A DNA stretch of 64,000 nt from a bacterium (GCA_030685015.1 JAUXWS010000028.1:1-64000); one strand, 5' to 3'. Positions 1 to 64,000 are shown, numbered from the stretch's first letter. Program-made: numbers and translations. The notes: generated from the letters alone by a model not told the origin.

Positions 1-165
1 AGCAGCCTGTCGGGCTTGGGCCTTGGATGGGATTCGCGTCCAAATCGAGGCCGGGTTTTCGGAATTTTCGCAGGGCATACTGGTGGTCTGTTCAAGAAAA
101 TTGCGGAAAATCCGGACCGATTGGGGCGATGAAGACCGCCATGTGGCCAAGTCCGACAGACTGCT
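1..165 (+). repeat. MITE-like 165-bp element, copy R1
   Basis: The first 13 bases (AGCAGCCTGTCGG) are the inverted complement of the last 13 (CCGACAGACTGCT) with one mismatch, so the unit has terminal inverted repeats. The same unit recurs in inverted orientation at 14715-16430, where it is split by an insertion sequence; the two copies agree at about 94% by hand alignment. A fragment of its right end recurs at 33284-33315. It has no coding capacity. A small non-autonomous element is the simplest reading. The left end coincides with the window edge, so extra bases outside cannot be excluded. Confidence 0.8.
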
Positions 166-327
166 AGATCTAGTCTGATGACCTGTTGGGAGGAAGGTCG
201 GCCTAAGCTCATCCACTTTGAGACAGCATGACAGATTTGCCAGAGAACTCGCAGGATTTCCTGGACCGCCCAGCTCCTATCGGGGCAGCCCAATGGGCGT
301 CGAACGAACTCAGACAGGAGAGGCATC
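166..327. other. Intergenic leader before first gene
   Basis: This non-coding stretch follows repeat R1. The only feature I can support is the ribosome binding site AGGAGAG about 7 bases before the ATG at 328. No clear promoter or terminator is visible. Confidence 0.5.
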
Positions 328-1002
328 ATGAGTGAAACAAGACGAAACACTGGGCTCCGGACGATATTCTCCTTCTTCCTGGGCTTGATGTTGACCACGT
401 TCGTGGGAGTAGGAGTCTACACTTTCCATCCGCCACCCACGCAGTACGATAGTCAGATCAAAGACCTCAACCACCGTGAACAGGGGATCAGGGGCTCGCG
501 GCCATCCATCGAGCTGACATTGGCAGATCGAGAGCAACTCCAGGAGATCAATCAACAGCGAAGCGAACTGATCGATGCCGCAGAGGAGATGCGAAAGCCA
601 TGGGGCTTAAGCACTAGCATTATTCTCATCGTCTTTTCCACGCTCGCTCTGGTCGCTTCACTCGTGCGGGCCGAACAACTGCCAGTAATCAGCAATGGCC
701 TGTTGTTGGGGGGAGTCTTCACGATGCTCTATGGCGTGGGCTGGATCGCCTTCACGGGAGCTTCCACTGCCAGGTTCATGGTCATGGCTTTGGCGTTTGC
801 GATCACAATCGGGCTGGGATACGTCCGCTTCACACGACGAGGCGACACACGAGGTCCGACCGCTTCTGTCACCGACACAGCGGAGCTCCCAATGGGCGAA
901 GGGCTTGCAGGAATCGAGCGTCGCGTCCAGGAACTTGAGGACAGGGTGAACTCTGCCGCGCTTGCTCTTGGACAAAAGCACGACAGTTCGACCTCGTCTT
1001 GA
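328..1002 (+). CDS. Hypothetical membrane protein with coiled-coil segments
   Basis: The product has 224 residues and I do not recognise a family. There is a hydrophobic segment at about residues 11-33, a polar stretch rich in Glu, Gln and Arg (about 45-90) that could form a coiled coil, a cluster of two or three membrane segments between about 93 and 167, and a second short heptad-like stretch (GIERRVQELEDRV) near the C-terminus. A good ribosome binding site (AGGAGAG) precedes the ATG. Base composition is visibly lower in G+C than in the tamAB region, and an integrase remnant lies just downstream, so the gene may be part of an old insertion. It stands alone, with a non-coding stretch on either side. 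Confidence 0.7.
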   Translation: MSETRRNTGLRTIFSFFLGLMLTTFVGVGVYTFHPPPTQYDSQIKDLNHREQGIRGSRPSIELTLADREQLQEINQQRSELIDAAEEMRKPWGLSTSIILIVFSTLALVASLVRAEQLPVISNGLLLGGVFTMLYGVGWIAFTGASTARFMVMALAFAITIGLGYVRFTRRGDTRGPTASVTDTAELPMGEGLAGIERRVQELEDRVNSAALALGQKHDSSTSS

Positions 1003-1225
1003 GGGAGTGTGTCCAGGAGCGCCGGGACGTGGCGACTCAGTTTGGCTGAAGCTGGGCTCGGTCGCCAGCTGAGGATCGGAGATCATCCGGCATCTTTCTG
1101 TTTGATTGATGTAAAGTGTCGAATACACATGGATTCTGCAAGAAAGCGATTTAATTGAACAGACTTTAGTTGATCCATAGACTACCTTAACACATCCGTT
1201 TTCCCTTCGATCTGCCGCCCCACGT

Positions 1226-1504
1226 TCAGCCTCGCCTGCCCTCGATGGCCGACCGCAGCTCCTCGTCGGCCACATGGGCGTAGATGGCCGTCGTCTTCGG
1301 GCTCTCGTGGTCCAGGGCCAGCTGCACCAGGCGCAGGTTGCCCGTCTTCTTCAAGAGGCTGGTGGCGAAGGTGTGCCGCAGGGCGTGTGGATGAATCGGG
1401 CGTTCGATCCCGGCCCGCAGGGCCCTGGCGTCCAGGAGCCGGCGGATGTGGCGCGGGTTGAACCGCAGCCACCGTTTCGCGGTGGTAGGATGCGAGGCAT
1501 GCAT
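1226..1504 (-). pseudogene. Tyrosine recombinase C-terminal fragment
   Basis: The 92 codons cover only the C-terminal half of a phage-type integrase/XerC-like catalytic domain. Visible are the box II signature HALRHTFAT, the second conserved His in LALDHES, and the nucleophile Tyr in AIYAHV. The N-terminal SAM-like domain and first catalytic Arg are absent; a complete member is about 300 residues. The ATG at 1504 overlaps the stop codon of the DUF2238 gene (TGATG), so the fragment could still be translated by coupling. Most likely it is the residue of a lost mobile element next to the lower-GC gene at 328-1002. Confidence 0.8.
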
Positions 1505-2112
1505 CAGTTGGGTCGGGCCGGATGCCCGCCCCTTCCCCTCAGGGCGAAGAACAAACCTAACGCCGCCACCGCCCCCAGCATGTCCGCCAGCATGTCGCGC
1601 TGGGCGTCCCACACATCGCCCTGGGAGCCCAGCACCTCATGGCCGGCGGTTGGATCGGCGCCCACCGCGAAGATCCACTCGAAAATCTCGTAGCCGGCGG
1701 CGATGGCCAGGATGAAGGTCAGCGGGTAGCTGTAGAGGAGGAAGCGGGAGCGGACCAGCCGCCTCCGCAGCAGCACTTCGGCGATGGCGAATGCGTAGAA
1801 GCCCACGCTGAAGTGGGCGACGCGGTCGTAGTGGTTGCGCTGGAATCCGAAGGTGTCGGTGACCCAGTCGAAGGGCACGCGGGAGAAGGTGTAGTGCCCG
1901 CCGACGGTGTGCATGTAGACCAGCACGGCCATCAACGCGCAGGCCGTGGCCGAGAAGCGCCAGCGCAGGTGCAGGGCCGCCACCACGCCCACGATGATCA
2001 GGATGGGCAGGTTCTCCGCCCACCAGACAGTGCGGTCATGGGGATTGATGGCGAGCAGGATGAAAAGCAGGAGATAGCCGAGCAGCAGGACCAGGGGCAG
2101 AAGGCGGGTCAT
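1504..2112 (-). CDS. DUF2238 (YjdF-like) integral membrane protein
   Basis: The product has 202 residues with about five to six hydrophobic segments. The family-typical core YDRVAHFSVGFYAF, the GYEIFEW motif and the QGDVWDAQRDMLADMLGA stretch place it in the DUF2238/YjdF family of inner-membrane proteins, whose function is unknown. I chose the ATG at 2112 over an upstream in-frame ATG at 2214 because GAGG lies just before it and the protein then starts at the first membrane helix. It is transcribed away from tamA; the start regions of the two genes lie about 100 bases apart. The C-terminal end is Gly/Arg rich. Confidence 0.85.
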   Translation of the reverse strand: MTRLLPLVLLLGYLLLFILLAINPHDRTVWWAENLPILIIVGVVAALHLRWRFSATACALMAVLVYMHTVGGHYTFSRVPFDWVTDTFGFQRNHYDRVAHFSVGFYAFAIAEVLLRRRLVRSRFLLYSYPLTFILAIAAGYEIFEWIFAVGADPTAGHEVLGSQGDVWDAQRDMLADMLGAVAALGLFFALRGRGGHPARPN

Positions 2113-2212
2113 GGCAACCTCGTCGCTGGGAATGCTGTCTGCGGGACGGCTTGATATAGGCAAGTCGAGGCAGGTCCACAACCGCCGCCGGTCCTGGTTG
2201 GTACCTTGTGCC

Positions 2213-4075
2213 ATGGTTCTCCCGATTCACATGCCTGCTTTTCGCATTCCATGGCTGGTGGCGCCGGCACTCCTGTTGCTGATGACCATGCCGGCACTTG
2301 CCCAGGAGCAGGCGACGGTCAATCTGCTTCAGGCGGCGACTCCCTACAAGGGCTGGCGCTTGTCCTCCCTGCGCCTGGAGGGAGTGCCGGCCGATCTGGA
2401 AGGGCCCCTGCGGGAAGGGCTGGCCTTGACGGGCAAGGCCCGGCTGGGCGGACTGCTGGGGCGCAAGCGGCCGGCCTTGACGCCGGCCCTGCTTGGACAG
2501 GACGCCGATCGCATCCGCCTCTTCATGGCCCGGCATGGCTATCCGTGGGCCGTGGTCATGGCCCGGGCCGATCCCCGCCCGCGCCGGCGGCTTGATCTGC
2601 TGCTGTCCGTGCTGCCTGGTCCCGCCGTGCACGTGGCGGAACTGGAGCTGCAGGGACCACCGGAGGTCGAGGCCCGCGAGGCCGAGTTGCGCGACTTGCT
2701 CCCGGCAGCCGGCGACATCTTCACCGATGAGAGTCTTCGCCTGGCGGTCCGCAAGGTGGAGGACCTGCTGCGCGGCGAGGGGCACGCCCGCGCCCGATGC
2801 CTGACCGATGTCGCTGTCCGGGACAGCCTCAATCTGATCCTTGCTTGTCAGGTGCTCCCGGGTCCGGTCTGCCGGGTGGCGAGCGTGGAGGTCTCCGGCG
2901 TGGCACCCGATCTCGCCCGCCTGGCCGAGCGCTCCCTGCGGCCGCTCCACGATCAACCTGTCACGCCGCGCCTGCTGGTCGGGGCCCAGGATCGGCTGCG
3001 CCTGCTGGGCGTGTTCCGCCAGATCCGCTTCGCCATGGACCTGGACTCGCTGCCGGATGTCCGCGAGGTGCCTGTGGCCCTGCGGGCCGAGCTGGCTCCC
3101 CGCCCGCCCCGATTGCTGGAGGCGGGCGCCGGCTGGTGGACAGCGGAAGGCGGCCGCCTGGGGGGCCGCTGGTCCCATGCCAACCTCTTCACGGGCGGAC
3201 GGGGGCTGCAGCTCACGGCCAGCGCCTCCAAGGTGCGGCAAAGCAGCCGCCTGGAGAGCTGGTGGCCGGCCATGGGCTCGCCCACCTTGCGCGGCGAGAT
3301 TGCCCTCCTGCTCGATCGTCTGCGCGAGGAGAGCTACAACGTGCTCAACCGTGAACTCCGCCTGGGACTGCGCCAGCAGCCCACCCTGCTCCTGACCCTG
3401 AGTGGCGGCGTCGCCCTGGCCGACGTGCAGGTGGAAGGCCGCACGGCGGACAGCACGGCTTTCCGCGCCCGCGCCGGCCGCCAGACCATGTTCACGGCGG
3501 CGGCGCTGCGCAACACGACGGACAACCCCCTCGACCCCCGCCAGGGCGCCCAGTACAGCCTGCAGCTGGAATGGACCATCCCCGGTTTCTTCAGCCAGGC
3601 CGATTACCTGCGGACCGACGCCGAGCGCGTCAGCTACCATAGTCTGGGCCTGGTCACCACGGCGGCCCGGTTGCGCGTGGGCATGGCCTGGCCCCTCGCC
3701 TCCACGCCCGACCTGCTGCCCAACCGGCGATTCTTCGCCGGAGGCATGGAGCACCGCGGCTTCGGGCGCCACCAGCTGGGACCGCGCGATGCGGCAGGCG
3801 CCCCGCTTGGCGGCGAGGTCCTTGCCCTGGGCGGCGTGGAAGTCCGCCTCCCCCTGGTCTGGAAACTGGGTCTCGCGTTCTTCGTGGACGCCGGCCAGGT
3901 CTGGAGCGACCTGGGCGGGGCGGCGCCGCGCGACCTGGAGTACGCCGCCGGACCGGCTCTGCTGCTCAACACCCCGGTGGGACCGCTGCGCGCCGACCTG
4001 GGCTTGCGTCTGGGATCCAGCGATGACGACCTGCCCAACTGGGCGGTGCATGTCTCCATCGGACACCCCTTCTGA
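2213..4075 (+). CDS. tamA: Omp85-family outer-membrane protein, TamA-like
   Basis: The product has about 620 residues. An N-terminal signal peptide (hydrophobic core followed by PALAQ) leads to POTRA-type repeats over about residues 35-300 and then a C-terminal beta-barrel typical of Omp85/BamA proteins, with NLFTGGRGLQL, a FFAGGMEHRGFG segment that corresponds to the conserved L6-type loop region, and a final VSIGHPF strand ending in Phe. In known systems TamA sits in the outer membrane and works with TamB in envelope protein or lipid assembly. The following tamB-like gene starts inside the stop codon (TGATG), which supports this assignment over BamA. Start is 2213 or 2231; neither has a strong ribosome binding site. 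Confidence 0.85.
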   Translation: MVLPIHMPAFRIPWLVAPALLLLMTMPALAQEQATVNLLQAATPYKGWRLSSLRLEGVPADLEGPLREGLALTGKARLGGLLGRKRPALTPALLGQDADRIRLFMARHGYPWAVVMARADPRPRRRLDLLLSVLPGPAVHVAELELQGPPEVEAREAELRDLLPAAGDIFTDESLRLAVRKVEDLLRGEGHARARCLTDVAVRDSLNLILACQVLPGPVCRVASVEVSGVAPDLARLAERSLRPLHDQPVTPRLLVGAQDRLRLLGVFRQIRFAMDLDSLPDVREVPVALRAELAPRPPRLLEAGAGWWTAEGGRLGGRWSHANLFTGGRGLQLTASASKVRQSSRLESWWPAMGSPTLRGEIALLLDRLREESYNVLNRELRLGLRQQPTLLLTLSGGVALADVQVEGRTADSTAFRARAGRQTMFTAAALRNTTDNPLDPRQGAQYSLQLEWTIPGFFSQADYLRTDAERVSYHSLGLVTTAARLRVGMAWPLASTPDLLPNRRFFAGGMEHRGFGRHQLGPRDAAGAPLGGEVLALGGVEVRLPLVWKLGLAFFVDAGQVWSDLGGAAPRDLEYAAGPALLLNTPVGPLRADLGLRLGSSDDDLPNWAVHVSIGHPF

Positions 4076-7000
4076 TGGGCGGCGTGAGACACGTGAGGCG
4101 CGGTTCATCGTGGCGGCGCCGGATCCTCCTCCTGGTGGCGGCCATGGCGGTCCTGCCCTTGCTCGGGACCAGTGTGCTGCTCTTGAGTACCGTCCGGGAG
4201 CCGCTGGTCCGTTCCCTCCTCCCCGGCCTGCTCGCCGGTCTGCCTGGTGGGGGGCCGCGCTGGGAGGCCATCGCCTGGCCGCGGCTGGGGCACCTGGAAC
4301 TGCGCGGCCTGTCCTGGGTGCTGAGCGGGGACACGCTGCTGGCCGCCGCCCTCCTGCGGGTGGATCTGGAGCTGGCGTCCCTGGGGCGTGGCGACCTGCG
4401 TCTGCATGAATTGACGGTGGAGGGACTGCGTCTGGATCTTCCCGCCCTGCACCGTGCTTTTCCCTCCAGAGAGGCGGCCGGCGGCGGCCGGCGCTTTCCG
4501 CGCACCGGCAGCCTGCCGCCCCTTTCTTCCCTGGCGTGCGATCGTCTGGCGATCGGGGGCGATCAGCTTCGCCTGGATTCCCTCCATGTCATCCGAGGCC
4601 TGGAGCTGGCCGGATCAGTGGAGCTGGGCGCCACGCGGGAACCGGCGCTGCGCCTGGACCGCCTGCGACTCGCCCTGGTCGACCCGGCGGCCACCCTGGA
4701 AGGGGACTCCCTCTCCTGGCTGCCCGCGCAGGGCCAGTTGGAAGGGCGGCTGGCGGCGCGCATGGCGGGTCGGTGGATGCACATCCTCGCCCGCAGTCCC
4801 GGCGCCGATCTGCTGCGCGTGACGGCGGCGCTGGGGGATTCCCTCCACACCCTGGCGGACCTTGGGCTGACCGCCGCCGTCCAACGCCATGGCCATGCCT
4901 GGAGGGGCGCTGAGTTCTCCGGGCAGCTTCAGGTGGCGGCCGTCCGCCAGCTGGCGGTCCATCTTCCCGCCGCGCCATCGGCGCCCGACCTGCCGGCGCT
5001 GAAGGGACTGCTCAGAGGCTCGGTGGCCTGGGAACCCGCCCTTGCCTTGGATCTGGGCTGGCGGGGCGCCCATGATGCCTGGCTCGAGGAGATCCTGCTG
5101 CAGCTGGGGCGGCATGGGGAGGATCTCCTGCTCGACAGCCTGGTCGTGCGCGGATCAGGGATGGAACTGGCCGGCCACGCCCGTCTTGGCCAGGATGAGG
5201 TGGAGGCGGCCATCGCCCTCCATCTGCGGCAGGCGGCCCCGCTGCGAACCCTCTTCGGCCTGGAGGCCCTGCCCGCGGATCTGCAGGTGGACGCGAACCT
5301 GCAGGCGACGGGCGCGCGCCGCCATCCGGAGCTGCGCGCAAGGCTGCAAGCGTCAAGCAGGGGCTTGCGCCTGCGCACGGCGCTGGCCAACGGCGGGGAT
5401 TCCCAGTGGCAGATCGGCGAGTTGGTCATTGAGGATGTCCAGTCCGCCACGCCGCCCGCTGGACGCGGCGGCGGACGGCTGACCCGCACGGCGACGGGTG
5501 GCTGGACCACCTCCTCCCTGCGCCTGGCGGGCGTGCTGGGAGAGCTGGAGGCGGCGGGAAGCCTGGGCGAGCAGGGTTCCATCCGCTTCGCCTGGAGCCT
5601 GCCGGCCCTGGCTCCGCCGCTGAGCCGCTTGCTGGGATTGTCGGACAGCCTTGGCCATGTGATCGATCTGGCGCTGCGGTCGGGAGACCCCCTGCACCTG
5701 ACGGGTCAGGGGCGCTTTCTGCGCTCGAAGGGCGGCCTGTCGCTGGAAGGGGCCGGCACCTTGGCCGCCCCGGGACCCGAACGGCTGGGCGCCCTGCTGC
5801 CGGCGACGGCGCGCTTGGATGGGCTGGGCGACCTGGAGGCGGACTGGCGGGCCGGACTGGATCAGCCGGCCAGGGCGCCCCTGCGCTGGAGTGCCGCGCT
5901 GGAGGCCCGGGGGAGCGGCTGGCTGGATTCCCTCGCCACGGAGCTGAGCGGCAGCGGCGGCACCATCGTGGCGGACACCTTGTGGTTCTGGCTTCCCCAA
6001 ATGGCTCTGTGGTCCCGCGGTGCCCTGCTGGGGCGCGAGCTTGAGCTTGATGCACGCTGGGATCTGCAGGGTCTGGCCCTTGCCTCCCGTCTGCTGCCCA
6101 ACTTGGCTGGGACGGAGGCAGGCCTGGAGGGCAGCCTGGCCGCCCGCGGCCCCACGGACCAACTTAGGTTGGATCTGCAGGCCGCCGGCTACCTGCACCG
6201 CGCCGGACTCATGCTGCCCGACCTGCGCCTGGCCCTGCGCCGGGACAGCCTGGGGCTGAGGGCGATCTGCTGGGCGCCAGGCGGGATGGAGGCGGGCGCC
6301 CTGCACGTGGACACCCTGGCGGCGCGCTATGCCGGACCCGCCGGACCCGACGCCCTGCCCTGGCCGGGCCGCCTCTGGCTGCGTGAATCCGGTGCCCGGC
6401 ATTCCATCGAGGCGGACCTGCTCATCCGACAGGAGGAAGGCTGGCGGATGACGGGCGGCCTGACACTGGCCGTGGGCGACGGCACCTTGTCCACCGAGCG
6501 ACCCTTTACGCTTGCCTTGCCTGCCACTGGCGGCGTCGGGCTGGAGGATCTGGCAATGGCGGGCAGCATGGGCCACCTCGCCGCGCAGGCACTCCTTGGC
6601 CCGGACTCCCTCCTCAACCGGGTGGAGTTGGTCGCCGATCTCGACCTGCGTCGCCTCCCCTGGCCGGATCTTCATCCCGCCGTGCCGCGGCCCGGCCCGC
6701 TGCACCTGGACTTGACCGCCTCATCCATTGGACTTAGCGGTCGACTGGAGCTGAACAGTCTGCAGGCCGGCAGCGCCGGCCGACTTGATCTCGCCCTGGT
6801 CGTGGCGGGCCCCCTCGACGGTCCTGCCCTGACCTTGTCCATCATGCAGGACGGGGATTCGCTACTGGCGGCCCTGGGCCGCTTGCCGGCCCGTCTCACC
6901 CTCTGGCCGCTGGCGGCCCGGCCGGGCTTCGAGGAGCTGGATCTGGCCGTCCAGCTCAGGCACTTCCCCCTGCTCCTGCCCACCGCCTCGATGGATCCGT

Positions 7001-8391
7001 CCGACGCGCCCGTTCTGGTGGTGGACGGGCAGGCCCGTCTCGCCGGGTCGGCCCGCCACCCTCGCCTGGAGGGGGAATTGGCGGCGGCCGTGCATGGCGA
7101 ACCGCGCCTGACGGATTATCGCGCCACGGCCAGTTTGCGGATGGACGGCCGGGAGACGGACACCGTGCTGCACTCGACCCTGGGAGTGTTGCGCGGCGAG
7201 CGCCAAGTGCTGGCGGGCACCCTGGACCTGCCGCTGCCGCTCGCGGCGGTGGACGACTCGTGGGAGCGGCGGCCGGGCGATCTGGAGGTGCGGTTGACCG
7301 CCTCCGCCCTCGCCTTGGAGGACATCAATCCCTTGTTGCCCTATGACCTGTGGATGTCCGGACGGGGCGACCTGGAGCTGCACGCTTTCGGGCCCTTTGC
7401 CGATCCGCGTCTGGACGGCCAGCTCCGCATGGAGAACCTGGACCTGCGGCGCACGGACGGCACCCACCTCTTCGGTCGGGCCCGGCTGGCGCTGGGCGGC
7501 CGCGTGCGCCATCCCGAGGGGAAGGGCTGGCTGGAGCTGGCCAACGGCGAGGCGCGCATTCCCGAGCTGCCCCGCGACCTGCATGACATGAGCGGCGAGG
7601 CGATCCTTTGGGGATTGTCCATGGGCGGGGAGCAGGGGAGCGACAAGGTGGCGGGGGGGACCACCGTCTGGCAGGATTCCCTCGAGCTGGAACTGGAGCT
7701 GCGCATTCCCAACCGCGTGCGGCTGCGTGGCGGCGAGCTTGACCTGGAGAGTCGGGGACGTCTCACGCTGCGCATGACCGAGGGCCGGACCGCCTTGGTG
7801 GGCGACATGGAGGTGCTGTCGGGGCAGTTCAGCCTGCTCGGCCGCCAGTTCGCCGTGCAGTCAGGCACCCTCTCCTGGTTTGGCGACGAGGTTCTCACCC
7901 CGCGCCTCGACCTGGAGCTGTCGGCCAGTGTGGGCAACACGCTCATCACCGTCCGCCTGACCGGCACAATGGAGCAGCCGCTGCTCGAGTTGAGTTCGGA
8001 GCCGCCCCTGGACGAGGGCGAGATCATGGCGCTGCTGCTCTTCCGCCGCTCCACGGAGGAGCTGGACAACCAGCAGCAGGACATGCTTCAACGGCAGGCC
8101 ACCCAGCTGGCGGCGGACTACGGCATGGCCGCCCTCCAGGCGCGCCTCTCCCGCACCCTGCACATCGACCTGCTGCGCGTGGAAACCGGCGGCGAGGAAG
8201 GCCTGGGCACCCTCATGGTCGGCAAGTACCTGGGGCCCCGCGTCCTGCTGCGCTACGAGCAATCCCTCAGCCAACAGGATCTCTTCCGTCTCAACGTGGA
8301 CTACATCCTCTCTCGCCATCTGCGCCTGGATACTTCCACCGGCAGCCGGGGGCAAAGCGGCATGGCGCTCAACTGGAGCCGCATGTGGTAG
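4075..8391 (+). CDS. tamB: TamB-like translocation and assembly module protein (DUF490)
   Basis: The product has 1438 residues with one N-terminal membrane anchor (about residues 13-37) followed by a very long, repetitive, beta-rich periplasmic region full of short alternating strands. The C-terminal 300 or so residues carry the DUF490 signature region (LSASVGNTLITVRLTGT, LSSEPPLDEGEIMALLL), ending in an aromatic residue. TamB-type proteins span the periplasm from the inner membrane to TamA and are proposed to carry lipids or assist outer-membrane protein assembly. It shares one base with the tamA stop and must be co-expressed. Length and architecture are normal for the family. Confidence 0.9.
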   Translation: MGGVRHVRRGSSWRRRILLLVAAMAVLPLLGTSVLLLSTVREPLVRSLLPGLLAGLPGGGPRWEAIAWPRLGHLELRGLSWVLSGDTLLAAALLRVDLELASLGRGDLRLHELTVEGLRLDLPALHRAFPSREAAGGGRRFPRTGSLPPLSSLACDRLAIGGDQLRLDSLHVIRGLELAGSVELGATREPALRLDRLRLALVDPAATLEGDSLSWLPAQGQLEGRLAARMAGRWMHILARSPGADLLRVTAALGDSLHTLADLGLTAAVQRHGHAWRGAEFSGQLQVAAVRQLAVHLPAAPSAPDLPALKGLLRGSVAWEPALALDLGWRGAHDAWLEEILLQLGRHGEDLLLDSLVVRGSGMELAGHARLGQDEVEAAIALHLRQAAPLRTLFGLEALPADLQVDANLQATGARRHPELRARLQASSRGLRLRTALANGGDSQWQIGELVIEDVQSATPPAGRGGGRLTRTATGGWTTSSLRLAGVLGELEAAGSLGEQGSIRFAWSLPALAPPLSRLLGLSDSLGHVIDLALRSGDPLHLTGQGRFLRSKGGLSLEGAGTLAAPGPERLGALLPATARLDGLGDLEADWRAGLDQPARAPLRWSAALEARGSGWLDSLATELSGSGGTIVADTLWFWLPQMALWSRGALLGRELELDARWDLQGLALASRLLPNLAGTEAGLEGSLAARGPTDQLRLDLQAAGYLHRAGLMLPDLRLALRRDSLGLRAICWAPGGMEAGALHVDTLAARYAGPAGPDALPWPGRLWLRESGARHSIEADLLIRQEEGWRMTGGLTLAVGDGTLSTERPFTLALPATGGVGLEDLAMAGSMGHLAAQALLGPDSLLNRVELVADLDLRRLPWPDLHPAVPRPGPLHLDLTASSIGLSGRLELNSLQAGSAGRLDLALVVAGPLDGPALTLSIMQDGDSLLAALGRLPARLTLWPLAARPGFEELDLAVQLRHFPLLLPTASMDPSDAPVLVVDGQARLAGSARHPRLEGELAAAVHGEPRLTDYRATASLRMDGRETDTVLHSTLGVLRGERQVLAGTLDLPLPLAAVDDSWERRPGDLEVRLTASALALEDINPLLPYDLWMSGRGDLELHAFGPFADPRLDGQLRMENLDLRRTDGTHLFGRARLALGGRVRHPEGKGWLELANGEARIPELPRDLHDMSGEAILWGLSMGGEQGSDKVAGGTTVWQDSLELELELRIPNRVRLRGGELDLESRGRLTLRMTEGRTALVGDMEVLSGQFSLLGRQFAVQSGTLSWFGDEVLTPRLDLELSASVGNTLITVRLTGTMEQPLLELSSEPPLDEGEIMALLLFRRSTEELDNQQQDMLQRQATQLAADYGMAALQARLSRTLHIDLLRVETGGEEGLGTLMVGKYLGPRVLLRYEQSLSQQDLFRLNVDYILSRHLRLDTSTGSRGQSGMALNWSRMW

Positions 8392-8647
8392 ACGAGGTCC
8401 GACCGCACTGCGTGACGGCAGGGCCGGATTCGCCCGGAAGGGTGGCGGGTGTGTCAGGCGCCGCAGGCATGTCACGCATTCTTGTCGCGGCAGGAGGCCG
8501 ATCGGCGGGAACCCGCAACACGGATTTCAGGTTTGGCCCCGCGCTCCCCATGACGCCCCTTCGAAGGGCGGGTGGGGGGAGGTGGGAGGGCCTCGATCAA
8601 AACTGAATAGAAGTCCCACCTCCGGCACGGTACTCCGGCTCACCTGC
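8392..8647. other. Convergent intergenic region with inverted repeat
   Basis: This lies between the 3' ends of tamB and the DUF5916 gene. It contains a perfect 10-bp inverted repeat, GGAGGTGGGA (8578-8587) and TCCCACCTCC (8614-8623), separated by 26 bases. It could act as a bidirectional terminator stem, but there is no T-tract on either side, so this is only a possibility. Confidence 0.4.
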
Positions 8648-11281
8648 TCATCCCAAAGGCAACCAGCTGGTGATCTTCACCGCGATCAGATTGTCCCCGC
8701 CGATGGAGAGAGCGTGCAAGGGATCCGGTGTGCGGGCCGGGTCGTCGCGCGGGATGAAGCGGACGCGGTCCTGCTGCCAGACCAGGTGCAGGCTGCTTCC
8801 CAGACTCCAGTCCCAGCGCAGGACACAGGTGCTGCGCCAGGAGATGAACTCAGCATCGGGCTGCGGCACCGCCAGCTGGCCGCCTTCCTCGTTGATCAAC
8901 CACGCGCCGTTGCTGACCGGATCCAGCAGGCCGTGCGCCTTGTAGCGCTCGATGTGCTGGCTGCGCGCGCCGGCCGGGCGGCCGGGGTCGTTGAAGCGAA
9001 GACTGGCCATGAAGGGCTCGGCATAGATCTCCACGCGCAGCCTGGGACTGAAGGTGTATCGCAGGCGGGTGGACAACCGCGCCTCCCGGTAGTCCAGGCG
9101 AGAGAAAATGGCCAGATCATTATCCAGGCCAGTGTCGGTGGGAATCAGAGTGTCGATGTACTGCGCTGGGTTCCAGGAACGCGTGGCGGAGGGGTTGACG
9201 CGGATCTCCACGGCGGGAAGAGGCCGGAAACGGCCGAAGGCCCAGGCGTCCACCGCCAGGCGCCGATCCTCGCCCCAGGTGCAGGAGCCGCCGCCGGATA
9301 CGGCGTTGGGGCGTTGCAGATCGGGGCTGTTGGCGTTCAGGTTGACCGAATTCCAGCCCGGCACGCCCAGGACCACGCCGCCCCGGCTCTTGTCGTCGCT
9401 GTAGGTCGCCCGGCCGTGGGCCGCCTCGAGATTGATGGACCAGTAGTTGGTCAGCTGGCCCCAGACGCCGCTGCGCAACTCCGCCCCGGTGGGCAGCCCT
9501 CCGAAGTTCCACTCACCCTCCAGATTCTGCCAGGCCGACCAGCGGCGGAAGGGACCCTTGCCCTGGTTTTCCTGCCAGGTGAGACTGCCCCAGGTGGAGA
9601 TGTCGTCAGCGCTGGAAAGCTGTCCCAGGTCGTTCAACTCCAGGCCGGGCGATTCGGCGGCGGCGCCGGCCGACCAGCGCCAATGGCGGCCGCCGATACG
9701 CTTCAGCTCGAGGGCGCCCGTCCAGCCGGTCAGGGCGCGGCGCCCTGGATCGAGATGAACGTGCCCGGCATCCGGACGCTGGAGATAGTGGACGGGGGAG
9801 CGCTGCAGGGCCAGCATGGCGGCGCTGTCTCCCTCCACCCGGCTGAAGCCCACGTTGCCGACCAGGGAGTGGAGACCCGCCTCGTCGCGCAGATCCCAGT
9901 CCAGACCCCCGCTCAAGGCTTGCCGAGGCTGGCGGGCGGCCAGCCGGGCGTCGCCTTCGAAGTCACGGTGCAGACCCGTGAGCGTGAGGCCGGCCACGGC
10001 GCCCCGGCCGGGGAAGTCCTGCTGCACACGAAGGACGCCGCTGGATGTGCGCGGGGCCAGGCGCAGCGATCCTGTCCCGCCGCTGGCCTGATTGTGGATG
10101 CCGGCCCGCTCCACACCGGTCACCGCCGCCAGCGCGCCCACCGAGGTGCCGCCCGTCAGCCGCCCGGTCAGCTTGGCGGCGCCCAGGATGCGGCTGGCCG
10201 TGGGCAGGTCGACATGGGTAAGGGTGTCCGGCAGGGCCTGCGGACGGGGCGGGGCGCCGATGCGTCGAGAGTAGAAGTAGCGGGGACCCAGGCCCCGCAG
10301 CAGGCGGTCCCCCTCGATGAAGAAGGGCCGTCTCTCCTCGAAGAAGGTCTCGAAGGCCGTGAGGTTGATGTCGGCCGGGTCCGCCTCCACCTGCCCGAAG
10401 TCCGGGTTGAAGGTGGCGTCCAGGGTGAGGTTGGGACCCACGCCCATCTTGAGATCTCCGCCCAGGCGGCCGTCCAGCTCATGTTCGTCCAGGAAGGGGT
10501 CGTCAGGGTCGGGCCGGTGCGGCAGACTCAGCTCTCCCGCCACGTAGGGCAGCAACTCCAGTCGACGCGAAGGACGGATGCCGCGGATGCCGTGCAATTC
10601 GCCGAAGCGGCTGGCCCAGCCCGTCTCGGAGCGTGGCACCATGCACCAGTAGTCCTCGGCGTTGCGCTCCGGCGTCCACCGGTCGATCTGGAGCCCCCAC
10701 ACCTGCTCCTCGCCGGGATTGAAGCGCAGTTGGGTGAAGGGGATGCGCGCCTCCACCACCCAATGGTCGTCGTGCACGGTGGTGCGCACGTCCCAGACCG
10801 GATCCCAGGACAACACCTGATTCATCTCCGAGTCTTCCGGGTGAAGGAAGTCCACGCGTACCCCGGCCGCCGTCGTGCCGAAGGTCCAGGCCGTGCGACG
10901 GTCGTGATAGGTGTCCAGGGAGATGAAGAGGGCCTGGGTCTGCGCCATGTCGTCACGAGGACCCAGGCGGGTGCGCAGGCGTCCGGTGAGCGGGGTCCAC
11001 AGACGGGCGCCGATGTAGAGATTGCGCTCGTCATAGCAGAAGGCGACCTCGGACAGTTCGGCTCCGGGCTCACCTTCCACCGGATCCTTCTGGGTCAGGC
11101 CGCTCACCCAGGATGCGCTGCACCACGCCTCCTCGTCCAATATTCCGTCCAGATGGAGGCTGGCCTCCCCCAATGGCCAGGCCTGGGCCGTGCGCTGGGG
11201 GCCGGCCGCCTCGACGGCGAAAGGCAGGGTGTGGGTCAGGGCGACAACCAGCAGGGTACGGGCCGCTTGGGTGCGTGCCAT
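8648..11281 (-). CDS. DUF5916 outer-membrane protein with CBM9-like domain
   Basis: The product has about 877 residues. A signal peptide precedes a carbohydrate-binding family 9-like beta-sandwich (about residues 30-250; motifs LDGILDEEAW, RNLYIGARL, DTYHDRRTAW, WVVEARIPF). The remainder is DUF5916-type with many amphipathic strands (about 240-877), including FFEERRPFFIEG and YSRRIG, which are typical of that family. Family members are common in FCB bacteria; their substrate is unknown, and an outer-membrane barrel with a sugar-binding domain is the usual expectation. GGAGGA lies just before paired ATG codons at 11284 and 11281; I prefer 11281 for spacing. It is divergent from the metal-type operon. 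Confidence 0.8.
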   Translation of the reverse strand: MARTQAARTLLVVALTHTLPFAVEAAGPQRTAQAWPLGEASLHLDGILDEEAWCSASWVSGLTQKDPVEGEPGAELSEVAFCYDERNLYIGARLWTPLTGRLRTRLGPRDDMAQTQALFISLDTYHDRRTAWTFGTTAAGVRVDFLHPEDSEMNQVLSWDPVWDVRTTVHDDHWVVEARIPFTQLRFNPGEEQVWGLQIDRWTPERNAEDYWCMVPRSETGWASRFGELHGIRGIRPSRRLELLPYVAGELSLPHRPDPDDPFLDEHELDGRLGGDLKMGVGPNLTLDATFNPDFGQVEADPADINLTAFETFFEERRPFFIEGDRLLRGLGPRYFYSRRIGAPPRPQALPDTLTHVDLPTASRILGAAKLTGRLTGGTSVGALAAVTGVERAGIHNQASGGTGSLRLAPRTSSGVLRVQQDFPGRGAVAGLTLTGLHRDFEGDARLAARQPRQALSGGLDWDLRDEAGLHSLVGNVGFSRVEGDSAAMLALQRSPVHYLQRPDAGHVHLDPGRRALTGWTGALELKRIGGRHWRWSAGAAAESPGLELNDLGQLSSADDISTWGSLTWQENQGKGPFRRWSAWQNLEGEWNFGGLPTGAELRSGVWGQLTNYWSINLEAAHGRATYSDDKSRGGVVLGVPGWNSVNLNANSPDLQRPNAVSGGGSCTWGEDRRLAVDAWAFGRFRPLPAVEIRVNPSATRSWNPAQYIDTLIPTDTGLDNDLAIFSRLDYREARLSTRLRYTFSPRLRVEIYAEPFMASLRFNDPGRPAGARSQHIERYKAHGLLDPVSNGAWLINEEGGQLAVPQPDAEFISWRSTCVLRWDWSLGSSLHLVWQQDRVRFIPRDDPARTPDPLHALSIGGDNLIAVKITSWLPLG

Positions 11282-11400
11282 CATTCCTCCGGATCGGGGC
11301 GAACTCCAAGGGATCAATGCAAACGGTCCGCGGCCGCGGCAGAAAAGGAAAGGCGTCCAGACCAACGCAGTTCCATTTGGTTGCACGGCAATTTATGCCG

Positions 11401-11427
11401 AGGTGTCCGATGAAGGCTCGGACACCT
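11401..11427. promoter_or_regulatory. Perfect 10-bp inverted repeat upstream of receptor operon
   Basis: AGGTGTCCGA (11401-11410) and TCGGACACCT (11418-11427) form a perfect dyad with a 7-base spacer, about 38 bases before the ATG of the small exported protein and within the divergent promoter region shared with the DUF5916 gene. Position and symmetry suit an operator. It could also form an RNA hairpin in the 5' leader. It does not match a Fur or Zur consensus as I know them. Confidence 0.55.
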
Positions 11428-11465
11428 GTCAAAGCTTGGACCCATTTCCTTGCTAAGTTGGGGCC

Positions 11466-11822
11466 ATGATGACCGTCGCGTTCCGGCCCCTTTCCTGGTT
11501 GCTTCGGCCCACGCGCAACGCTCTATTGCGGCTGGGACTGCTGGCGCTCTATCTGCCCCTGGTCGCCACCCTGGACTTGCACCACAACCATGGGATCGAG
11601 CTGCCGCCGGATCACGCGGAGCTGAGAGCACTCCCCGCCTGCATGGATCCCTGCCCTGTCACGCTGTTCCAGCTGGCCCACGGCGACGAACACGTCACCC
11701 CACCCTTGATGCCGATGCTGGCCAGTCAGGGGGCGCCTGCCGCCACGACCTGGTCCGCCCCCTGGCTGCCGTCCCGCCGCGGCGTGGCCGTGCGCGGTCC
11801 ACCCCGATTCCTTCCCGTCTGA
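11466..11822 (+). CDS. Small His-containing exported protein, first gene of receptor operon
   Basis: The product has 118 residues with a basic N-terminus and one hydrophobic segment (about residues 17-36) that reads as a signal peptide or anchor. It is followed by DLHHNHG and further scattered His, Asp and Cys residues (CMDPC), then a Pro/Arg-rich tail. I do not recognise a family, but small His-rich exported proteins preceding TonB receptors are often linked to metal handling. The next genes are a His-rich lipoprotein and a TonB-dependent receptor, so a role in metal binding or sensing is inferred. There are two adjacent ATG codons at 11466 and 11469. Confidence 0.55.
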   Translation: MMTVAFRPLSWLLRPTRNALLRLGLLALYLPLVATLDLHHNHGIELPPDHAELRALPACMDPCPVTLFQLAHGDEHVTPPLMPMLASQGAPAATTWSAPWLPSRRGVAVRGPPRFLPV

Positions 11823-11902
11823 CAACCTGATCTCCGTGGCCCGGCCACGGCAAGTCGTCCGCCTGCCCACCCCGGCAGGCTTCATCCGATGGAGGGATCA
11901 CC

Positions 11903-12433
11903 ATGTCACGATATCTGCTATCCGGCGCCCTAGCGCTGGGCTTGGCCCTGGCCTTCTCGGCCTGCGACCATGACAACGACAATGACGGGCACGCGCGCCA
12001 CCTGGAGGCGGTGGGTGTGGCCCTGGTGATGGGCGCGGACACCCTGGTAATGGCCGCCTCGGCGGATCCCCTGGACGTGGAGGGGGAACTGCAAGTCCAT
12101 GAAGGAGAGAGTCTGGGTCCGATCCTCGTGCATTTCCTGGACGAGTCAGGGCATTGGTTCAGGCCCGAGGCCGATCCGGAGGGCGATCACAGCCTGGAGA
12201 TCCTGCACAACCCGTCGATCCTGGAAGTGACCGTGGACCAGGCGCAGTGGTCCTTCATCCTGACGGGCGTCTCCGCCGGGGGGGCGGAGATCGTGGTGCG
12301 CATCCTGCACGAGGGCCACGCGGACTACGTCTCGCCCAACCTGCCGGTTCACGTGGAGCCCGCGGCCGGGAGCCTTGGCCACCAGCACCATGGCGCCTCC
12401 TCCCAGATTTCCTTGACGGTGACCCAGCCATGA
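11903..12433 (+). CDS. His-rich lipoprotein, putative metal-binding
   Basis: The product has 176 residues with a lipoprotein signal peptide ending in the lipobox FSAC. Straight after the Cys comes DHDNDNDGHARH, and near the C-terminus there is HVEPAAGSLGHQHHGASS; both are acidic/His clusters that could bind divalent metals. The middle is beta-rich and contains SLEILHN. A strong ribosome binding site (GGAGGG) precedes the ATG. The receptor gene starts inside its stop codon (ATGA overlap), so the lipoprotein is probably the periplasmic or surface partner of that receptor. The substrate is inferred, not shown. Confidence 0.7.
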   Translation: MSRYLLSGALALGLALAFSACDHDNDNDGHARHLEAVGVALVMGADTLVMAASADPLDVEGELQVHEGESLGPILVHFLDESGHWFRPEADPEGDHSLEILHNPSILEVTVDQAQWSFILTGVSAGGAEIVVRILHEGHADYVSPNLPVHVEPAAGSLGHQHHGASSQISLTVTQP

Positions 12434-14703
12434 GCTTGTTCCACAGCGTCCAGGCGGGATCCCTCCGGGGGTTCCGCCAGGGCCTGGGCTTGGCCTTCCT
12501 GACCCTGGCCACGGCGCTCCGCGCCCTGGCCGGGCCGGACTGCGCCGTCCTCCAGGGCCGGGTGCTGGATGCCCGCGACGGCCAGCCCCTGCCCCTCAGC
12601 CATGTCTTCCTGCTGGAACTGGGGCGCGGAACCGCAACCGATGCCCAGGGCACCTTCACGTTCCGCCATGTGCCTTACGGCGGGCATCGCGTGCGCGTGA
12701 CCCACCTGGGGCACCGCGACCACGTGCAGGACCTGCGGCTGGAAGGCTGCGATTCCCTTCGCCTGACCATCCGGCTGGAGCCGCGCGCCCTCGCCCTGGC
12801 GGAGATCCGGGTGTCGGGCGAGGCGGAGCGGCTGGAGCAACTCCACGACCCCGCCCTGATGCTGCGCACGGCGGAGCTTCAACGGGAGTTGGGCTCGACC
12901 CTGGCCGAGACCCTGGACGAGCAGACCGGCATCGCCACGCGCAGCATGGGTCCCGCCCCGGCCCGGCCCGTCCTGCGCGGCCACTCCGGGGATCGGCTGC
13001 TGTTGCTGGAGGATGGCGCCGGCACCGGGGACTTGTCCGCCACCAGCGCGGATCATGCCGTGGCCATGGAACCGCTGGTGGCCAGGCAAGTGGTGTGGAT
13101 CCGTGGCGCCGAGACCCTGCTGTTCAGCTCCGGCGCGGCGGGCGGCGTGCTGGATGTGGAGCGCGGCTTGCTTCCCGGCGAACTGCCCGTCAAGCCGGAG
13201 GGCACGGTCGCCCTGGTGGCGGAGACAGCCTCCGGTTCCCTGGGATCCTCCGCCCGCCTGGACGGATCCTGGCACCAGATGGGCTGGATGGCGGGGGGGT
13301 CCTGGCGCCAGGCAGGAGACCTGCGCACGCCGGCCGGGCGCCTGGGCAACTCGGGGCTGGGGACCGGCAGTCTCAGCACGGGGATCGCCCATGTGGGCGA
13401 CCGGCGGCGGGTGGGGGTGGGCGCCACTCTCTATGAGAGCGCCTACGGCATTCCCGGCGGCTTCGTGGGCGGGCATCCCGAGGGCGTGGACATCGAGCTG
13501 GCCCGGCGCAACCTTCATGTGGAGGCGGACCTGCGACCCGCCCGGGGCCTCCGGCACGTGAAGCTGGCGGGCACCTTCTCCCACTACGAGCACGCGGAGT
13601 TCGAGAGCAGCGGCCTGCTGGGCGTCTCCTTCGACGTGCTGTCGGCGGAGACAGGCCTGGAGCTTGGCCTCCCCGCCTGGGGAAGCTTCCGCCAGGGGCA
13701 GCTCCGCCTGGCCGCCCATTGGCGCAACTTCGCCACGGGCGGCTTGAGCCATGCCCCGGACACGGACGAGCGACAGCTTTCCCTGGCCTGGCTGGAGCAC
13801 GCGCTGCTGCCCGGAGGCTGGCACCTGCAGGGCGCTCTGCGCGGGGAAAGCCGCCGCCTGGCTCCGGACCGGGAGCGGATGAGCCTGGTCGTCGGGCACA
13901 TTCGCGAGCGCAGCTTCCACGGCTTGAGCGCCGCCCTGCAGGTGGACGCTCCGGAGCTGTCCTGGGGGACCTGGCGTCTGCAACCCGGCGGCAGCCTGCT
14001 GCGCACCTGGCGGCCGCCCACCGTCGAGGAGCTGTTCAGTGGCGGCCCCCATCTGGCCGCCTATTCCTACGAGATCGGCAACCCGGAGCTGGGCGCGGAG
14101 CGGGGCTGGCTGCTGGAGGCCGGCGCGAAGGCGCGGTGGTCCGGCCTCACCCTCCACCTGCGTGGCTTCCACCAGGAGTTCCAGGACTACGTCTTTCCCA
14201 GCTTCACCGGCCGCCTGAGCCCGCGGCGCGCCGACCTCTTCGAGTATCGCACGGTGGGCCGCGACGCCCGGCATTCGGGCCTGGAACTGGATGCCGCCTG
14301 GCACGACCCGCGGTGGCGCGCCCAGCTGGGTGCCTCCCTGGTGAGGGCCCGGCTGGCCAAAGGCGGACCCCTGCCCGCCGTGCCCCCCGCCACCGCGCGG
14401 CTGCAGGCCGTCCGCATCTGGCGGGCCTGGGAGGCGGGCGTCCAGCTGAGCGGCGCCCTGGCGCAGGACCAGGTCTACCGGGCGGAGGATCCGGAGGCGC
14501 TGCCGGAGGCCCGCACGGCGGGATGGCTGCGCCTGGACTTGTTGACGGGTTGGCGAGGCGTGCTGGGTGGACGCCTGCATCAAATGGATGTGAGAGTGGA
14601 CAATGCCCTGGACCAGGAGTACCGCAACCACTTGAGCAGACTACGCGGCATCATGCCCGAGGCGGGGCGCAGCGCCAGGCTGGTGTGGCGCATGTGGTTC
14701 TGA
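12430..14703 (+). CDS. TonB-dependent receptor, probable metal or metal-chelate uptake
   Basis: The product has 757 residues: a signal peptide, a carboxypeptidase-regulatory-like/CNA-type domain (about residues 40-115; LQGRVLDARDGQPL), a plug domain (LAETLDEQTGIATRSMG, RPVLRGHSGDRLLLLEDGAG) and a 22-strand-type barrel ending in Trp-Phe. The ATG at 12430 overlaps the preceding TGA and replaces an apparent longer frame opening at 12154, which merely runs antiparallel through the lipoprotein gene. The plug has His/Asp-rich text (TSADHAVAMEPLVARQVVW) resembling zinc/copper receptors, and two His-rich exported proteins precede it. A substrate cannot be assigned firmly. Confidence 0.85.
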   Translation: MSLFHSVQAGSLRGFRQGLGLAFLTLATALRALAGPDCAVLQGRVLDARDGQPLPLSHVFLLELGRGTATDAQGTFTFRHVPYGGHRVRVTHLGHRDHVQDLRLEGCDSLRLTIRLEPRALALAEIRVSGEAERLEQLHDPALMLRTAELQRELGSTLAETLDEQTGIATRSMGPAPARPVLRGHSGDRLLLLEDGAGTGDLSATSADHAVAMEPLVARQVVWIRGAETLLFSSGAAGGVLDVERGLLPGELPVKPEGTVALVAETASGSLGSSARLDGSWHQMGWMAGGSWRQAGDLRTPAGRLGNSGLGTGSLSTGIAHVGDRRRVGVGATLYESAYGIPGGFVGGHPEGVDIELARRNLHVEADLRPARGLRHVKLAGTFSHYEHAEFESSGLLGVSFDVLSAETGLELGLPAWGSFRQGQLRLAAHWRNFATGGLSHAPDTDERQLSLAWLEHALLPGGWHLQGALRGESRRLAPDRERMSLVVGHIRERSFHGLSAALQVDAPELSWGTWRLQPGGSLLRTWRPPTVEELFSGGPHLAAYSYEIGNPELGAERGWLLEAGAKARWSGLTLHLRGFHQEFQDYVFPSFTGRLSPRRADLFEYRTVGRDARHSGLELDAAWHDPRWRAQLGASLVRARLAKGGPLPAVPPATARLQAVRIWRAWEAGVQLSGALAQDQVYRAEDPEALPEARTAGWLRLDLLTGWRGVLGGRLHQMDVRVDNALDQEYRNHLSRLRGIMPEAGRSARLVWRMWF

Positions 14704-14789
14704 TCAGCCGGGCCAGCAGCCTGTCGGACGTGGCCACTTGGCGGTCTTCATCGCCCCACTCGGTCCGGATTTTCCGCAAGTTTCTTGAA

Positions 14790-16335
14790 CCCGGATTCTG
14801 CAGTTGGCGGTCAGGTGTGACACATCAGCATGCTGCAGTTGGCTCCAGCAGGGGGATGGGCAACTGCTCTGCAATTGGGACTTGCTGTGAAAGCCGTGCC
14901 AGAGCGGCTTGAAAGCCTGTCCACCAAGTGTCGGTTGCGGAATAGCGCAGCAACCTCTTTCGTCCCGAGCGTCCGAGCGAGGTGGCGCAGACGAAGAAGC
15001 GAAAGCGAAGTGTCTCAAGCACATGGCGCTTTCCTTCCTCCGTGGGCCGCGATGCCGGACGCAAGCCAATCCGGTCCTGGAAGTGCTGGATAAGGTTGTG
15101 CAACAGCATCAGCGTGCGCAGCACGCACTCCGTGGCGCGAAAGGACTCCAGGCAAAAGCCTTCCAGGCCACAGCCGCGCTTGAGTTCCTTGATGCGATTC
15201 TCGAACTCCCCACGGGCATTGTAGGTGCGGTAGACCGTCACCGCATCCATCTGGTCCTCGGACAGACTCGTCACGATGGCCTGGAACAGGTAGCCCTTCA
15301 GTTCGAACAAGCGCCGTCCATGCGCCGGCGTTGCCTTCTTGGCCTCCTCCTGGCGGATCACCACCAACCGCCGCGCCTGCTTCCATCCCAGCAACGTGAC
15401 CTGTGTTTCGGCCACCTCGATCCCCGGCGCCACCTGCTGCCAGGTTTCGATGTTGATCGCTGCCCGTTTCACTTGCTTGGTCATCCGCGCCTTGATCAGA
15501 TAGGGCAGGAGGAGCGTCTCCAGGAACGTCAGGAGCACGTCGGCGAAAAAGCCGCTGTCCGCCCGCACCCGGGCAATGGTCGCGCGCCCCTCTGCCAAGG
15601 CCAGGCACTCCGTGACAAAGCCCACAGCATGATTGCCCGCGGCGGCGTTGCCCGCCCGCAGCCATCCATGCAGCAGCCAGCGGCATTCTGCCAGGCCTGC
15701 CAACAGCGGATGGTGCGATCCCCGCCCTGGGCGACGTGGGTTGTAGCCCCGCGCCACGCCCTCCTGAGTGCCCCAGCGCTCCAGCACCGTGCTATCAAGG
15801 TCCAGCGTGTAGCCCTCCTCACGTGCGGGCAGCAGGCCCAGACCCCACCGGGTCAGCGTGCCGAAGACATCCTCGCCCTGCTGGCGAGTGAAACTCTGGA
15901 AAAATCGGGCATAGGTCGTCGGGGCGCAGAAGCGCTTGACCCCGAACATCGCCCGCAGGGGCTGGTCCGTCCGCAGCCGCTCCAGGTGAAGAAAGCGGCT
16001 GGCCCCCGTCAATACCCCGGCCAGGAAGCCGACTAGGTGATCCGCGACGGGCAGGGCATTGGGGCTGGTCCGCTGGAACCCGCCCAGGGCGTGCTCGACC
16101 ACCCGCCGAAACCCGATCGCTTCGCAAAACGACGCGAACACTGCTAGCCCTCCCCAGGCGGTTAGAGGCTTCGAACTCAGTCCAAGCACGAGCTCTTGAC
16201 CACCCATTGCCCTAAGTTTCGTCTGCACCGTCTGGTCCCTCCGTTGATGTTACCTGTTGGCTTCGAACACCCAGGTAATCAACAAGATCAGACGGTGCTT
16301 TCCTCTTCACTGGCTGGGCAATTGCAGAATCCGGG
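14790..16335 (-). mobile_element. Complete IS1380-family insertion sequence
   Basis: This 1546-bp element has 17-18 bp imperfect terminal inverted repeats: CCCGGATTCTGCAGTTGG at the left and the complement of CCCGGATTCTGCAATTGC at the right. It is flanked by the direct duplication TTGAA (14785-14789 and 16336-16340). It carries a single full-length transposase gene on the minus strand. All structural parts are intact, so it is likely a recent and possibly still active insertion. Confidence 0.93.
14825..16228 (-). CDS. IS1380-family DDE transposase
   Basis: The product has 467 residues, a normal length for the IS1380 family. The catalytic triad is readable as Asp in YTLDLDSTV, Asp in RVRADSGFF and Glu in GEFENRIKELK; the last is the typical family motif around the catalytic Glu. 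A conserved C-terminal stretch (LMLLHNLIQHF) follows. The N-terminal region (residues 1-120) is the DNA-binding part. The gene fills most of the IS between its inverted repeats, with no frameshift or stop. Transcription runs from the right end of the element. Confidence 0.95.
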   Translation of the reverse strand: MQTKLRAMGGQELVLGLSSKPLTAWGGLAVFASFCEAIGFRRVVEHALGGFQRTSPNALPVADHLVGFLAGVLTGASRFLHLERLRTDQPLRAMFGVKRFCAPTTYARFFQSFTRQQGEDVFGTLTRWGLGLLPAREEGYTLDLDSTVLERWGTQEGVARGYNPRRPGRGSHHPLLAGLAECRWLLHGWLRAGNAAAGNHAVGFVTECLALAEGRATIARVRADSGFFADVLLTFLETLLLPYLIKARMTKQVKRAAINIETWQQVAPGIEVAETQVTLLGWKQARRLVVIRQEEAKKATPAHGRRLFELKGYLFQAIVTSLSEDQMDAVTVYRTYNARGEFENRIKELKRGCGLEGFCLESFRATECVLRTLMLLHNLIQHFQDRIGLRPASRPTEEGKRHVLETLRFRFFVCATSLGRSGRKRLLRYSATDTWWTGFQAALARLSQQVPIAEQLPIPLLEPTAAC

Positions 16336-16428
16336 TTGAACAGACCACCAGTATGCCCTGCGAAACTTCCGAAAAACCGGCCTCGATTTGGGCGCGAATC
16401 CCATCCAAGGCCCAAACCCGACAGGCTG

Positions 16429-16845
16429 CTAGTGCTCGTCCTGGAGGAAGTAGAGCAGGGGCAGGAGCAGGAAAGGCAAGACCGCCAGGGCCACAGGGCT
16501 GCGCAACAGACCCAGCCAGCCTCCCCCGGCGAGCAGACCCAGGCCGCTGCGCCACGAGACCTCCGGCAGGGCCGGGTGAAGGTGCCCGCCCACCTGCGCC
16601 AGCAGGTCCACCGGCCCCGTGAGCAGCCACCCCATGGCCAGCGCCAGGAAAGCGACGGCCAAGGCGCTGGCCACCACGGCCGGACGAAGACGGAAACGCG
16701 GCTCGGGGACGGGCAGGGCCGCCACCTGGGCCAGAATGGCTTGGCGCAGGTGGGATGGCGGTGTCTCCCTGGAAGCGGGACCGAGGCGCCGCCGGAGGAA
16801 GTCCTCGAAGGGATCAGCGCCAGAGCGCTGCTTCGTCGTGTTCAT
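16429..16845 (-). CDS. Membrane protein downstream of ECF sigma, putative anti-sigma factor
   Basis: The product has 138 residues. A short cytoplasmic N-terminal region contains TPPSHLRQAILAQV, similar in placement to the region that precedes the membrane helix in anti-sigma factors. Two or three hydrophobic segments follow (about 57-80, 98-115 and 117-135). No His-x3-Cys-x2-Cys zinc motif is present. Its ATG overlaps the sigma-gene stop (ATGA), the classic arrangement for a sigma/anti-sigma pair, which is the main reason for the call. The TAG stop lies partly in repeat R2, so the original C-terminus may have been cut by insertion of that element. Confidence 0.6.
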   Translation of the reverse strand: MNTTKQRSGADPFEDFLRRRLGPASRETPPSHLRQAILAQVAALPVPEPRFRLRPAVVASALAVAFLALAMGWLLTGPVDLLAQVGGHLHPALPEVSWRSGLGLLAGGGWLGLLRSPVALAVLPFLLLPLLYFLQDEH

Positions 16846-17396
16846 GATCGATACTCCCGGGCCGGCGCCAGGTCGGCCACCCTTTGTCCGGACTCGTGGT
16901 GCGATGCCTCCCAGCCGGCCCTCATCGTCTCGCGGGCCCGATGCAGGGCCACCCGCACGGCGCCTGGCCGCATGCCCATCGCCTCGGCCACCTCCTCGCA
17001 GGACAGTTCCTGCGTGTAGAAGAGGTGGACGATGGTCCGCTCGCGCGGCTTGAGCAGCCCCAGCAAGTAGGCCACGGCGTCGCGCCGCTCCAGGTCGGCC
17101 CCCGCGCCGCGGTCGGGGGCGGCCAGCGTGTCGAGGGCCTCGCTCTCGTCCGCCGGCAGGCGACGCTCCCGCGCCAGGATCTCCCGGCAGCAGCGCACGG
17201 CGATGCGCCAGATCCAGGTGGAGGGCTTGGCTTCGCCGCGAAAGGAGGGCAAGGCCCGCCAGACACGAATGAAACACTCCTGGTGGGCGTCCTGGGCCAG
17301 CTCCCGGCTCCCGGTCATGCGCAGGCAGAGGGTCCAGACCATGTCCTCGTGGGCGGCCAGCAGGCTTGCGAAGTCCTGAGTATGAAGTTCATCCAC
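16842..17396 (-). CDS. ECF-type RNA polymerase sigma factor
   Basis: The product has 184 residues. Sigma region 2 is at about residues 10-80, with HEDMVWTLCLRMTGSRELAQDAHQECF followed by VWRALPSFRGEAKPSTWIWRIA, and region 4 is at about 105-165, with LKPRERTIVHLFYTQELSCEEVAEAMGM and the helix-turn-helix GAVRVALHRARETMR. There is no region 3, as expected for ECF sigma factors. It is co-transcribed with the membrane protein downstream and divergent from the membrane protein at 17557. The palindromic region in between is a candidate autoregulated promoter. Confidence 0.92.
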   Translation of the reverse strand: MDELHTQDFASLLAAHEDMVWTLCLRMTGSRELAQDAHQECFIRVWRALPSFRGEAKPSTWIWRIAVRCCREILARERRLPADESEALDTLAAPDRGAGADLERRDAVAYLLGLLKPRERTIVHLFYTQELSCEEVAEAMGMRPGAVRVALHRARETMRAGWEASHHESGQRVADLAPAREYRS

Positions 17397-17458
17397 GCCT
17401 GACGCGCCCTTCCTTCCCTGTTCCGCCGTGCATGGGATAAGAGGAGGCGGAGGGACCG

Positions 17459-17500
17459 GATGTTACAGCGGAACTTTTTCGGCAGGGATGTAACATTCCG
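17459..17500 (+). promoter_or_regulatory. Candidate ECF promoter/operator between divergent genes
   Basis: The near-palindromic word GGATGTTACA (17458-17467) recurs as GGATGTAACA (17486-17495), so the pair is both a direct and an inverted repeat. A GGAAC box, the usual ECF -35 core, lies between them at 17470-17474, about 83 bases before the ATG at 17557. A -10 box is not convincing. The placement between the sigma gene and its divergent neighbour supports a regulatory role, but it is inference. Confidence 0.45.
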
Positions 17501-17556
17501 CGGCGCGGACTCCTCCCATGTAGCGGACAACAGAGCTTTCAAGAGAGGACCACACC

Positions 17557-18093
17557 ATGAGCAGCCAGATCGCCCATGCCGACACGGCCGTCACCACCAT
17601 CCAGCCGTCCGCCCGCGTCGAACCCGTCTACATCAAGGACAGCGCGCCACCGGCGGAGATCCTCGTGCCCGTCACATTCTTCCTGGTGGTCTTCGGCGCC
17701 GCGGTGCTCTCCATGTACTTCAGGTTCCGCACCCGCCGCCTGAACCAGGAGGAGCGCCTGCGGGCCATGGAGCTGCACATCCCCATTCCGCCGGAGCCCC
17801 AGCGGGCCAGGGGCAATCCCTACATCATGCCCATGCTGCTCATCGGATGCGGGCTGGGCTTGCTGGTCCTCTGGGCCAACCTCCAGGGCGACGACCGCGT
17901 GGTGGCGCTGGGCTTCAGCACCATCGGCCTGTTCGCGGGCCTGGCCTGGCTGGCCGCGATCTGGTTCAACAGCGGGGCGCGGGAGCGGCAGGAGCGCCTG
18001 GCGGAATTGGAAACCCAGGCTTACGTGGCCGCCATGGAGCGTGCCGTCCATCCGCCAGCGCCGCCCCAGCCGCCCGTGCCGCCGGTTCTTTGA
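17557..18093 (+). CDS. Membrane protein, possible ECF sigma target
   Basis: The product has 178 residues: a polar N-terminus, a membrane helix at about 34-52 (ILVPVTFFLVVFGAAVLSMYF), a charged linker, two further helices (about 88-106 and 112-132), then a Glu/Arg-rich helix and a Pro-rich tail. The layout resembles DUF6249-type small membrane proteins, but I am not certain of the family. A good ribosome binding site (GAGAGGA) precedes the ATG. It faces the ECF sigma operon across a short region with repeated TGTTACA/TGTAACA words, so it is the obvious candidate for control by that sigma factor. A strong terminator follows. Confidence 0.65.
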   Translation: MSSQIAHADTAVTTIQPSARVEPVYIKDSAPPAEILVPVTFFLVVFGAAVLSMYFRFRTRRLNQEERLRAMELHIPIPPEPQRARGNPYIMPMLLIGCGLGLLVLWANLQGDDRVVALGFSTIGLFAGLAWLAAIWFNSGARERQERLAELETQAYVAAMERAVHPPAPPQPPVPPVL

Positions 18094-18119
18094 GTCGACG
18101 CGCCGTCGAGCTGCATTTT

Positions 18120-18155
18120 GCGGGCGGTCTGGCGGAACCGCCCGCTTTTCTGTTT
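18120..18155 (+). terminator. Rho-independent terminator
   Basis: A perfect 9-bp stem GCGGGCGGT / ACCGCCCGC (18120-18128 and 18137-18145) with an 8-base loop is followed directly by TTTTCTGTTT. It lies 27 bases after the stop of the gene at 17557 and ends that transcript before the GH13 gene. Confidence 0.9.
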
Positions 18156-18230
18156 GAGCCTGCGGCCGGTCTTTGCCATGCTGGGTCCGGGCGGTGCGCG
18201 GAAGACCGCCTGCAGCAGCAGGAGATTCCC

Positions 18231-20102
18231 ATGACGCGCTCCCTGTGCCTTTGCCTGATCTGTTTTCCCGCCATCCTGTCGGCGGCCGATCCGCCCGCTC
18301 CCGCCTGGTCCCACGATGCCGTCTGGTACCAGGTCTTTGTCGAACGCTTCTGGAACGGCGATCCGGGCAACGATCCCGTCATCCGTGACGCCCAGGGAGC
18401 CTGGCCGCACGGCAAGCCGCCCGCCTGGAGCACCACGCCCTGGGGCTGGGACTGGTACCGGCCCGATCCCTGGGTGAGGCCCGAGGATGGCGATTTCTAC
18501 ACCTGGGTCCATCACCGGCGCTATGGGGGTGACCTCCAGGGCGTGCTGGACCGCCTGGACGACCTGCAGGCCCTGGGGGTGACCGCCCTCTACCTGAATC
18601 CCGTCAACGACGCCCCCAGCCTGCACAAGTATGACGCCCGCGCCTGGCATCACGTGGACCGCTGTTTCGGACCCGATCCCGGCGGGGACGAGATCCTCGC
18701 TGTCCTGGAGGATCCGGCCGACCCTGCCACCTGGAAGTGGACGGCCGCCGACAAACTCCTGCTCAAGCTCATCCGGGAGCTGCATGGCCGGGGCATGCGC
18801 CTCATCCTGGACTTCTCCTGGAACCACACCGGGACGGAGTTCTGGGCCTTCCAGGATCTGCGGACGCGCGGCGCGGCCTCACCCTTCGCCTCGTGGTACC
18901 AGGTGCGGAGCTGGGACGACCCCGCCACCGCGGCCGACGAGTTCGACTGGGAGGGCTGGGCGGGCATCCGCGAGCTGCCCGTCGTGCGGCAAACGGAGCA
19001 GCCCGGGGGAAGGCGCGGCGGCCTGTGCCGGGACTGCACCCTCGACGAGGGGGTGGCGGCGCACGTGCTGGCCGTCACCCGCCGCTGGCTGGATCCCGAC
19101 GGGGATGGCGACCCCGCCGATGGCGTGGACGGCATCCGCCTGGACGTGGCCGAGCAGGTGCCCTTGGGCTTCTGGTTGCGCTATCGCGACGAGGTGAAGC
19201 GCATCAATCCACAGGCCCTGCTGGTGGGGGAGATCTGGTGGGAGCGCTGGCCCCTCGACATGATGGACCCCAAACCCTGGCTCGAGGCCTTCGACGCCGT
19301 CATGCATTACCACTGGTACATGCCCGTGCGCAGCTTCTTCGCCCAGACGCCCCCCTGGCTGACGGCGACGGGACTGGCCGCCCACCTGGACTCGCTCTAC
19401 GCGGGCATGGCCGACGACCGCCGACGGGCCATGATGAACCTCTGCGCCAGCCACGACACGCCCCGCCTGGCCAGCTGCGTGGCCAACCGCGGCCGCTACA
19501 AGCACCAGGTCAATCCGCGCGAGAACAGCGCCACCCGGCTGGGGCCACCCAGCGGGGAGGATGTGGCGGTCATCCGCCTCATCCGCGTGCTGCAATACAC
19601 GTGGCATGGAGCGCCGCACATCTGGAATGGCGACGAGTTCCTCATGTGGGGGGCCGACGACCCGGACAACCGCAAGCCCATTGTGTGGCCGGACTACGCC
19701 TACGAGGCGGAGTCCGTCCGACCCTTCGGGGACGGTCTTTCCCAAGGTCTGGTGACGCCCACGCCCGTGGTGGCGGACACGGCGCATCGTGATTTCCTGG
19801 CCCGCCTCGCCGCCCTCCGCGCGTCGGATCCGGACCTGTTCTCCGCGGGGGAGCGGCGCTGGATCCTGCTCGATGACCCGCGGGGCCTGCTGGGCTATGA
19901 GCGGACGCTGGACGGGCGACGAGCCGTCGTGTTGTTCAACCGGGGAGCGGGGGAGGCGGTCGTCACGCTTGACCTGGCGCCGGGCAGTTGGCGCAACGCG
20001 CTGGAAGGGGCGGTCTGGAGCCGGGAGCTGGAGGGGCCGGCGGAGTTCCGCTTGGAGGCGCTGACGGCGCAGGTGTGGCTGCGGCAGCCGGAGCGCCCCT
20101 GA
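18231..20102 (+). CDS. Exported GH13 alpha-amylase-family glycosidase
   Basis: The product has 623 residues with a Sec signal peptide (ending LSAADPP). The GH13 barrel shows the standard conserved regions: DFSWNHTG (region I), DGIRLDVAEQ with the nucleophile Asp (about residue 304), GEIWWE with the acid/base Glu (about 332) and ASHDTPR with the transition-state Asp (about 407). A C-terminal beta domain (about 520-623) completes it. The early motif AVWYQVFVERFWNGD is typical of neopullulanase/cyclomaltodextrinase-like enzymes; exact specificity is unknown. AGGAG precedes the ATG at 18231; a longer in-frame opening to 17460 only runs through the previous gene and the terminator. Confidence 0.92.
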   Translation: MTRSLCLCLICFPAILSAADPPAPAWSHDAVWYQVFVERFWNGDPGNDPVIRDAQGAWPHGKPPAWSTTPWGWDWYRPDPWVRPEDGDFYTWVHHRRYGGDLQGVLDRLDDLQALGVTALYLNPVNDAPSLHKYDARAWHHVDRCFGPDPGGDEILAVLEDPADPATWKWTAADKLLLKLIRELHGRGMRLILDFSWNHTGTEFWAFQDLRTRGAASPFASWYQVRSWDDPATAADEFDWEGWAGIRELPVVRQTEQPGGRRGGLCRDCTLDEGVAAHVLAVTRRWLDPDGDGDPADGVDGIRLDVAEQVPLGFWLRYRDEVKRINPQALLVGEIWWERWPLDMMDPKPWLEAFDAVMHYHWYMPVRSFFAQTPPWLTATGLAAHLDSLYAGMADDRRRAMMNLCASHDTPRLASCVANRGRYKHQVNPRENSATRLGPPSGEDVAVIRLIRVLQYTWHGAPHIWNGDEFLMWGADDPDNRKPIVWPDYAYEAESVRPFGDGLSQGLVTPTPVVADTAHRDFLARLAALRASDPDLFSAGERRWILLDDPRGLLGYERTLDGRRAVVLFNRGAGEAVVTLDLAPGSWRNALEGAVWSRELEGPAEFRLEALTAQVWLRQPERP

Positions 20103-20314
20103 GCAAGTCCTCTTGCGCGTGCGCTGGCGCAAGCTGCGCCGGCTGTTGATCAAGGCCGCGGCCCTCCTGCTGGCGGCTGCTGTGGGCGGCGTGGCGGGAT
20201 CCCGCTTCGCTGGCGATGGCGAATTGCACGTCCTTCAGTCCGCCAGGACCTTCGCCCAATCGCTGTCCATTTCTACCTTCAAGGCGCCACTCACACTAGG
20301 CGCGAGAACCACCC
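20103..20314. other. Intergenic region before restriction island
   Basis: I see no convincing gene, promoter or repeat here. A short frame opening with TTG at 20113 encodes a basic hydrophobic start but runs across the methylase start and has no homology I recognise. Confidence 0.4.
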
Positions 20315-23300
20315 ATGCCCCGCAAGAAAGCCTCTCCAGGGAGCGAAGCGAAGGGGCGCGTCGACGCCCTGCGGCACACGGCCACCCGGGCCAACAATCC
20401 GCCGGCCGGGCTGGAAGGGGCGGGCTCCATCGCGCCGCTGCCGCCGCTGCGCCATGAGTACAATCCGCACTTGTCACCCGCACTGCGCACCAGCGATGAT
20501 CCGCTGAAGACCGACCGCCTGCCCGAGCTGCTGGAGACTGCCTGCCAGCGCGCCCTGACGGAAGAGGAGGCGCGGCTGCTGGCGGAGGCCCTGCGCCGTC
20601 ACGAGCCCTGGCTGGAGTGGAGCGGCAAGCGCGAGGCGCCCTGGTTCGTGACCGACCCCGTGGCCCTGCACATCCACGAACGGGTCTCCACCCAGGCCAT
20701 CCTCAAGGTGCTGGCGCGGGAGGACGTGCAGCGCGACCTCTTCGCCGACCCGCAGCAGAGCTACGCCCAGGCCGTGCAGTTCTACCAGCACGAGGTGGAC
20801 TGGGCCAACCGCCTGATCCTGGGGGACAGCCTGCAGGTGATGGCCAGCTTGGCCAGGCGGGAGAACCTGGCCGGCAAGGTGCAGATGATCTACCTGGACC
20901 CGCCCTACGGCATCTCCTTCAAGAGCAACTTCCAGCCCAGCCTGGGCCAGCGCGACGTGAAGGACCGCGTGCAGGACCTGACCCGCGAGCCGGAGATGGT
21001 CAAGGCCTACCGCGACACCTGGACCCTGGGCATCCACAGCTACCTGGCCTACCTGCGCGACCGCCTGATCCTGGCGCGGGAGCTGCTGGCGGAGACGGGC
21101 AGCATCTTTGTCCAAATCAGCGACGAGAACCTGCACCGGGTGCGGCTGGTGATGGATGAGGTGTTCCGCACTGAGAACTATGTCGCCTCGATCCAATTCC
21201 AGAAAACCACATCGGCGACCAACACCTACATACCGATCGTCTCGGACACGTTGCTGTGGTACGCGAAGGATGCGACGAAGACCAAGTACCGCCCTGTATA
21301 CAACGAGAAGCAGCCAAGTGGTGAAGGTGCGGATCACTACCGCAACGTGTTCCTGCCTTCCGGAGAAAGACGACAGTACGAGAACGGAGAGCGACTGCCC
21401 AAGGGCGCAGATCTCTTCACAGCAGACAATCTTACTTCAGCCAGCATTGGTCGTGATAAAGGAGAAGGGGCGGCGTGTTGGTTTCCTGTCTCGGTTGACG
21501 GAAAGGAGTTCACGCCGAATGAGAAGAACCGCTGGAAGACCAACGAGGAGGGCATGCGCCGTCTGATCGGAGCGGAGCGTGTCATGGCTCAGGAAAACAC
21601 GCATCGCTACTTGAGGCGACTCTCAGATTTCTCGGCCTATGCTCAACATTCGCTTTGGACGGATGTGGGTGGCGCGCCAGATCGAGTCTACATCGTGCAG
21701 ACCAACAATCGAGTCATCGAGCGTTGCCTGCTCATGACCACCGACCCTGGTGATCTGGTGTTGGATCCCACCTGCGGCAGCGGCACCACGGCCTTCGTGG
21801 CGGAGCAGTGGGGGCGGCGCTGGATCACCTGCGACACCAGCCGCGTGGCCCTGGCCCTGGCCCGCCAGCGCCTGCTCACCGCCAAGTACGCCATGTACAA
21901 GCTACGCCCCCTCAGCGCGGAGGACCTGGAGCGCAACCCCAAGGGTGCCTGGCTTCCGGCTCCTTCCCCCTCCCAGGGGGAAGGCCGGGATGGGGGTTCA
22001 CCACCGACTTCACGCTTCACCTTCCAGTGCAAGACCGTCTCCCACATCACCCTGAAGAGCATCGCCCGCAACAGCTCCCTGGACCCCATCTTCGCCCGCC
22101 ACGAGCCCATCCTGGCGGCGCATCTTGCGGAGTTGAACGCCGCCTTGGCGAAGGTGACGCCCGAGCTGCGCCGCACCCTGGCCACCAAGCTGCTGGAGAA
22201 GCAGAAGAAGGAGGGCAAGCGCGCCATCAGCGAGGCTGACCGCCGCCGCTGGCAACTACCGGACAGCGCCTGGCGGGAGTGGGAGGTCCCCTATGACACC
22301 GACCCGGACTGGCCCGCGCCGCTGGCCCGGGCGCTGGCCGCCTACCGCGCCGCCTGGCGCGCCAAGATGGACGAGGTGAACCGCTGCATCGAGGCCAATG
22401 CCCCGCTGGAGGAACTGGTGGACAAGCCGGATCCCGTCGGCGGCGTGGTGCGGGTGGCCGGCCCCTTCACGGTGGAGGGCGTCATCGCCCGCGAGGAAGG
22501 ACCGGACAGCCCCATCGGCGGCGCGCCGGACGGGGAGCTGGAGACTTTCGCCGGCGCAGCCGGCCTGGGCGCGGCCGTCAACGCGGAGGCCCACCTGCAC
22601 AAGATGCTGCGCCTGCTCAAGGCCAGCGGCGTGGACTTCCCCGGCAACCACAACCAGCGCTTCCTGGGCCTGGAGCCGCTCAGCGAGGCCGGCCTGCTGC
22701 ACGCCGAGGGCGAGTGGAGCACGGACGGCGGCACCCGTCGAGTGGCTGTCAGCATCGGCCCCGCGATGGGCAACCTCAGCGCCTGGCAGGTGGAGGAGGT
22801 GGTGCGCCAGGCCAGCCGGCGCGGCCACGACGAGCTGGTCTTCGCCGCCTTCGGCTTCGATGCCGCCGCCCAGGACGCCATCGAGCAGGCCCAGCATCCC
22901 CACCTGCGTCTGCACATGGCGCTCATCCGACCCGACGTGGCCATGGACGACCTGCTTAAGACCCAACCCGGCAGCCAGATCTTCACCGTCTTCAGCGCGC
23001 CGCGGGTGAAGGCGCCCGAACGACAGGGCGACGGTCAGTTCGTGCTTGAGGTGGAAGGCATGGATGTCTACGACCCGGTGGGGAACACGCTCCATCCCAC
23101 CAGCCGGGAGCGCATCGCCGCCTGGTTCCTGGACGGCGACTACGACGGCCGCACCTTCTGCATCAGCCAGGCCTTTTTTCCCGACCACACCAAGTGGGAC
23201 CGGCTGGCCAAAGCCCTGGGCGACGTGGGCGCCGTGGAGCAAAGCGCCTTTGCGGCCTTGCGCGGCTTCCGAAGCCTGCCCGTACCGCGCCCGGCGCGCC

Positions 23301-23404
23301 ACAAGCCCGGCGAACGTTGGCGCGTGGCGGTGAAGGTCATCGATCCGCGCGGCAACGAGGGCCTGCGCGTGGTGGAGATGCCGGACGAAGGAGCGCGGCC
23401 ATGA
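20315..23404 (+). CDS. Type III-like DNA adenine methyltransferase (Mod)
   Basis: The product has 1029 residues, longer than the usual 600-700 for type III Mod proteins. Motif IV (DPPYG, about residue 195) comes before motif I (DPTCGSGTTAF, about 484), the beta-class N6-adenine order. The stretch between them is the target recognition region; its DNA is visibly lower in G+C. At about 549-562 the protein reads PSPSQGEGRDGGSPP, which is a translated palindromic repeat also found between genes elsewhere in the window. The long C-terminal part (about 570-1029) has no motif I recognise. It is the first of four overlapping genes with ATPase, DUF4276 and Res. The ribosome binding site is weak. Confidence 0.9.
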   Translation: MPRKKASPGSEAKGRVDALRHTATRANNPPAGLEGAGSIAPLPPLRHEYNPHLSPALRTSDDPLKTDRLPELLETACQRALTEEEARLLAEALRRHEPWLEWSGKREAPWFVTDPVALHIHERVSTQAILKVLAREDVQRDLFADPQQSYAQAVQFYQHEVDWANRLILGDSLQVMASLARRENLAGKVQMIYLDPPYGISFKSNFQPSLGQRDVKDRVQDLTREPEMVKAYRDTWTLGIHSYLAYLRDRLILARELLAETGSIFVQISDENLHRVRLVMDEVFRTENYVASIQFQKTTSATNTYIPIVSDTLLWYAKDATKTKYRPVYNEKQPSGEGADHYRNVFLPSGERRQYENGERLPKGADLFTADNLTSASIGRDKGEGAACWFPVSVDGKEFTPNEKNRWKTNEEGMRRLIGAERVMAQENTHRYLRRLSDFSAYAQHSLWTDVGGAPDRVYIVQTNNRVIERCLLMTTDPGDLVLDPTCGSGTTAFVAEQWGRRWITCDTSRVALALARQRLLTAKYAMYKLRPLSAEDLERNPKGAWLPAPSPSQGEGRDGGSPPTSRFTFQCKTVSHITLKSIARNSSLDPIFARHEPILAAHLAELNAALAKVTPELRRTLATKLLEKQKKEGKRAISEADRRRWQLPDSAWREWEVPYDTDPDWPAPLARALAAYRAAWRAKMDEVNRCIEANAPLEELVDKPDPVGGVVRVAGPFTVEGVIAREEGPDSPIGGAPDGELETFAGAAGLGAAVNAEAHLHKMLRLLKASGVDFPGNHNQRFLGLEPLSEAGLLHAEGEWSTDGGTRRVAVSIGPAMGNLSAWQVEEVVRQASRRGHDELVFAAFGFDAAAQDAIEQAQHPHLRLHMALIRPDVAMDDLLKTQPGSQIFTVFSAPRVKAPERQGDGQFVLEVEGMDVYDPVGNTLHPTSRERIAAWFLDGDYDGRTFCISQAFFPDHTKWDRLAKALGDVGAVEQSAFAALRGFRSLPVPRPARHKPGERWRVAVKVIDPRGNEGLRVVEMPDEGARP
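21961..22000 (+). repeat. Palindromic repeat copy A inside mod
   Basis: About 40 bases with the pattern CCTTCCCCCTCCCAGGGGGA followed by AGGCCGGGATGGGGGTT. The first 20 bases form an inverted repeat of CCTTCCCCCT and AGGGGGAAGG type. The same word occurs between genes at 38084-38123, 38141-38180 and, inverted, 40372-40410. Here it is in frame and without a stop codon. Confidence 0.9.
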
Positions 23405-24633
23405 TCTCGGACTATCTGCCCATCCGCCGCCTCTCCCTGCTGCGCTTCCGCAGCCTGGAGCAGGCGGAGATCGACTTCCACAATCCGCTTTTTCTCGTTG
23501 GCAAGAACGGCGCGGGCAAGAGCAACATCCTCAAGGCCCTGCGTTTTATCAGCGACTGCATGTCGCAGCCCCTGGAAAGCGTCATCGAGAACCAGGGCGG
23601 CTTGAATGTGGTGTGCTTCCGCTCGAACACAAGCCTTCGACCTGCCTCCACGGGGTTGCGTCTGGATTTCCAGATCGGCCAGGATCCGTTGACCAGGGGC
23701 TGGTATGCGTTCGAGTTGCGGGCCTTGAAGGGACGTGATTTCGAAGTGACGCGGGAGAGCTGTCGCCTTGTCCATCCTTCGGCCTCCGTCCACTTTGACC
23801 GCGGAAAGGCCCGGTTCAGCACCAACCTGCCGGGCATCGCCCCGACCGTGGAGCCGCGCGACCTGCTGATGCCGTTGCTTTCCGGCACGCCGCAGTTGGC
23901 TCCCGTGGCGGCCCTGCTCAAAGGCCTCCGTGTCTATTCCATTCTTCCGGCGGAGATCCAGAAGTCACAACAGGTGGACTCCGGACAGGTTCTGAGGCCG
24001 GATGGCGGAAACGTGGCGACGATGCTGGGCCATCTTTCCTCGAAGGAGGGCGGTAAAGGACGCCTGCTCGATCTGCTCCGCACCGTGATCCCGGAAGTGA
24101 CCCGGGTGGACGCGAGACGGTGGGGCGACCGAATCAGCCTGGAGTTCCGGCAGAAGTCGACAAGCGGCGCGGACGCGGCATCGGGCGACCGCTCCGTGAC
24201 ACATCCGGCTTCGGCCATGTCCGACGGCACCCTGCGCGCCCTGGGCATCCTGGTGGCCTTCCTGCAGAAACCTCGGCCAACCCTGCTGGCGCTCGAGGAG
24301 CCGGAGACCACGCTGCATCCAAGCGCGCTGCACTCGATCCTTGATTTGGCGCGCTCCTTCACCACGGACACCCAGGTGGTGGTGACCACCCACAGTCCCG
24401 ACCTGCTGGACATCAAGTGGCTGGAACCCGAAAACCTGCGCCTGGTGGTGTCCGAAGGTGGCAGGTCCGTAGTGCTGGAAGTGGGCGAGGCCGCACGAAG
24501 CGTGATGCGCGACCACATCATGGGCGCTGGTGAGCTTTTCCGGTCCTATGCGCTGCGCCCGGAAGTACGGCCGGCAGCGGTCCATGAAGGGCCGCCGCCG
24601 CCCTTCGACCTCTTCACGGAGGTCAGGCCATGA
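23401..24633 (+). CDS. AAA family ATPase (OLD/RecF-like)
   Basis: The product has 410 residues. Walker A is GKNGAGKSN (about residues 38-46) after an N-terminal LRFRSLEQAEIDF strand of the SMC/RecF/OLD type. The signature-like stretch AMSDGTLRALGILVAF (about 273-288) is followed by Walker B LLALEEPETTLHP (about 298-310) and the switch His in TTHSPDLLD (about 326-334). There is no Toprim nuclease domain of its own; the next gene may supply it. It starts within the mod stop codon (ATGA) and overlaps the DUF4276 gene by four bases, so it belongs to the restriction operon. ATPase plus Toprim pairs occur in several phage-defence systems. Confidence 0.88.
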   Translation: MISDYLPIRRLSLLRFRSLEQAEIDFHNPLFLVGKNGAGKSNILKALRFISDCMSQPLESVIENQGGLNVVCFRSNTSLRPASTGLRLDFQIGQDPLTRGWYAFELRALKGRDFEVTRESCRLVHPSASVHFDRGKARFSTNLPGIAPTVEPRDLLMPLLSGTPQLAPVAALLKGLRVYSILPAEIQKSQQVDSGQVLRPDGGNVATMLGHLSSKEGGKGRLLDLLRTVIPEVTRVDARRWGDRISLEFRQKSTSGADAASGDRSVTHPASAMSDGTLRALGILVAFLQKPRPTLLALEEPETTLHPSALHSILDLARSFTTDTQVVVTTHSPDLLDIKWLEPENLRLVVSEGGRSVVLEVGEAARSVMRDHIMGAGELFRSYALRPEVRPAAVHEGPPPPFDLFTEVRP

Positions 24634-25241
24634 TCCTGGCCTTTGTCGAAGGGGAAGGCGAGGCACTAGCCGTGCCGCTGTTACTGCGTCGCCTGGTGTG
24701 GGAGATGCAGGTTTTCGATGTCCAGATCGGCACCGCCGTGCGTCGCACGAGGGATCGATTGGCCGGCAGGGATGGCTTGCGGGCGACGATGGATCTGGCG
24801 CGCAGGATCAAGGATGTCGAGGGCGTCTTGTTGCTGCTGGATGCCGATGATGACTGCCCTGCGGTAGAAGGACCCCGCATCACCGAATGGCTGCGGGATG
24901 TGGCGCCGGATGTCAGAAGCGGCCTGGTGATGGCCAATCGTGAGTACGAAGCCTGGTTTCTGGCATCCTGGGAGACCATGACCGAAACGGGCGACCGGGC
25001 TCGCCTGATGAATGATCCGGATGTTCCACGTGATGCCAAGGGTCGGGTTGCGCGTGGCTTGGGCATCCGCTACCACGAGCCATTCGACCAGGTGAGACTT
25101 ACCAACCTCATCGATTTGCGAGTGGCGGCGCAACGCTCCCGCTCCTTCCGCAAGCTGGTGATGGAGGTGGAGCGGCTGCTCCGCCGATGCGGCCGCCAGC
25201 CCATCTCTTTCCTCGGCGAGGTATCCCATGGCCAAGGCTGA
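24630..25241 (+). CDS. DUF4276 Toprim-like protein
   Basis: The product has 203 residues. The N-terminal FVEGEGE motif (Glu at about 7, 9 and 11) and LLLLDADDDCP (about 69-79) match the Glu...Asp-x-Asp layout of the Toprim fold seen in the DUF4276 family. A conserved MANREYEAWFLAS stretch follows (about 93-105). This is consistent with a metal-dependent nuclease or regulatory partner of the ATPase encoded just upstream; the two genes overlap by four bases. It overlaps the Res gene by 14 bases. No catalytic data can be claimed from sequence alone. Confidence 0.82.
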   Translation: MILAFVEGEGEALAVPLLLRRLVWEMQVFDVQIGTAVRRTRDRLAGRDGLRATMDLARRIKDVEGVLLLLDADDDCPAVEGPRITEWLRDVAPDVRSGLVMANREYEAWFLASWETMTETGDRARLMNDPDVPRDAKGRVARGLGIRYHEPFDQVRLTNLIDLRVAAQRSRSFRKLVMEVERLLRRCGRQPISFLGEVSHGQG

Positions 25242-28200
25242 CGAACTGCCCCTGCCCATCCAGCCCGTCGCCCAGCCCATCCTCTGCTCGCCCTACCGGG
25301 AGCCGGACCAGCACTGGTTCTACGACACGGCCACGGGCATTCCCTCCCAGCGTCCGGGACGCCGACCGGCGAGCTATTGGTTCAAGACGGAGCGCACGGG
25401 CTCCGCCCAGATGGATCTGCTGGCCGAGGAGGAGCGGGACGATCTTCCTTTGGTGAACGCCTTGCGTGACGACGTGCGCCGTTGGAGGCAGTCGGGCTGG
25501 GAGGGCGCCTCCGAGACCACCAAGAAACTGCTGCGGCACTGGTGGCGCGAGGACCGCGGCCGTCGGCTCTTCTTCTGCCAGGTGGAGGCGGTGGAGACGG
25601 TCATCTACCTGCGGGAGATCCTCGATCAAGGGCGCAAGCCCCGTTGGAACACGCGGATCACCCAGGCCGACTACGAGAAACTGTGCCGAGGAGTGAATCC
25701 GCGCCCTGACAATTGGCGTGCCCGTGTGGCCCAGCACCCCAAATTGATCGACCGCCCCCACGAAGCCAGCGCCAAGGACCTGGTCCGCCACGCTTGCAAG
25801 ATGGCCACGGGCAGCGGCAAGACCGTCGTGATGGCCATGGTGATCGCCTGGGCCTTCTGCAATCGGGGAGCGAAACCCGGTGATCCTCGCTATCCCCGTC
25901 GCGTGCTGGTGGTCTGCCCCAACCTGACCATCCGCGAGCGTCTGGCCGTGCTGTCCTGGTCGGACCCGGGCAACTACTACGAGAAGTTCGATCTGGTGCC
26001 GGCCAACCTACGCGAGGATCTCGCCAAGGGGCAGGTGCTGGTGACCAACTGGCACCTGTTCAACGAAACACCGGAGGAGCAGAAAGTCGGCGGTGTGGCG
26101 ATCAAGCGCCTGGGCCAGGAGACTCCCGAGGCCTTCGCCCGCAACCGCTTGGGCGACCTGTGGGACGACGAGCCCTTGCTGGTGCTCAACGACGAAGGCC
26201 ATCATGCCTACCGCCCGGCGCCTGTTCCGGATGATGCGGATCTGACTGCGGACGAGCGGGCCGACCGCGAGGAGGCCACGGTCTGGGTGGCGGGGTTGGA
26301 TCGCATCCAGGCCGCCTGCGGCATCGCCTTCTGTGTGGATCTCTCCGCCACACCCTTCTACATCAAAGGCAGTGGTTATCCGGAGGGTTCACCCTTCCCC
26401 TGGATCGTCAGCGATTTCAGCCTGGTGGATGCCATCGAGAGCGGCATCACCAAGATCCCCCGCTTGCCGGCGATGGACAACACCGGTCGGCCCGATCCCA
26501 AGTACTTCCATCTGTGGGACCACATCACCCGCGACCTGAAGGCCGGCGAGCGCTTCACGGGCGGCAAACCCAAACCCGAGGTGGTCTATCGCAAGGCGGA
26601 GGACGCCTTGCTGACCTTGGCGGGCGAGTGGCGGGAGCGGCACGAGCAGATCCTGGGAGCCGCTCCCGGCCAGGATCGCACGCCACCCGTGCTGATCATC
26701 GTCTGCGACAACACCCAGATCGCACAGGAGTTCTTCCGCGTCATTTCCGGGGAGAGTCTGGTGAAGCGGAAGAATGAGGCGGATGAAGATGATCTGGAAG
26801 ATGAGGAGGATCATGGTAAGGCCCGCCGGAAGAAGCGGTCAAAGCACATCAAGGCGTACAGTGCGGGACTGAAAGGCTTCGCGGAGTTCTGGAACCGTCC
26901 AGGCGTGGATGTGACGATCCGGATTGACACGGAGCTGTTGTCCCAGGCCGAGAGCGACAAGGTGGATGCCACGCGCAAAGAAGCGGCCGAAGCGCTGCGG
27001 CGTGTCGTCTCCACCGTGGGTCGCCTCGGCGAACCGGGGGAGAAGGTCCGCTGCGTGATCAGCGTGAACATGCTCAGCGAAGGTTGGGACGCCAACAATG
27101 TGACGCACATCCTGGGCTTGCGTGCCTTCCGCAGCCAGCTTCTGTGCGAGCAGGTGGTGGGGCGTGGCCTGCGGCGGATGGACTATGAGCCGGATCCTGC
27201 CACGGGTCTTCTGACACCCGAGTACGTGGACATCTTTGGCGTGCCCTTTTCCCTGATCCCCTTCAAGGGCCGCCAGCCAGGAACGGGGGCGCCCCAGGAG
27301 GACCGGCCACGGCACGAAGTATTGGCCCTACCGGAGCGGGCAACCTTTGAGATCCGCTTCCCGAATGTGGAGGGATACGTCGTCGACTTGCGGCGACACG
27401 TCATTCGCTGCGACGTGGATCGGGTCGAGACCACAACATTGGATCCCAATCGCATGGTCAAGGAGGCTTTCGTACGGCCGCAAGTGGGATATCAGGTTGG
27501 CTATCCTGGGCAGTACGGCGGCTTCGGGTTCGAAGGCCGGGATCGTCACGCCTACTATGGCTCCATGCATCCCCAGACCATCGCATTCGAGATTGCCAGG
27601 GGGATCGTGTATCAACTGACGACCTCGTCCTCCGATGGATCAAAGGCCTGCAGCCGCATTGGGCGTGCTGCCCTCTTTCCACAAGTGCTGAACATTGTCG
27701 AACAGTATCTGGCCCGCCGGGTTCGATACAACGGCATGCATCCTTGCGAAGTCGGCCTGGAAGAGTATGTCTTGGGGATCACCTCCTTGCTGGTGGCTGC
27801 CATCGAACCTGATGAATCCGCTGGCGAGACACCTCTTCTTCCCCGTTTGAACCGGTACCGGCCATTGGGCAGCACCGCGCAGGTCCATTTCAAGACCGTC
27901 AAGCCCGTGGTGGCAACGGTCGCCAGCCACATCAATTTCGTCGCCTGTGACACCAGGACCTGGGAGCAGGCGGCAACGGCCCAGTTGGAGGCCTTGGCAA
28001 TTGGCGGGTGGATCCAGTGCTATGCGCGGAATGACCACTTGGAGTTCCAGATCCCCTACGACTGGTATGGACATCCACGCAGTTACGAACCGGATTTTCT
28101 GGTTCGACTGCCTGATGGCAGGATGTTCATCTTAGAGATCAAGGGCCTGCCACATGAAGAGACGGAGGCGAAGCACCAAGCAGCCCAAAGATGGGTGTCA

Positions 28201-28302
28201 GCAGTCAACCACTTCGGCCAGTTGGGGATGTGGCAGTTCCATGTCTGCTGGGATCCACAACAGCTTCGGGCGGAACTTCAGCAGCTGATCTCATCCTGGT
28301 AG
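25228..28302 (+). CDS. Type III-like restriction helicase-endonuclease (Res)
   Basis: The product has 1024 residues. Helicase motifs: Walker A MATGSGKT (about 192-199), DExH-box LNDEGHH (about 321-327), motif III LSATPF (about 371-376), then a second RecA domain with NMLSEGWDANNVTHILGLRAF and the motif VI-like QVVGRGLRRMDY (about 640-652). The C-terminal nuclease is PD-(D/E)XK: YEPDFLVRL (about 953-961) and FILEIKG (about 967-973). It cuts DNA unprotected by the mod product if the system works as in known type III enzymes. A 14-base overlap with DUF4276 shows the operon. The 3' part is lower in G+C than the 5' part. Confidence 0.9.
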   Translation: MAKADELPLPIQPVAQPILCSPYREPDQHWFYDTATGIPSQRPGRRPASYWFKTERTGSAQMDLLAEEERDDLPLVNALRDDVRRWRQSGWEGASETTKKLLRHWWREDRGRRLFFCQVEAVETVIYLREILDQGRKPRWNTRITQADYEKLCRGVNPRPDNWRARVAQHPKLIDRPHEASAKDLVRHACKMATGSGKTVVMAMVIAWAFCNRGAKPGDPRYPRRVLVVCPNLTIRERLAVLSWSDPGNYYEKFDLVPANLREDLAKGQVLVTNWHLFNETPEEQKVGGVAIKRLGQETPEAFARNRLGDLWDDEPLLVLNDEGHHAYRPAPVPDDADLTADERADREEATVWVAGLDRIQAACGIAFCVDLSATPFYIKGSGYPEGSPFPWIVSDFSLVDAIESGITKIPRLPAMDNTGRPDPKYFHLWDHITRDLKAGERFTGGKPKPEVVYRKAEDALLTLAGEWRERHEQILGAAPGQDRTPPVLIIVCDNTQIAQEFFRVISGESLVKRKNEADEDDLEDEEDHGKARRKKRSKHIKAYSAGLKGFAEFWNRPGVDVTIRIDTELLSQAESDKVDATRKEAAEALRRVVSTVGRLGEPGEKVRCVISVNMLSEGWDANNVTHILGLRAFRSQLLCEQVVGRGLRRMDYEPDPATGLLTPEYVDIFGVPFSLIPFKGRQPGTGAPQEDRPRHEVLALPERATFEIRFPNVEGYVVDLRRHVIRCDVDRVETTTLDPNRMVKEAFVRPQVGYQVGYPGQYGGFGFEGRDRHAYYGSMHPQTIAFEIARGIVYQLTTSSSDGSKACSRIGRAALFPQVLNIVEQYLARRVRYNGMHPCEVGLEEYVLGITSLLVAAIEPDESAGETPLLPRLNRYRPLGSTAQVHFKTVKPVVATVASHINFVACDTRTWEQAATAQLEALAIGGWIQCYARNDHLEFQIPYDWYGHPRSYEPDFLVRLPDGRMFILEIKGLPHEETEAKHQAAQRWVSAVNHFGQLGMWQFHVCWDPQQLRAELQQLISSW

Positions 28303-28316
28303 GGCCGGTCGCCAGA

Positions 28317-30032
28317 TCAGGCCGCAGGCATGCCTTTCCAATCCTCCAGCAGCCGCTGCCGCAGCCCGCCGAAGGATCCGTTGCTGAAAATGACCCATAA
28401 ATGGCGCTCCGGCGGGAGGGCGGCCAGGCGCTCCCAGCCGCTCTCGGGGCATTGACCCGAAAGCAGGGTTCGCAGCATGTCGGCGATGCGGGCCGGGTCG
28501 TCCTCCTGGAGGAAGGCAACGCCCCGCTCACCCAGGTTTCGCCGCGTGGCGGCGAAATCGAAAAGTTCGGTCCGCTCATACTTCCAGGGTCGATGCAGGC
28601 CGCCCATCACCACGGCGTCGGCTCCCGAAAGGCTATCCATCCAGGCCTCCTGCATCACATTGCGCACGCTGGTGTTGGAGCGGGGCTCGACCAGCGCCGT
28701 GATCATCCGGTCCGGGTGCTTGTGCCGCAAGGCGGCGAGCGCCTCCCGCACCGCCGTGGGATGGTGCCCGAAATCGTCATAGAGCAACAAGCCATCCTTG
28801 CAGGTGTAGCCGTCCATCCGTCGGGCCGGGCCTTTGAAGTCCTGCAGCAGCTCCAGCGCCCGCCGCCGGTCGCCGCCGCAGCTGTCCACCACGGCCAGGG
28901 CCGCCAGAATGTTGCGGCCATTGTAGGCGCCGCCCAGTGGGGATCTGACCGACACCTCCATCATGCGATCGGGCTGTCGCAGGCTCGCCCGGCCAAGCGC
29001 CGCCGCCTGTCCCCGGGACAGACGCGCCGCGTCACTCCCCGGAAACAGTGTTGCGCAGCGAGTGGCCAAGTTGTCCATCGGCTCGCTTGTGGCCGCATTT
29101 GACTTGGCCAGATCTCGCACCCAGGCGGGATCTTCGGGCAGGGCGAAGCGGAAGAGACTGCCGGTGGGCAGCGCTTCCTCGCCGAGAAGGCGGTAGGCGC
29201 TGTCCGCTGACGCGCCGAAACCCACCAAAGGGGCCAGACCGCGGGCCGCCGCCGCGACGGCCTCGTCGCTCTCCGCGTTCAGCAAGACCAGCCCGTTCTC
29301 CGGCACTTGGTTGACCAGGCGGCGGAAGGCGGTGCGGATGGCTTCCAGGTCGCTGAAGATGTCGGCGTGGTCGAATTCCACATGATTGATCACCAGCACG
29401 CGCGGCCAATAGTGGAAAAACTTGCTGCGCTTGTCGTAGAAGACGCTGTCGTACTCGTCGCCCTCGCTGACAAAGGGTGCTCCTTCCGCCCCGATGGGGC
29501 GCAGGCTCTCCCCCAGCCCCCCCGGCCGTCCCCCGATGAACCAGCCGGGCTGCAGCCCCAGCTGCTCCAGCAGCCAGGCCGCCAGGTTGGCCGTGGTCGT
29601 CTTGCCGTGGGTGCCGCTGATCACGACGGATCTGGCGCCGGGCAGGAACTCGTGGCGAAGCACCTCCGGCAGCGAGGTGAGGGGACAGCCCAGGGCCAGG
29701 GCCTCCTCCAACTCCGGATTGCCCCGCGGTATGGCGTTGCCCACCACCACGCGCAGCTCCGGATGCCGCTCCCGCCAAGCCCGGACGCGACCCCGGGCAT
29801 AGCCCTCCTCCCACGTCACGCCCGCCTCGCGCAGCATGTCGGACATGGGCGGATAGATTCCCTGGTCCGAGCCGCCCACGGTCTGGCCCATCCGCCGGAG
29901 GCAGATGGCCAGCGCCCCCATCGCCACGCCGCCCACGCCGATGATCCAGGTCGCGCCCCCGCTGTTCCGGGCCCTTGGCCCGTTCTGCCGGGCCTTCGGC
30001 CCGGCCTTGCGGGCGCCATCCTGTTGTTGCAT
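28317..30032 (-). CDS. mpl: UDP-MurNAc:tripeptide ligase, peptidoglycan recycling
   Basis: The product has 571 residues of the Mur ligase family: an N-terminal nucleotide-binding strand (WIIGVGGVAMGALA), the ATP-binding loop SGTHGKTTTANLAAWLL, the central SEGDEYDSVFYDKRSKFFHY typical of Mpl, NHVEFDHADIF, and YDDFGHHPTAVREAL in the C-terminal domain. Mpl joins recycled L-Ala-gamma-D-Glu-meso-DAP to UDP-MurNAc, which implies a meso-DAP peptidoglycan and recycling. A good AGAGGA ribosome binding site precedes the ATG at 30032, so the odd 26-residue N-terminal extension, with its repeated GP(K/R)AR motif, appears real. It is convergent with res and divergent from the response regulator. Confidence 0.93.
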   Translation of the reverse strand: MQQQDGARKAGPKARQNGPRARNSGGATWIIGVGGVAMGALAICLRRMGQTVGGSDQGIYPPMSDMLREAGVTWEEGYARGRVRAWRERHPELRVVVGNAIPRGNPELEEALALGCPLTSLPEVLRHEFLPGARSVVISGTHGKTTTANLAAWLLEQLGLQPGWFIGGRPGGLGESLRPIGAEGAPFVSEGDEYDSVFYDKRSKFFHYWPRVLVINHVEFDHADIFSDLEAIRTAFRRLVNQVPENGLVLLNAESDEAVAAAARGLAPLVGFGASADSAYRLLGEEALPTGSLFRFALPEDPAWVRDLAKSNAATSEPMDNLATRCATLFPGSDAARLSRGQAAALGRASLRQPDRMMEVSVRSPLGGAYNGRNILAALAVVDSCGGDRRRALELLQDFKGPARRMDGYTCKDGLLLYDDFGHHPTAVREALAALRHKHPDRMITALVEPRSNTSVRNVMQEAWMDSLSGADAVVMGGLHRPWKYERTELFDFAATRRNLGERGVAFLQEDDPARIADMLRTLLSGQCPESGWERLAALPPERHLWVIFSNGSFGGLRQRLLEDWKGMPAA

Positions 30033-30085
30033 AATCGCGTCCTCTTCAGCTTATTCAGCACGGCATGTGGCCAGTGGAGGTGATC

Positions 30086-30466
30086 GTGAGCGACAGCCGG
30101 AATATCCTGATCGTCGATGACAACGCGGACCAGTGCGACATCCTGGCCAACCTGGTGGCGGAGATCGGCCACAAGGCCTATACGGCGACCGATGGTCAGA
30201 TGGCCCTCCAGGTGTTTCAGGAGCGATCCATCGACTTGGTGATCACCGACATCAAGATGCCCCGGATGGACGGCATGACCCTGCTGGAGCGCATCCGCCA
30301 GCTGGATCCGGCCGTCCGCGTCATCGTCATCACCGGTTTCCCCTCGTCCGAGACCATCCTGCGCACCATCGAGAACGACGGCTACACCTACCTGGTCAAG
30401 CCCGTCAAGCTCAAGTCCATGGCCACGCTCATCGAGAAGGCGTTCAGCGACCCCATCGAAGGCTGA
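30086..30466 (+). CDS. Single-domain response regulator
   Basis: The product has 126 residues and only a receiver domain: the acidic pair in NILIVDDN, the phospho-acceptor Asp in LVITDIKMPRMDG, Thr in VIVITGF and Lys in YLVKPVK. There is no output domain, so it signals by protein contact or serves in a phosphorelay. I chose the GTG at 30086 because GGAGG lies five bases upstream; an in-frame ATG at 30065 would add seven residues before the fold. It lies six bases before the polyprenyl synthase gene and probably shares a transcript with the PTS genes. Confidence 0.9.
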   Translation: MSDSRNILIVDDNADQCDILANLVAEIGHKAYTATDGQMALQVFQERSIDLVITDIKMPRMDGMTLLERIRQLDPAVRVIVITGFPSSETILRTIENDGYTYLVKPVKLKSMATLIEKAFSDPIEG

Positions 30467-30472
30467 GCCCGT

Positions 30473-31438
30473 GTGAGCGCGCCTTTCCAAGACCTGCGCG
30501 AAGCCATCGACCGGCACATCGAGGCGGTGGTCGATTCCTGTCCCTACCCGGCCTCCCTCTACGATCCCATCCGCTATGTCATGCGGGTCGGCGGCAAACG
30601 CGTGCGGCCCCTGCTCGTGCTGCTCTCGGCGCGCAGCCTGGGCGCGGCCGAAGGGTCCATCCTGGACCTGGCCGCGGCGGTGGAGCTGCTCCACACCTTC
30701 ACCCTGGTGCATGACGACATCATGGACCGGGACGACATGCGGCGCGGGCACCCCACCATCCATGCCCGCTGGGACGAAGGGACGGCCATCCTCGCCGGCG
30801 ACGCCCTCATCGGCCTCGCCTACCGCTGCCTCAGCCGCCAGGATGGCCAGCGCATGGGCGAGATGATCCGCACCTTCACCGACGCCGTGGTGGAGGTCTG
30901 CGAGGGACAGGCCCTGGACAAGGAGTTCGAGGGTCGCCTGGACGTGACGCTGGGCGACTACGAGGACATGATCGCCCGCAAGACGGGCCGCCTCATCAGC
31001 ATGTCCGCCCGCATCGGGGCGCTGGCCGGTGATGGCGACGAGGGGCAGGTGGCGGCGCTCGAACACTTCGGCGCCTGCCTGGGCAAGGCCTTCCAGATCC
31101 AGGACGACCTGCTCGACTACTTCTCGTCGACGGAGGAGCTGGGCAAAGCCGTGGGCTCGGATCTGGCCATGCGCAAGGTGACCTATTCCACCCTCAAGGG
31201 CCGCGAACTGCTGACCGGGCCGGCCGCCCGGCGCCTGGAGGAAGTGCTGCAAGGCGGCGCCGCGGGGGTGGGCGAGATCCGCCCCCTGCTGCTGGCCGGC
31301 GGCGTGCCGGAGGCGGGACGCCGGGATGTGGAGCAGCTGGCCGCCCAGGCCCGCGCGGCCCTGGCCGAAGTCCTCCCCCCCGAGCACCGGATCGAGCTGG
31401 AGCGCTACGCCCAATGGATCCTGCACCGGACCCATTGA
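30473..31438 (+). CDS. Polyprenyl (trans-isoprenyl) diphosphate synthase
   Basis: The product has 321 residues. Both Asp-rich motifs are present: HDDIMDRDDMRRGHPT (first, about 83-98) and FQIQDDLLDYFSS (second, about 209-221), with GGKRVRPLLVLL upstream. It condenses isopentenyl diphosphate with allylic diphosphates. The spacing of the first motif has no two-residue insertion. There is a Phe five positions before it, which hints at a shorter product (C15-C20) rather than the long chain for quinones, but chain length is not settled by sequence. The start is GTG at 30473, directly after the response regulator; the PTS EIIC gene follows at 10 bases. Confidence 0.9.
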   Translation: MSAPFQDLREAIDRHIEAVVDSCPYPASLYDPIRYVMRVGGKRVRPLLVLLSARSLGAAEGSILDLAAAVELLHTFTLVHDDIMDRDDMRRGHPTIHARWDEGTAILAGDALIGLAYRCLSRQDGQRMGEMIRTFTDAVVEVCEGQALDKEFEGRLDVTLGDYEDMIARKTGRLISMSARIGALAGDGDEGQVAALEHFGACLGKAFQIQDDLLDYFSSTEELGKAVGSDLAMRKVTYSTLKGRELLTGPAARRLEEVLQGGAAGVGEIRPLLLAGGVPEAGRRDVEQLAAQARAALAEVLPPEHRIELERYAQWILHRTH

Positions 31439-31448
31439 GGGGAGCCTC

Positions 31449-32162
31449 ATGACCCTCTCCCTCGCCCTCCTCATCTGCATCCTGCTCTATTTGGATTCCT
31501 GGCCTGTGGGGCAATTCCTGCTCGGCCGGCCTGTCCTGCTGCTGCCCCTCCTCGGGCTGGCCTGCGGCTTCCCCCTTGCCGGCCTCTGGCTCGGTCTCGT
31601 GCTGGAGCTGCTGGCCGTGCGCAGCCTGCCCATGGGCAGCTCCCTGCCGCCCGAACCGGGGCTGGCCGGAGCCTGGAGCCTCTTGTCCCTGGGTCTGGGA
31701 CCGCAGCCCTTCCTCGCCCGCCTGCCGGCGGAGGAGGGGATGCTCCTCGCCCTCCTCCTCGCCCTCCCCCTGTGCTGGATCGCACCCTGGTTGACGGAGG
31801 CGCAGCGCCGCCTCAACGGGAGACTCTGGCGTCCGCTTTTCCAAGGGGCGGTGCTCGCCGGGAATGCTCCCCGCTGCGGCCGCTTGATGGGGGCGGTGAT
31901 GGGACAGACCGTACTGCTCGCCGGACTTGCCTCGACCCTGATGCTGCTGGCGCTTCCCGTCCTTGGCGCCTGGCTGGAGCCGCTGGCGGGCCGCCTCGCC
32001 GCCGGTCGCCTGGCCGGCCTCCTGCCCTTGCCCTGGGCCCTCCTGGCCGTGGCCCTGGGAGGTCTCTGGCGCCATGTCGGCGGACGCCGGGGCAGCCGAT
32101 TTCTTTGGTCGGGCGCTGCCATCGGTCTGGCCTTGGCCTGGCTGGGCGGGATCCTGCCATGA
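31449..32162 (+). CDS. PTS mannose/fructose/sorbose-family EIIC
   Basis: The product has 237 residues and is almost entirely hydrophobic, with about six to seven membrane segments. It contains the GLACGFPLAGLWLGLVLELLA segment typical of mannose-family EIIC and a central charged loop (LTEAQRRLNGRLW). It forms the membrane channel with EIID, whose gene starts inside this stop codon (ATGA). No EIIA or EIIB gene is found nearby, so phosphate transfer to a sugar would need subunits encoded elsewhere. A GAGGGGAG ribosome binding site precedes the ATG. Family membership rests on topology and on the EIID/HPr/EI neighbours. Confidence 0.82.
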   Translation: MTLSLALLICILLYLDSWPVGQFLLGRPVLLLPLLGLACGFPLAGLWLGLVLELLAVRSLPMGSSLPPEPGLAGAWSLLSLGLGPQPFLARLPAEEGMLLALLLALPLCWIAPWLTEAQRRLNGRLWRPLFQGAVLAGNAPRCGRLMGAVMGQTVLLAGLASTLMLLALPVLGAWLEPLAGRLAAGRLAGLLPLPWALLAVALGGLWRHVGGRRGSRFLWSGAAIGLALAWLGGILP

Positions 32163-32899
32163 ACGCCCCCGGCCCCTTCCCGATCCTGCGCATCTTCCTG
32201 CGCAGCATGCTCATCCAGGGCGCCTGGAACTACCGCGGCATGCAGCACCTGGGCTTCCTTTGGGCCCAGTTGCCCGCCCTGCCCCGGGCGGAGGCCGCCC
32301 GGCGCCAGGCCTTGGGGCGCGCCTTCGAGTTCTACAATGCCCATCCTTACCTTTGCGGCTACTTGCTGGGCGCCGCCGCCCGCCTGGAGGAAGAGGGACA
32401 GGGCGAGGCCCTGGCCCGGCTCAAGCGGGCGGCCATTCCGCCCCTGGGGGCCGTGGGTGACCGCTTGTTCTGGGCGGGGTTGAAGCCGTTGAGCGGTGTG
32501 CTGGCCGTGCTGGCCCTGCTGCCGGCCGCCCGCCATCCGGGTGGAAGCCTCCTGCTCGCGCTGGGGGTGGGAGCCGCGCTGCTGGCCACCGCGGCCTACA
32601 ACTGGGCCCACCTCGCCTGGCGCTGGCGCGCCCTGCGGGAGGGCCACCGCCTGGGACTGGGCGTGTCGGCCGCCATTCGCGCCCTGGCCTCCCACCCGCT
32701 GGTGGCGGGCAGCTCCACCGCCCTGGCCCTGGCGGCCGGTCTGGCCCTGCCCATGGCCTTGCCCTGGGCCGCCGGCGCCGGCGACCAGGCGGGCACCGGC
32801 CTCTTTTTCGTGGTTGCCCTGGCCAGCTGGCAGCTGCCGGCCAGGTCCTGGACGCTTCCCCTGCTTCTGGTGGCACTCCTGGCCGCCTGGACCCTGTGA
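32159..32899 (+). CDS. PTS mannose/fructose/sorbose-family EIID
   Basis: The product has 246 residues. The N-terminal part matches EIID: LRIFLRSMLIQGAWNYRGMQHLGF, then RAFEFYNAHPYLCGYLLGA and KRAAIPPLGAVGDRLFWAGLKPL, which is the family signature region. The second half holds several membrane segments. It pairs with the EIIC encoded by the overlapping upstream gene. HPr and EI genes follow directly, so the four PTS genes probably form one unit. At 246 residues it is slightly shorter than the usual 270-300. Confidence 0.9.
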   Translation: MNAPGPFPILRIFLRSMLIQGAWNYRGMQHLGFLWAQLPALPRAEAARRQALGRAFEFYNAHPYLCGYLLGAAARLEEEGQGEALARLKRAAIPPLGAVGDRLFWAGLKPLSGVLAVLALLPAARHPGGSLLLALGVGAALLATAAYNWAHLAWRWRALREGHRLGLGVSAAIRALASHPLVAGSSTALALAAGLALPMALPWAAGAGDQAGTGLFFVVALASWQLPARSWTLPLLLVALLAAWTL

Positions 32900-32932
32900 C
32901 ATGTTGCCTGAAGGGATGGGAATGGGGAGGAC

Positions 32933-33199
32933 ATGCTGACCCGCGACCTGCAAGTCATCAACGAGCTGGGCATCCATGCCCGGCCGGCCCAGCACATCGT
33001 CAAAATCGCCTCGCGCTACCGGGCCGAGCTCTTCCTGGTGAAGGACGGCCACCGCATCAACGCCAAATCGATCATGGGCGTGCTCATGCTGGCCGCCGAG
33101 CAGGGCTCCACCGTGCGCCTCGAGGCCGAGGGCGAGGGGGCCGAGGATCTTCTGCGCGAGATCGAGCAGCTCTTCGCCGACCGCTTCCACGAAGATTAG
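32933..33199 (+). CDS. ptsH: Phosphocarrier protein HPr
   Basis: The product has 88 residues, a normal length. The active-site His15 is in GIHARPA and the regulatory Ser46 is in INAKSIMGVLML, so the protein could be controlled by HPr kinase as well as phosphorylated by enzyme I. A GGGGAGGAC ribosome binding site lies just before the ATG. It follows EIID by 33 bases and precedes ptsI. Three consecutive hairpins and a repeat fragment lie in the gap to ptsI. Confidence 0.96.
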   Translation: MLTRDLQVINELGIHARPAQHIVKIASRYRAELFLVKDGHRINAKSIMGVLMLAAEQGSTVRLEAEGEGAEDLLREIEQLFADRFHED

Positions 33200-33211
33200 T
33201 GGACTGATTGG

Positions 33212-33280
33212 GCCCAATCCGCAAGCGGATTGGGCTTGGCCGAAGCGAAGCTTCGGCAGGAAGCATGGCCTAAGCCATGC
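33212..33280 (+). repeat. Three consecutive hairpins between ptsH and ptsI
   Basis: Perfect stems follow one another: GCCCAATCCGC / GCGGATTGGGC (33212-33222, 33225-33235), GCCGAAGC / GCTTCGGC (33239-33246, 33250-33257) and GCATGGC / GCCATGC (33263-33269, 33274-33280). None is followed by a T-tract. They could stabilise the upstream mRNA or reduce ptsI expression relative to ptsH. They abut repeat fragment R3. Confidence 0.7.
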
Positions 33281-33283
33281 GAC

Positions 33284-33315
33284 GACCGCCAAGTGGCCAA
33301 GTCCGACAGGCTGCT
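33284..33315 (+). repeat. Fragment R3 of the 165-bp element
   Basis: These 32 bases match the right end of R1 (bases 134-165) with two differences, ending in CCGACAGGCTGCT. The rest of the element is missing or too diverged to see. Confidence 0.75.
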
Positions 33316-33347
33316 GGCGCCGCCGGCCCACAACAGCAGGGGACATC

Positions 33348-35129
33348 ATGCGCGAGCACCGCATCGAGGGGATCGGCGTCAGCCCCGGCATCGTCATCGG
33401 CGAGGCCCGCCTGCACGCCCGCCGGCGCATGATGGTCCGGCCGCGGCCCCTGGCCGAGAACCAGGTCGAGGCGGAGCTGCGCTCCTTTGAGAAGGCCATC
33501 GAGAAGTCGCGGAAGAGCATCCAGAAGGTTTCCAAGCAAGTGCGCCACCGCCTGGGCGCCGACTCCGCCAACATCTTCGAGGCCCACCTGCTCATCCTCG
33601 AGGATCCCATGCTCACGGGGCGGGCCCGCGAGTTGATCACCCAGGAGCGCGTCAACGCGGACTTCGCCCTCCTCACCGCCATGAGCGAGATCCAGACCGC
33701 CTTCCGCGACGTCAAGGACGAGTTCTTCCGCCAGCGTCTGAGCGACCTTGAGGACGTGGGACGGCGCCTGATCGAGACGATCCAGAACGCCCGCGTCGGC
33801 CGCCGCGCGGAGCCGCTGGGACCGCACATCCTGGTGGCCGACGACCTCAGCCCCTCGGAAGCGGCCTGCCTGGACACCAAACGCGTGATCGGCCTCATCA
33901 CGGAGAAGGGCAGCCAGACCAGCCACACGGCCATCCTCTGCCGCAGCGTGGGCGTGCCCGCCATCGTGGGGGTGAGCGGCGCCCTGGAGCAGGTGAAAGA
34001 CGGCGACGTCTGCATCCTGGACGGCCATGCCGGCCATGTCCTGGTGGAGCCCGGGCAGGCCGCCATGCTGGACTATTCCGTGCGCCGCCGCACTTTCGCC
34101 ACCTTCCAGCGCGACCTGGACCAGCTGCGCGGGGAGCGGGCCCGCACCCTCGACGGCCATGAGATCGAGCTGTCGGCCAACATCGAGCTGCCCACCGAGC
34201 TGGGCGGGCTGGCCGCGGTGGGCGGGGACGGGATCGGCCTGTTCCGCAGCGAGTACCTCTTCCTGGCGGCGGAGACCATGCCCGGCGAGGAGACCCAGTT
34301 CCGCGAGTACCGCAAGGCGGCCCGCGCCGTCCACCCCCAGCGCGTCATCATCCGCACCTTCGATCTGGGCGGCGACAAGCAGCCGGGCGGCATGCAGTTC
34401 CCCCGCGAGGCCAACCCCTTCCTGGGGTGGCGGGCCATCCGCGTCAGCCTGGACCGCCCGCGCATGTTCCGCACCCAGCTGCGGGCCATCCTGCGGGCCT
34501 CGGTGGAGGGGAACGTCCAACTCATGTTCCCCATGATCAGCGGCCGGGAGGAGCTGCGCCGGGCCCTGGCCGTCCTGGCGCAGGTGAAGGCGGAGCTGGA
34601 CGCCGAGGGCCTGCCCTGGAACCGCGAGATGAAGACGGGAATCATGATCGAGGTGCCATCCGCCGTGCTGGTGGCGGATCAGCTGGCCTCGCTCGTCGAC
34701 TTCTTTTCCATTGGAACCAACGACCTCACCCAGTATACTCTGGCGGTCGACCGCAACAACCACAACGTGGCCCACCTCTACCGCAGCATGCACCCGGCCG
34801 TCCTGCGCGGCATCCGCATGACCGTGGAAGCGGCCCGGCGGGCGGGAATCTGGGTGGGCTGCTGCGGCGAGCTGGCCGGGGATCCGGCCGCGCTCATGCT
34901 GCTGTTGGGACTGGGGCTGGACGAGTTGTCGGTCAGCCCGGTCATCCTGCCGGAGATCAAGCTGCTGGTCCGCTCCCTTCGCCTGGAGGACTGCCGGACC
35001 TTCACCGACCGCGTGATGGGCCTGGGCGACGCCGACGAGATCCAGGCCGCCTGCGACGAGGCCTTGCGCGCCCAATTTGGAGACTTGCCGCTCTGGCGGC
35101 CCGCCGCGCCCAAGGGCGACAATCGCTGA
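33348..35129 (+). CDS. ptsI: PTS enzyme I (PEP-protein phosphotransferase)
   Basis: The product has 593 residues. The phosphorylated His is at about residue 193 in GSQTSHTAILCRSVGVPAIVG. PEP-binding signatures follow: GIGLFRSEYLF, RTFDLGGDKQPG, FSIGTNDLTQYTLAVDR and the C-terminal Cys region WVGCCGELAGDP. The enzyme transfers phosphate from PEP to HPr His15. AGGGGA precedes the ATG. It lies about 150 bases after ptsH, separated by hairpins. With EIIC and EIID but no EIIA/B nearby, it may feed a mannose-type permease encoded partly elsewhere or a regulatory PTS branch. Confidence 0.96.
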   Translation: MREHRIEGIGVSPGIVIGEARLHARRRMMVRPRPLAENQVEAELRSFEKAIEKSRKSIQKVSKQVRHRLGADSANIFEAHLLILEDPMLTGRARELITQERVNADFALLTAMSEIQTAFRDVKDEFFRQRLSDLEDVGRRLIETIQNARVGRRAEPLGPHILVADDLSPSEAACLDTKRVIGLITEKGSQTSHTAILCRSVGVPAIVGVSGALEQVKDGDVCILDGHAGHVLVEPGQAAMLDYSVRRRTFATFQRDLDQLRGERARTLDGHEIELSANIELPTELGGLAAVGGDGIGLFRSEYLFLAAETMPGEETQFREYRKAARAVHPQRVIIRTFDLGGDKQPGGMQFPREANPFLGWRAIRVSLDRPRMFRTQLRAILRASVEGNVQLMFPMISGREELRRALAVLAQVKAELDAEGLPWNREMKTGIMIEVPSAVLVADQLASLVDFFSIGTNDLTQYTLAVDRNNHNVAHLYRSMHPAVLRGIRMTVEAARRAGIWVGCCGELAGDPAALMLLLGLGLDELSVSPVILPEIKLLVRSLRLEDCRTFTDRVMGLGDADEIQAACDEALRAQFGDLPLWRPAAPKGDNR

Positions 35130-35131
35130 TC

Positions 35132-38083
35132 ATGCCGCACCTGCTCATCCTCCTCCTTGTCGGGTTGCTGACTGCCATCGGGCTGCACGCCCAGGAAGCC
35201 TGCCAGGCCCCCATCATCCTGCAGGCCACCACCAACCAGAACCAGGCCCTGCTTCGCTGGAAGCCGGCCTGGGACCAGACGGCCTGGCGCGTGCAAAGCG
35301 CCACGCAGGCCGACTTCACCGATTCCACGAACCTGGGCACCGCCCTGGCCCCCGCCTGGAACTGGCAGTTGCTGGCCGGCGAGCCGAGCCGCTTCTTCCG
35401 GGTGCAGGCGGTGGACGGCCCGCCCTTGCCCGTGGAGACGCCCATCGAGACCTTCGAGTGGATGCCACCCCTTCACTCCTGGCCGGGTGAGGATCTGGCC
35501 CCCGAGGACTGGGAACAGGATTTCCAGCAAGCGGCGGAAGGGCAGGCCAGCCTGCGCCTCTTCGGCAACACGGTCAAGGCGCAGTGGCTGGGCGGACCGC
35601 GGCTGGACTTCGGCGAGACCTGGAGCGTGGCGACGCGCGTCTCCGGCGTGGCCGACCGGCAGATGATCGGCTTCGCCGACAGCGTCAACGTGATGTGGTA
35701 CGTGCTGTGGGGACAGCGCGGCGGCTACGGCGACACCCCCGGCCAGTCCGGGCAGATCGAGGTGAGCTGCTACCAGGGCTGGTTCCCGCAGGACCAGTGG
35801 GTGGAGGCCCTGCTGCCGCTGGGCCAGGACTGGCAGGGCAAGTTCGGCTACCTGCCGCGCCTTTGCCGCGTGCTGTGGGCCAACGAGAGCGACACGGCCG
35901 CCGGCCAGGTCTGGTTCGACAATCTGCGCCGCGTGGACCCCGCCGCCGCCGCGCCCGTGTCCGCCCCGCTGGCCGATGTGCTGGGCCAGACCGGGGACTC
36001 GCTGCAGGTGCGGTTGAGGAATGCCCAGGCGCTGGAGGGGCAAAGCCAGACCTGGAGCCTGGGGGACGGCCGCCGCCTCGCCGGCGACGACCTGACGGTC
36101 AACCTGCTGGCCGCCCGCGACCATCGCATCTCCCTGCTGGTGGAATCCGCCGATGGGCGCTGGGACGCCGCCTCGGCGGTGGTGGAGGGGGGCGGGTCGC
36201 CGCGGCGGGTGACGCTGGCCTTCGGTGGCGACGTGATGACGGCCCGCGCCTACGAGGCGGCGGGAGGCATCATTCCCACCCAGGGCGTGGACGCCATCTT
36301 CGACTCCATCCGCGCCGAGCTGCAGGCCGTGGACCTTGCCCTGGTCAATCTGGAATGCCCCTATACCACGGCCACAACCCGCCATCCCACCAAGAGCATC
36401 GCCTTCAAGAGCCAGCCCCAGAACCTGATCGGCGTGATCAACGCCGGGGTGGACCAGGTCAGCCTGGCCAACAACCATGTCTTCGACTACATGGAGGGCG
36501 GCATGCTGGAGACGATGGCCCTCCTTGACGGCCATGGCCTGCCCTGGACCGGATCCGGCCTGAACTCCATCCGCGCCCGGCGGCCTTCCTTGCTCTCCGC
36601 CGACGGACTGGGCATCGGCGTGGCCGCCTTCTGCGACCGCACGGGCAACTACAACAACGCCCAGCCCTACCTGGACGCCGGCCTCTCGCGACCCGGCTTC
36701 TCCCTGTGGAGCCGCGGCGACATGCAGGCCGTGCTGCCCGCCCTGACCGACGCCTTCGATCTCGTCGTCCTCCAGGTCCATTCCGGCAACGAGTACTCGA
36801 CCCAACCCAGCGGCAGCATGACGCAGGTGCTGGAAGCCACGGGTGAGGACCGCCCGGCGCTGCCTCCCGTGGACGGGGCCGCCCTCCAGGCCGAGGAGGG
36901 CCTGCCCCACAATCCCGAGGAGCGCGGCCTCTTCGCCCGCGAACTTCTGCCCGACCAGACGGAGCGCGCCCTGCGCCGCGAGGCGGTGGATCTGGGGGCC
37001 CGCCTCGTCATCACCCACCATCCCCACATCGTGCAGGGCTTCGAGGTCTATCACGACGGATTGATCGCCCACAGCCTGGGCAACCTCGTGATGGACCTGA
37101 GCTACCAGGAGACGATGCCCAGCGTGCTGCTGGGAGTGGCGGACGACGGCCAGGCCCTGCAATCGGCCTGGGTGACGCCCGTCTTCATCGAGAACTACAA
37201 GCCGCGCGTCTGCCGCGGCGAGACGGCCACGCTCCTGCTGGACCACGTGGCCCGCATCTCGCGGCCCTTCCATACCTGGGTGCTGGAACAGCCTGGCGCG
37301 GGCAAGGCCTGGATCGCCCTCGACACCCTGGCCCTGCAGTTCACGACCGCCACCGGCGAGGAGACGCTGCCCCTGGAACTGCGCTCCGGCTGGTACACCA
37401 GTCCGCCCCTGCGCCTCTCCGGCGAGGGCGAGCTGGCCCAGCTGCGCCTGCTCAGCGCGGCCACGGGCGCCCAGATCCGTCTGGGGCGCGACCAGTGCTG
37501 GTGGGGCAACATGGAGGACGAGGGCGCCGGGCTGTGGGACATCAATTCGGCGCAGGAGGGCTTCGTCACGGACATGGCGCGGCGCGGGGCCCGCTCCCTG
37601 CGCATCACCGAGAGCGGCGGGGCCAGCAACTACGTCTACTACACGGTGCGCGCCCCGCTGGATCTGGTCGCCTCGTGGAGCCTGCTCGGCTGGCTGCGCA
37701 CGCAGAACGCCTCCAGCGCCGACCTGCAGATCCGCTACTACAACACGCGCAGCTCCAACCTGTTGAGCTCGGCCACCCTGCCCACCGTCAGCGGCACGGC
37801 GGAGTGGACCCGCGTCTGGCAGGATCTCAGCCCGCCCACGGGGGCGAACTTCTACCAGTTGCGGCTGGGCCTGACGGCGTCCGCCGCGGCCTCCACCGCC
37901 TGGTTCGACGATGTCTCGCTGGTGGAGTGGGATGCCTGGCAGGGGATGGCCAGCCAGGTGAACTTGCCCCTGCGTGTGCCCAACGATCTGCAGTGGGTCC
38001 AGTTGCGGGTGCCCGCCGCCGCCGCCTCGTTGCTGTTGGAGTGGACGCGCCAGACCTGCGGCAATCCGCCGGCCGGACTGTGA
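35132..38083 (+). CDS. Exported CapA-family phosphoesterase with extra beta domains
   Basis: The product has 983 residues. A signal peptide leads to an Fn3-like region (about 25-105) and a beta-rich module (about 110-270). The CapA/PgsA-type metallophosphoesterase domain (about 365-720) shows LAFGGDVMTARAYE, LVNLECPY, LANNHVFDY, LGARLVITHHPHIVQGFEVY and AHSLGNLVMDL. Two further beta-sandwich-like regions follow (about 780-983), one resembling carbohydrate-binding modules (GARSLRITESGGASNYVYY). CapA proteins act in polyglutamate capsule or cell-surface polymer metabolism, but most are uncharacterised. The ATG is two bases after the ptsI stop; no capsule genes are near. Confidence 0.82.
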   Translation: MPHLLILLLVGLLTAIGLHAQEACQAPIILQATTNQNQALLRWKPAWDQTAWRVQSATQADFTDSTNLGTALAPAWNWQLLAGEPSRFFRVQAVDGPPLPVETPIETFEWMPPLHSWPGEDLAPEDWEQDFQQAAEGQASLRLFGNTVKAQWLGGPRLDFGETWSVATRVSGVADRQMIGFADSVNVMWYVLWGQRGGYGDTPGQSGQIEVSCYQGWFPQDQWVEALLPLGQDWQGKFGYLPRLCRVLWANESDTAAGQVWFDNLRRVDPAAAAPVSAPLADVLGQTGDSLQVRLRNAQALEGQSQTWSLGDGRRLAGDDLTVNLLAARDHRISLLVESADGRWDAASAVVEGGGSPRRVTLAFGGDVMTARAYEAAGGIIPTQGVDAIFDSIRAELQAVDLALVNLECPYTTATTRHPTKSIAFKSQPQNLIGVINAGVDQVSLANNHVFDYMEGGMLETMALLDGHGLPWTGSGLNSIRARRPSLLSADGLGIGVAAFCDRTGNYNNAQPYLDAGLSRPGFSLWSRGDMQAVLPALTDAFDLVVLQVHSGNEYSTQPSGSMTQVLEATGEDRPALPPVDGAALQAEEGLPHNPEERGLFARELLPDQTERALRREAVDLGARLVITHHPHIVQGFEVYHDGLIAHSLGNLVMDLSYQETMPSVLLGVADDGQALQSAWVTPVFIENYKPRVCRGETATLLLDHVARISRPFHTWVLEQPGAGKAWIALDTLALQFTTATGEETLPLELRSGWYTSPPLRLSGEGELAQLRLLSAATGAQIRLGRDQCWWGNMEDEGAGLWDINSAQEGFVTDMARRGARSLRITESGGASNYVYYTVRAPLDLVASWSLLGWLRTQNASSADLQIRYYNTRSSNLLSSATLPTVSGTAEWTRVWQDLSPPTGANFYQLRLGLTASAAASTAWFDDVSLVEWDAWQGMASQVNLPLRVPNDLQWVQLRVPAAAASLLLEWTRQTCGNPPAGL

Positions 38084-38180
38084 CCCCTTCCCCCTCCCAG
38101 GGGGAAGGCCGGGATGGGGGTTCATGCTGACCGGCGCAGTCCCCTTCCCCCTGCCAGGGGGAAGGCCGGGAAGGGGGTCC
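38084..38180 (+). repeat. Two tandem palindromic repeats, copies B and C
   Basis: Copy B (38084-38123) and copy C (38141-38180) each have CCCCTTCCCCCT-(C/G)CCAGGGGGAAGGCC followed by a GGGGG run. They begin directly after the stop codon of the CapA gene and lie before the 3' end of the DinB-like gene. Copy B is nearly identical to the copy inside mod. They could form a transcript-end structure between the two converging genes. Confidence 0.85.
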
Positions 38181-38197
38181 TTCCCTGCACAGAGCCG

Positions 38198-38674
38198 TCA
38201 GACCACGCCCTTGAGCCCCAGCAGACGGCGGATCGCCCCCAGCTGGCCCACGTGATACAGGGCGTGGACGAGCACGAACATGGCGGACTGGGCCTGGTTG
38301 GCGATGCCCAGCCGGTTCTCCCCCACGGGAGCCTGCCATTCCTCCTGGCCGCGGCCCATCCACAGGGCGCGCAGGGCGGCCAAGCCCTCCTCATGGCGCA
38401 GGAGCAGGGTGTCGGGGTCGGGCCAGTCCTCGGGCCGCTCTTCGACAGGGGCGCCGTAGTCCAGGGCCTTGTCCAGTTCCGTCCCAAAGACGATCTCCCG
38501 GCCCGTCTCCTGGTTCAGGCTGAGCGCCAGGTGGGCCAGGATCCAGTGTCCGCTGTGCAATTCCCCGCCCGGACGCGCCTTCCAGTGCGCCTCGTTGAAG
38601 TCCCGCGTGTACATCTTCAGCAGCATGTCCAGCTTGTCCAGGCCGAACAGCAGGGTGGTGGCAGGTTCACTCAT
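38198..38674 (-). CDS. DinB-superfamily protein
   Basis: The product has 158 residues, predicted as a four-helix bundle. The conserved His ligands expected for DinB/YfiT metal sites are readable at ELHSGHWILAHLAL and in the C-terminal HALYHVGQLGAIRRLLG. It belongs to the broad DinB superfamily, whose members include thiol-dependent transferases and many of unknown role. A GGAGGAG ribosome binding site precedes the ATG at 38674. It stands alone on the minus strand, convergent with the CapA gene. No substrate can be proposed. Confidence 0.8.
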   Translation of the reverse strand: MSEPATTLLFGLDKLDMLLKMYTRDFNEAHWKARPGGELHSGHWILAHLALSLNQETGREIVFGTELDKALDYGAPVEERPEDWPDPDTLLLRHEEGLAALRALWMGRGQEEWQAPVGENRLGIANQAQSAMFVLVHALYHVGQLGAIRRLLGLKGVV

Positions 38675-38820
38675 GAGGCTCCTCCTGGTGATGGCCGGGA
38701 CAACTTAGTACCTTCGCCCACCGTCATGGCATCGGTGTCAGGTATCGATACGACCACCCGATCACGCGACTACATGGCCCCCCGGGGCATTCGACATCAC
38801 GGCATGGTAAGGAGGATCTT

Positions 38821-39846
38821 ATGGCGCGCGTCATGCTTTTTGTGGATGGAACCTGGCTCTACCAGAACATGTCCCGGCTGCTCAACTACACCGAGGACCG
38901 CAACTACCAGGTCGATTTCCTCAAGCTGCCCCACGTCATCATCTCGGAGCTGAGGGAGCAGACCCCCGGCGTCTCCTACGAGTTCGTGCGCGGCTTCGTG
39001 TTCGGCGCCTACCCCGTCAAGGTGGACCCGCTGGACGAGACCCTGTCCCTGCGCCAGCGGGATTTCTACCTGCGCCTGCGGGAGGAGTCCTACTATCACG
39101 TGGAGACCTACCCGGTCAACTTCAAGGGAAGGCGCATCCGCCGCAGCGACCGTGATCCGGGCGATCCCTTCCATCCGCGGGAGTCCCAGGGCGCCATCAG
39201 CCTGGCCGCCTCGGCCCTGCACCACTGCTACATGGACGCCTGCGACGTCTTCATCTTCCTCATCGGGGACCGTGATTACAAGCCGGCCATCCGCGCCATC
39301 CGCCGCATGGGCCGCCGCACCGCCATCGTCAGCATCCAGAACGCCTGCACGCCGGAGTTCGCCACCCCGGAGGACCGCACCCAGGTCGCCGATTTCGACA
39401 CGATCTGGATGGACGAGATGGTGGCCGCCATCCAACTGGTCCGCCAGCCCCACATGCTGGAGTGCCAGGGTCCGGACCACGCCGGCGATCGCATGACCTG
39501 GACCACCTACTATCCGCGTCCAGGCCAGCGCTTCTTCTGCGACGACTGCCGCTCCCGCTTCGAGGAACAGCGCGAAGCCCAGGCCTCCAGTTACGTGGAC
39601 GAGCGGGATCGCGCCGTGGAGGCGGGGGAACTGACCTTCGGCCACGTGAAAACGCTGAAGCTGGACAAAGGCTTTGGCTTTGTCACCTCCGACGCCGGCT
39701 ACGACTACTTTTTCCACTTCTCGGATCTCGGACAGGGGGTGGACTTCAGCGATGAGCTGCTCGGCCAGGCCGTGAGTTTCTACATCGTGCGCGATCCCAC
39801 CGATGAGAAGGCGGGCGCAGCCACCGAGGTGCGCGTCGTCTCCTGA
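38821..39846 (+). CDS. NYN (PIN-like) ribonuclease domain fused to cold-shock domain
   Basis: The product has 341 residues. The N-terminal NYN domain (about 1-200) shows VMLFVDGTWLYQN and CDVFIFLIGDRDYKPAIRAIRRMG, with the Asp residues expected at a PIN-type metal site. A short FFCDDCRSRF segment (about 239-248) has a single Cys pair. The C-terminal domain (about 273-341) is a cold-shock/OB fold with GHVKTLKLDKGFGFVTSD and YDYFFHFSDL, which contain the two RNP motifs. The combination suggests an RNA-binding ribonuclease. A very strong AAGGAGGA ribosome binding site precedes the ATG. It stands alone. Confidence 0.85.
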   Translation: MARVMLFVDGTWLYQNMSRLLNYTEDRNYQVDFLKLPHVIISELREQTPGVSYEFVRGFVFGAYPVKVDPLDETLSLRQRDFYLRLREESYYHVETYPVNFKGRRIRRSDRDPGDPFHPRESQGAISLAASALHHCYMDACDVFIFLIGDRDYKPAIRAIRRMGRRTAIVSIQNACTPEFATPEDRTQVADFDTIWMDEMVAAIQLVRQPHMLECQGPDHAGDRMTWTTYYPRPGQRFFCDDCRSRFEEQREAQASSYVDERDRAVEAGELTFGHVKTLKLDKGFGFVTSDAGYDYFFHFSDLGQGVDFSDELLGQAVSFYIVRDPTDEKAGAATEVRVVS

Positions 39847-40609
39847 GCCGACTTGTGTTCTCCATCCACCCACCATGCCAGCACTGCTGGCGCAGGGCTT
39901 TTCCGCGCTGACGCGCGGTGGTTCCCACTTTCTTTTCGCCAAAAGAAAGTGGGGCAAAGAAAAGGCTCGCAGACCCTGACCGGCGGTGTGTGTGACACGC
40001 GCGGGGTCGCGCGTGTCAGGACTTCTTGGTCACCATCTCTTCGGCCTCTGCGCGCGCATACGCTCAGACGCCGCGCTGCGCGCGACGTCCCGGCGTGGCG
40101 CGCGCAACGAGGCCGAAAACAAGGCACAAGACAACGCAGCGTCGCTTCGTCCAGGACGGTTGGGTTGCTTTATGGAGAAGCCGAAGGCTGAACCAACTGC
40201 CATGGTGTCCGCATCAGGTGATAGGGCCCTCTGTCCGACGGCGGCCGTGAGGCCGCCCAGTTAGGGCCCTGAGTGCCTTGGAGAGGGCTTTCTTTGGGCA
40301 CCTTTCTTTCGCCCGTGAAAGAAAGGTGCAAGAGCGCGGCGCTGGCGACGCATCAGAAGTGCCCGGGCGGTGAACCCCCATCCCGGCCTTCCCCCTGGCA
40401 GGGGGAAGGAGCCCGAAGAGCAGTGGTGAAGCCCCATTCCGGCCATTTCACTGAGAGGGTGCAAGAGCCTGTCCTGGCAGCGGGAAGGAGTCCATTCCGG
40501 CAATGGGGGAGAGGGCGTCGTCTGCGTCGCTTGACGGGAATCGACACTTGTTTGACACTCGCCGGACCCTCGCGCCCAACCTTGTCTCCGTCATGACAAG
40601 GAGGGACTG
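39847..40609. other. Hairpin-rich 763-bp intergenic block
   Basis: No gene is supported; short frames here lack ribosome binding sites and show repeat-like translations. Visible structures are a 13-bp stem CCCACTTTCTTTT / AAAAGAAAGTGGG (39924-39936, 39941-39953), a 10-bp stem TGACACGCGC / GCGCGTGTCA (39993-40002, 40009-40018), GGCGGCC / GGCCGCC near 40240-40257 between two copies of TAGGGCCCT, and a second 13-bp stem GCACCTTTCTTTC / GAAAGAAAGGTGC (40298-40310, 40317-40329). Palindromic repeat copy D follows at 40372-40410. The strong ribosome binding site of the next gene is at about 40600. Confidence 0.75.
40372..40410 (-). repeat. Palindromic repeat copy D
   Basis: This is an inverted copy of the element at 38084 and 38141 and inside mod: AACCCCCATCCCGGCCTTCC followed by CCCTGGCAGGGGGAAGG. 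Two looser relatives (GCCCCATTCCGGCC at 40431 and CCATTCCGGCAATGG near 40492) lie just downstream. Confidence 0.85.
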
Positions 40610-41458
40610 ATGCGCTGGCATTTGCTCTTGGTGTTGGCGGGCGCCGGCCTGTTGGCCGGCTGTTCGGATTCGGACGACACAGGGAACGGCTCCAGCCTGG
40701 CCACCTTGCGTGGGACGGTCACGCTGCACGGCAACTGGCCGACGGAGGGCAACATCCAGGTCTCCCTCTTCTCGACCTGGCACAGCAATCTGCCCGTCAA
40801 CATCGCCCCCCAGGGGCCGCCCGACTTCCACACCGCGGCGCTAGGCAGTCCCAACCCGGCCGCCACCGTGCATCAGGTCGCGTTCGAGATCCCCGACATC
40901 AATCCGGGCTCCTACCCCAGTCTGGTGGTGGGCTGGCGCAACGGCGGACAAATGGGCCTGGATGAGCCGGTGCTCGGGCTCTATGGCGGCGACTTCGCGG
41001 TGGGCGACTCCCTCCCCGAGGTGGTCGTCCTCACGGCCGGCCAGGAGCTGGAGCTGGACTTTGTCGGATACCTGGACCGCATCCCGGCTCCCGTGATCCT
41101 GCAGCCGGGCCAGATCGAAGGCGCCGTGCAATTCACCGACGCCTGGCCCACGGCCTTTAACAGCGTCTTCGTCATCCTCATGGCCAGCGCCAATCCCGGG
41201 GTGCCCTCCATGCCCCTGGCCATGGAGATGATCAGCGCCTCTGATCCGGGCTTCCTGCTCACCGTCCAGTTCGCCGGCACCCTCAACGCACATCTGGCCG
41301 TCTATGGCTATCCCTACGGCTCCGACCCTGCCTCCGCCTTCTTCGGTGGCCACGGCTGGGACTGGAGCGCCGCCACGCCGGCGCTCACGCCCATTGTGCT
41401 GGAGGAGGACCAGAGCGGCGTGGGCAACCTGATTCTCACCTGTCGCAGCGGGGAGTGA
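40610..41458 (+). CDS. Lipoprotein of unknown function, partner of TonB receptor
   Basis: The product has 282 residues with a signal peptide and lipobox LLAGC followed by an acidic SDSDDTGNGSS linker. The rest is beta-rich with two related halves (LRGTVTLHGNWPTEGNIQVSL at about 32-52 and IEGAVQFTDAWPTAFNSVFVIL at about 166-187), suggesting an internal duplication of an immunoglobulin-like module. I do not recognise a named family. A strong AGGAGG precedes the ATG. The TonB receptor follows directly, so it is likely a surface or periplasmic partner in uptake of the same compound. Confidence 0.75.
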   Translation: MRWHLLLVLAGAGLLAGCSDSDDTGNGSSLATLRGTVTLHGNWPTEGNIQVSLFSTWHSNLPVNIAPQGPPDFHTAALGSPNPAATVHQVAFEIPDINPGSYPSLVVGWRNGGQMGLDEPVLGLYGGDFAVGDSLPEVVVLTAGQELELDFVGYLDRIPAPVILQPGQIEGAVQFTDAWPTAFNSVFVILMASANPGVPSMPLAMEMISASDPGFLLTVQFAGTLNAHLAVYGYPYGSDPASAFFGGHGWDWSAATPALTPIVLEEDQSGVGNLILTCRSGE

Positions 41459-41469
41459 GAGCGTCGGGC

Positions 41470-43665
41470 ATGCGACCGGCACTGCTCATCCTATTGCTGG
41501 CGGCGGGCCAGGCCGGCGCCGCGGCCCTGGTCGGCCGCGTGGTGGATGCCGAGTCCGGCGCCCCGCTGGCCGGCGCCAACCTGCGCCTGTTGGAGAGCCG
41601 CAGCGGCTGCGCCACGGATCTGGCTGGACGCTTCCGCCTGGACCTGGACGAGCGCGCCGCCGGACGCGTGCTGGTCAGCCACCTGGGTTACCGCGATCGC
41701 GAGCTGGCGGCGACAGCCCGCCCCGAATCGCTGCTGGTGCGTCTGGAGCCGTCGTGGCTGCGCGCCGGGGATCTCGTCTACAGCGCCGACGCCCGGGAGC
41801 AGACCACGCGCAACGCCACCTCCCGCGTCGAGATCCTCACCCGCGAAGAGCTGGAGCGGGCGCCTTCCCAGGAACTCTCCCGTGTCCTGGAGACCGTGCC
41901 CGGCGTCTCGGTCAAGCGCTCCGACGGCAGCACCACCAATTCACTCAGCATCCGCGGCAGCTCCAATCTGCTGGGCGGCGGCGTGGGCAATCGCGTGCTG
42001 CTCCTGGTGGACGGCAAGCCGGCCATCACGGCGGACACGGGCGGCGCCGACTGGTCCATGGTGCCGCTGGCCGTCGTCGACCGTGTGGAGGTGGCCAAGG
42101 GCTCCTACAGCTCCCTTTACGGCTCCACGGCCATGGGCGGCGTGATCAACCTGGTCACCATGCGCGAATTCCCCCGCCACCGCACCACCGTGCAGGCGGG
42201 CTACGGCCTGGGCGAGTTGCCGGCGGGGGATGCCCGGTTCCGCGATACGCCGGCCACGGAGAACCACCTCTCCATCACCCACACCAACCAGCTGGACAGG
42301 TTGGGCTACTACCTCAGCTACGCCAAGCGCGAGTCCAACGGCCACCGCCAGAACAGCGACTACCTGCACCACGCCCTCAGCACGCGCTTCCGGCTTGGCG
42401 AGCGGCAGGCGCCCCGCCACTGGGAGCTGACCCTGGGCTACGCCACGCTCAACCGTGGCTTTCCCCACAGCTGGGACAGCCGCCGCCGCCCCCTCCACAT
42501 CAGCCACCACCATCCGGAGTGGCTGGATGACCGCCAGGAGAAGGCGGCGGTCAGCGCCGACCTCTCCTTCGAGCAGGCGGGGCCGCGCTCGATCCTCAAA
42601 GCGCGATCCTGGGCCACGGCGGGGGTCTCGCGCACAGCCTACCATGACGCTGGCATCACCGACACGCGCAGCGACGCCGACAAGCTGGGGCTGCGCCTCA
42701 GCTGGGACTGGCTGGGCTGGCGCCGCCAGGAGTGGATCCTGGGCGCCGACCTCATCACCGACCGGGTGGACGGGCGTCCGGCCGATGTGTTCTACGGCCG
42801 CCACCAGACCTCCACCCGCGCCGTTTTCTTCCAGGACCAGGTGCGCCTGCCGTGGTCGGCGCCCGGTTGGCTGGCGGAGCCGCTGTTCACCCTGGGCGCC
42901 CGCGCCGACCACCATCTCATCCACGGCGGCCGCGACGAGCTGCAGCTCTCGCCCAAGGCCGGGGTCAGCCTCTCCGGGGACGGGCCGCTCGCCGACTGGA
43001 CGCTGCGCGCCTCCGCCGGCACGGCCTTCCGCAACCCCTCCATCGCCGACCTGTTTCTCAAGAGTGTCCCGGGGAACGACTATTCCTTCATCGCCAACCC
43101 GGAGCTAAAGGCGGAGGAGAGCCGCAGCTGGGAGGCGGGCCTGCTCTGGCGGGGACGGCGCGTCTCGCTCGATTTCACCCACTTCCGCTACCAGTACCGC
43201 GACATGATCCATTACCGCGACTCGGGCCAGCCCAGCGTGTTCGAGATCGTCAACCTCAACCGCTCGCGCATCCAGGGCATGGAGATCTCCGCCGATTACC
43301 GCTCGCGGCGCCTGGCCGGCAACCTGGGCTACACGCTCGTCGACGCGCTGAACCAGGACACGGGCGAGCCCCTTCCCTACCAGCCGCGCCACACGGTGGC
43401 GGGCAGTGCCGCCTGGATGCCCGGCAAGTGGCGCCTGTCGGCCACCGCGCGCCACGTCTCGGAGACGGAAAAGGTGCGCTTCTACGCATCGGACGCGCCG
43501 GGCGCCTACACCCTGCTGGGACTCAAGGCGGCCTACACGCTGGGGGATGTGGAGGTGGCGGGCGCCGTGGAGAACCTGGGCGGCGTGGCTTACGAGGAGA
43601 TGGAGCGCTACCGCATGCCGGGCCGCACCTGGCGGATGGATCTTCTCTTCCACCTGGGCGGCTGA
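41470..43665 (+). CDS. TonB-dependent receptor
   Basis: The product has 731 residues: a signal peptide, a carboxypeptidase-regulatory-like domain (about 20-95; LVGRVVDAESGAPLAGANLRLL), a plug (about 110-235; SRVEILTREELERAPSQELS, VLETVPGVSV, NRVLLLVDGKPAITADTGGADW, YSSLYGSTAMGGVINLVT) and a barrel with TonB-receptor features. The ATG at 41470 is preferred; a GTG at 41455 overlapping the previous stop would add five residues. The plug is close to that of heme, cobalamin or siderophore receptors, but the substrate cannot be fixed. It is co-transcribed with the lipoprotein upstream. Confidence 0.9.
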   Translation: MRPALLILLLAAGQAGAAALVGRVVDAESGAPLAGANLRLLESRSGCATDLAGRFRLDLDERAAGRVLVSHLGYRDRELAATARPESLLVRLEPSWLRAGDLVYSADAREQTTRNATSRVEILTREELERAPSQELSRVLETVPGVSVKRSDGSTTNSLSIRGSSNLLGGGVGNRVLLLVDGKPAITADTGGADWSMVPLAVVDRVEVAKGSYSSLYGSTAMGGVINLVTMREFPRHRTTVQAGYGLGELPAGDARFRDTPATENHLSITHTNQLDRLGYYLSYAKRESNGHRQNSDYLHHALSTRFRLGERQAPRHWELTLGYATLNRGFPHSWDSRRRPLHISHHHPEWLDDRQEKAAVSADLSFEQAGPRSILKARSWATAGVSRTAYHDAGITDTRSDADKLGLRLSWDWLGWRRQEWILGADLITDRVDGRPADVFYGRHQTSTRAVFFQDQVRLPWSAPGWLAEPLFTLGARADHHLIHGGRDELQLSPKAGVSLSGDGPLADWTLRASAGTAFRNPSIADLFLKSVPGNDYSFIANPELKAEESRSWEAGLLWRGRRVSLDFTHFRYQYRDMIHYRDSGQPSVFEIVNLNRSRIQGMEISADYRSRRLAGNLGYTLVDALNQDTGEPLPYQPRHTVAGSAAWMPGKWRLSATARHVSETEKVRFYASDAPGAYTLLGLKAAYTLGDVEVAGAVENLGGVAYEEMERYRMPGRTWRMDLLFHLGG

Positions 43666-43886
43666 GCGGGCTCCCGTCGCCGGACCTCACCCCACCAGAA
43701 AAGCGTTCTCCAGATGGACCACGAAGACGTGAAGCGTGCCCCTGGGCACCGGCCCCGCTGGCTGCTCAATCAAACATGGCGTGGAATCACCACCTGACCA
43801 GCACTGGATCAGCCGAGGCGGATGGGCTTGCATGGGCAGGGCTTCTCAGGCAGGGGGATTGTTAGCCTTGTCACAAGGGAGATGGT

Positions 43887-45788
43887 ATGGCACATTTGCG
43901 ACCCGGGTCGCAGGGCCTCCCCATGCGCCGCCGGCACCCTTCCACCGGCTATGCGAGAGTTGCCATGCCTGTTGCACCATGTCGTTGGCGCTTGTTGCTT
44001 CTCATTGCCTCAGCGTTGTTGCTCTCGTGCACGGGGGACATGCCCCAGCAGCCGCGGCGGGACAATCCTTTTGATCCACTGATGGGCAGGGAAGGGGATC
44101 CCTTCCAGTTTGATATCCATCTCGCGGGAGATTCCCTGTTTCTGAACTGGGCATGGCCGCCGGGCGTCAACCTGGATGGGGCACGGCTCTATCAGTCCTT
44201 TGACGGCCAGGTCTGGACGGCCGTGCAGGATATGCCCCCGCCTGTTTCAACGCTACGCATCCCACTGGATGCGGAACGCCGGGGGCGCTGGCTGTCGCTG
44301 GCCCTGACGGCGCTGGCCGGCGGGGCCGAATCGTCCCTCGACAACGATGAGGTTCGAACCCGGCGGACACCGCCTCTGCTGGTGGCGGCAAGCACAGGGA
44401 GCCGCTACTGCAACCAATCCCGGGTGACCGCCCTGGTGCGATGCGCGGATGCCGTCACGATGAAGGTGGCCGTTGGAAACGACAGCGCCACCGCGCTGTG
44501 GCAGACCTATGCCCCCACCGTCGACCTCGATCTGCCTGCCTTCAACGGCTGGCATGCGGTCTCGGCCTGGTTTCGGCTGCCCGATGATGCCGTGGAGTCC
44601 ATCCTGGATTCCCTCGCCTTGGACACCGCCTGCGCCATTGCCGCGGCTTCGTGGGAGCCCTTGTCCGGGGCGTCAGCGCCCTTGCGGCCGGGCGACGCTC
44701 TTCGTCTGCACGTGCAGTTGGAGCATGACTTCCTGGGTGCCGAGATCGGTGCGCGCGTCGTGGCCTACTGGCCCGGCCAGGCCGACAGCCTGTTGTTGGC
44801 GGACAGGGGCGATGGCCACTACCAGACAGACTATTCAATTAACGAAGACTTCTGGCAAACTGGCCAGCCCATCGAGATCCATGTGTGGGATCGGGCGGGC
44901 AATCGCCCCACCCCTCTCACGCTTGCGAATCCCTTGGTCACAAGCCGGATGATCCTGGTCCCCGCCGGCACCTTCACCATGGGGCAGACGGGGGTGGCCG
45001 TTCCCACTCACGAGGTGACCCTGACCCGATCCTTTCTCCTTGACCGCACCGAAGTGACCAATGAACAGTATCGGGTCGCCCTGCAATGGGCCTACAACCA
45101 AGGGCTGGTGACTTTGAGTGGCGGGACTGTCCAGGCCTATGGCGTCAACCTGCTCTACATGAACGACGCCGATTGCCTGCTCAGAATCAGTGGCGGCCGC
45201 TTCTCCATCGAGCCGGTCACACGGGGTAGTCATGCGGGATCCCTTGGTGACCAGCACCCCGTTAATGGGGTCACCTGGTTTGGGGCCGCCTCTTACTGCG
45301 ATTGGCGCAGCATGATGGCTGGATTGGAACCCTACTATCAAGGGCTGTGGAATCAGATACCCGGCTCACGCAGTCCCTATGCCGCCCTGGGCTGTCGCCT
45401 GCCCACGGAGGCGGAGTGGGAACACGCGGCACGTTTCAACGACGGCCGCACCTATCCGTGGGGCAACGGGGAGCCGACCTGCAACCTTGCCAACACCCTA
45501 GGTTGTGTAAACGGAACAGGCCCCGTGGGCAGCAAACCGGACGGGGACAGCGCACTTGGCTTCCAGGACATGGCTGGCAACGTATGGGAGTGGACGAATG
45601 ATTTCAGCTCGAACTATGTGGGCGACGATCAGGTGGACCCGGTTGGTGCTGTCAGCGGCACCGACCGGGTGGTACGTGGCGGCGGCTGGTACAGCAACAG
45701 TTCGCGCGCCCGTTGTGCCTACCGGAGCGGCAGCGCCCCCGCGAATCGCTACACCGACATCGGCTTCCGCTGTGCCAGGACTCCCTGA
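43887..45788 (+). CDS. Lipoprotein with C-terminal SUMF1 (formylglycine-enzyme-like) domain
   Basis: The product is up to 633 residues. A long basic N-region precedes the hydrophobic core and lipobox LLSC. A beta-rich middle follows, then the SUMF1 domain (about 352-633): MILVPAGTFTMGQ, RTEVTNEQYRVAL, CRLPTEAEWEHAARF, DMAGNVWEWTNDF and a final IGFRCARTP. The two catalytic Cys of true formylglycine-generating enzymes are replaced by Ser/Arg text (GGGWYSNSSRARC), so enzyme activity of that type is unlikely. AAGGGAG lies before the ATG at 43887; an ATG at 43965 gives a more usual signal peptide. The 3' end is shared with the gene at 60384. Confidence 0.8.
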   Translation: MAHLRPGSQGLPMRRRHPSTGYARVAMPVAPCRWRLLLLIASALLLSCTGDMPQQPRRDNPFDPLMGREGDPFQFDIHLAGDSLFLNWAWPPGVNLDGARLYQSFDGQVWTAVQDMPPPVSTLRIPLDAERRGRWLSLALTALAGGAESSLDNDEVRTRRTPPLLVAASTGSRYCNQSRVTALVRCADAVTMKVAVGNDSATALWQTYAPTVDLDLPAFNGWHAVSAWFRLPDDAVESILDSLALDTACAIAAASWEPLSGASAPLRPGDALRLHVQLEHDFLGAEIGARVVAYWPGQADSLLLADRGDGHYQTDYSINEDFWQTGQPIEIHVWDRAGNRPTPLTLANPLVTSRMILVPAGTFTMGQTGVAVPTHEVTLTRSFLLDRTEVTNEQYRVALQWAYNQGLVTLSGGTVQAYGVNLLYMNDADCLLRISGGRFSIEPVTRGSHAGSLGDQHPVNGVTWFGAASYCDWRSMMAGLEPYYQGLWNQIPGSRSPYAALGCRLPTEAEWEHAARFNDGRTYPWGNGEPTCNLANTLGCVNGTGPVGSKPDGDSALGFQDMAGNVWEWTNDFSSNYVGDDQVDPVGAVSGTDRVVRGGGWYSNSSRARCAYRSGSAPANRYTDIGFRCARTP

Positions 45789-45944
45789 TCCTTGGGCGCT
45801 AGGCCATTGGTTCTTGGCTGGTTTTCCGGGTGGGGGACTCGCGGGCAAACCTGAAAGAATTGTCCCGGCAAGGGGCCAAGACCCACCGTGCGCAAGGAGA
45901 TGGTCCACGGAGCGGCCGGCGTTTGGAGGCGTGAGGAGGAAGCT

Positions 45945-46544
45945 TTGCTGAGCATCCCAGGCCTGCTGGTGGCGATCTTGGTCGCCCTGCATTCCGCCGT
46001 CGCCCTCGAGGCGCCGACGAAGCAGGTGGACGCCCGCGGACCTTTGCAGGTGGGCGCCGCCGCCCCGCCTTTCGCCCTGCCGGGGCCGGAGAGCGGCGTC
46101 ATCAGCCTGCGCGAGGAACTGCGCCAGGGTCCCCTCCTCCTCTGTTTCTGGGCCAGTTGGTGCCAGCCCTGCAAGGCAGGGCTGCGCCGCGTCGAGAGCT
46201 GGACGGCCGCCCGCGTCGGACAGGCGCGGTCCCTGCCGCGCATCCTCTGTCTCAACTACGCCGATGACCGGGAACGAGGCTTGGCCCTCTGGCGGGAACT
46301 GGGCCTCAGCCTGCCCGTGGCCTGGGATCGCTACGGCGCGGTGGGCGAGCGCTACGGACTGAAGGAGGACGGCGCCAGCCTCCCTCTGACCGTCTTCATC
46401 GGCCAGGACGGCCTGCTGCGGGCCCTCATCGTGTCCGAGGGCCCCGACCTGCCCCTCCTGCTGGACCGCCTCATGGCCGAGGAGGAGGAACGGCAACACC
46501 CGCCGGCCCCTGGCGCCTCTCCCGATGCCGGGCGGCGCCCATGA
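45945..46544 (+). CDS. Thioredoxin-like (TlpA/ResA-type) exported protein
   Basis: The product has about 199 residues. A signal peptide or anchor (GLLVAILVALHSAVA) precedes a thioredoxin fold with the active site FWASWCQPCKAGL and the cis-Pro region ASLPLTVFIG. TlpA/ResA proteins reduce disulfides outside the cytoplasm. I place the start at TTG 45945 because GAGGAGG lies directly before it; the ATG at 45888 would add 19 polar residues in front of the signal. The gene overlaps the PEGA-protein gene by ATGA. That partner family has conserved Cys pairs, so thiol chemistry on those proteins is a reasonable guess. Confidence 0.85.
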   Translation: MLSIPGLLVAILVALHSAVALEAPTKQVDARGPLQVGAAAPPFALPGPESGVISLREELRQGPLLLCFWASWCQPCKAGLRRVESWTAARVGQARSLPRILCLNYADDRERGLALWRELGLSLPVAWDRYGAVGERYGLKEDGASLPLTVFIGQDGLLRALIVSEGPDLPLLLDRLMAEEEERQHPPAPGASPDAGRRP

Positions 46545-48865
46545 AGCGATCCCGCGCCGCCTGTGCCGTGATGGTCCTCTTCACCCTGCTCCTGGCCTGG
46601 CCCGGTCCCTGCCGTGGACAGGGCGCCTCCCCGCAAGGCGCCGCCCTCCTGGCTGTGATCGATCGCACCACCCTGCCGCTTCCGGGCCTGAAGGCGGACG
46701 AGCACCGCTACCTGGTCGGCCGCATCTATTCCGGGGCCGAACAGCGCCTGGGCAACCGCGTACGGGTGATGACGGAGCAGAACACCTTCACCCTGCTCCA
46801 GGACATGGGCATCAATCCCGCCGATTGTGTGCAGCAGGACTGCGAGGTGGCCATCGGACGCAAGATCGGCGCGGACTGGCTGATCGTCACCAAGATCTAC
46901 CGCTTCGACGAGCGCAGTCCCTTCATCTTCGAGCTGGGCCTTTACCAGACCGGCTCCGGCGCCTTCCACGGCGCCCAGGAGGCGCGGGGGCAAAGCACGA
47001 TCGAGTTGAGCGACCGCGCCCGGGAGGCCGCGGACAAGCTCTTCGACAAGCTGCTCGAGAAGCTGGGGGGCGTGGCCCGTGCCGAGACGGCCCAGCTGAC
47101 CTTCCTGATGGAGCCGGGACCGGTCTTCATGCTGCGCGACGGGCTGGCGATCGGCACCCTGACGGTGCCTGCCAGCGGCCGCCTGCGCCTGGACACGGCC
47201 CCGGGCAGCCACGACTTCGTCTTCAGCCGCGAGGGCAAGGAGGATGTGCGCAGCTCCCTCGAGGCGGATCCGGCCCGACCCCGCGAGATCGAGGTGCAGT
47301 TCCAGCCGGGACGGCCGGAGGTCCGGGTGGAGGGGTCGGGCAAGGGGCTGCTGCGCGTGGCCAGCGAACCACGCGGCGCCACCGTGCACTTGGATGACGT
47401 GGAAGTGGGCACGACCACGCTGCAGCTGGTCGATGTGGCGGCCGGCTCCCACCGCGTGCGCCTCAGCAAGCCGCTCTACAAGACACGGGAAGTGGATGTG
47501 GCGGTGGCCGAGGACGCCGTGGCGGAAGTGAGCGAGACTCTGGCGCCGGATTTCGCCCCCCTGGAGATCCTCTCGGAGCCGGCCGGCGCCTCGGTCTGGG
47601 TGGATGGACAGGAAAGGGGTCGGACGCCGTGGCGCGAGGAGCGCTTTCCCGCGGGCCGCAGCGCTCTGCGCCTGCGGTTGGACCTGCACCATGACCTCGA
47701 GGATGTCCTGACGGTGGAGGCGGGCCAGCCCCTGCGCCTCAGCCTGTCGCTCCAGCCGGCCTTTGGCAGCCTGCGGGTGGAAACCCAGCCGCCGGGCGCC
47801 CAGGTCTTCGTGGACGAGGAGGAGTGGGGCGCCGCCCCCGTCGCGCGGGACCGGGTGCGCAGCGGTCGCCACACCGTGCGGGTCCGCGCGGACCTCTACA
47901 ACGATTACGAAAGCTGGGTGGAGGTGCAGGACGGCGGGCGCCACACGGTGCGGGCGGACCTCAGCGCCGACTACGGCACGCTGCGGCTGGCCGGCTCGCC
48001 GGCCGGGGCCCGCGTCCTGGTTGATGGCGCGTACCGGGGAGTCCTCCCTATTGATCTGCGCCTGCCTCCCGGCCAGCACCGCCTGCGCGTGGAGGAAGTC
48101 GACCACGACGTCGTGGAGGAGGACATCACCGTGGCCGTGGGCGAGGAGCGGGACCGCCGCCTGGACCTGGTCCGCCAGACGGGTGGGCTGCGCATCCTGG
48201 TGGAACCCCCCGATGCCATCATCCACCTGGACGGCCTGCGCCTGGGTCCCAGCCCCCAGGTGGTGAAGGAGCTCCCCACCGGTCGCCACCAGGTGCGGGC
48301 CAGCCTGGCGGAGCACGCCGACCACAGCCGCAGTGTGACCATCCGGCGCGGGGTGCAGGAGCAGGTGGACATCACCCTTTCCCGCGCGGCCTGGCTGGAG
48401 TACCGCCAACGGCGGCTCAAGGCGACCTTGGGTTCCCTGGTCGTTCCGGGCGGAGGCCAGCTCGCCGCCAGGCAGCCGCGGGGACTCGTCTACCTGCTGG
48501 GCGCCGCGGGTGGCATCGCCCTGGCAGTGGATTCCTGGCAGCGTCATGACCGGCTGGAGCGGGACTACGAGGAGGCGCGCCACCACTATGCCAGCTCGCT
48601 GGATGAGGCGGAGCTGAACCGGCACTACGCGGACATGGAAGCGGCCTGGGACGGGATGAAACGCCAACGGGACCTGCACTGGGCCGGCGTGGGGCTGGCC
48701 GGTGTCGCCTGGCTGGCGGGAGTGGCGGACGGCTGGCTGCTGGGCGGGGGTTCCCGGGACACGGGCAAGGAAAAGGCAAGCCAAAAAGAACATGGCTGCA
48801 CCTTGCATTTCGGCTTGGCGAGATTTGCGAACGCACCTGCCATAGAGTTGTGTGTTCGCTGGTGA
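46541..48865 (+). CDS. PEGA-repeat envelope protein, paralogue P1
   Basis: The product has 774 residues. A signal peptide precedes the shared N-terminal module (about 33-145): LLAVIDRTTLPL, TEQNTFTLLQDMG, DCVQQDCEVAIGRKIGADWL. About five PEGA repeats follow (about 270-620; for example ASEPRGATVHLDDVEVGTTT, SEPAGASVWVDGQERGRTPW). The C-terminus has membrane-type helices (GSLVVPGGGQLAARQPRG, LVYLLGAAGGIALAV, AGVGLAGVAWLAGVADGWLL). PEGA domains are surface or peptidoglycan-linked beta modules in other bacteria. It overlaps the TlpA-like gene. About 87 bases are almost identical to paralogue P2 (46801-46887). Confidence 0.82.
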   Translation: MKRSRAACAVMVLFTLLLAWPGPCRGQGASPQGAALLAVIDRTTLPLPGLKADEHRYLVGRIYSGAEQRLGNRVRVMTEQNTFTLLQDMGINPADCVQQDCEVAIGRKIGADWLIVTKIYRFDERSPFIFELGLYQTGSGAFHGAQEARGQSTIELSDRAREAADKLFDKLLEKLGGVARAETAQLTFLMEPGPVFMLRDGLAIGTLTVPASGRLRLDTAPGSHDFVFSREGKEDVRSSLEADPARPREIEVQFQPGRPEVRVEGSGKGLLRVASEPRGATVHLDDVEVGTTTLQLVDVAAGSHRVRLSKPLYKTREVDVAVAEDAVAEVSETLAPDFAPLEILSEPAGASVWVDGQERGRTPWREERFPAGRSALRLRLDLHHDLEDVLTVEAGQPLRLSLSLQPAFGSLRVETQPPGAQVFVDEEEWGAAPVARDRVRSGRHTVRVRADLYNDYESWVEVQDGGRHTVRADLSADYGTLRLAGSPAGARVLVDGAYRGVLPIDLRLPPGQHRLRVEEVDHDVVEEDITVAVGEERDRRLDLVRQTGGLRILVEPPDAIIHLDGLRLGPSPQVVKELPTGRHQVRASLAEHADHSRSVTIRRGVQEQVDITLSRAAWLEYRQRRLKATLGSLVVPGGGQLAARQPRGLVYLLGAAGGIALAVDSWQRHDRLERDYEEARHHYASSLDEAELNRHYADMEAAWDGMKRQRDLHWAGVGLAGVAWLAGVADGWLLGGGSRDTGKEKASQKEHGCTLHFGLARFANAPAIELCVRW

Positions 48866-48894
48866 GTAATTAATGTGGACAAGGGAGGTAAGTT

Positions 48895-51030
48895 ATGAAG
48901 AAGATGTCCTTCCATGTTGGACTGATGGTTGTCTCGACGCTGTTTTGTTCCTGTTTGACTGAGGACGAAGAACAACAGCATCCGACCGGAAACATCGCTG
49001 GTGTCATTACAGACTCCGTCACGGGCAGCGGACTGGCTGGTGCTGTAGTGTCGACGGTTCCCATCACGACCACCGCCATCAGCGATGCCAATGGGCAGTT
49101 CAACGTTTCAGATGTCGCAGTGGGGTCCTATCTGACATCCGCTGCCAAGACGGGTTACTCCACACGCACGGTTAGCACCTCCGTGCTGGCCAACCAGACC
49201 GCCACCGTGTACATGAGCCTTGAAGTCCTGCGACCAACACTGCATGTCTCGACGACGAATCTCTCCTTCGGCACCACCACCACCACCATCACATTGTCAA
49301 TTCAAAACTCGACAGGGTACGGGGAGCTGCAGTGGACAATTGAAGAAGACTCGCCTTGGTTGTCGGTCTCACCGTTAACGGGGACAACGACACTAGAGAC
49401 GGATCTGGTCACGGTCAGTGTCGATCGCTCGGGCCTCAGCGCGGGCAACTACCAGGGGCAGTTGCAGGTGGTGTCCACGGGCGGCTCTCAGCCGGTCGGA
49501 GTGCTCGTGACCGTGCCGGACACCAGCGGTCCGCAACTGACAGTGAGCCCATTGGAACTCGATTTCGGCAGCAACCAGAGCACCGCCATCGTCTCGGTCA
49601 CCAACACGGGTATTGGGACCCTATCCTGGTCGGTAGTGGAAGCCTATCCCTGGGTGTCGGTAAACCCAAGCTCTGGCACAACCAGTACGGAAACTGACCA
49701 GTTGGTCTTTACTATCGACCGCACGGTGGTGGCCGTAGGCATCCACCAAGGGCAGGTGGCCATTACGGCTCTGCAGGGTGGCAACGCAGCCGTCTCCTTG
49801 TCCATGGAGGTAACTCCCAGCGCAATTCCGCCAGTTACACTGAATGAGCCAACTAACGTCACTACGCACGGCATGACCCTGGCCTGGACCCGGACGGAGA
49901 TCACAAACTTCGCCTTGTACAGGCTTTATCGATCCACCACGCCGGGCGTGTCTAACCTATCCACCCTTGTTTATGAGACCAGTTCCCGAACATCCAACCT
50001 ATTTTCCGACACAGGGCTTAGTTCGGGAACAACCTACTACTATAGGGTCTATCTACTTGCGACGGATCAATCAGAGTCGGGGAGCAATGAGATCAGCGGA
50101 ACTACGATGTCACAAGTTGGCACTTGGAGTACAATTTATAGTCCGCCTAACAATAATTGGTATGGTAGTGCTATATGTATGATTGGTTCAAATGTAGGAT
50201 ATTTTGGATTTAATACAGGCAGTAGGCCAACAATTTTATATTGGGACGGATCAATAATGACTGAGGAAACACTGCCTGCTGTTGATCAAAATGAGTCGTA
50301 CTCCTATATTTCAGATATAGAGTTTATAAATAGCAACGAGGTATACGCATCTTATCAATATCCGTATTCAAACCCATCTCAGAATTCTGGTTTATATATG
50401 TTCAATGGGTCAACATGGAGTAAATATCAAGCTCTTGATAACATGTCAATATACTCTTTAGAGATTACACCATCTGGTAACCTATGGGTAGGATCTAATG
50501 GTTTTTTGAAGAGAAAAATAGGCAGTCAAATTACGACATATAATGTCGACGCTACTTCAATAATGGATATTCACGCATTGTCTGATGATAACATATTTTG
50601 CTGCGATATTGATGGAAAAATCTTTCATTATGATGGATTTGGATGGGCATTGATAACAAATCCGCCTATAGGTGTAGATAACTGCGAATCAATTTATGCA
50701 TCATCTGTTAATGATATATATATTGACACAAAAAAATCATTATATAGATATGACGGATTTTCGTGGAATTTAGTCTTGCAATCAAGAAATACATCTTCGA
50801 AAATACGAGACGTGTATATTCGATCTGAATCAAATATCTGGTTAGGTGGTTATATGATTGATTTTACAGATGATAATATTCTCGATAGATTCGAGTTTGC
50901 TTTTTACGATGGAACTAGTTTTCGTGGGGTTGAGAGTCCATCCAATAAAGAGATCGTCAAGATCCAGTTCTTTGGGAATGTGGGGTGGGCTGTGGATACC
51001 GATGGCAACGTGCTGAGATATAGCGAGTGA
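48895..51030 (+). CDS. Chimeric lipoprotein: CNA-like, two BACON-type, Fn3 and AT-rich beta-propeller-like region
   Basis: The product has 711 residues. A lipoprotein signal ends at CSC (about residues 18-20). A carboxypeptidase-regulatory-like domain (about 32-105) is followed by two BACON-type repeats (about 110-205 and 215-305; SPWLSVSPLTGTT and YPWVSVNPSSGTT) and an Fn3 domain (about 310-405). From about residue 405 (about 50110) the DNA abruptly becomes AT-rich, and the protein turns into repeats of the type YDGFGW, YDGFSW and FNGSTW that resemble a propeller. The first half has host-like GC-rich codons. A strong GGGAGGT precedes the ATG. Function is unknown; surface adhesion or sensing is only a guess. 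Confidence 0.75.
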   Translation: MKKMSFHVGLMVVSTLFCSCLTEDEEQQHPTGNIAGVITDSVTGSGLAGAVVSTVPITTTAISDANGQFNVSDVAVGSYLTSAAKTGYSTRTVSTSVLANQTATVYMSLEVLRPTLHVSTTNLSFGTTTTTITLSIQNSTGYGELQWTIEEDSPWLSVSPLTGTTTLETDLVTVSVDRSGLSAGNYQGQLQVVSTGGSQPVGVLVTVPDTSGPQLTVSPLELDFGSNQSTAIVSVTNTGIGTLSWSVVEAYPWVSVNPSSGTTSTETDQLVFTIDRTVVAVGIHQGQVAITALQGGNAAVSLSMEVTPSAIPPVTLNEPTNVTTHGMTLAWTRTEITNFALYRLYRSTTPGVSNLSTLVYETSSRTSNLFSDTGLSSGTTYYYRVYLLATDQSESGSNEISGTTMSQVGTWSTIYSPPNNNWYGSAICMIGSNVGYFGFNTGSRPTILYWDGSIMTEETLPAVDQNESYSYISDIEFINSNEVYASYQYPYSNPSQNSGLYMFNGSTWSKYQALDNMSIYSLEITPSGNLWVGSNGFLKRKIGSQITTYNVDATSIMDIHALSDDNIFCCDIDGKIFHYDGFGWALITNPPIGVDNCESIYASSVNDIYIDTKKSLYRYDGFSWNLVLQSRNTSSKIRDVYIRSESNIWLGGYMIDFTDDNILDRFEFAFYDGTSFRGVESPSNKEIVKIQFFGNVGWAVDTDGNVLRYSE

Positions 51031-51113
51031 GGACGTGTCGTAATGAAAGAGGAACAAACTAGTCGTTATAGCGAGGAGGACTTGGAAGGACAATCGGGTC
51101 CGGGGTGGCTAGA

Positions 51114-51126
51114 ATGAACGCGATTA
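51114..51126 (+). other. Orphaned start of the PEGA paralogue P2
   Basis: ATGAACGCGATTA begins a frame that runs into the left end of the IS630 element. Joined across the IS after removing one TA copy, it continues in frame into 52232 onward and encodes a normal signal peptide start (MNAIRLILSLMLLFTMAFV). GGGGTGG precedes it as a possible ribosome binding site. Confidence 0.85.
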
Positions 51127-52229
51127 TTAACCCGGCCCTTAAATTCCCAGGGCCGCATACTGAGCACTTGGGTGCCTGAAGTAGGACATGACGTGCTCGG
51201 GCAGGGCTGAGATCCGATCCATGAAGGCCGTTGCCTTGTGCAGGAGGGCCTCGGTCGTTCTGCTGGCAGGGCCCGTTCGCAGCGCGGTCTTGAAGTCCCG
51301 ATTCAGATACTCGTCCGGATTGGATTCGGGCGCGTAGGGCGGCAGGAACACCAATTCGATCTGGTGCTCGCGACCCACCATCCAGGCTTGGACCTTCTTG
51401 GCATGATGTACCCGCAAGTTGTCCACCACCAAGTAGATCTTGCGATCAGCATGGTGGATCAATCCCGCCAGAAACGAGATGAAGCGCTCGGCGTTGATCG
51501 TGTCCTCCACGATGCGGAAACTCACTTCCCCACGGGCGGAAATCGCCGAAATCATGGACAGCTTCTTCCAGCGTGCCGGCACCTTGAGCACCGGGGTTTG
51601 GCCGCGCGGGGCAAACCCACGCACCCAGTGGGCGTCTTCTTTCACCGCCGTCTCATCGCCCCACAGGATCGTGGCACCCTCTGCCTTGGCCCGTGCCGCC
51701 ACGGCAGGAAAAGTCTCCTTCAGCCAGGTCTCGATCTTCTTGGGGTCCTGTTCCAGCGCTCGCTTCATGGGTCGCTGCGGTGTGAAACCCCAGCGTTTCA
51801 AATACTTCCCAATCAGACGATCCTGCATCTCGATGCCGAAGCGATCCAGAATCAGCGCCTTGATCGCAGGACGGGTCCACAGGGCAAAAGGCAACTGCAG
51901 CTGATCCGGAGTCTTGCTGATGATGCGTTCCCGGATCCACACCTCTTCTACGAAGGTCAGCTTTCGACCCGAGCCAACCGGACGACCACGCGGCTTCTCA
52001 ATCAGTCCGGCTTCCCCATCCCTGCGGCTACGGGTAATCCAGACTTCCACCGTATTGGTGTGCACACCAGCTACAGCAGCCAGCTCCGGAATCGTCATGT
52101 CGGTCTGGGCACGCAGCCGCATCACCATGGTGCGAAGCAGGTTTCGTCCCTCAGCCGTCAGTTTGCGGGCATCGATCTTTTCCATGCCCCCAAGTTAAGA
52201 AATTCCTTCGTATTTTTGGGCCGGGTTAA
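51127..52229 (-). mobile_element. IS630-family insertion sequence
   Basis: This 1103-bp element has matching termini: TTAACCCGGCCC at 51127-51138 and its complement GGGCCGGGTTAA at 52218-52229. It is flanked by TA on both sides (51125-51126 and 52230-52231), the standard IS630/Tc1 target duplication. It carries one intact transposase gene. It sits in the signal-peptide codons of the P2 gene. Confidence 0.93.
51139..52185 (-). CDS. IS630-family transposase
   Basis: The product has 348 residues in one frame. The N-terminal helix-turn-helix region (about 1-110; TIPELAAVAGVHTNTVEVWI) is followed by a DDE_3 domain with Asp in LWGDETAV, Asp in LVVDNLRVHH and Glu in ESNPDEYLNRDFK. Length is normal for the family and no frameshift is present. 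The stop codon overlaps the left terminal repeat region. It is transcribed opposite to P2, so read-through from its own promoter would not restore P2 expression. Confidence 0.95.
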   Translation of the reverse strand: MEKIDARKLTAEGRNLLRTMVMRLRAQTDMTIPELAAVAGVHTNTVEVWITRSRRDGEAGLIEKPRGRPVGSGRKLTFVEEVWIRERIISKTPDQLQLPFALWTRPAIKALILDRFGIEMQDRLIGKYLKRWGFTPQRPMKRALEQDPKKIETWLKETFPAVAARAKAEGATILWGDETAVKEDAHWVRGFAPRGQTPVLKVPARWKKLSMISAISARGEVSFRIVEDTINAERFISFLAGLIHHADRKIYLVVDNLRVHHAKKVQAWMVGREHQIELVFLPPYAPESNPDEYLNRDFKTALRTGPASRTTEALLHKATAFMDRISALPEHVMSYFRHPSAQYAALGI

Positions 52230-52248
52230 TAGGCTCATCCTTTCCCTC

Positions 52249-54531
52249 ATGTTGTTGTTTACGATGGCGTTCGTATCACAGGCACAATCGCCGCAGGAAG
52301 ATTCTCAGGCCCTACTCGCTGTGGTTGACCGCACTGCCTTGCCGCTGCCGGGACTAAAGGCGGACGAGCTGCACTATCTCGTCGGGCGCCTTTACCCGTG
52401 GGCCGAGCAGCGCTTAGGCAGCCGCGTGACAGTCATGACCGAGGAGAACACCTTCACCCTTCTTCAGGACATGGGCATCAATCCCGCCGATTGTGTGCAG
52501 CAGGACTGCGAAGTGGCCATCGGACGCAAGATCGGCGCGGACTGGCTGATCGTTACAAAGCTCTATCGTTTTGATGACAAGGCTCCGTTCATCTTTGAGC
52601 TGAGGCTCTACCAGACGGCCACCAGCGTTTTCCTCGGGTCGCAAGAAGCACGCGCCCTGACGGTGATCGATCTGGCTGACCAAGCCAACGCGGCAGCGGA
52701 AAAGATCTTCACGCGATTGATAGACAAACTGGGCGGAGTGCGCCACGTTGAAACCGCCCAGCTGACCTTCATACTTGAACCTGGACCCGTGTTTGTGCAA
52801 CGCGACAACCAGGCAATCGGCACACTAACGGTACCTGCCAGCGGTCGCCTGCGCTTGGACACATCACCGGGCAGCCACGACTTTGTCTTCAGCCGGGAGG
52901 GTAAGCTGGATTGGAGCAGGAAGCTTGATGCCATGACCGGTGCCCCGCAAGAAATCTCCGTGAGCTTCCTTCAAGGCAACCCGGCCGCCATACCGTCTGG
53001 CTCGGGCAGTGGCGTCCTCCGCGTGGCCAGCCAACCCGGTGGGGCGACCATCCATCTGGATGACGTGGAAATCGGCACAACCACGCTGCAACTTGCCGAC
53101 ATCACTATCGGCATGCACCGCTTGCGTCTCAGCAAGCCTTTGTACCAGACCATCGAAAGGAATGTGCTGATCAGCGAAGATGCCGTCACGGAGGTCAGCG
53201 AGAGCTTGGCACCAGACTTCGCTCCATTGACTGTGCGCTCTGATCCGCCAGACGCCGTCGTGCTGCTGGACGGCCAGGAGCGCGGTCGTACGCCCTGGAG
53301 CGTTGAACGCTTTCCCACTGGTCAGTACAGTTTGCGCTTGCGGGCAGACCTGTATCACCAGGAGGAGCGCGTCCTCCGTGTTGAGCCCGGTGTTCCACTG
53401 CAGATAGATGCGCGCCTGAGACCGGCCTTCGGTTCCCTCATGGTCGAATCCCATCCCGATGGTGCCGAGGTCTTTGTGGACGAAGTGTCGTGGGGACGCG
53501 CGCCTGCGCAGCGTGACAAGGTCCGGAGTGGTCGTCACGCCGTCCGTGTTCGCCTTGAGCTATTCAACGATTACGAGAGCTGGGTGGACGTTGCGGACGA
53601 GGGCCGTCACATCGTGACGGCGGATCTCAGCGCGAACTATGGCACCCTGTCGCTATCGGGATCGCCAGTGGGCGCGCGTGTTCTCGTGGACGGAACGAGT
53701 TCAGGCACGCTTCCCATAGAACTCCGCCTTCGACCGGGCAGCCATCGGTTGAGGGTAGAGCGGGATCAATACAATCCCTTCGATGAGACTATCGTTCTGG
53801 CTGTGGGAGACCGGCGGGAAAGACAGATCAATCTTGTCCGCCAGACTGGTGCCTTGTTTATCATGGTGAGTCCGCCTGAAGCCAGAATCTACCTCGACGG
53901 TCGACGCCTAGGAGAAAGTCCGCAGATCCTCAAGGAGCTGCCCACAGGCCGCTATCAGGTTCGGGCTAGCTTGGCGTCTTACGCGGATCATGCGGAAATT
54001 ATCGATTTGACCGTCGGATCTCAAACGCGATTGGAAATCACCCTGTCACACGAGGCTTGGCTCGAATACGCTGCACGGCGTCGCAAGGCAACCTACGCGG
54101 CGGTCCTGTTTCCAGGCGGAGGACAACTCATCAGTGGCCAGAAGCGAGGAGCCATCTATTCGCTGGCCGCGGGGGCAGGCGCTTGGCTGTCAGTTCTGTC
54201 TTCACAGAAGTACGAGACTGCCCTGAAAGACCTTCATCGTGCGGAGCTGCAATACCGCAACTCGATTGATCCGCTGGAGCACGCCCGGCACTATCAGGAA
54301 ATGCTGGATGCCAGGGATGAACAGAGACAATCTCGCCGCCTATACTGGGCAGGTATGGCGACAGCTGGTACCAGTTGGTTAGTGGGCGTGGTAGACGCTA
54401 GGCTGTTCGGCGGTACCGCGCGCGAAACAGATATACATAAGGTCGAAAATCGACGAGGGACGTTTTGGCACCCACGACTGGTACTCACCTCAAATGTCCC
54501 AGGAGTGGCGATTCTGTGGTCCTGGCATTGA
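52249..54531 (+). CDS. PEGA-repeat envelope protein paralogue P2, 5' end cut off by IS630
   Basis: About 760 residues remain. Content matches P1: a shared N-terminal module with LLAVVDRTALPL, TEENTFTLLQDMG and DCVQQDCEVAIGRKIGADWL, about five PEGA repeats and C-terminal membrane-type helices. The original ATG at 51114 is separated by the IS; the nearest in-frame ATG is 52249, inside the signal peptide core and without a clear ribosome binding site, so expression and export are doubtful. The DNA is lower in G+C than in P1. The downstream lipoprotein genes may also lose their promoter. The reading frame is otherwise intact. Confidence 0.8.
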   Translation: MLLFTMAFVSQAQSPQEDSQALLAVVDRTALPLPGLKADELHYLVGRLYPWAEQRLGSRVTVMTEENTFTLLQDMGINPADCVQQDCEVAIGRKIGADWLIVTKLYRFDDKAPFIFELRLYQTATSVFLGSQEARALTVIDLADQANAAAEKIFTRLIDKLGGVRHVETAQLTFILEPGPVFVQRDNQAIGTLTVPASGRLRLDTSPGSHDFVFSREGKLDWSRKLDAMTGAPQEISVSFLQGNPAAIPSGSGSGVLRVASQPGGATIHLDDVEIGTTTLQLADITIGMHRLRLSKPLYQTIERNVLISEDAVTEVSESLAPDFAPLTVRSDPPDAVVLLDGQERGRTPWSVERFPTGQYSLRLRADLYHQEERVLRVEPGVPLQIDARLRPAFGSLMVESHPDGAEVFVDEVSWGRAPAQRDKVRSGRHAVRVRLELFNDYESWVDVADEGRHIVTADLSANYGTLSLSGSPVGARVLVDGTSSGTLPIELRLRPGSHRLRVERDQYNPFDETIVLAVGDRRERQINLVRQTGALFIMVSPPEARIYLDGRRLGESPQILKELPTGRYQVRASLASYADHAEIIDLTVGSQTRLEITLSHEAWLEYAARRRKATYAAVLFPGGGQLISGQKRGAIYSLAAGAGAWLSVLSSQKYETALKDLHRAELQYRNSIDPLEHARHYQEMLDARDEQRQSRRLYWAGMATAGTSWLVGVVDARLFGGTARETDIHKVENRRGTFWHPRLVLTSNVPGVAILWSWH

Positions 54532-54544
54532 TATGGAGCAATTG

Positions 54545-55138
54545 ATGCGACTGTACCATTGCTGTCTTGTACTTGCTCTGCTAATGGCGGGATGCACCGC
54601 AAGTACACGGCTTCTTCCCGGCCAGGAGCGGCAGATGTCGGGGGGCGACCCGCCAGCCTGGGTCCTGGCCCCCGTCAAGGAGGACACGCGGGAGGCCAAG
54701 GCCTTCTGTGGCGTGTCCCGCAACCTGGGCAGCGAAGGGGCGGCCCGGGACGACGCCCTGCGCAGCGCCCGGGAACAGATCATCGACGCCATCGGCGTCC
54801 AGGGCGAGCACGTGCTGGTGCAGGTGAGCAGCTCCCTGGGACCCGCGGGCGGCATCCTAGATCCCGCCGTCGCGCTGGACAACACGACCAAGCTGGTCTC
54901 CGAGGGCCAGGTGCGGACCCGGGCCCGCCAGTTCCACATCGAGAGATGGCAGCGGCTGGGCGAGTCCGGGCTGGAGTACTATCACAAGGCCTATGTGCTG
55001 GTTCATTGGAGCCATGCGGACGCCGCGGAGGCGGTCCGCCAGGCGGTGCGCGCGGCGGCGGGACCCGATGCGCAGGTCCAGGCCAATGTCGAGCGCGCCC
55101 TGGATCGGATGAAGGAGCTGAAGGCCGAGGACTGGTAG
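54545..55138 (+). CDS. LPP20-like lipoprotein 1
   Basis: The product has 197 residues with lipobox LMAGC. The fold matches LPP20/FlgP-type lipoproteins: RQMSGGDPPAWV near the start, then AKAFCGVSRNLGSEGAARDDALRSAREQI, a pattern of an Ala-rich helix after a short strand. The end reads ALDRMKELKAEDW, almost the same as in the third lipoprotein of this set. I chose the ATG at 54545, with GGAG seven bases before it, over in-frame ATGs at 54494 and 54533. It follows the PEGA paralogue P2 by 13 bases and precedes a related lipoprotein by 12 bases. Location is presumably the outer membrane. Confidence 0.8.
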   Translation: MRLYHCCLVLALLMAGCTASTRLLPGQERQMSGGDPPAWVLAPVKEDTREAKAFCGVSRNLGSEGAARDDALRSAREQIIDAIGVQGEHVLVQVSSSLGPAGGILDPAVALDNTTKLVSEGQVRTRARQFHIERWQRLGESGLEYYHKAYVLVHWSHADAAEAVRQAVRAAAGPDAQVQANVERALDRMKELKAEDW

Positions 55139-55150
55139 CGGGAGGTTTCC

Positions 55151-56272
55151 TTGCCCTCATCGTTCTCGCCTGGAACCCGCTGGGCGCTCCTCGGCCTGGT
55201 CCTGCTCCTGGTCGCCTGCGGCGCGTCCCGCTCGCTCAAACCCGGGGAGAGCCGCGTGGTCCGGGCGCTGGGAGATGCCGGCCTGCGCTCCCAGGCCGGA
55301 CCGGGGCTGTTCATCGGCGTCTCCCACGCCTGCGCCGACGAGTCCGAGGCGCGCCGGGACGCCGAGCTGCAGGCCCGCCAGGCCATCATTTCCTCCCTCC
55401 ACAGCCAGGTTGAGAGCAGCGTGCTGCAGCGGGTGACGCTGGATGGGCGTCCCGCCCAGATCCTTGAGGCCTCCGTGGAACAGGAGGCCCAGGTGCGCGC
55501 CCTCAGCCGCAACCTGGTCAGCGTGCAGGCCGAGGCCTGGTACATCGAGACCCGGGAGCGCGCCACGGACAGGGGTCTGCAGGTGGAGGTGCAGGCCTGG
55601 TGCCGCATGCGCTATGACCGGGCGGATCACCAGCGCCTGCTGCAGGAGCTGCTGGATGAACTGGGTCCCGCCATCGAGGAGGGCGGCCGCAGCGCCGGCC
55701 TGGCCCTGGCCGGTTCGCGCGTGGGAGAAGGACTCCGCCTGGCCGGCCGGGCCTGGCGCCAACTGAAAGCCCTGGACCGCTACGAAGGCTGGACCCCCGC
55801 CCAGCTGAAGCGACGGGAGGACCTGCGCCAGGGGGTGGAAGAGGCGCTGGGCCGATTCACCATCCACGTGGCCCTGGAGACCCGCTTGGACAAGCAGCCG
55901 GTCGTGAGCGGGTTCGGACCGGCCCTGGCCCGCGCCCTGCGCCGCCAGCTGCCCGTGACCATCCTGGAGGGCGCCGCTGTGGCGCAGGCCTCCGGAGCCC
56001 TGTTGACGGGAACCCTCGACCTGACGACGCGCACCGTGGCCGGCGGGCTGGTGAGCTGCACGGGCCGGCTGGAGACCACGCTGCAAACGCTGGCGGGCGG
56101 GGAGGTCCTTTGGCGGGCGGTGGAACCGGGCGGCGGCCTGACCGACCTGCGCGAGGCGGGAGGCAACGCCGAGTGGGCCGTGCGCCGGTTGCTTGAGAGC
56201 AAGATGCTGCTGGAGAGCCTGCCCGAATCCCTGGCCACGGGCTTGCGCCAGCGCCTCTTGGAGCAGATGTGA
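55151..56272 (+). CDS. LPP20-like lipoprotein 2, longer
   Basis: The product has 373 residues, starting with TTG at 55151 five bases after GGAGG. The lipobox is LVAC. The N-terminal half resembles the neighbouring LPP20-like proteins (GVSHACADESEARRDAELQARQAI, then VSVQAEAWYIETRER). The C-terminal half (about 215-373) is an additional domain with RFTIHVALETRLDKQPVVSGFGPALARALRRQLPVTILEG, similar in layout to CsgG or LpoB-like periplasmic folds; this is a weak inference. It is in a run of four genes spaced by 12-31 bases with the PEGA-type and barrel-type paralogues, so co-expression is very likely. Confidence 0.75.
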   Translation: MPSSFSPGTRWALLGLVLLLVACGASRSLKPGESRVVRALGDAGLRSQAGPGLFIGVSHACADESEARRDAELQARQAIISSLHSQVESSVLQRVTLDGRPAQILEASVEQEAQVRALSRNLVSVQAEAWYIETRERATDRGLQVEVQAWCRMRYDRADHQRLLQELLDELGPAIEEGGRSAGLALAGSRVGEGLRLAGRAWRQLKALDRYEGWTPAQLKRREDLRQGVEEALGRFTIHVALETRLDKQPVVSGFGPALARALRRQLPVTILEGAAVAQASGALLTGTLDLTTRTVAGGLVSCTGRLETTLQTLAGGEVLWRAVEPGGGLTDLREAGGNAEWAVRRLLESKMLLESLPESLATGLRQRLLEQM

Positions 56273-56297
56273 CACACCATTTCCACAGGAGGAGACC

Positions 56298-56906
56298 ATG
56301 AGACAGCTGCGACGGATTCTGCCCCTGCTGCTGGCCGCCCTGGTGCTGGCGGGATGTGCCGGAGGCCGCAAGATGATGGAGGGAAGCCGCCGGCAGATCA
56401 GCGGCGGGGACCGCCCCAGTTGGGTGGACAATCCCCAGAAGGAGAGCACCAAGGAGATGAAGGCCTTCGCCGGCCTCTCCCGCCAGTTCGCCATGGAGTC
56501 CGATGCCCGCACCGATGCCCGCATGAACGCCTACATCCAGGCCATCGACGCCGCCGGACTGCAGGGCAAGCGCATGTTCGACCAGGTGGCCAGCCTCATC
56601 GGCGCCTCCTCGGACATTCTCACCCCGGGCGTGGTGCAGGACGAGATGACCCGTCTCAAGGGCCAGGGCGTGGCCATGGGCGATGTCAAACAGTGGCACG
56701 TGGAACAGTGGGAGCTGCTTGAGAACGGCGCCCTGCGCCGCTACTTCGTGGTCCAGGCCCTCTTCATGATGCCGAAGGATGCCCCCAAGCAGTTCATGGA
56801 GAACCTGCTCAAGGCCAAGGCCGCCGCCGAGGCCGACGAACAGGTGCGCCAGAACATCAACCGCGCCCTGGAAAAGATGCAGGAAATGCAGAGTGAGGAT
56901 TGGTAG
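56298..56906 (+). CDS. LPP20-like lipoprotein 3
   Basis: The product has 202 residues with lipobox LAGC and a strong ribosome binding site (AGGAGGAG). After the Cys: MMEGSRRQISGGDRPSWVDNP, then MKAFAGLSRQFAMESDARTDAR, matching the first lipoprotein of the set. The C-terminus ends INRALEKMQEMQSEDW, again parallel to that protein. This pair probably arose by duplication. LPP20 family proteins are outer-membrane lipoproteins, sometimes linked to motility or envelope structure, with no known enzymatic role. The gene lies between the longer lipoprotein and paralogue P3. Confidence 0.82.
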   Translation: MRQLRRILPLLLAALVLAGCAGGRKMMEGSRRQISGGDRPSWVDNPQKESTKEMKAFAGLSRQFAMESDARTDARMNAYIQAIDAAGLQGKRMFDQVASLIGASSDILTPGVVQDEMTRLKGQGVAMGDVKQWHVEQWELLENGALRRYFVVQALFMMPKDAPKQFMENLLKAKAAAEADEQVRQNINRALEKMQEMQSEDW

Positions 56907-56937
56907 CCGCCATCCATCGACTCCACATGTCATCCTG

Positions 56938-58176
56938 GTGAAAGCGCACGTTGCTTCCAGGGCTGCGCCCAAGGCGTGGGCCGCCGCCTGGATCATGGCC
57001 GTCCTCGCCTGGCCGGGCCTGTTCTCCGCCCTGGGCGGCGCCTGGGCGATGGAGGCGCCTGTTGTCGGCGCCACCCTGGTGGCGGTCATCGACCGTTCAA
57101 GCGAGGCGGGCAGCGGCTTGAACGAGGACCAGCGCTCCATCCTCTCCCAGGCGGCGCGCGGCCAGCTGGTCAGATCCCTGGCCCACCGTGGATGTGTCGT
57201 CCTGTCCGAAGAGAACACCATCGCCATTCTGCGGGACATGGGCGTCGACCTGGCCACCTGCGAGGGCGAATGCGAGCTGCAAGTGGCCCGCACCCTGCAA
57301 GCGGACTGGCTGGTCTCCATCCGCCTTGTGCGGCTGGGCGGCGAGTGGACCGTCCAGGCCAACCTCTTCCGCACCTCCAGCGGAGCCATGGTGGGCGGCG
57401 AGACCCGGGAGTGCGGCAGCGAACGGGAGCTGCGACCCGCGCTGCAGCACCTCATCCGGGACCTCTGCCACAGCCAGTTCCCCGAAGCAGGGGGGGACAG
57501 GGTCGGGGTCGCGGCGGAGCCTCCCGCGACCAGCCCGCCGCGGGAGGCGGAAGGGGTCGTGCTTCGGGACCGGGAGCCAAAACCGGTCCCGCCGGCCACC
57601 GGCTGGGAAGAGCGCCGCTCGGGCATCCGCAACCGCTTCTGTCTGGAAGGCGGCTGGGGTCCCTGCTTCTTCTATCCCCGCCAGGAGGGAACGGTCCGGC
57701 GCAGCGTCATGGCCTGGGGCGCGGACCTGCGCTACGCCGACAGAAGCGCCTCGCTCTACGACCTCGTCCTCAGCTGGTGGCGCGCCACCGAGGACTTCGA
57801 TGACCACCCCGAGGCGAAGACGCACTACGCCCTGCTGCGGGCGGTCGTCGAGATCACGCCCCTCCACCTGGGGCCGGTGCACGCCTTCGGCCGCGCCGGC
57901 TACCAGGTGATCCAGACCCGCACCAAGTGGGACGAGCGCCTCCTGCTGGGCGGCCCGGGCCTGGAGTACCGCGCCCGCGGAGGCCTGGCCCTGGCGGCCG
58001 GCATGGACTTCCTGAAAGAGCATAGGCTGAGCGACGGCCGCTTCAGCGAGGTCACGCGCCACTATCGCGCCGAGTGCTCGTGGTCCGGCGCCAATCTCGG
58101 CCTGGGATTGGAAGCCCTGTTCGGGGGCGAGGCCAAGGCGGAGGAATCCATCACGGCAAGACTGCTCATCTATTGA
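56938..58176 (+). CDS. Exported protein with shared N-terminal module and predicted barrel, paralogue P3
   Basis: The product has about 412 residues. After a signal peptide (FSALGGAWAMEAP) comes the module shared with P1, P2, P4 and P5: LVAVIDRSSEA, LSEENTIAILRDMG, TCEGECELQVARTLQADWL (about 45-130). A Pro/Glu-rich linker (about 185-220) leads to a C-terminal part with amphipathic strands (about 235-412) that resembles a small outer-membrane barrel. The start is uncertain: GTG 56938, GTG 56893 or ATG 56995. It closes the four-gene run that begins at 54545. No product name can be assigned. Confidence 0.7.
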   Translation: MKAHVASRAAPKAWAAAWIMAVLAWPGLFSALGGAWAMEAPVVGATLVAVIDRSSEAGSGLNEDQRSILSQAARGQLVRSLAHRGCVVLSEENTIAILRDMGVDLATCEGECELQVARTLQADWLVSIRLVRLGGEWTVQANLFRTSSGAMVGGETRECGSERELRPALQHLIRDLCHSQFPEAGGDRVGVAAEPPATSPPREAEGVVLRDREPKPVPPATGWEERRSGIRNRFCLEGGWGPCFFYPRQEGTVRRSVMAWGADLRYADRSASLYDLVLSWWRATEDFDDHPEAKTHYALLRAVVEITPLHLGPVHAFGRAGYQVIQTRTKWDERLLLGGPGLEYRARGGLALAAGMDFLKEHRLSDGRFSEVTRHYRAECSWSGANLGLGLEALFGGEAKAEESITARLLIY

Positions 58177-58198
58177 GCGTCTCGCCCTTACGACTTGT

Positions 58199-58215
58199 CA
58201 TACTTTGAAAGTATG
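58199..58215 (+). promoter_or_regulatory. Perfect 17-base palindrome before ATPase gene
   Basis: CATACTTTGAAAGTATG is a perfect dyad 14 bases before the start codon at 58230, and CATAC recurs at 58221. A short AT-rich patch within GC-rich DNA suits a promoter/operator. It could bind a regulator or the product of the gene itself. Confidence 0.55.
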
Positions 58216-58229
58216 ATTATCATACATCC

Positions 58230-59468
58230 ATGAGCAGCACAAAGCAAAGCCCTCTGCCCCGTCTGGCCGCCGGGGGCCTCAAGAAGGCCCTGGCGCTATC
58301 CCCCGTCGTTGTGCTCACCGGGGCGCGGCAGACGGGCAAGACCACCCTGGTGAAGGCTCTGCCTGAACTGGCCGGCCGGCCCTACCTGAGCCTGGACGAC
58401 CTGGACCTGCGCACCCAGGCCCTGGAGGAGCCGGAGGCCCTGGCGCGGCGCGCTCCCGCCCTCGTGCTGGATGAAGTGCAGCGGGCAAAGGACCTGCTCA
58501 TCGCCGTCAAGCGCGTCGTGGATGAGGATGCCCGGCGCACTCCCGGCCGCTTCGTGCTGACCGGATCGGCCAACCTGCTCATGCAGGAGCAGGTCGCGGA
58601 GAGCTTGGCCGGTCGCGCCGTCTACGTCCAGCTCTGGCCTTTCACCCGCCGCGAACGCCTGGGCCTGGGGCGGGCCGGCGCTTGGAGCCGCCTGCTGGAG
58701 ACGCCCTCGGCGGACTGGGCGCGCTGCCTGCGCGAGGAGGCCGGTCCGCGGGAGGACTGGCGCGACGCGGCCCGGCGCGGCGGGATGCCCGTGCCCAGCC
58801 TGCTGGAGGACCCCGAGGCCCGGCGCCTGTGGTTCTCCGGTTACGTGCAGACCTACCTGGAGCGCGACTTGCAGATGCTGCGCTCCGTGGCGGGCTTGCC
58901 CGACTTCCGCCGCCTGATGCGCGCCGCCTGCCTGCGCATGGGCGGCCTGCTCAACCAGACCGAACTCAGCCGCGACACGGGCATCGTGCAGCCCCAGGTG
59001 CACCGCCACCTGGGCCTGCTGGAGGCCAGCTACCAGGCCGTGCGCCTGCCGGCTTTTTCGGTCAACCGCACCAGGCGGCTGATCAAGGCGCCCAAGCTCT
59101 ACTGGAGCGACACGGCCCTGGCCCTGCACTTGGCCGGCGAGACGGAGCCCCGCGGCGCCCACCTGGAGAACCTGGTGCTGGCGGACCTGCTGGCCTGGCG
59201 CGACGCCCAGGCGGAGACGGTGAGCCTGCTCTACTGGCGCACGGCCACGGGCCAGGAGGTGGACTTCGTGGTGGAGACGCCGCGCCGCCTGCTGCCGGTG
59301 GAGGTCAAGGCCGCCACCCGCGTCCAGCCGGCCGACGCCAGGGGCCTGGAGGCCTTCCTGGACGAGTACCCGGACCTGGCCGAGGGCGGCCTGCTCCTCC
59401 ACGCGGGCGAGGAGGCCTTCCCCCTGACGCGCCGGGTCTGGGCCGCGCCCTGGTGGCAGGTATGTTGA
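58230..59468 (+). CDS. AAA_14/DUF4143-type ATPase
   Basis: The product has 412 residues. Walker A is TGARQTGKTTLV (about 30-41) and Walker B PALVLDEVQRAKD (about 79-91). A central YVQTYLERDLQMLRSV segment (about 210-225) and a C-terminal DUF4143 part with ETVSLLYWRTATGQEVDFVVE (about 330-350) resemble the PD-(D/E)XK-like fold typical of this family. Members are widespread, often mobile, and without an assigned role. It sits between two sets of envelope genes. Its stop codon overlaps the start of P4 by seven bases, so P4 and P5 are probably translated with it. The insertion of such a gene here may be secondary. Confidence 0.88.
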   Translation: MSSTKQSPLPRLAAGGLKKALALSPVVVLTGARQTGKTTLVKALPELAGRPYLSLDDLDLRTQALEEPEALARRAPALVLDEVQRAKDLLIAVKRVVDEDARRTPGRFVLTGSANLLMQEQVAESLAGRAVYVQLWPFTRRERLGLGRAGAWSRLLETPSADWARCLREEAGPREDWRDAARRGGMPVPSLLEDPEARRLWFSGYVQTYLERDLQMLRSVAGLPDFRRLMRAACLRMGGLLNQTELSRDTGIVQPQVHRHLGLLEASYQAVRLPAFSVNRTRRLIKAPKLYWSDTALALHLAGETEPRGAHLENLVLADLLAWRDAQAETVSLLYWRTATGQEVDFVVETPRRLLPVEVKAATRVQPADARGLEAFLDEYPDLAEGGLLLHAGEEAFPLTRRVWAAPWWQVC

Positions 59469-60361
59469 GCCAGGGCCGGAGGACCACGCGGCCGCGCCGC
59501 GCCCGGGAGGTGCTGGCGCGCCTCGTCCTCTTCGCGCTCCTGGCCCTCCCCGTCCCGGCGCGGGCCGGGCTGCTAGCCGTCATCGACCGCTCCCACCCCA
59601 CCAGCGCGGAACTCAATGCCGACCAGTTGAGCCTGCTGGCGCAGGCCGTGCGCGGCGAGGCCGCGCGCCACCTGGGCGCCCGGGAGGTCGCCGTGCTCTC
59701 CGAGGAGAACACCGTCACCATTTTGAAGGACATGGGCGTGGATCTGGCCCGCTGCGAGGGCGAGTGCGAAGTGGAGCTCGCCCGCACGCTGCAGGCCGAC
59801 TGGCTGGTCACGAGCAAGGTCGTGCGCTTCGGAGCGCAGTGGACCCTGCAGCTGAACCTCTTCAAGACCGCCACGGGCCAGCTGGCGGGCTCCGAGCAGC
59901 TGACGGCGAAGGGGAAGGAGGATCTGGTCAACGGCGTCCCGCGCGCGGCCTGCCGGCTCCTGGCCGGCACCTGGGCGCCCGACTCCGCCTGCGCCTCCCT
60001 GGCCCAGCCGGCGGCGCCGGGGCAGCAATCCGCCGGGACGCCCGCCCGGCCCGCCGTGGTCAGGACCGCCGACTCTGCACCATCAACCCCGTCGCCTGCC
60101 GCCGTGCAGCCGCCGAAAAACACCCCGGGCAGATCGACGCGCTGCCTGGGCACGACCCAGGCCGGCGCCCGCTGCAAGCGCACCACCGAGAGACCCAGCG
60201 GCTACTGCTGGCAGCACGAGGACCAGGCCGGGACCCGCCCGTGGACCGAACCGGCCCCGGACCTGCCGGACGCCGAGCGCTGCCGGGCGATGACACAGAG
60301 GGGAACGCGCTGCACACGGCGCGCCACCGCCAATGGCCTCTGCTGGCAACACAAGAAATGA
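59462..60361 (+). CDS. Exported protein with shared N-terminal module and paired Cys/His motifs, paralogue P4
   Basis: The product has 299 residues. A signal peptide (LLALPVPARAG) precedes the shared module (about 36-130): LLAVIDRSHPTS, LSEENTVTILKDMG, RCEGECEVELARTLQADWL. A Pro/Ala-rich linker follows (about 175-215). The C-terminus holds two copies of a zinc-type motif, RCLGTTQAGARCKR...YCWQH and RCRAMTQRGTRCTR...LCWQH (about 220-299), matching the DUF5763-type pattern usually found in cytoplasmic or DNA-related proteins. In an exported protein this is unusual. It overlaps the ATPase gene stop. Confidence 0.75.
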   Translation: MLSQGRRTTRPRRAREVLARLVLFALLALPVPARAGLLAVIDRSHPTSAELNADQLSLLAQAVRGEAARHLGAREVAVLSEENTVTILKDMGVDLARCEGECEVELARTLQADWLVTSKVVRFGAQWTLQLNLFKTATGQLAGSEQLTAKGKEDLVNGVPRAACRLLAGTWAPDSACASLAQPAAPGQQSAGTPARPAVVRTADSAPSTPSPAAVQPPKNTPGRSTRCLGTTQAGARCKRTTERPSGYCWQHEDQAGTRPWTEPAPDLPDAERCRAMTQRGTRCTRRATANGLCWQHKK

Positions 60362-60383
60362 TCCAGGACCCGGAGCCGACGCC

Positions 60384-62237
60384 ATGCCCTTGCTGCGACT
60401 GCTGATCCTTCTTTGCCTGGTCGGGCCGGCCCCGGCCCAGCTTCTCGCCGTGCTGGACAAGTCCAAGCCGGAGGACGCCGGCCTCTCCCAGGCCAAGCTC
60501 AACATCCTGGCCCAGGCCGCCCGCGGCGAGGCGCGCCGCCGGATTCCGGAGCAGTTCCAGGTCATGAGCGAAGAGAACACGATCACCATCCTCAGGGACA
60601 TGGGGGTCAATCTGGCGGCCTGCGAAGGCGAGTGCGAGGTGGAGATCGCCCGCAAGTTGCAGGCCGACTGGCTGATGAGCGTCCAGCTGGTGCGCTTCGG
60701 CAGCGCCTGGAACCTGCAACTCAATCTCTTCGAGACGGCGACGGGCGCCCTCAAGGGCAGCGAGCGGGCGCAAGTGGCCCAGGAGGACCGCCTGATCGCC
60801 GTGGCCGAAGAGAAGACCGGCCTCCTCGCCCTGCTGGTGGGGCGCCGGTCCGACCTGCCCGCCAGCGGCCGCATTGGTGGCGGCGGCGAGGAGTGGGAGC
60901 TGCCCGCCACGGTGGGTGTCCTGGTCACCTTCGAATCCACCCCGCCCGGCGCCACCGTCACGCTGGACGGCAGCTACCTGGGCGAGACGCCCATCACCCG
61001 GGAACTGACCCCGGGTCCCCACAGCCTGAAGCTCAGCCTGTCCCGCTACGAGGACCTGGTCGAGCGGGTGACCGTGGACAAGAGAGCGGTGCTCGCCCGA
61101 CCCTTGACTCCCCTGTTCGGCTGGCTGACGGTGGAGAGCACACCCGCGGCGCAGCCGGTCTGGCTGGACGGTGTCCGGGCAGGGGACACGCCCCTTAGGG
61201 ATCACGTGCTGGGCCATGGCCCCCACGTGGTGCAGGTGGGGGACAGCGTCCGGACCTACCCGGTGGGCGAGCGCTTCGCCTTGGCCAAGGGGGAACGCAA
61301 GACCCTGAGTTTCGACGTCCTGCAGCGAACGGGCGGCCTGGTCGTGCGGCTGGTGGACGCCCAGGGCAATGCGCTGGAGCAGGCCGTGACGGTGGACGGC
61401 ACGCCCCGCGGCAACAGCCCGCTGCAACTGAAGCTGCCCATCGGGGAGCATGTGGTCGAGGCGGACGGGAAGCGGCATTCCGTTCGGGTGGTGGAGAAGG
61501 AGATCGAGTCGCTGGTCCTGACTGTGGAGCGCGCGGCCGCGTCGCCTGCGGGGGGCCAGGGCGTGGCCGGCCCCCTGCCCGGCATGACCTTCGTCACCCT
61601 GCCAGCTGGCAGCTTCCAGATGGGCAGCACCACGGGAGATGAGGACGAGAAACCCGTGCACAAGGTGACGCTCTCCTCTTTCGCCCTGATGACGACGGAA
61701 GTGACGCAGGTCCAGTGGCGGGCGGTGATGGGCGACAACCCCTCCTACTTCAAAGGCGACGACCTGCCCGTCGAATATGTGAGTTGGAATGACGTGCAGG
61801 ACTTCCTCCGCAAGCTCAACCAAAGAGATCCCGGCAAAGGCTACCGCCTGCCCACGGAGGCAGAGTGGGAGTATGCCTGCCGGGCGGGGTCGACCGCGAG
61901 GTGGTGCTTCGGAGACAATGAGTCGCAGCTGGGTGACTACGCATGGTACATCGCCAACGCCGATGGCCGCACCCATCCGGTGGGCCGGAAGCGGGCCAAC
62001 GCCTGGGGCCTCTTCGACATGCACGGCAACGTGTGGGAGTGGTGCCAGGACTGGTATGGGAACTACCCCTCAGGAGATTTGACGAATCCCGCAGGACCGA
62101 CCAGCGGCGCCTACCGGGTGGTGCGTGGCGGCAGCTGGGGCCACGTCAGTTCGAACGCCCGTTGTGCCTACCGGGGCTACAACACGCCCACGGATCGCAG
62201 CTACTACATCGGCTTCCGCTGTGCCAGGACTCCCTGA
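60384..62237 (+). CDS. Exported PEGA and SUMF1 protein, paralogue P5
   Basis: The product has 617 residues. A signal peptide (LCLVGPAPAQ) is followed by the shared module (about 19-115): LLAVLDKSKPED, MSEENTITILRDMG, ACEGECEVEIARKLQADWL. PEGA-like beta modules follow (about 185-385; STPPGATVTLDGSYLGETPI), then a SUMF1 domain (about 395-617): MTFVTLPAGSFQMG, TTEVTQVQWRAVM, YRLPTEAEWEYACRAG, DMHGNVWEWCQDW, IGFRCARTP. As in the gene at 43887 the catalytic Cys pair is missing (GGSWGHVSSNARC). The last 32 bases are identical to the end of that gene. It follows P4 by 22 bases. Confidence 0.82.
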   Translation: MPLLRLLILLCLVGPAPAQLLAVLDKSKPEDAGLSQAKLNILAQAARGEARRRIPEQFQVMSEENTITILRDMGVNLAACEGECEVEIARKLQADWLMSVQLVRFGSAWNLQLNLFETATGALKGSERAQVAQEDRLIAVAEEKTGLLALLVGRRSDLPASGRIGGGGEEWELPATVGVLVTFESTPPGATVTLDGSYLGETPITRELTPGPHSLKLSLSRYEDLVERVTVDKRAVLARPLTPLFGWLTVESTPAAQPVWLDGVRAGDTPLRDHVLGHGPHVVQVGDSVRTYPVGERFALAKGERKTLSFDVLQRTGGLVVRLVDAQGNALEQAVTVDGTPRGNSPLQLKLPIGEHVVEADGKRHSVRVVEKEIESLVLTVERAAASPAGGQGVAGPLPGMTFVTLPAGSFQMGSTTGDEDEKPVHKVTLSSFALMTTEVTQVQWRAVMGDNPSYFKGDDLPVEYVSWNDVQDFLRKLNQRDPGKGYRLPTEAEWEYACRAGSTARWCFGDNESQLGDYAWYIANADGRTHPVGRKRANAWGLFDMHGNVWEWCQDWYGNYPSGDLTNPAGPTSGAYRVVRGGSWGHVSSNARCAYRGYNTPTDRSYYIGFRCARTP

Positions 62238-62482
62238 GCCCTTGGGTTCTTGGGTCTTGGCCCTTGGCTTATGGCCGCGCCACCGGCGCGGCCGCGCGAG
62301 TTGTCATGAGGAAGCTGCCGCCGAACGCCGGGAGAGGAGATGGGATCTGTGGCCCTGCACCCCGCCCGGTCGCTGGCGACACGTCACGCCAGTGGCAAGG
62401 CCGGTTGGCGCCGGGGGAGGGATGAGCCCGGCGGGAGGAGACACGAAAGGGACCGCCTGGCGACGATCCCCTTGATGTGAGA
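62238..62482. other. Intergenic region between P5 and tRNA
   Basis: A hairpin GGCCGCGC / GCGCGGCC (62273-62280, 62286-62293) lies 35 bases after the P5 stop; there is no T-tract. The preceding CTTGGGTTCTTGG words resemble the sequence after the stop of the gene at 43887. No gene is supported in the rest. Confidence 0.5.
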
Positions 62483-62555
62483 AGCCATCCGGGAGACTCG
62501 AACTCCCGACCTGCGCATTACGAATGCGCTGCTCTACCAACTGAGCTAGGATGGC
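62483..62555 (-). tRNA. tRNA-Thr (anticodon CGT)
   Basis: The minus strand folds into a 73-base cloverleaf: acceptor GCCATCC pairing with GGATGGC, D arm TAGCTCAGTTGGTAGAGCA, anticodon stem GCGCA/TGCGC with loop TTCGTAA (anticodon CGT), T arm GGGAG-TTCGAGT-CTCCC. The CCA end is not encoded. It reads ACG codons. Confidence 0.95.
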
Positions 62556-62607
62556 CTGCAAGGCGCACAGTATAGCGTCCGGTCACTGGGGAGTCAAGCT
62601 GGGCGGG

Positions 62608-62639
62608 CCGTAGGGACACGATGCATCGTGTCCCTACGG
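62608..62639 (-). terminator. Perfect 32-base palindrome just after secA stop
   Basis: CCGTAGGGACACGATG followed directly by its exact complement CATCGTGTCCCTACGG, starting four bases after the secA stop codon (62644) in the direction of transcription. It would form a 16-bp stem in the secA transcript. There is no T-tract, so it may be a terminator, an mRNA 3' stabiliser or a dispersed palindromic repeat. Confidence 0.6.
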
Positions 62640-62643
62640 GGCC

Positions 62644-64000
62644 TCATTCATCCTTGCCGTGGCATTGCTTGTACTTCTTCCCGCTGCCGCAGGGGCACGG
62701 GTCATTGCGCCCGATGCGTGGCCCCTCCCGCTTCACCGGCTCCTTCTTCACGCGGGCCGCCTCGCGCTCCTCGCGGGAGGTCGTTTTCGGCGCCATGGCG
62801 CCGCCGCTCTGCAGCAGTCCGGCCTCCTGGTGGTGGGCTTCGGCCCCCTCCACCCCGCGCCCGCGGAACTCGGTGTCCTCGGCCCGGATCTCCACGTTGG
62901 CCCGGGTGATGAGCTGCAGCGTGTCCTCGTAGGTGCCCAGGAGCATGTCGTTGAACATCTCCAGGCCCTGCTTCTTGTACTCCACCAGGGGGTTCTTCTG
63001 GGCGTAGGCCTGGAAGCCGATGCCCGCCTTCAGTTCGTCCATCTCGGCCAGATGCTGCTTCCAGCGGCGGTCGATGGCCGTGATCAGGGCGAAGCGCTCC
63101 AGGCGGGGCATCAACTCCTCGCCGATCAGCTCCCGCTTGCGCGCGTAGGTTTCCCGACCCATGCGGCACAGCGTCTCGCGCAGGCCGTCGAAGGTGGTCG
63201 AGGCCTGCTGCTCCTCCGTCACCTGCAAGTTGATGAGGAGGATGCGCAGCAGGTCCTGGCGCAGGGCCACCCAGCTCCAGTCGTCGGGCTGATGGACGGG
63301 CTGGCAGTGCTTGTCGAGGATGCTGTCCACCACGTCGTCGATCATCTCCTCCATGACGAGGGACTGGTCCTCACCCAGCAGGGCGCTGGACCGGCGGGCG
63401 TAAACCGTGTTGCGCTGCACGTTCATCACGTCGTCGTATTCGAGCAGGTGCTTGCGGATGGCGAAGTTCTGCTCCTCCACCCGTTTCTGCGCCTTGCTGA
63501 TGGAGTTGGAGATCATCTTGTGGCTGATCACCTCCCCCTCCTGGATGCCCAGGCGGTCCATCACGCCGGCGATGCGGTCGCTGCCGAAGAGGCGCATCAG
63601 GTCGTCTTCCAGGCTCAGGTAGAAGACGGAGTCGCCGGGGTCGCCCTGGCGGCCGGCACGCCCGCGCAGCTGGAGATCGATGCGCCGGCTTTCATGGCGC
63701 TCGGTGCCAAGGATGAAGAGGCCGCCCGTCTTGTGGCCCGCCTCGTCGGTGCGGACCACGCCCTCGCCCAGCTTGATGTCCGTGCCGCGACCGGCCATGT
63801 TGGTGGCGATGGTGACGGCGCCCGCCTGCCCGGCGTTGGCGATGATCTCCGCCTCGCGCCGGTGCTGCTTGGCGTTGAGCACGTTGTGGGGGACTTTCGC
63901 CTTGCGCAGCAGGTCGGAGAGGATCTCCGACACCTCCACGCTGATCGTCCCCACCAGGACGGGCCGGCCCTCCTGATGCAGGGAGGTGATGCGCGCGACG
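62644..64000 (-). CDS. secA: Preprotein translocase ATPase SecA, C-terminal part
   Basis: At least 452 codons are visible; the 5' part lies beyond the window edge. The visible part covers the end of the second nucleotide-binding domain ([50 protein letters not shown]), the helical scaffold and wing domains ([56 protein letters not shown]) and the C-terminal zinc motif [16 protein letters not shown], which binds SecB and phospholipids in known SecA proteins. The gene ends with a 32-base palindrome. SecA drives export of the many signal-peptide proteins in this window. Confidence 0.97.

What the first reader, a model, noticed from the sequence alone, without database searches (positions are those of the whole stretch)
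20315..28302. Type III-like Mod and Res split by an OLD-type ATPase and a Toprim-like gene in one overlapping operon
Seen: mod, ATPase, DUF4276 and res overlap by 4, 4 and 14 bases. Known: ATPase plus Toprim-type pairs act in several phage-defence systems, and type III systems normally have only mod and res. Inference: a composite defence operon where restriction and an ATPase/Toprim effector are co-regulated, perhaps with the second pair acting when the first fails. Mod is also unusually long (1029 residues, with about 450 C-terminal residues not explained).
Basis: partly seen in the sequence, partly recalled or inferred. Interest (0 to 1): 0.68.

Follow-up and report, generated by a model that had tools for sequence, protein, structure and literature searches.

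The report
Restriction operon carrying a plug-in defence pair
A bacterial DNA-restriction operon carries, exactly between its methylase and its nuclease gene, an already catalogued ATPase and nuclease-like gene pair that probably acts as a second line of phage defence, and that junction turns out to be a recurrent, interchangeable cargo slot for defence genes in related restriction systems.

Summary
In detail: mod (20315-23404), ATPase (23401-24633), DUF4276 (24630-25241) and res (25228-28302) overlap by 4, 4 and 14 bases. The outer pair is a type III-like restriction-modification (R-M) system (PADLOC MTase_III; NCBIfam BPTD_3080 restriction endonuclease). The inner pair is already catalogued: PADLOC HEC-01A/HEC-01B, named for embedding in the Hma system. 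The 1029-residue Mod is normal for its family (median matched length 947 residues).

(1) In 103 related mod/res loci the junction is a cargo slot: 36 are tight, 59 hold at least 600 bases, and the cargo turns over faster than mod/res. It includes HEC-01, PDC-M07, a CD-NTase/Cap15 CBASS, TIR, GmrSD and OLD-like genes. (2) ATPase-DUF4276 pairs elsewhere lie inside Hma, BREX, DISARM, type I and another type III-like locus, and also stand alone. DUF4276 folds confidently (pLDDT 93); its best structural match is an RloB-like protein, and E7/D71 are placed as in Toprim nucleases.

Most likely the pair is a self-contained ATPase-gated Toprim-type abortive-infection module carried by an R-M operon. 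Activation by R-M failure is plausible but untested. The exact four-gene order was seen only here.

The parts
20315..23404 (+). mod: type III-like (beta-class motif order) DNA methyltransferase, 1029 aa; catalytic domain about residues 189-516, family-specific C-terminal 440 residues of unknown function
   Evidence: Pfam N6_N4_Mtase 2e-30; PADLOC MTase_III PDLC03632 5e-182; PDB relatives EcoP15I Mod and 6k0w Mod; C-terminus conserved family-wide
23401..24633 (+). OLD/RecF-type ABC ATPase without a Toprim domain, 410 aa, Walker A GKNGAGKS, Walker B LLALEEPE; HEC-01A
   Evidence: Pfam AAA_21 7e-31; PADLOC HEC-01A 2.5e-100; weak PDB relatives PtuA, OLD, AriA, GajA
24630..25241 (+). DUF4276 protein, 203 aa, HEC-01B; predicted Toprim-type effector with E7, D71/D73 and E107 as candidate active-site residues
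   Evidence: PF14103 2.6e-10; HEC-01B 7e-52; AF2 pLDDT 93.4; invariant D71, E107 and near-invariant E7; top BFVD match RloB-like, E 0.011, prob 1.00; no PDB match at E<=1e-3
25228..28302 (+). res: SF2 helicase with C-terminal PD-(D/E)XK-like motif (EPDF...EIKG), 1024 aa, BPTD_3080 restriction endonuclease family
   Evidence: NF046055 916.8 bits, cutoff 800; ResIII; motifs read from the translation
23401..25241 (+). cargo module occupying the mod-res junction (the variable slot)
   Evidence: Junction is 21-40 bp in the nearest cargo-free relatives L014 and L043 and carries a different pair in L011-L013; window pair is closer to an Hma-embedded pair than to the pair in the orthologous slot

Best explanation
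A type III-like R-M operon carrying, in the mod-res junction, a self-contained two-gene defence module: an OLD/RecF-type ABC ATPase sensor and a DUF4276 (RloB-like, Toprim-type) effector. Mod methylates host DNA and Res cleaves unmethylated invading DNA. The ATPase is proposed to hold or gate the Toprim-type nuclease until an infection cue (a phage anti-restriction protein, stalled restriction or DNA ends) triggers it; the nuclease then cuts tRNA or DNA and stops growth. The junction is a permissive, co-transcribed cargo slot, so the pair is an interchangeable second-line guest rather than a fixed subunit of the R-M enzyme. Shown: gene order, homology, slot variability, module promiscuity, predicted fold. 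Inferred: gating, nuclease activity, target, trigger.
For: The pair matches HEC-01A/B. ATPase immediately followed by DUF4276 is conserved: 28 of 32 DUF4276 loci elsewhere have a Walker A ORF directly upstream, many with a 4-bp overlap. The pair lies between HsdM and HsdS (L180), between BrxC and PglX (L187), directly before DrmA-DrmB (L168), in Hma (L169, L191) and after mod of another type III-like R-M (L181), and often with no recognisable host system, so it is self-contained. The mod-res slot is empty in L014, L043-L046, L015 and L019 and otherwise holds unrelated cargo. In the 6-row clade of the window Res (support 100/100) contents are HEC-01, PDC-M07 and none; presence/absence needs at least 7 changes on well-supported branches. 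The window ATPase is 40% identical to the Hma-embedded L169 ATPase but 24% to the one in the orthologous slot L012, while Res is 69% identical to L012. DUF4276 model pLDDT 93.4 with E7 after strand 1 and D71/D73 after the third core strand, as in Toprim. It and the sequence-unrelated partner from L012 both have the same RloB-like top match, prob 1.00. RloB is linked to OLD_TOPRIM and to type I R-M operons and AbiL (PMC10440598); AriA/AriB and PrrC act as R-M guardians (PMC12707154, PMC12409363).
Against: No experiment. No PDB fold match at E<=1e-3, so the Toprim assignment rests on topology, motif and a sub-threshold (E 0.006-0.011) RloB match. The second acidic residue D73 is not invariant in the alignment. 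No AriB model matches DUF4276. The exact four-gene order was seen once.
Confidence: 0.6

Rival explanations
1. True guardian: the pair specifically monitors this R-M system and fires when Mod/Res is inhibited (as PrrC does for EcoprrI or PARIS for Ocr).
For: Nested inside the operon with translational overlaps; the same kind of pair recurs inside methylation-based systems of five classes; published precedents (PMC12707154, PMC12839542).
Against: The slot also carries cargo with its own unrelated triggers (CBASS, TIR, GmrSD), and most ATPase-DUF4276 pairs had no methylation-based host next to them, so coupling to R-M status is not required.
Confidence: 0.3
2. The ATPase and DUF4276 protein are accessory subunits of the restriction enzyme itself, modulating DNA recognition or cleavage.
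For: Four coupled genes in one operon.
Against: The closest mod-res relatives lack the pair entirely with full-length, 65% identical Res (L014, L043); the pair exists without this R-M.
Confidence: 0.06
3. Passive hitch-hiking: the slot tolerates insertion without polar cost and the pair gains only expression, with no defence function (for instance a regulatory or toxin-antitoxin pair).
For: Some cargo is not recognisably defence: a Y1 transposase-like ORF by eye (L017), GNAT (L093) and DUF2442/DUF4160 (L109).
Against: 10 of 18 PADLOC-scanned slot loci hit defence models at E<=1e-10 versus 1 of 10 control window genes; HEC-01 was defined by embedding in defence loci.
Confidence: 0.12

Closest known systems
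HEC-01 (PADLOC, Hma-embedded candidate 1; guilt-by-embedding preprint doi 10.1101/2024.01.29.577857, not held here, seen as cited in PMC12988326 and PMC12255303)
   Same: Same two families in the same order: HEC-01A ATPase and HEC-01B DUF4276
   Different: Host here is a type III-like R-M system instead of Hma
RloAB / AbiL
   Same: ABC ATPase plus small partner found in type I R-M operons and an Abi system (PMC10440598); DUF4276 model's top BFVD match is RloB-like; ATPase matches AbiLi
   Different: No sequence-level match of DUF4276 to an RloB or AbiLii model; host R-M is type III-like
PARIS (AriA/AriB)
   Same: Separate ABC ATPase and Toprim-type partner, R-M-linked backup role proposed (PMC12707154, PMC12409363)
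   Different: No AriB model match for DUF4276; AriA matches are generic
PrrC/EcoprrI and DarTG2 inside type I R-M
   Same: Second-line toxin embedded between R-M genes (PMC12707154, PMC12255303)
   Different: Different effector families; type I hosts
OLD-ABC/TOPRIM backup effectors of BREX and DUF499 (Hma) systems (PMC12839542)
   Same: Same class of module inside methylation-based loci
   Different: That survey covered BREX and BREX-related loci, not type III-like mod/res
EcoP15I-type type III R-M
   Same: Mod and Res composition, Mod homology
   Different: Longer Mod, Res not matched to PDB type III Res by phmmer, embedded cargo

Membership tests
HEC-01 pair | ATPase matching a HEC-01A model | tested here: met
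   PDLC04178 E 2.5e-100, residues 6-391 of 410
HEC-01 pair | adjacent DUF4276 protein matching a HEC-01B model | tested here: met
   PDLC04196 E 6.8e-52; PF14103 over cutoff; 4-bp overlap
HEC-01 pair | embedded in an Hma operon | tested here: not met
   Flanking genes are MTase_III mod and BPTD_3080 res; Hma embedding seen in L169
BPTD_3080 / type III-like R-M | Res over the NCBIfam cutoff | tested here: met
   NF046055 916.8 bits, cutoff 800
BPTD_3080 / type III-like R-M | cognate type III Mod next to Res | tested here: met
   PDLC03632 4.7e-182; mod/res pairs in 103 loci
BPTD_3080 / type III-like R-M | ATP-dependent cleavage and methylation of an asymmetric site | not testable with these tools
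   needs enzyme assay or methylome
canonical two-gene type III R-M | operon of mod and res only | tested here: not met
   two embedded genes; but L014, L015 and L043-L046 show the two-gene form
PARIS | AriB-family (DUF4435) Toprim partner | tested here: not met
   only HEC-01B models hit
RloAB / AbiL | RloB-type OLD_TOPRIM partner | tested here: inconclusive
   structure top match RloB-like, prob 1.00, TM 0.52/0.50, E 0.011; no sequence-level model match
Gabija / OLD | ATPase and Toprim fused in one protein | tested here: not met
   410-aa ATPase ends after the ABC domain; partner separate
MADS | MAD3 ATPase over the curated cutoff | tested here: not met
   96 bits vs cutoff 420
Toprim nuclease | E after strand 1 and DxD after the third core strand in a Toprim fold | tested here: inconclusive
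   E7 and D71/D73 at these positions in a confident model, but no PDB Toprim match at E<=1e-3

The most novel reading that the evidence does not exclude
The mod-res junction of BPTD_3080-type restriction systems is a general, exchangeable bay for second-line defence, and ATPase-DUF4276 (RloB-type) modules are general plug-in guardians of methylation-based immunity, occupying type I, type III-like, BREX, DISARM and Hma loci because they sense inhibition of restriction.
Probability: 0.3. Interest if true: 0.72.

Novelty: new variant of a known kind. Interest (0 to 1): 0.52.

Why it matters
It extends the embedding principle (PrrC and DarTG in type I, OLD-ATPase/Toprim in BREX and Hma) to a type III-like family that I did not find treated this way in the papers searched, and gives a simple discovery rule: genes between mod and res in this family are strong candidates for new defence effectors (several slot proteins have no family match at all). 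It also makes a clear test possible, because naturally cargo-free and differently loaded versions of one R-M system (65-70% identical) exist for comparison.

Tried and rejected
Mod C-terminus as an unexplained fusion: rejected, it is family-wide; a PDB profile search gave only noise. DUF4276 as AriB or DUF4435: no model match. DUF4276 against the PDB by sequence or fold: no credible match (the two nominal hits are de novo designed barrels matching 34 C-terminal helix residues). Profile comparison of DUF4276 with the L012 partner: not significant (prob 0.4), though the predicted folds agree. Viral contigs: no relative of Res; the DUF4276 alignment was too diverse to scan with. Plasmids: no DUF4276 match. 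Paper searches for DUF4276: none. The HEC-01 preprint is not in the library, so I could not check whether it already lists type III hosts. The genome search gave only 5 genomes in the window's own phylum, so no close-relative comparison.

Full report
OBSERVATION. The four ORFs and overlaps are exactly as described: mod 20315-23404 (1029 aa), ATPase 23401-24633 (410 aa), DUF4276 24630-25241 (203 aa), res 25228-28302 (1024 aa), overlapping by 4, 4 and 14 bases, with Shine-Dalgarno-like stretches inside the end of each preceding gene. The operon lies alone between an amylase-like gene upstream and, convergently, a Mur-ligase-type (Mpl-like) gene (28317-30032, minus) (names by eye). Third-position GC falls from 0.86 (mod) to 0.80, 0.73 and 0.78 in the next three genes, compatible with, but not proof of, separate origin of the cargo.

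IDENTITY. Mod is PADLOC MTase_III (5e-182), related to EcoP15I Mod. Res is over the cutoff of NCBIfam BPTD_3080 restriction endonuclease, with helicase motifs and a C-terminal EPDF...EIKG nuclease-like motif read. The ATPase is HEC-01A (2.5e-100) and DUF4276 is HEC-01B (7e-52). HEC stands for Hma-embedded candidate (PMC10855318, PMC12988326).

MOD LENGTH. Mod proteins of this family match over a median of 947 aa (808-1138, n=75); their C-terminal 440 residues are conserved with 24 invariant positions. The length is ordinary; the function of that region is open.

THE SLOT. I collected relatives of Res from genomes, plasmids and flanking DNA, and measured the mod-res gap. Among 103 loci with both genes, 36 have a gap under 240 bp and 59 have at least 600 bp; both gene orders occur (mod-res 34, res-mod 69). 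These counts come from tblastn boundaries and simple ORF calls, so individual small inserts are approximate. Insert proteins fall into many unrelated clusters. Contents include: PDC-M07-type ATPase plus an unmatched 205-aa protein (L011-L013), a CD-NTase plus Cap15 CBASS pair (L050), a CAP12-type TIR protein/PDC-S35 (L085), GmrSD (L065, L128), OLD/AriAB-like ATPases (L126, L132), PDC-S11 (L066), PDC-S13 (L067), DUF3800 (L036, L102), NYN (L075), STAND-like (L020). Ten of 18 PADLOC-scanned slot loci hit a defence model at E<=1e-10; 1 of 10 unrelated window genes did, a small control. The same genome carries a second type III-like locus with a Schlafen AlbA_2/HATPase protein exactly between res and mod (L195 7712-14573).

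TURNOVER. In the Res tree, the fully supported six-member clade around the window has HEC-01 (window), PDC-M07 (three) and no cargo (two); absence/presence of cargo needs at least seven changes on well-supported branches. The window ATPase is 40% identical to the ATPase of the Hma-embedded pair in L169 but 24% to the one in the orthologous slot of L012, while Res is 69% identical to L012. The modules were exchanged, not inherited together.

THE PAIR ELSEWHERE. In 32 further DUF4276 loci, 28 have a Walker A ORF directly upstream. At least six lie in a methylation-based system: HsdM-pair-two small ORFs-HsdS (L180), BrxB-BrxC-pair-PglX (L187), pair-DrmA-DrmB-PLD (L168), HmaB-pair-HmaC (L169), DUF1156 methylase-pair (L191), res-mod-pair in another BPTD_3080 locus (L181); L161 is a probable seventh. 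The rest have no obvious host system, so the pair can stand alone. Neighbours were inspected only two genes out, so this fraction is a lower bound.

STRUCTURE. AlphaFold2 of DUF4276 on 24 homologues: pLDDT 93.4, pTM 0.90. E7 (near-invariant) follows strand 1, D71 (invariant; D73 frequent) follows the third core strand, and E107 (invariant) follows the next strand, the arrangement expected of a Toprim site. Foldseek gave no PDB match at E<=1e-3, but the top viral-library match is an RloB-like protein, full length, prob 1.00, E 0.011. The L012 partner, not alignable by profile, gives the same order of helices and strands (pLDDT 79) and the same top match. RloB is linked to OLD_TOPRIM domains and to type I R-M operons (PMC10440598). 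Hence two sequence-unrelated RloB-type partners appear to have entered the same slot of the same R-M system.

MECHANISM. Best reading: R-M operon plus a guest ATPase-gated Toprim-type abortive module (0.6). The guardian reading (0.3) is a narrower version of it with a specific trigger, so the two are not exclusive. Precedents: PrrC in EcoprrI, PARIS sensing Ocr (PMC12707154, PMC12409363), DarTG2 between hsdS and hsdR with that site called a hotspot (PMC12255303), OLD-ABC/TOPRIM backup effectors in BREX and DUF499 systems (PMC12839542). Whether the trigger is failure of this R-M system is not shown; the diversity of other cargo suggests the slot itself does not require such coupling.

NOVELTY. 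Known pair, known principle, new host class and a slot-level generalisation: a new variant of a known kind. I could not read the HEC preprint, so type III hosts may already be listed there.

Noticed in passing
G000 C59:55711-62572 (L195 7712-14573): A second type III-like R-M locus in the same genome: res-like helicase (REase_III 3e-18), then a Schlafen AlbA_2/HATPase_c_4 protein overlapping it by 4 bases, then an N6_N4 methylase: again a guest between res and mod.
   Followed up: partly
G000 C28:84965-88628 (L194): A third Res-like ORF next to what looks by eye like another HATPase_c_4-type protein, cut by the contig end about 24 kb beyond the window.
   Followed up: no
L050:6577-9373 (minus): A complete-looking CBASS pair (CD-NTase and Cap15 two-TM effector) embedded between mod and res of a related R-M system.
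   Followed up: partly
window 58230-59468: AAA ATPase matching PADLOC PDC-S01 (1e-106), a very common candidate family, alone among non-defence genes.
   Followed up: no
window 14825-16207 (minus): Looks by eye like a transposase gene (IS1380-like), about 4 kb upstream of the operon; possible mobility context.
   Followed up: no
L125:6255-7076, L071:2839-3993, L077:2417-3529, L038:6928-7992, L049:7451-8191: Slot-embedded proteins of 240-390 aa without any Pfam or PADLOC match: candidates for unknown defence effectors.
   Followed up: no
G005, G006, G007 (Gammaproteobacteria MAGs): These genomes hold 5-8 DUF4276 matches each, an unusual accumulation of ATPase-DUF4276 pairs.
   Followed up: partly
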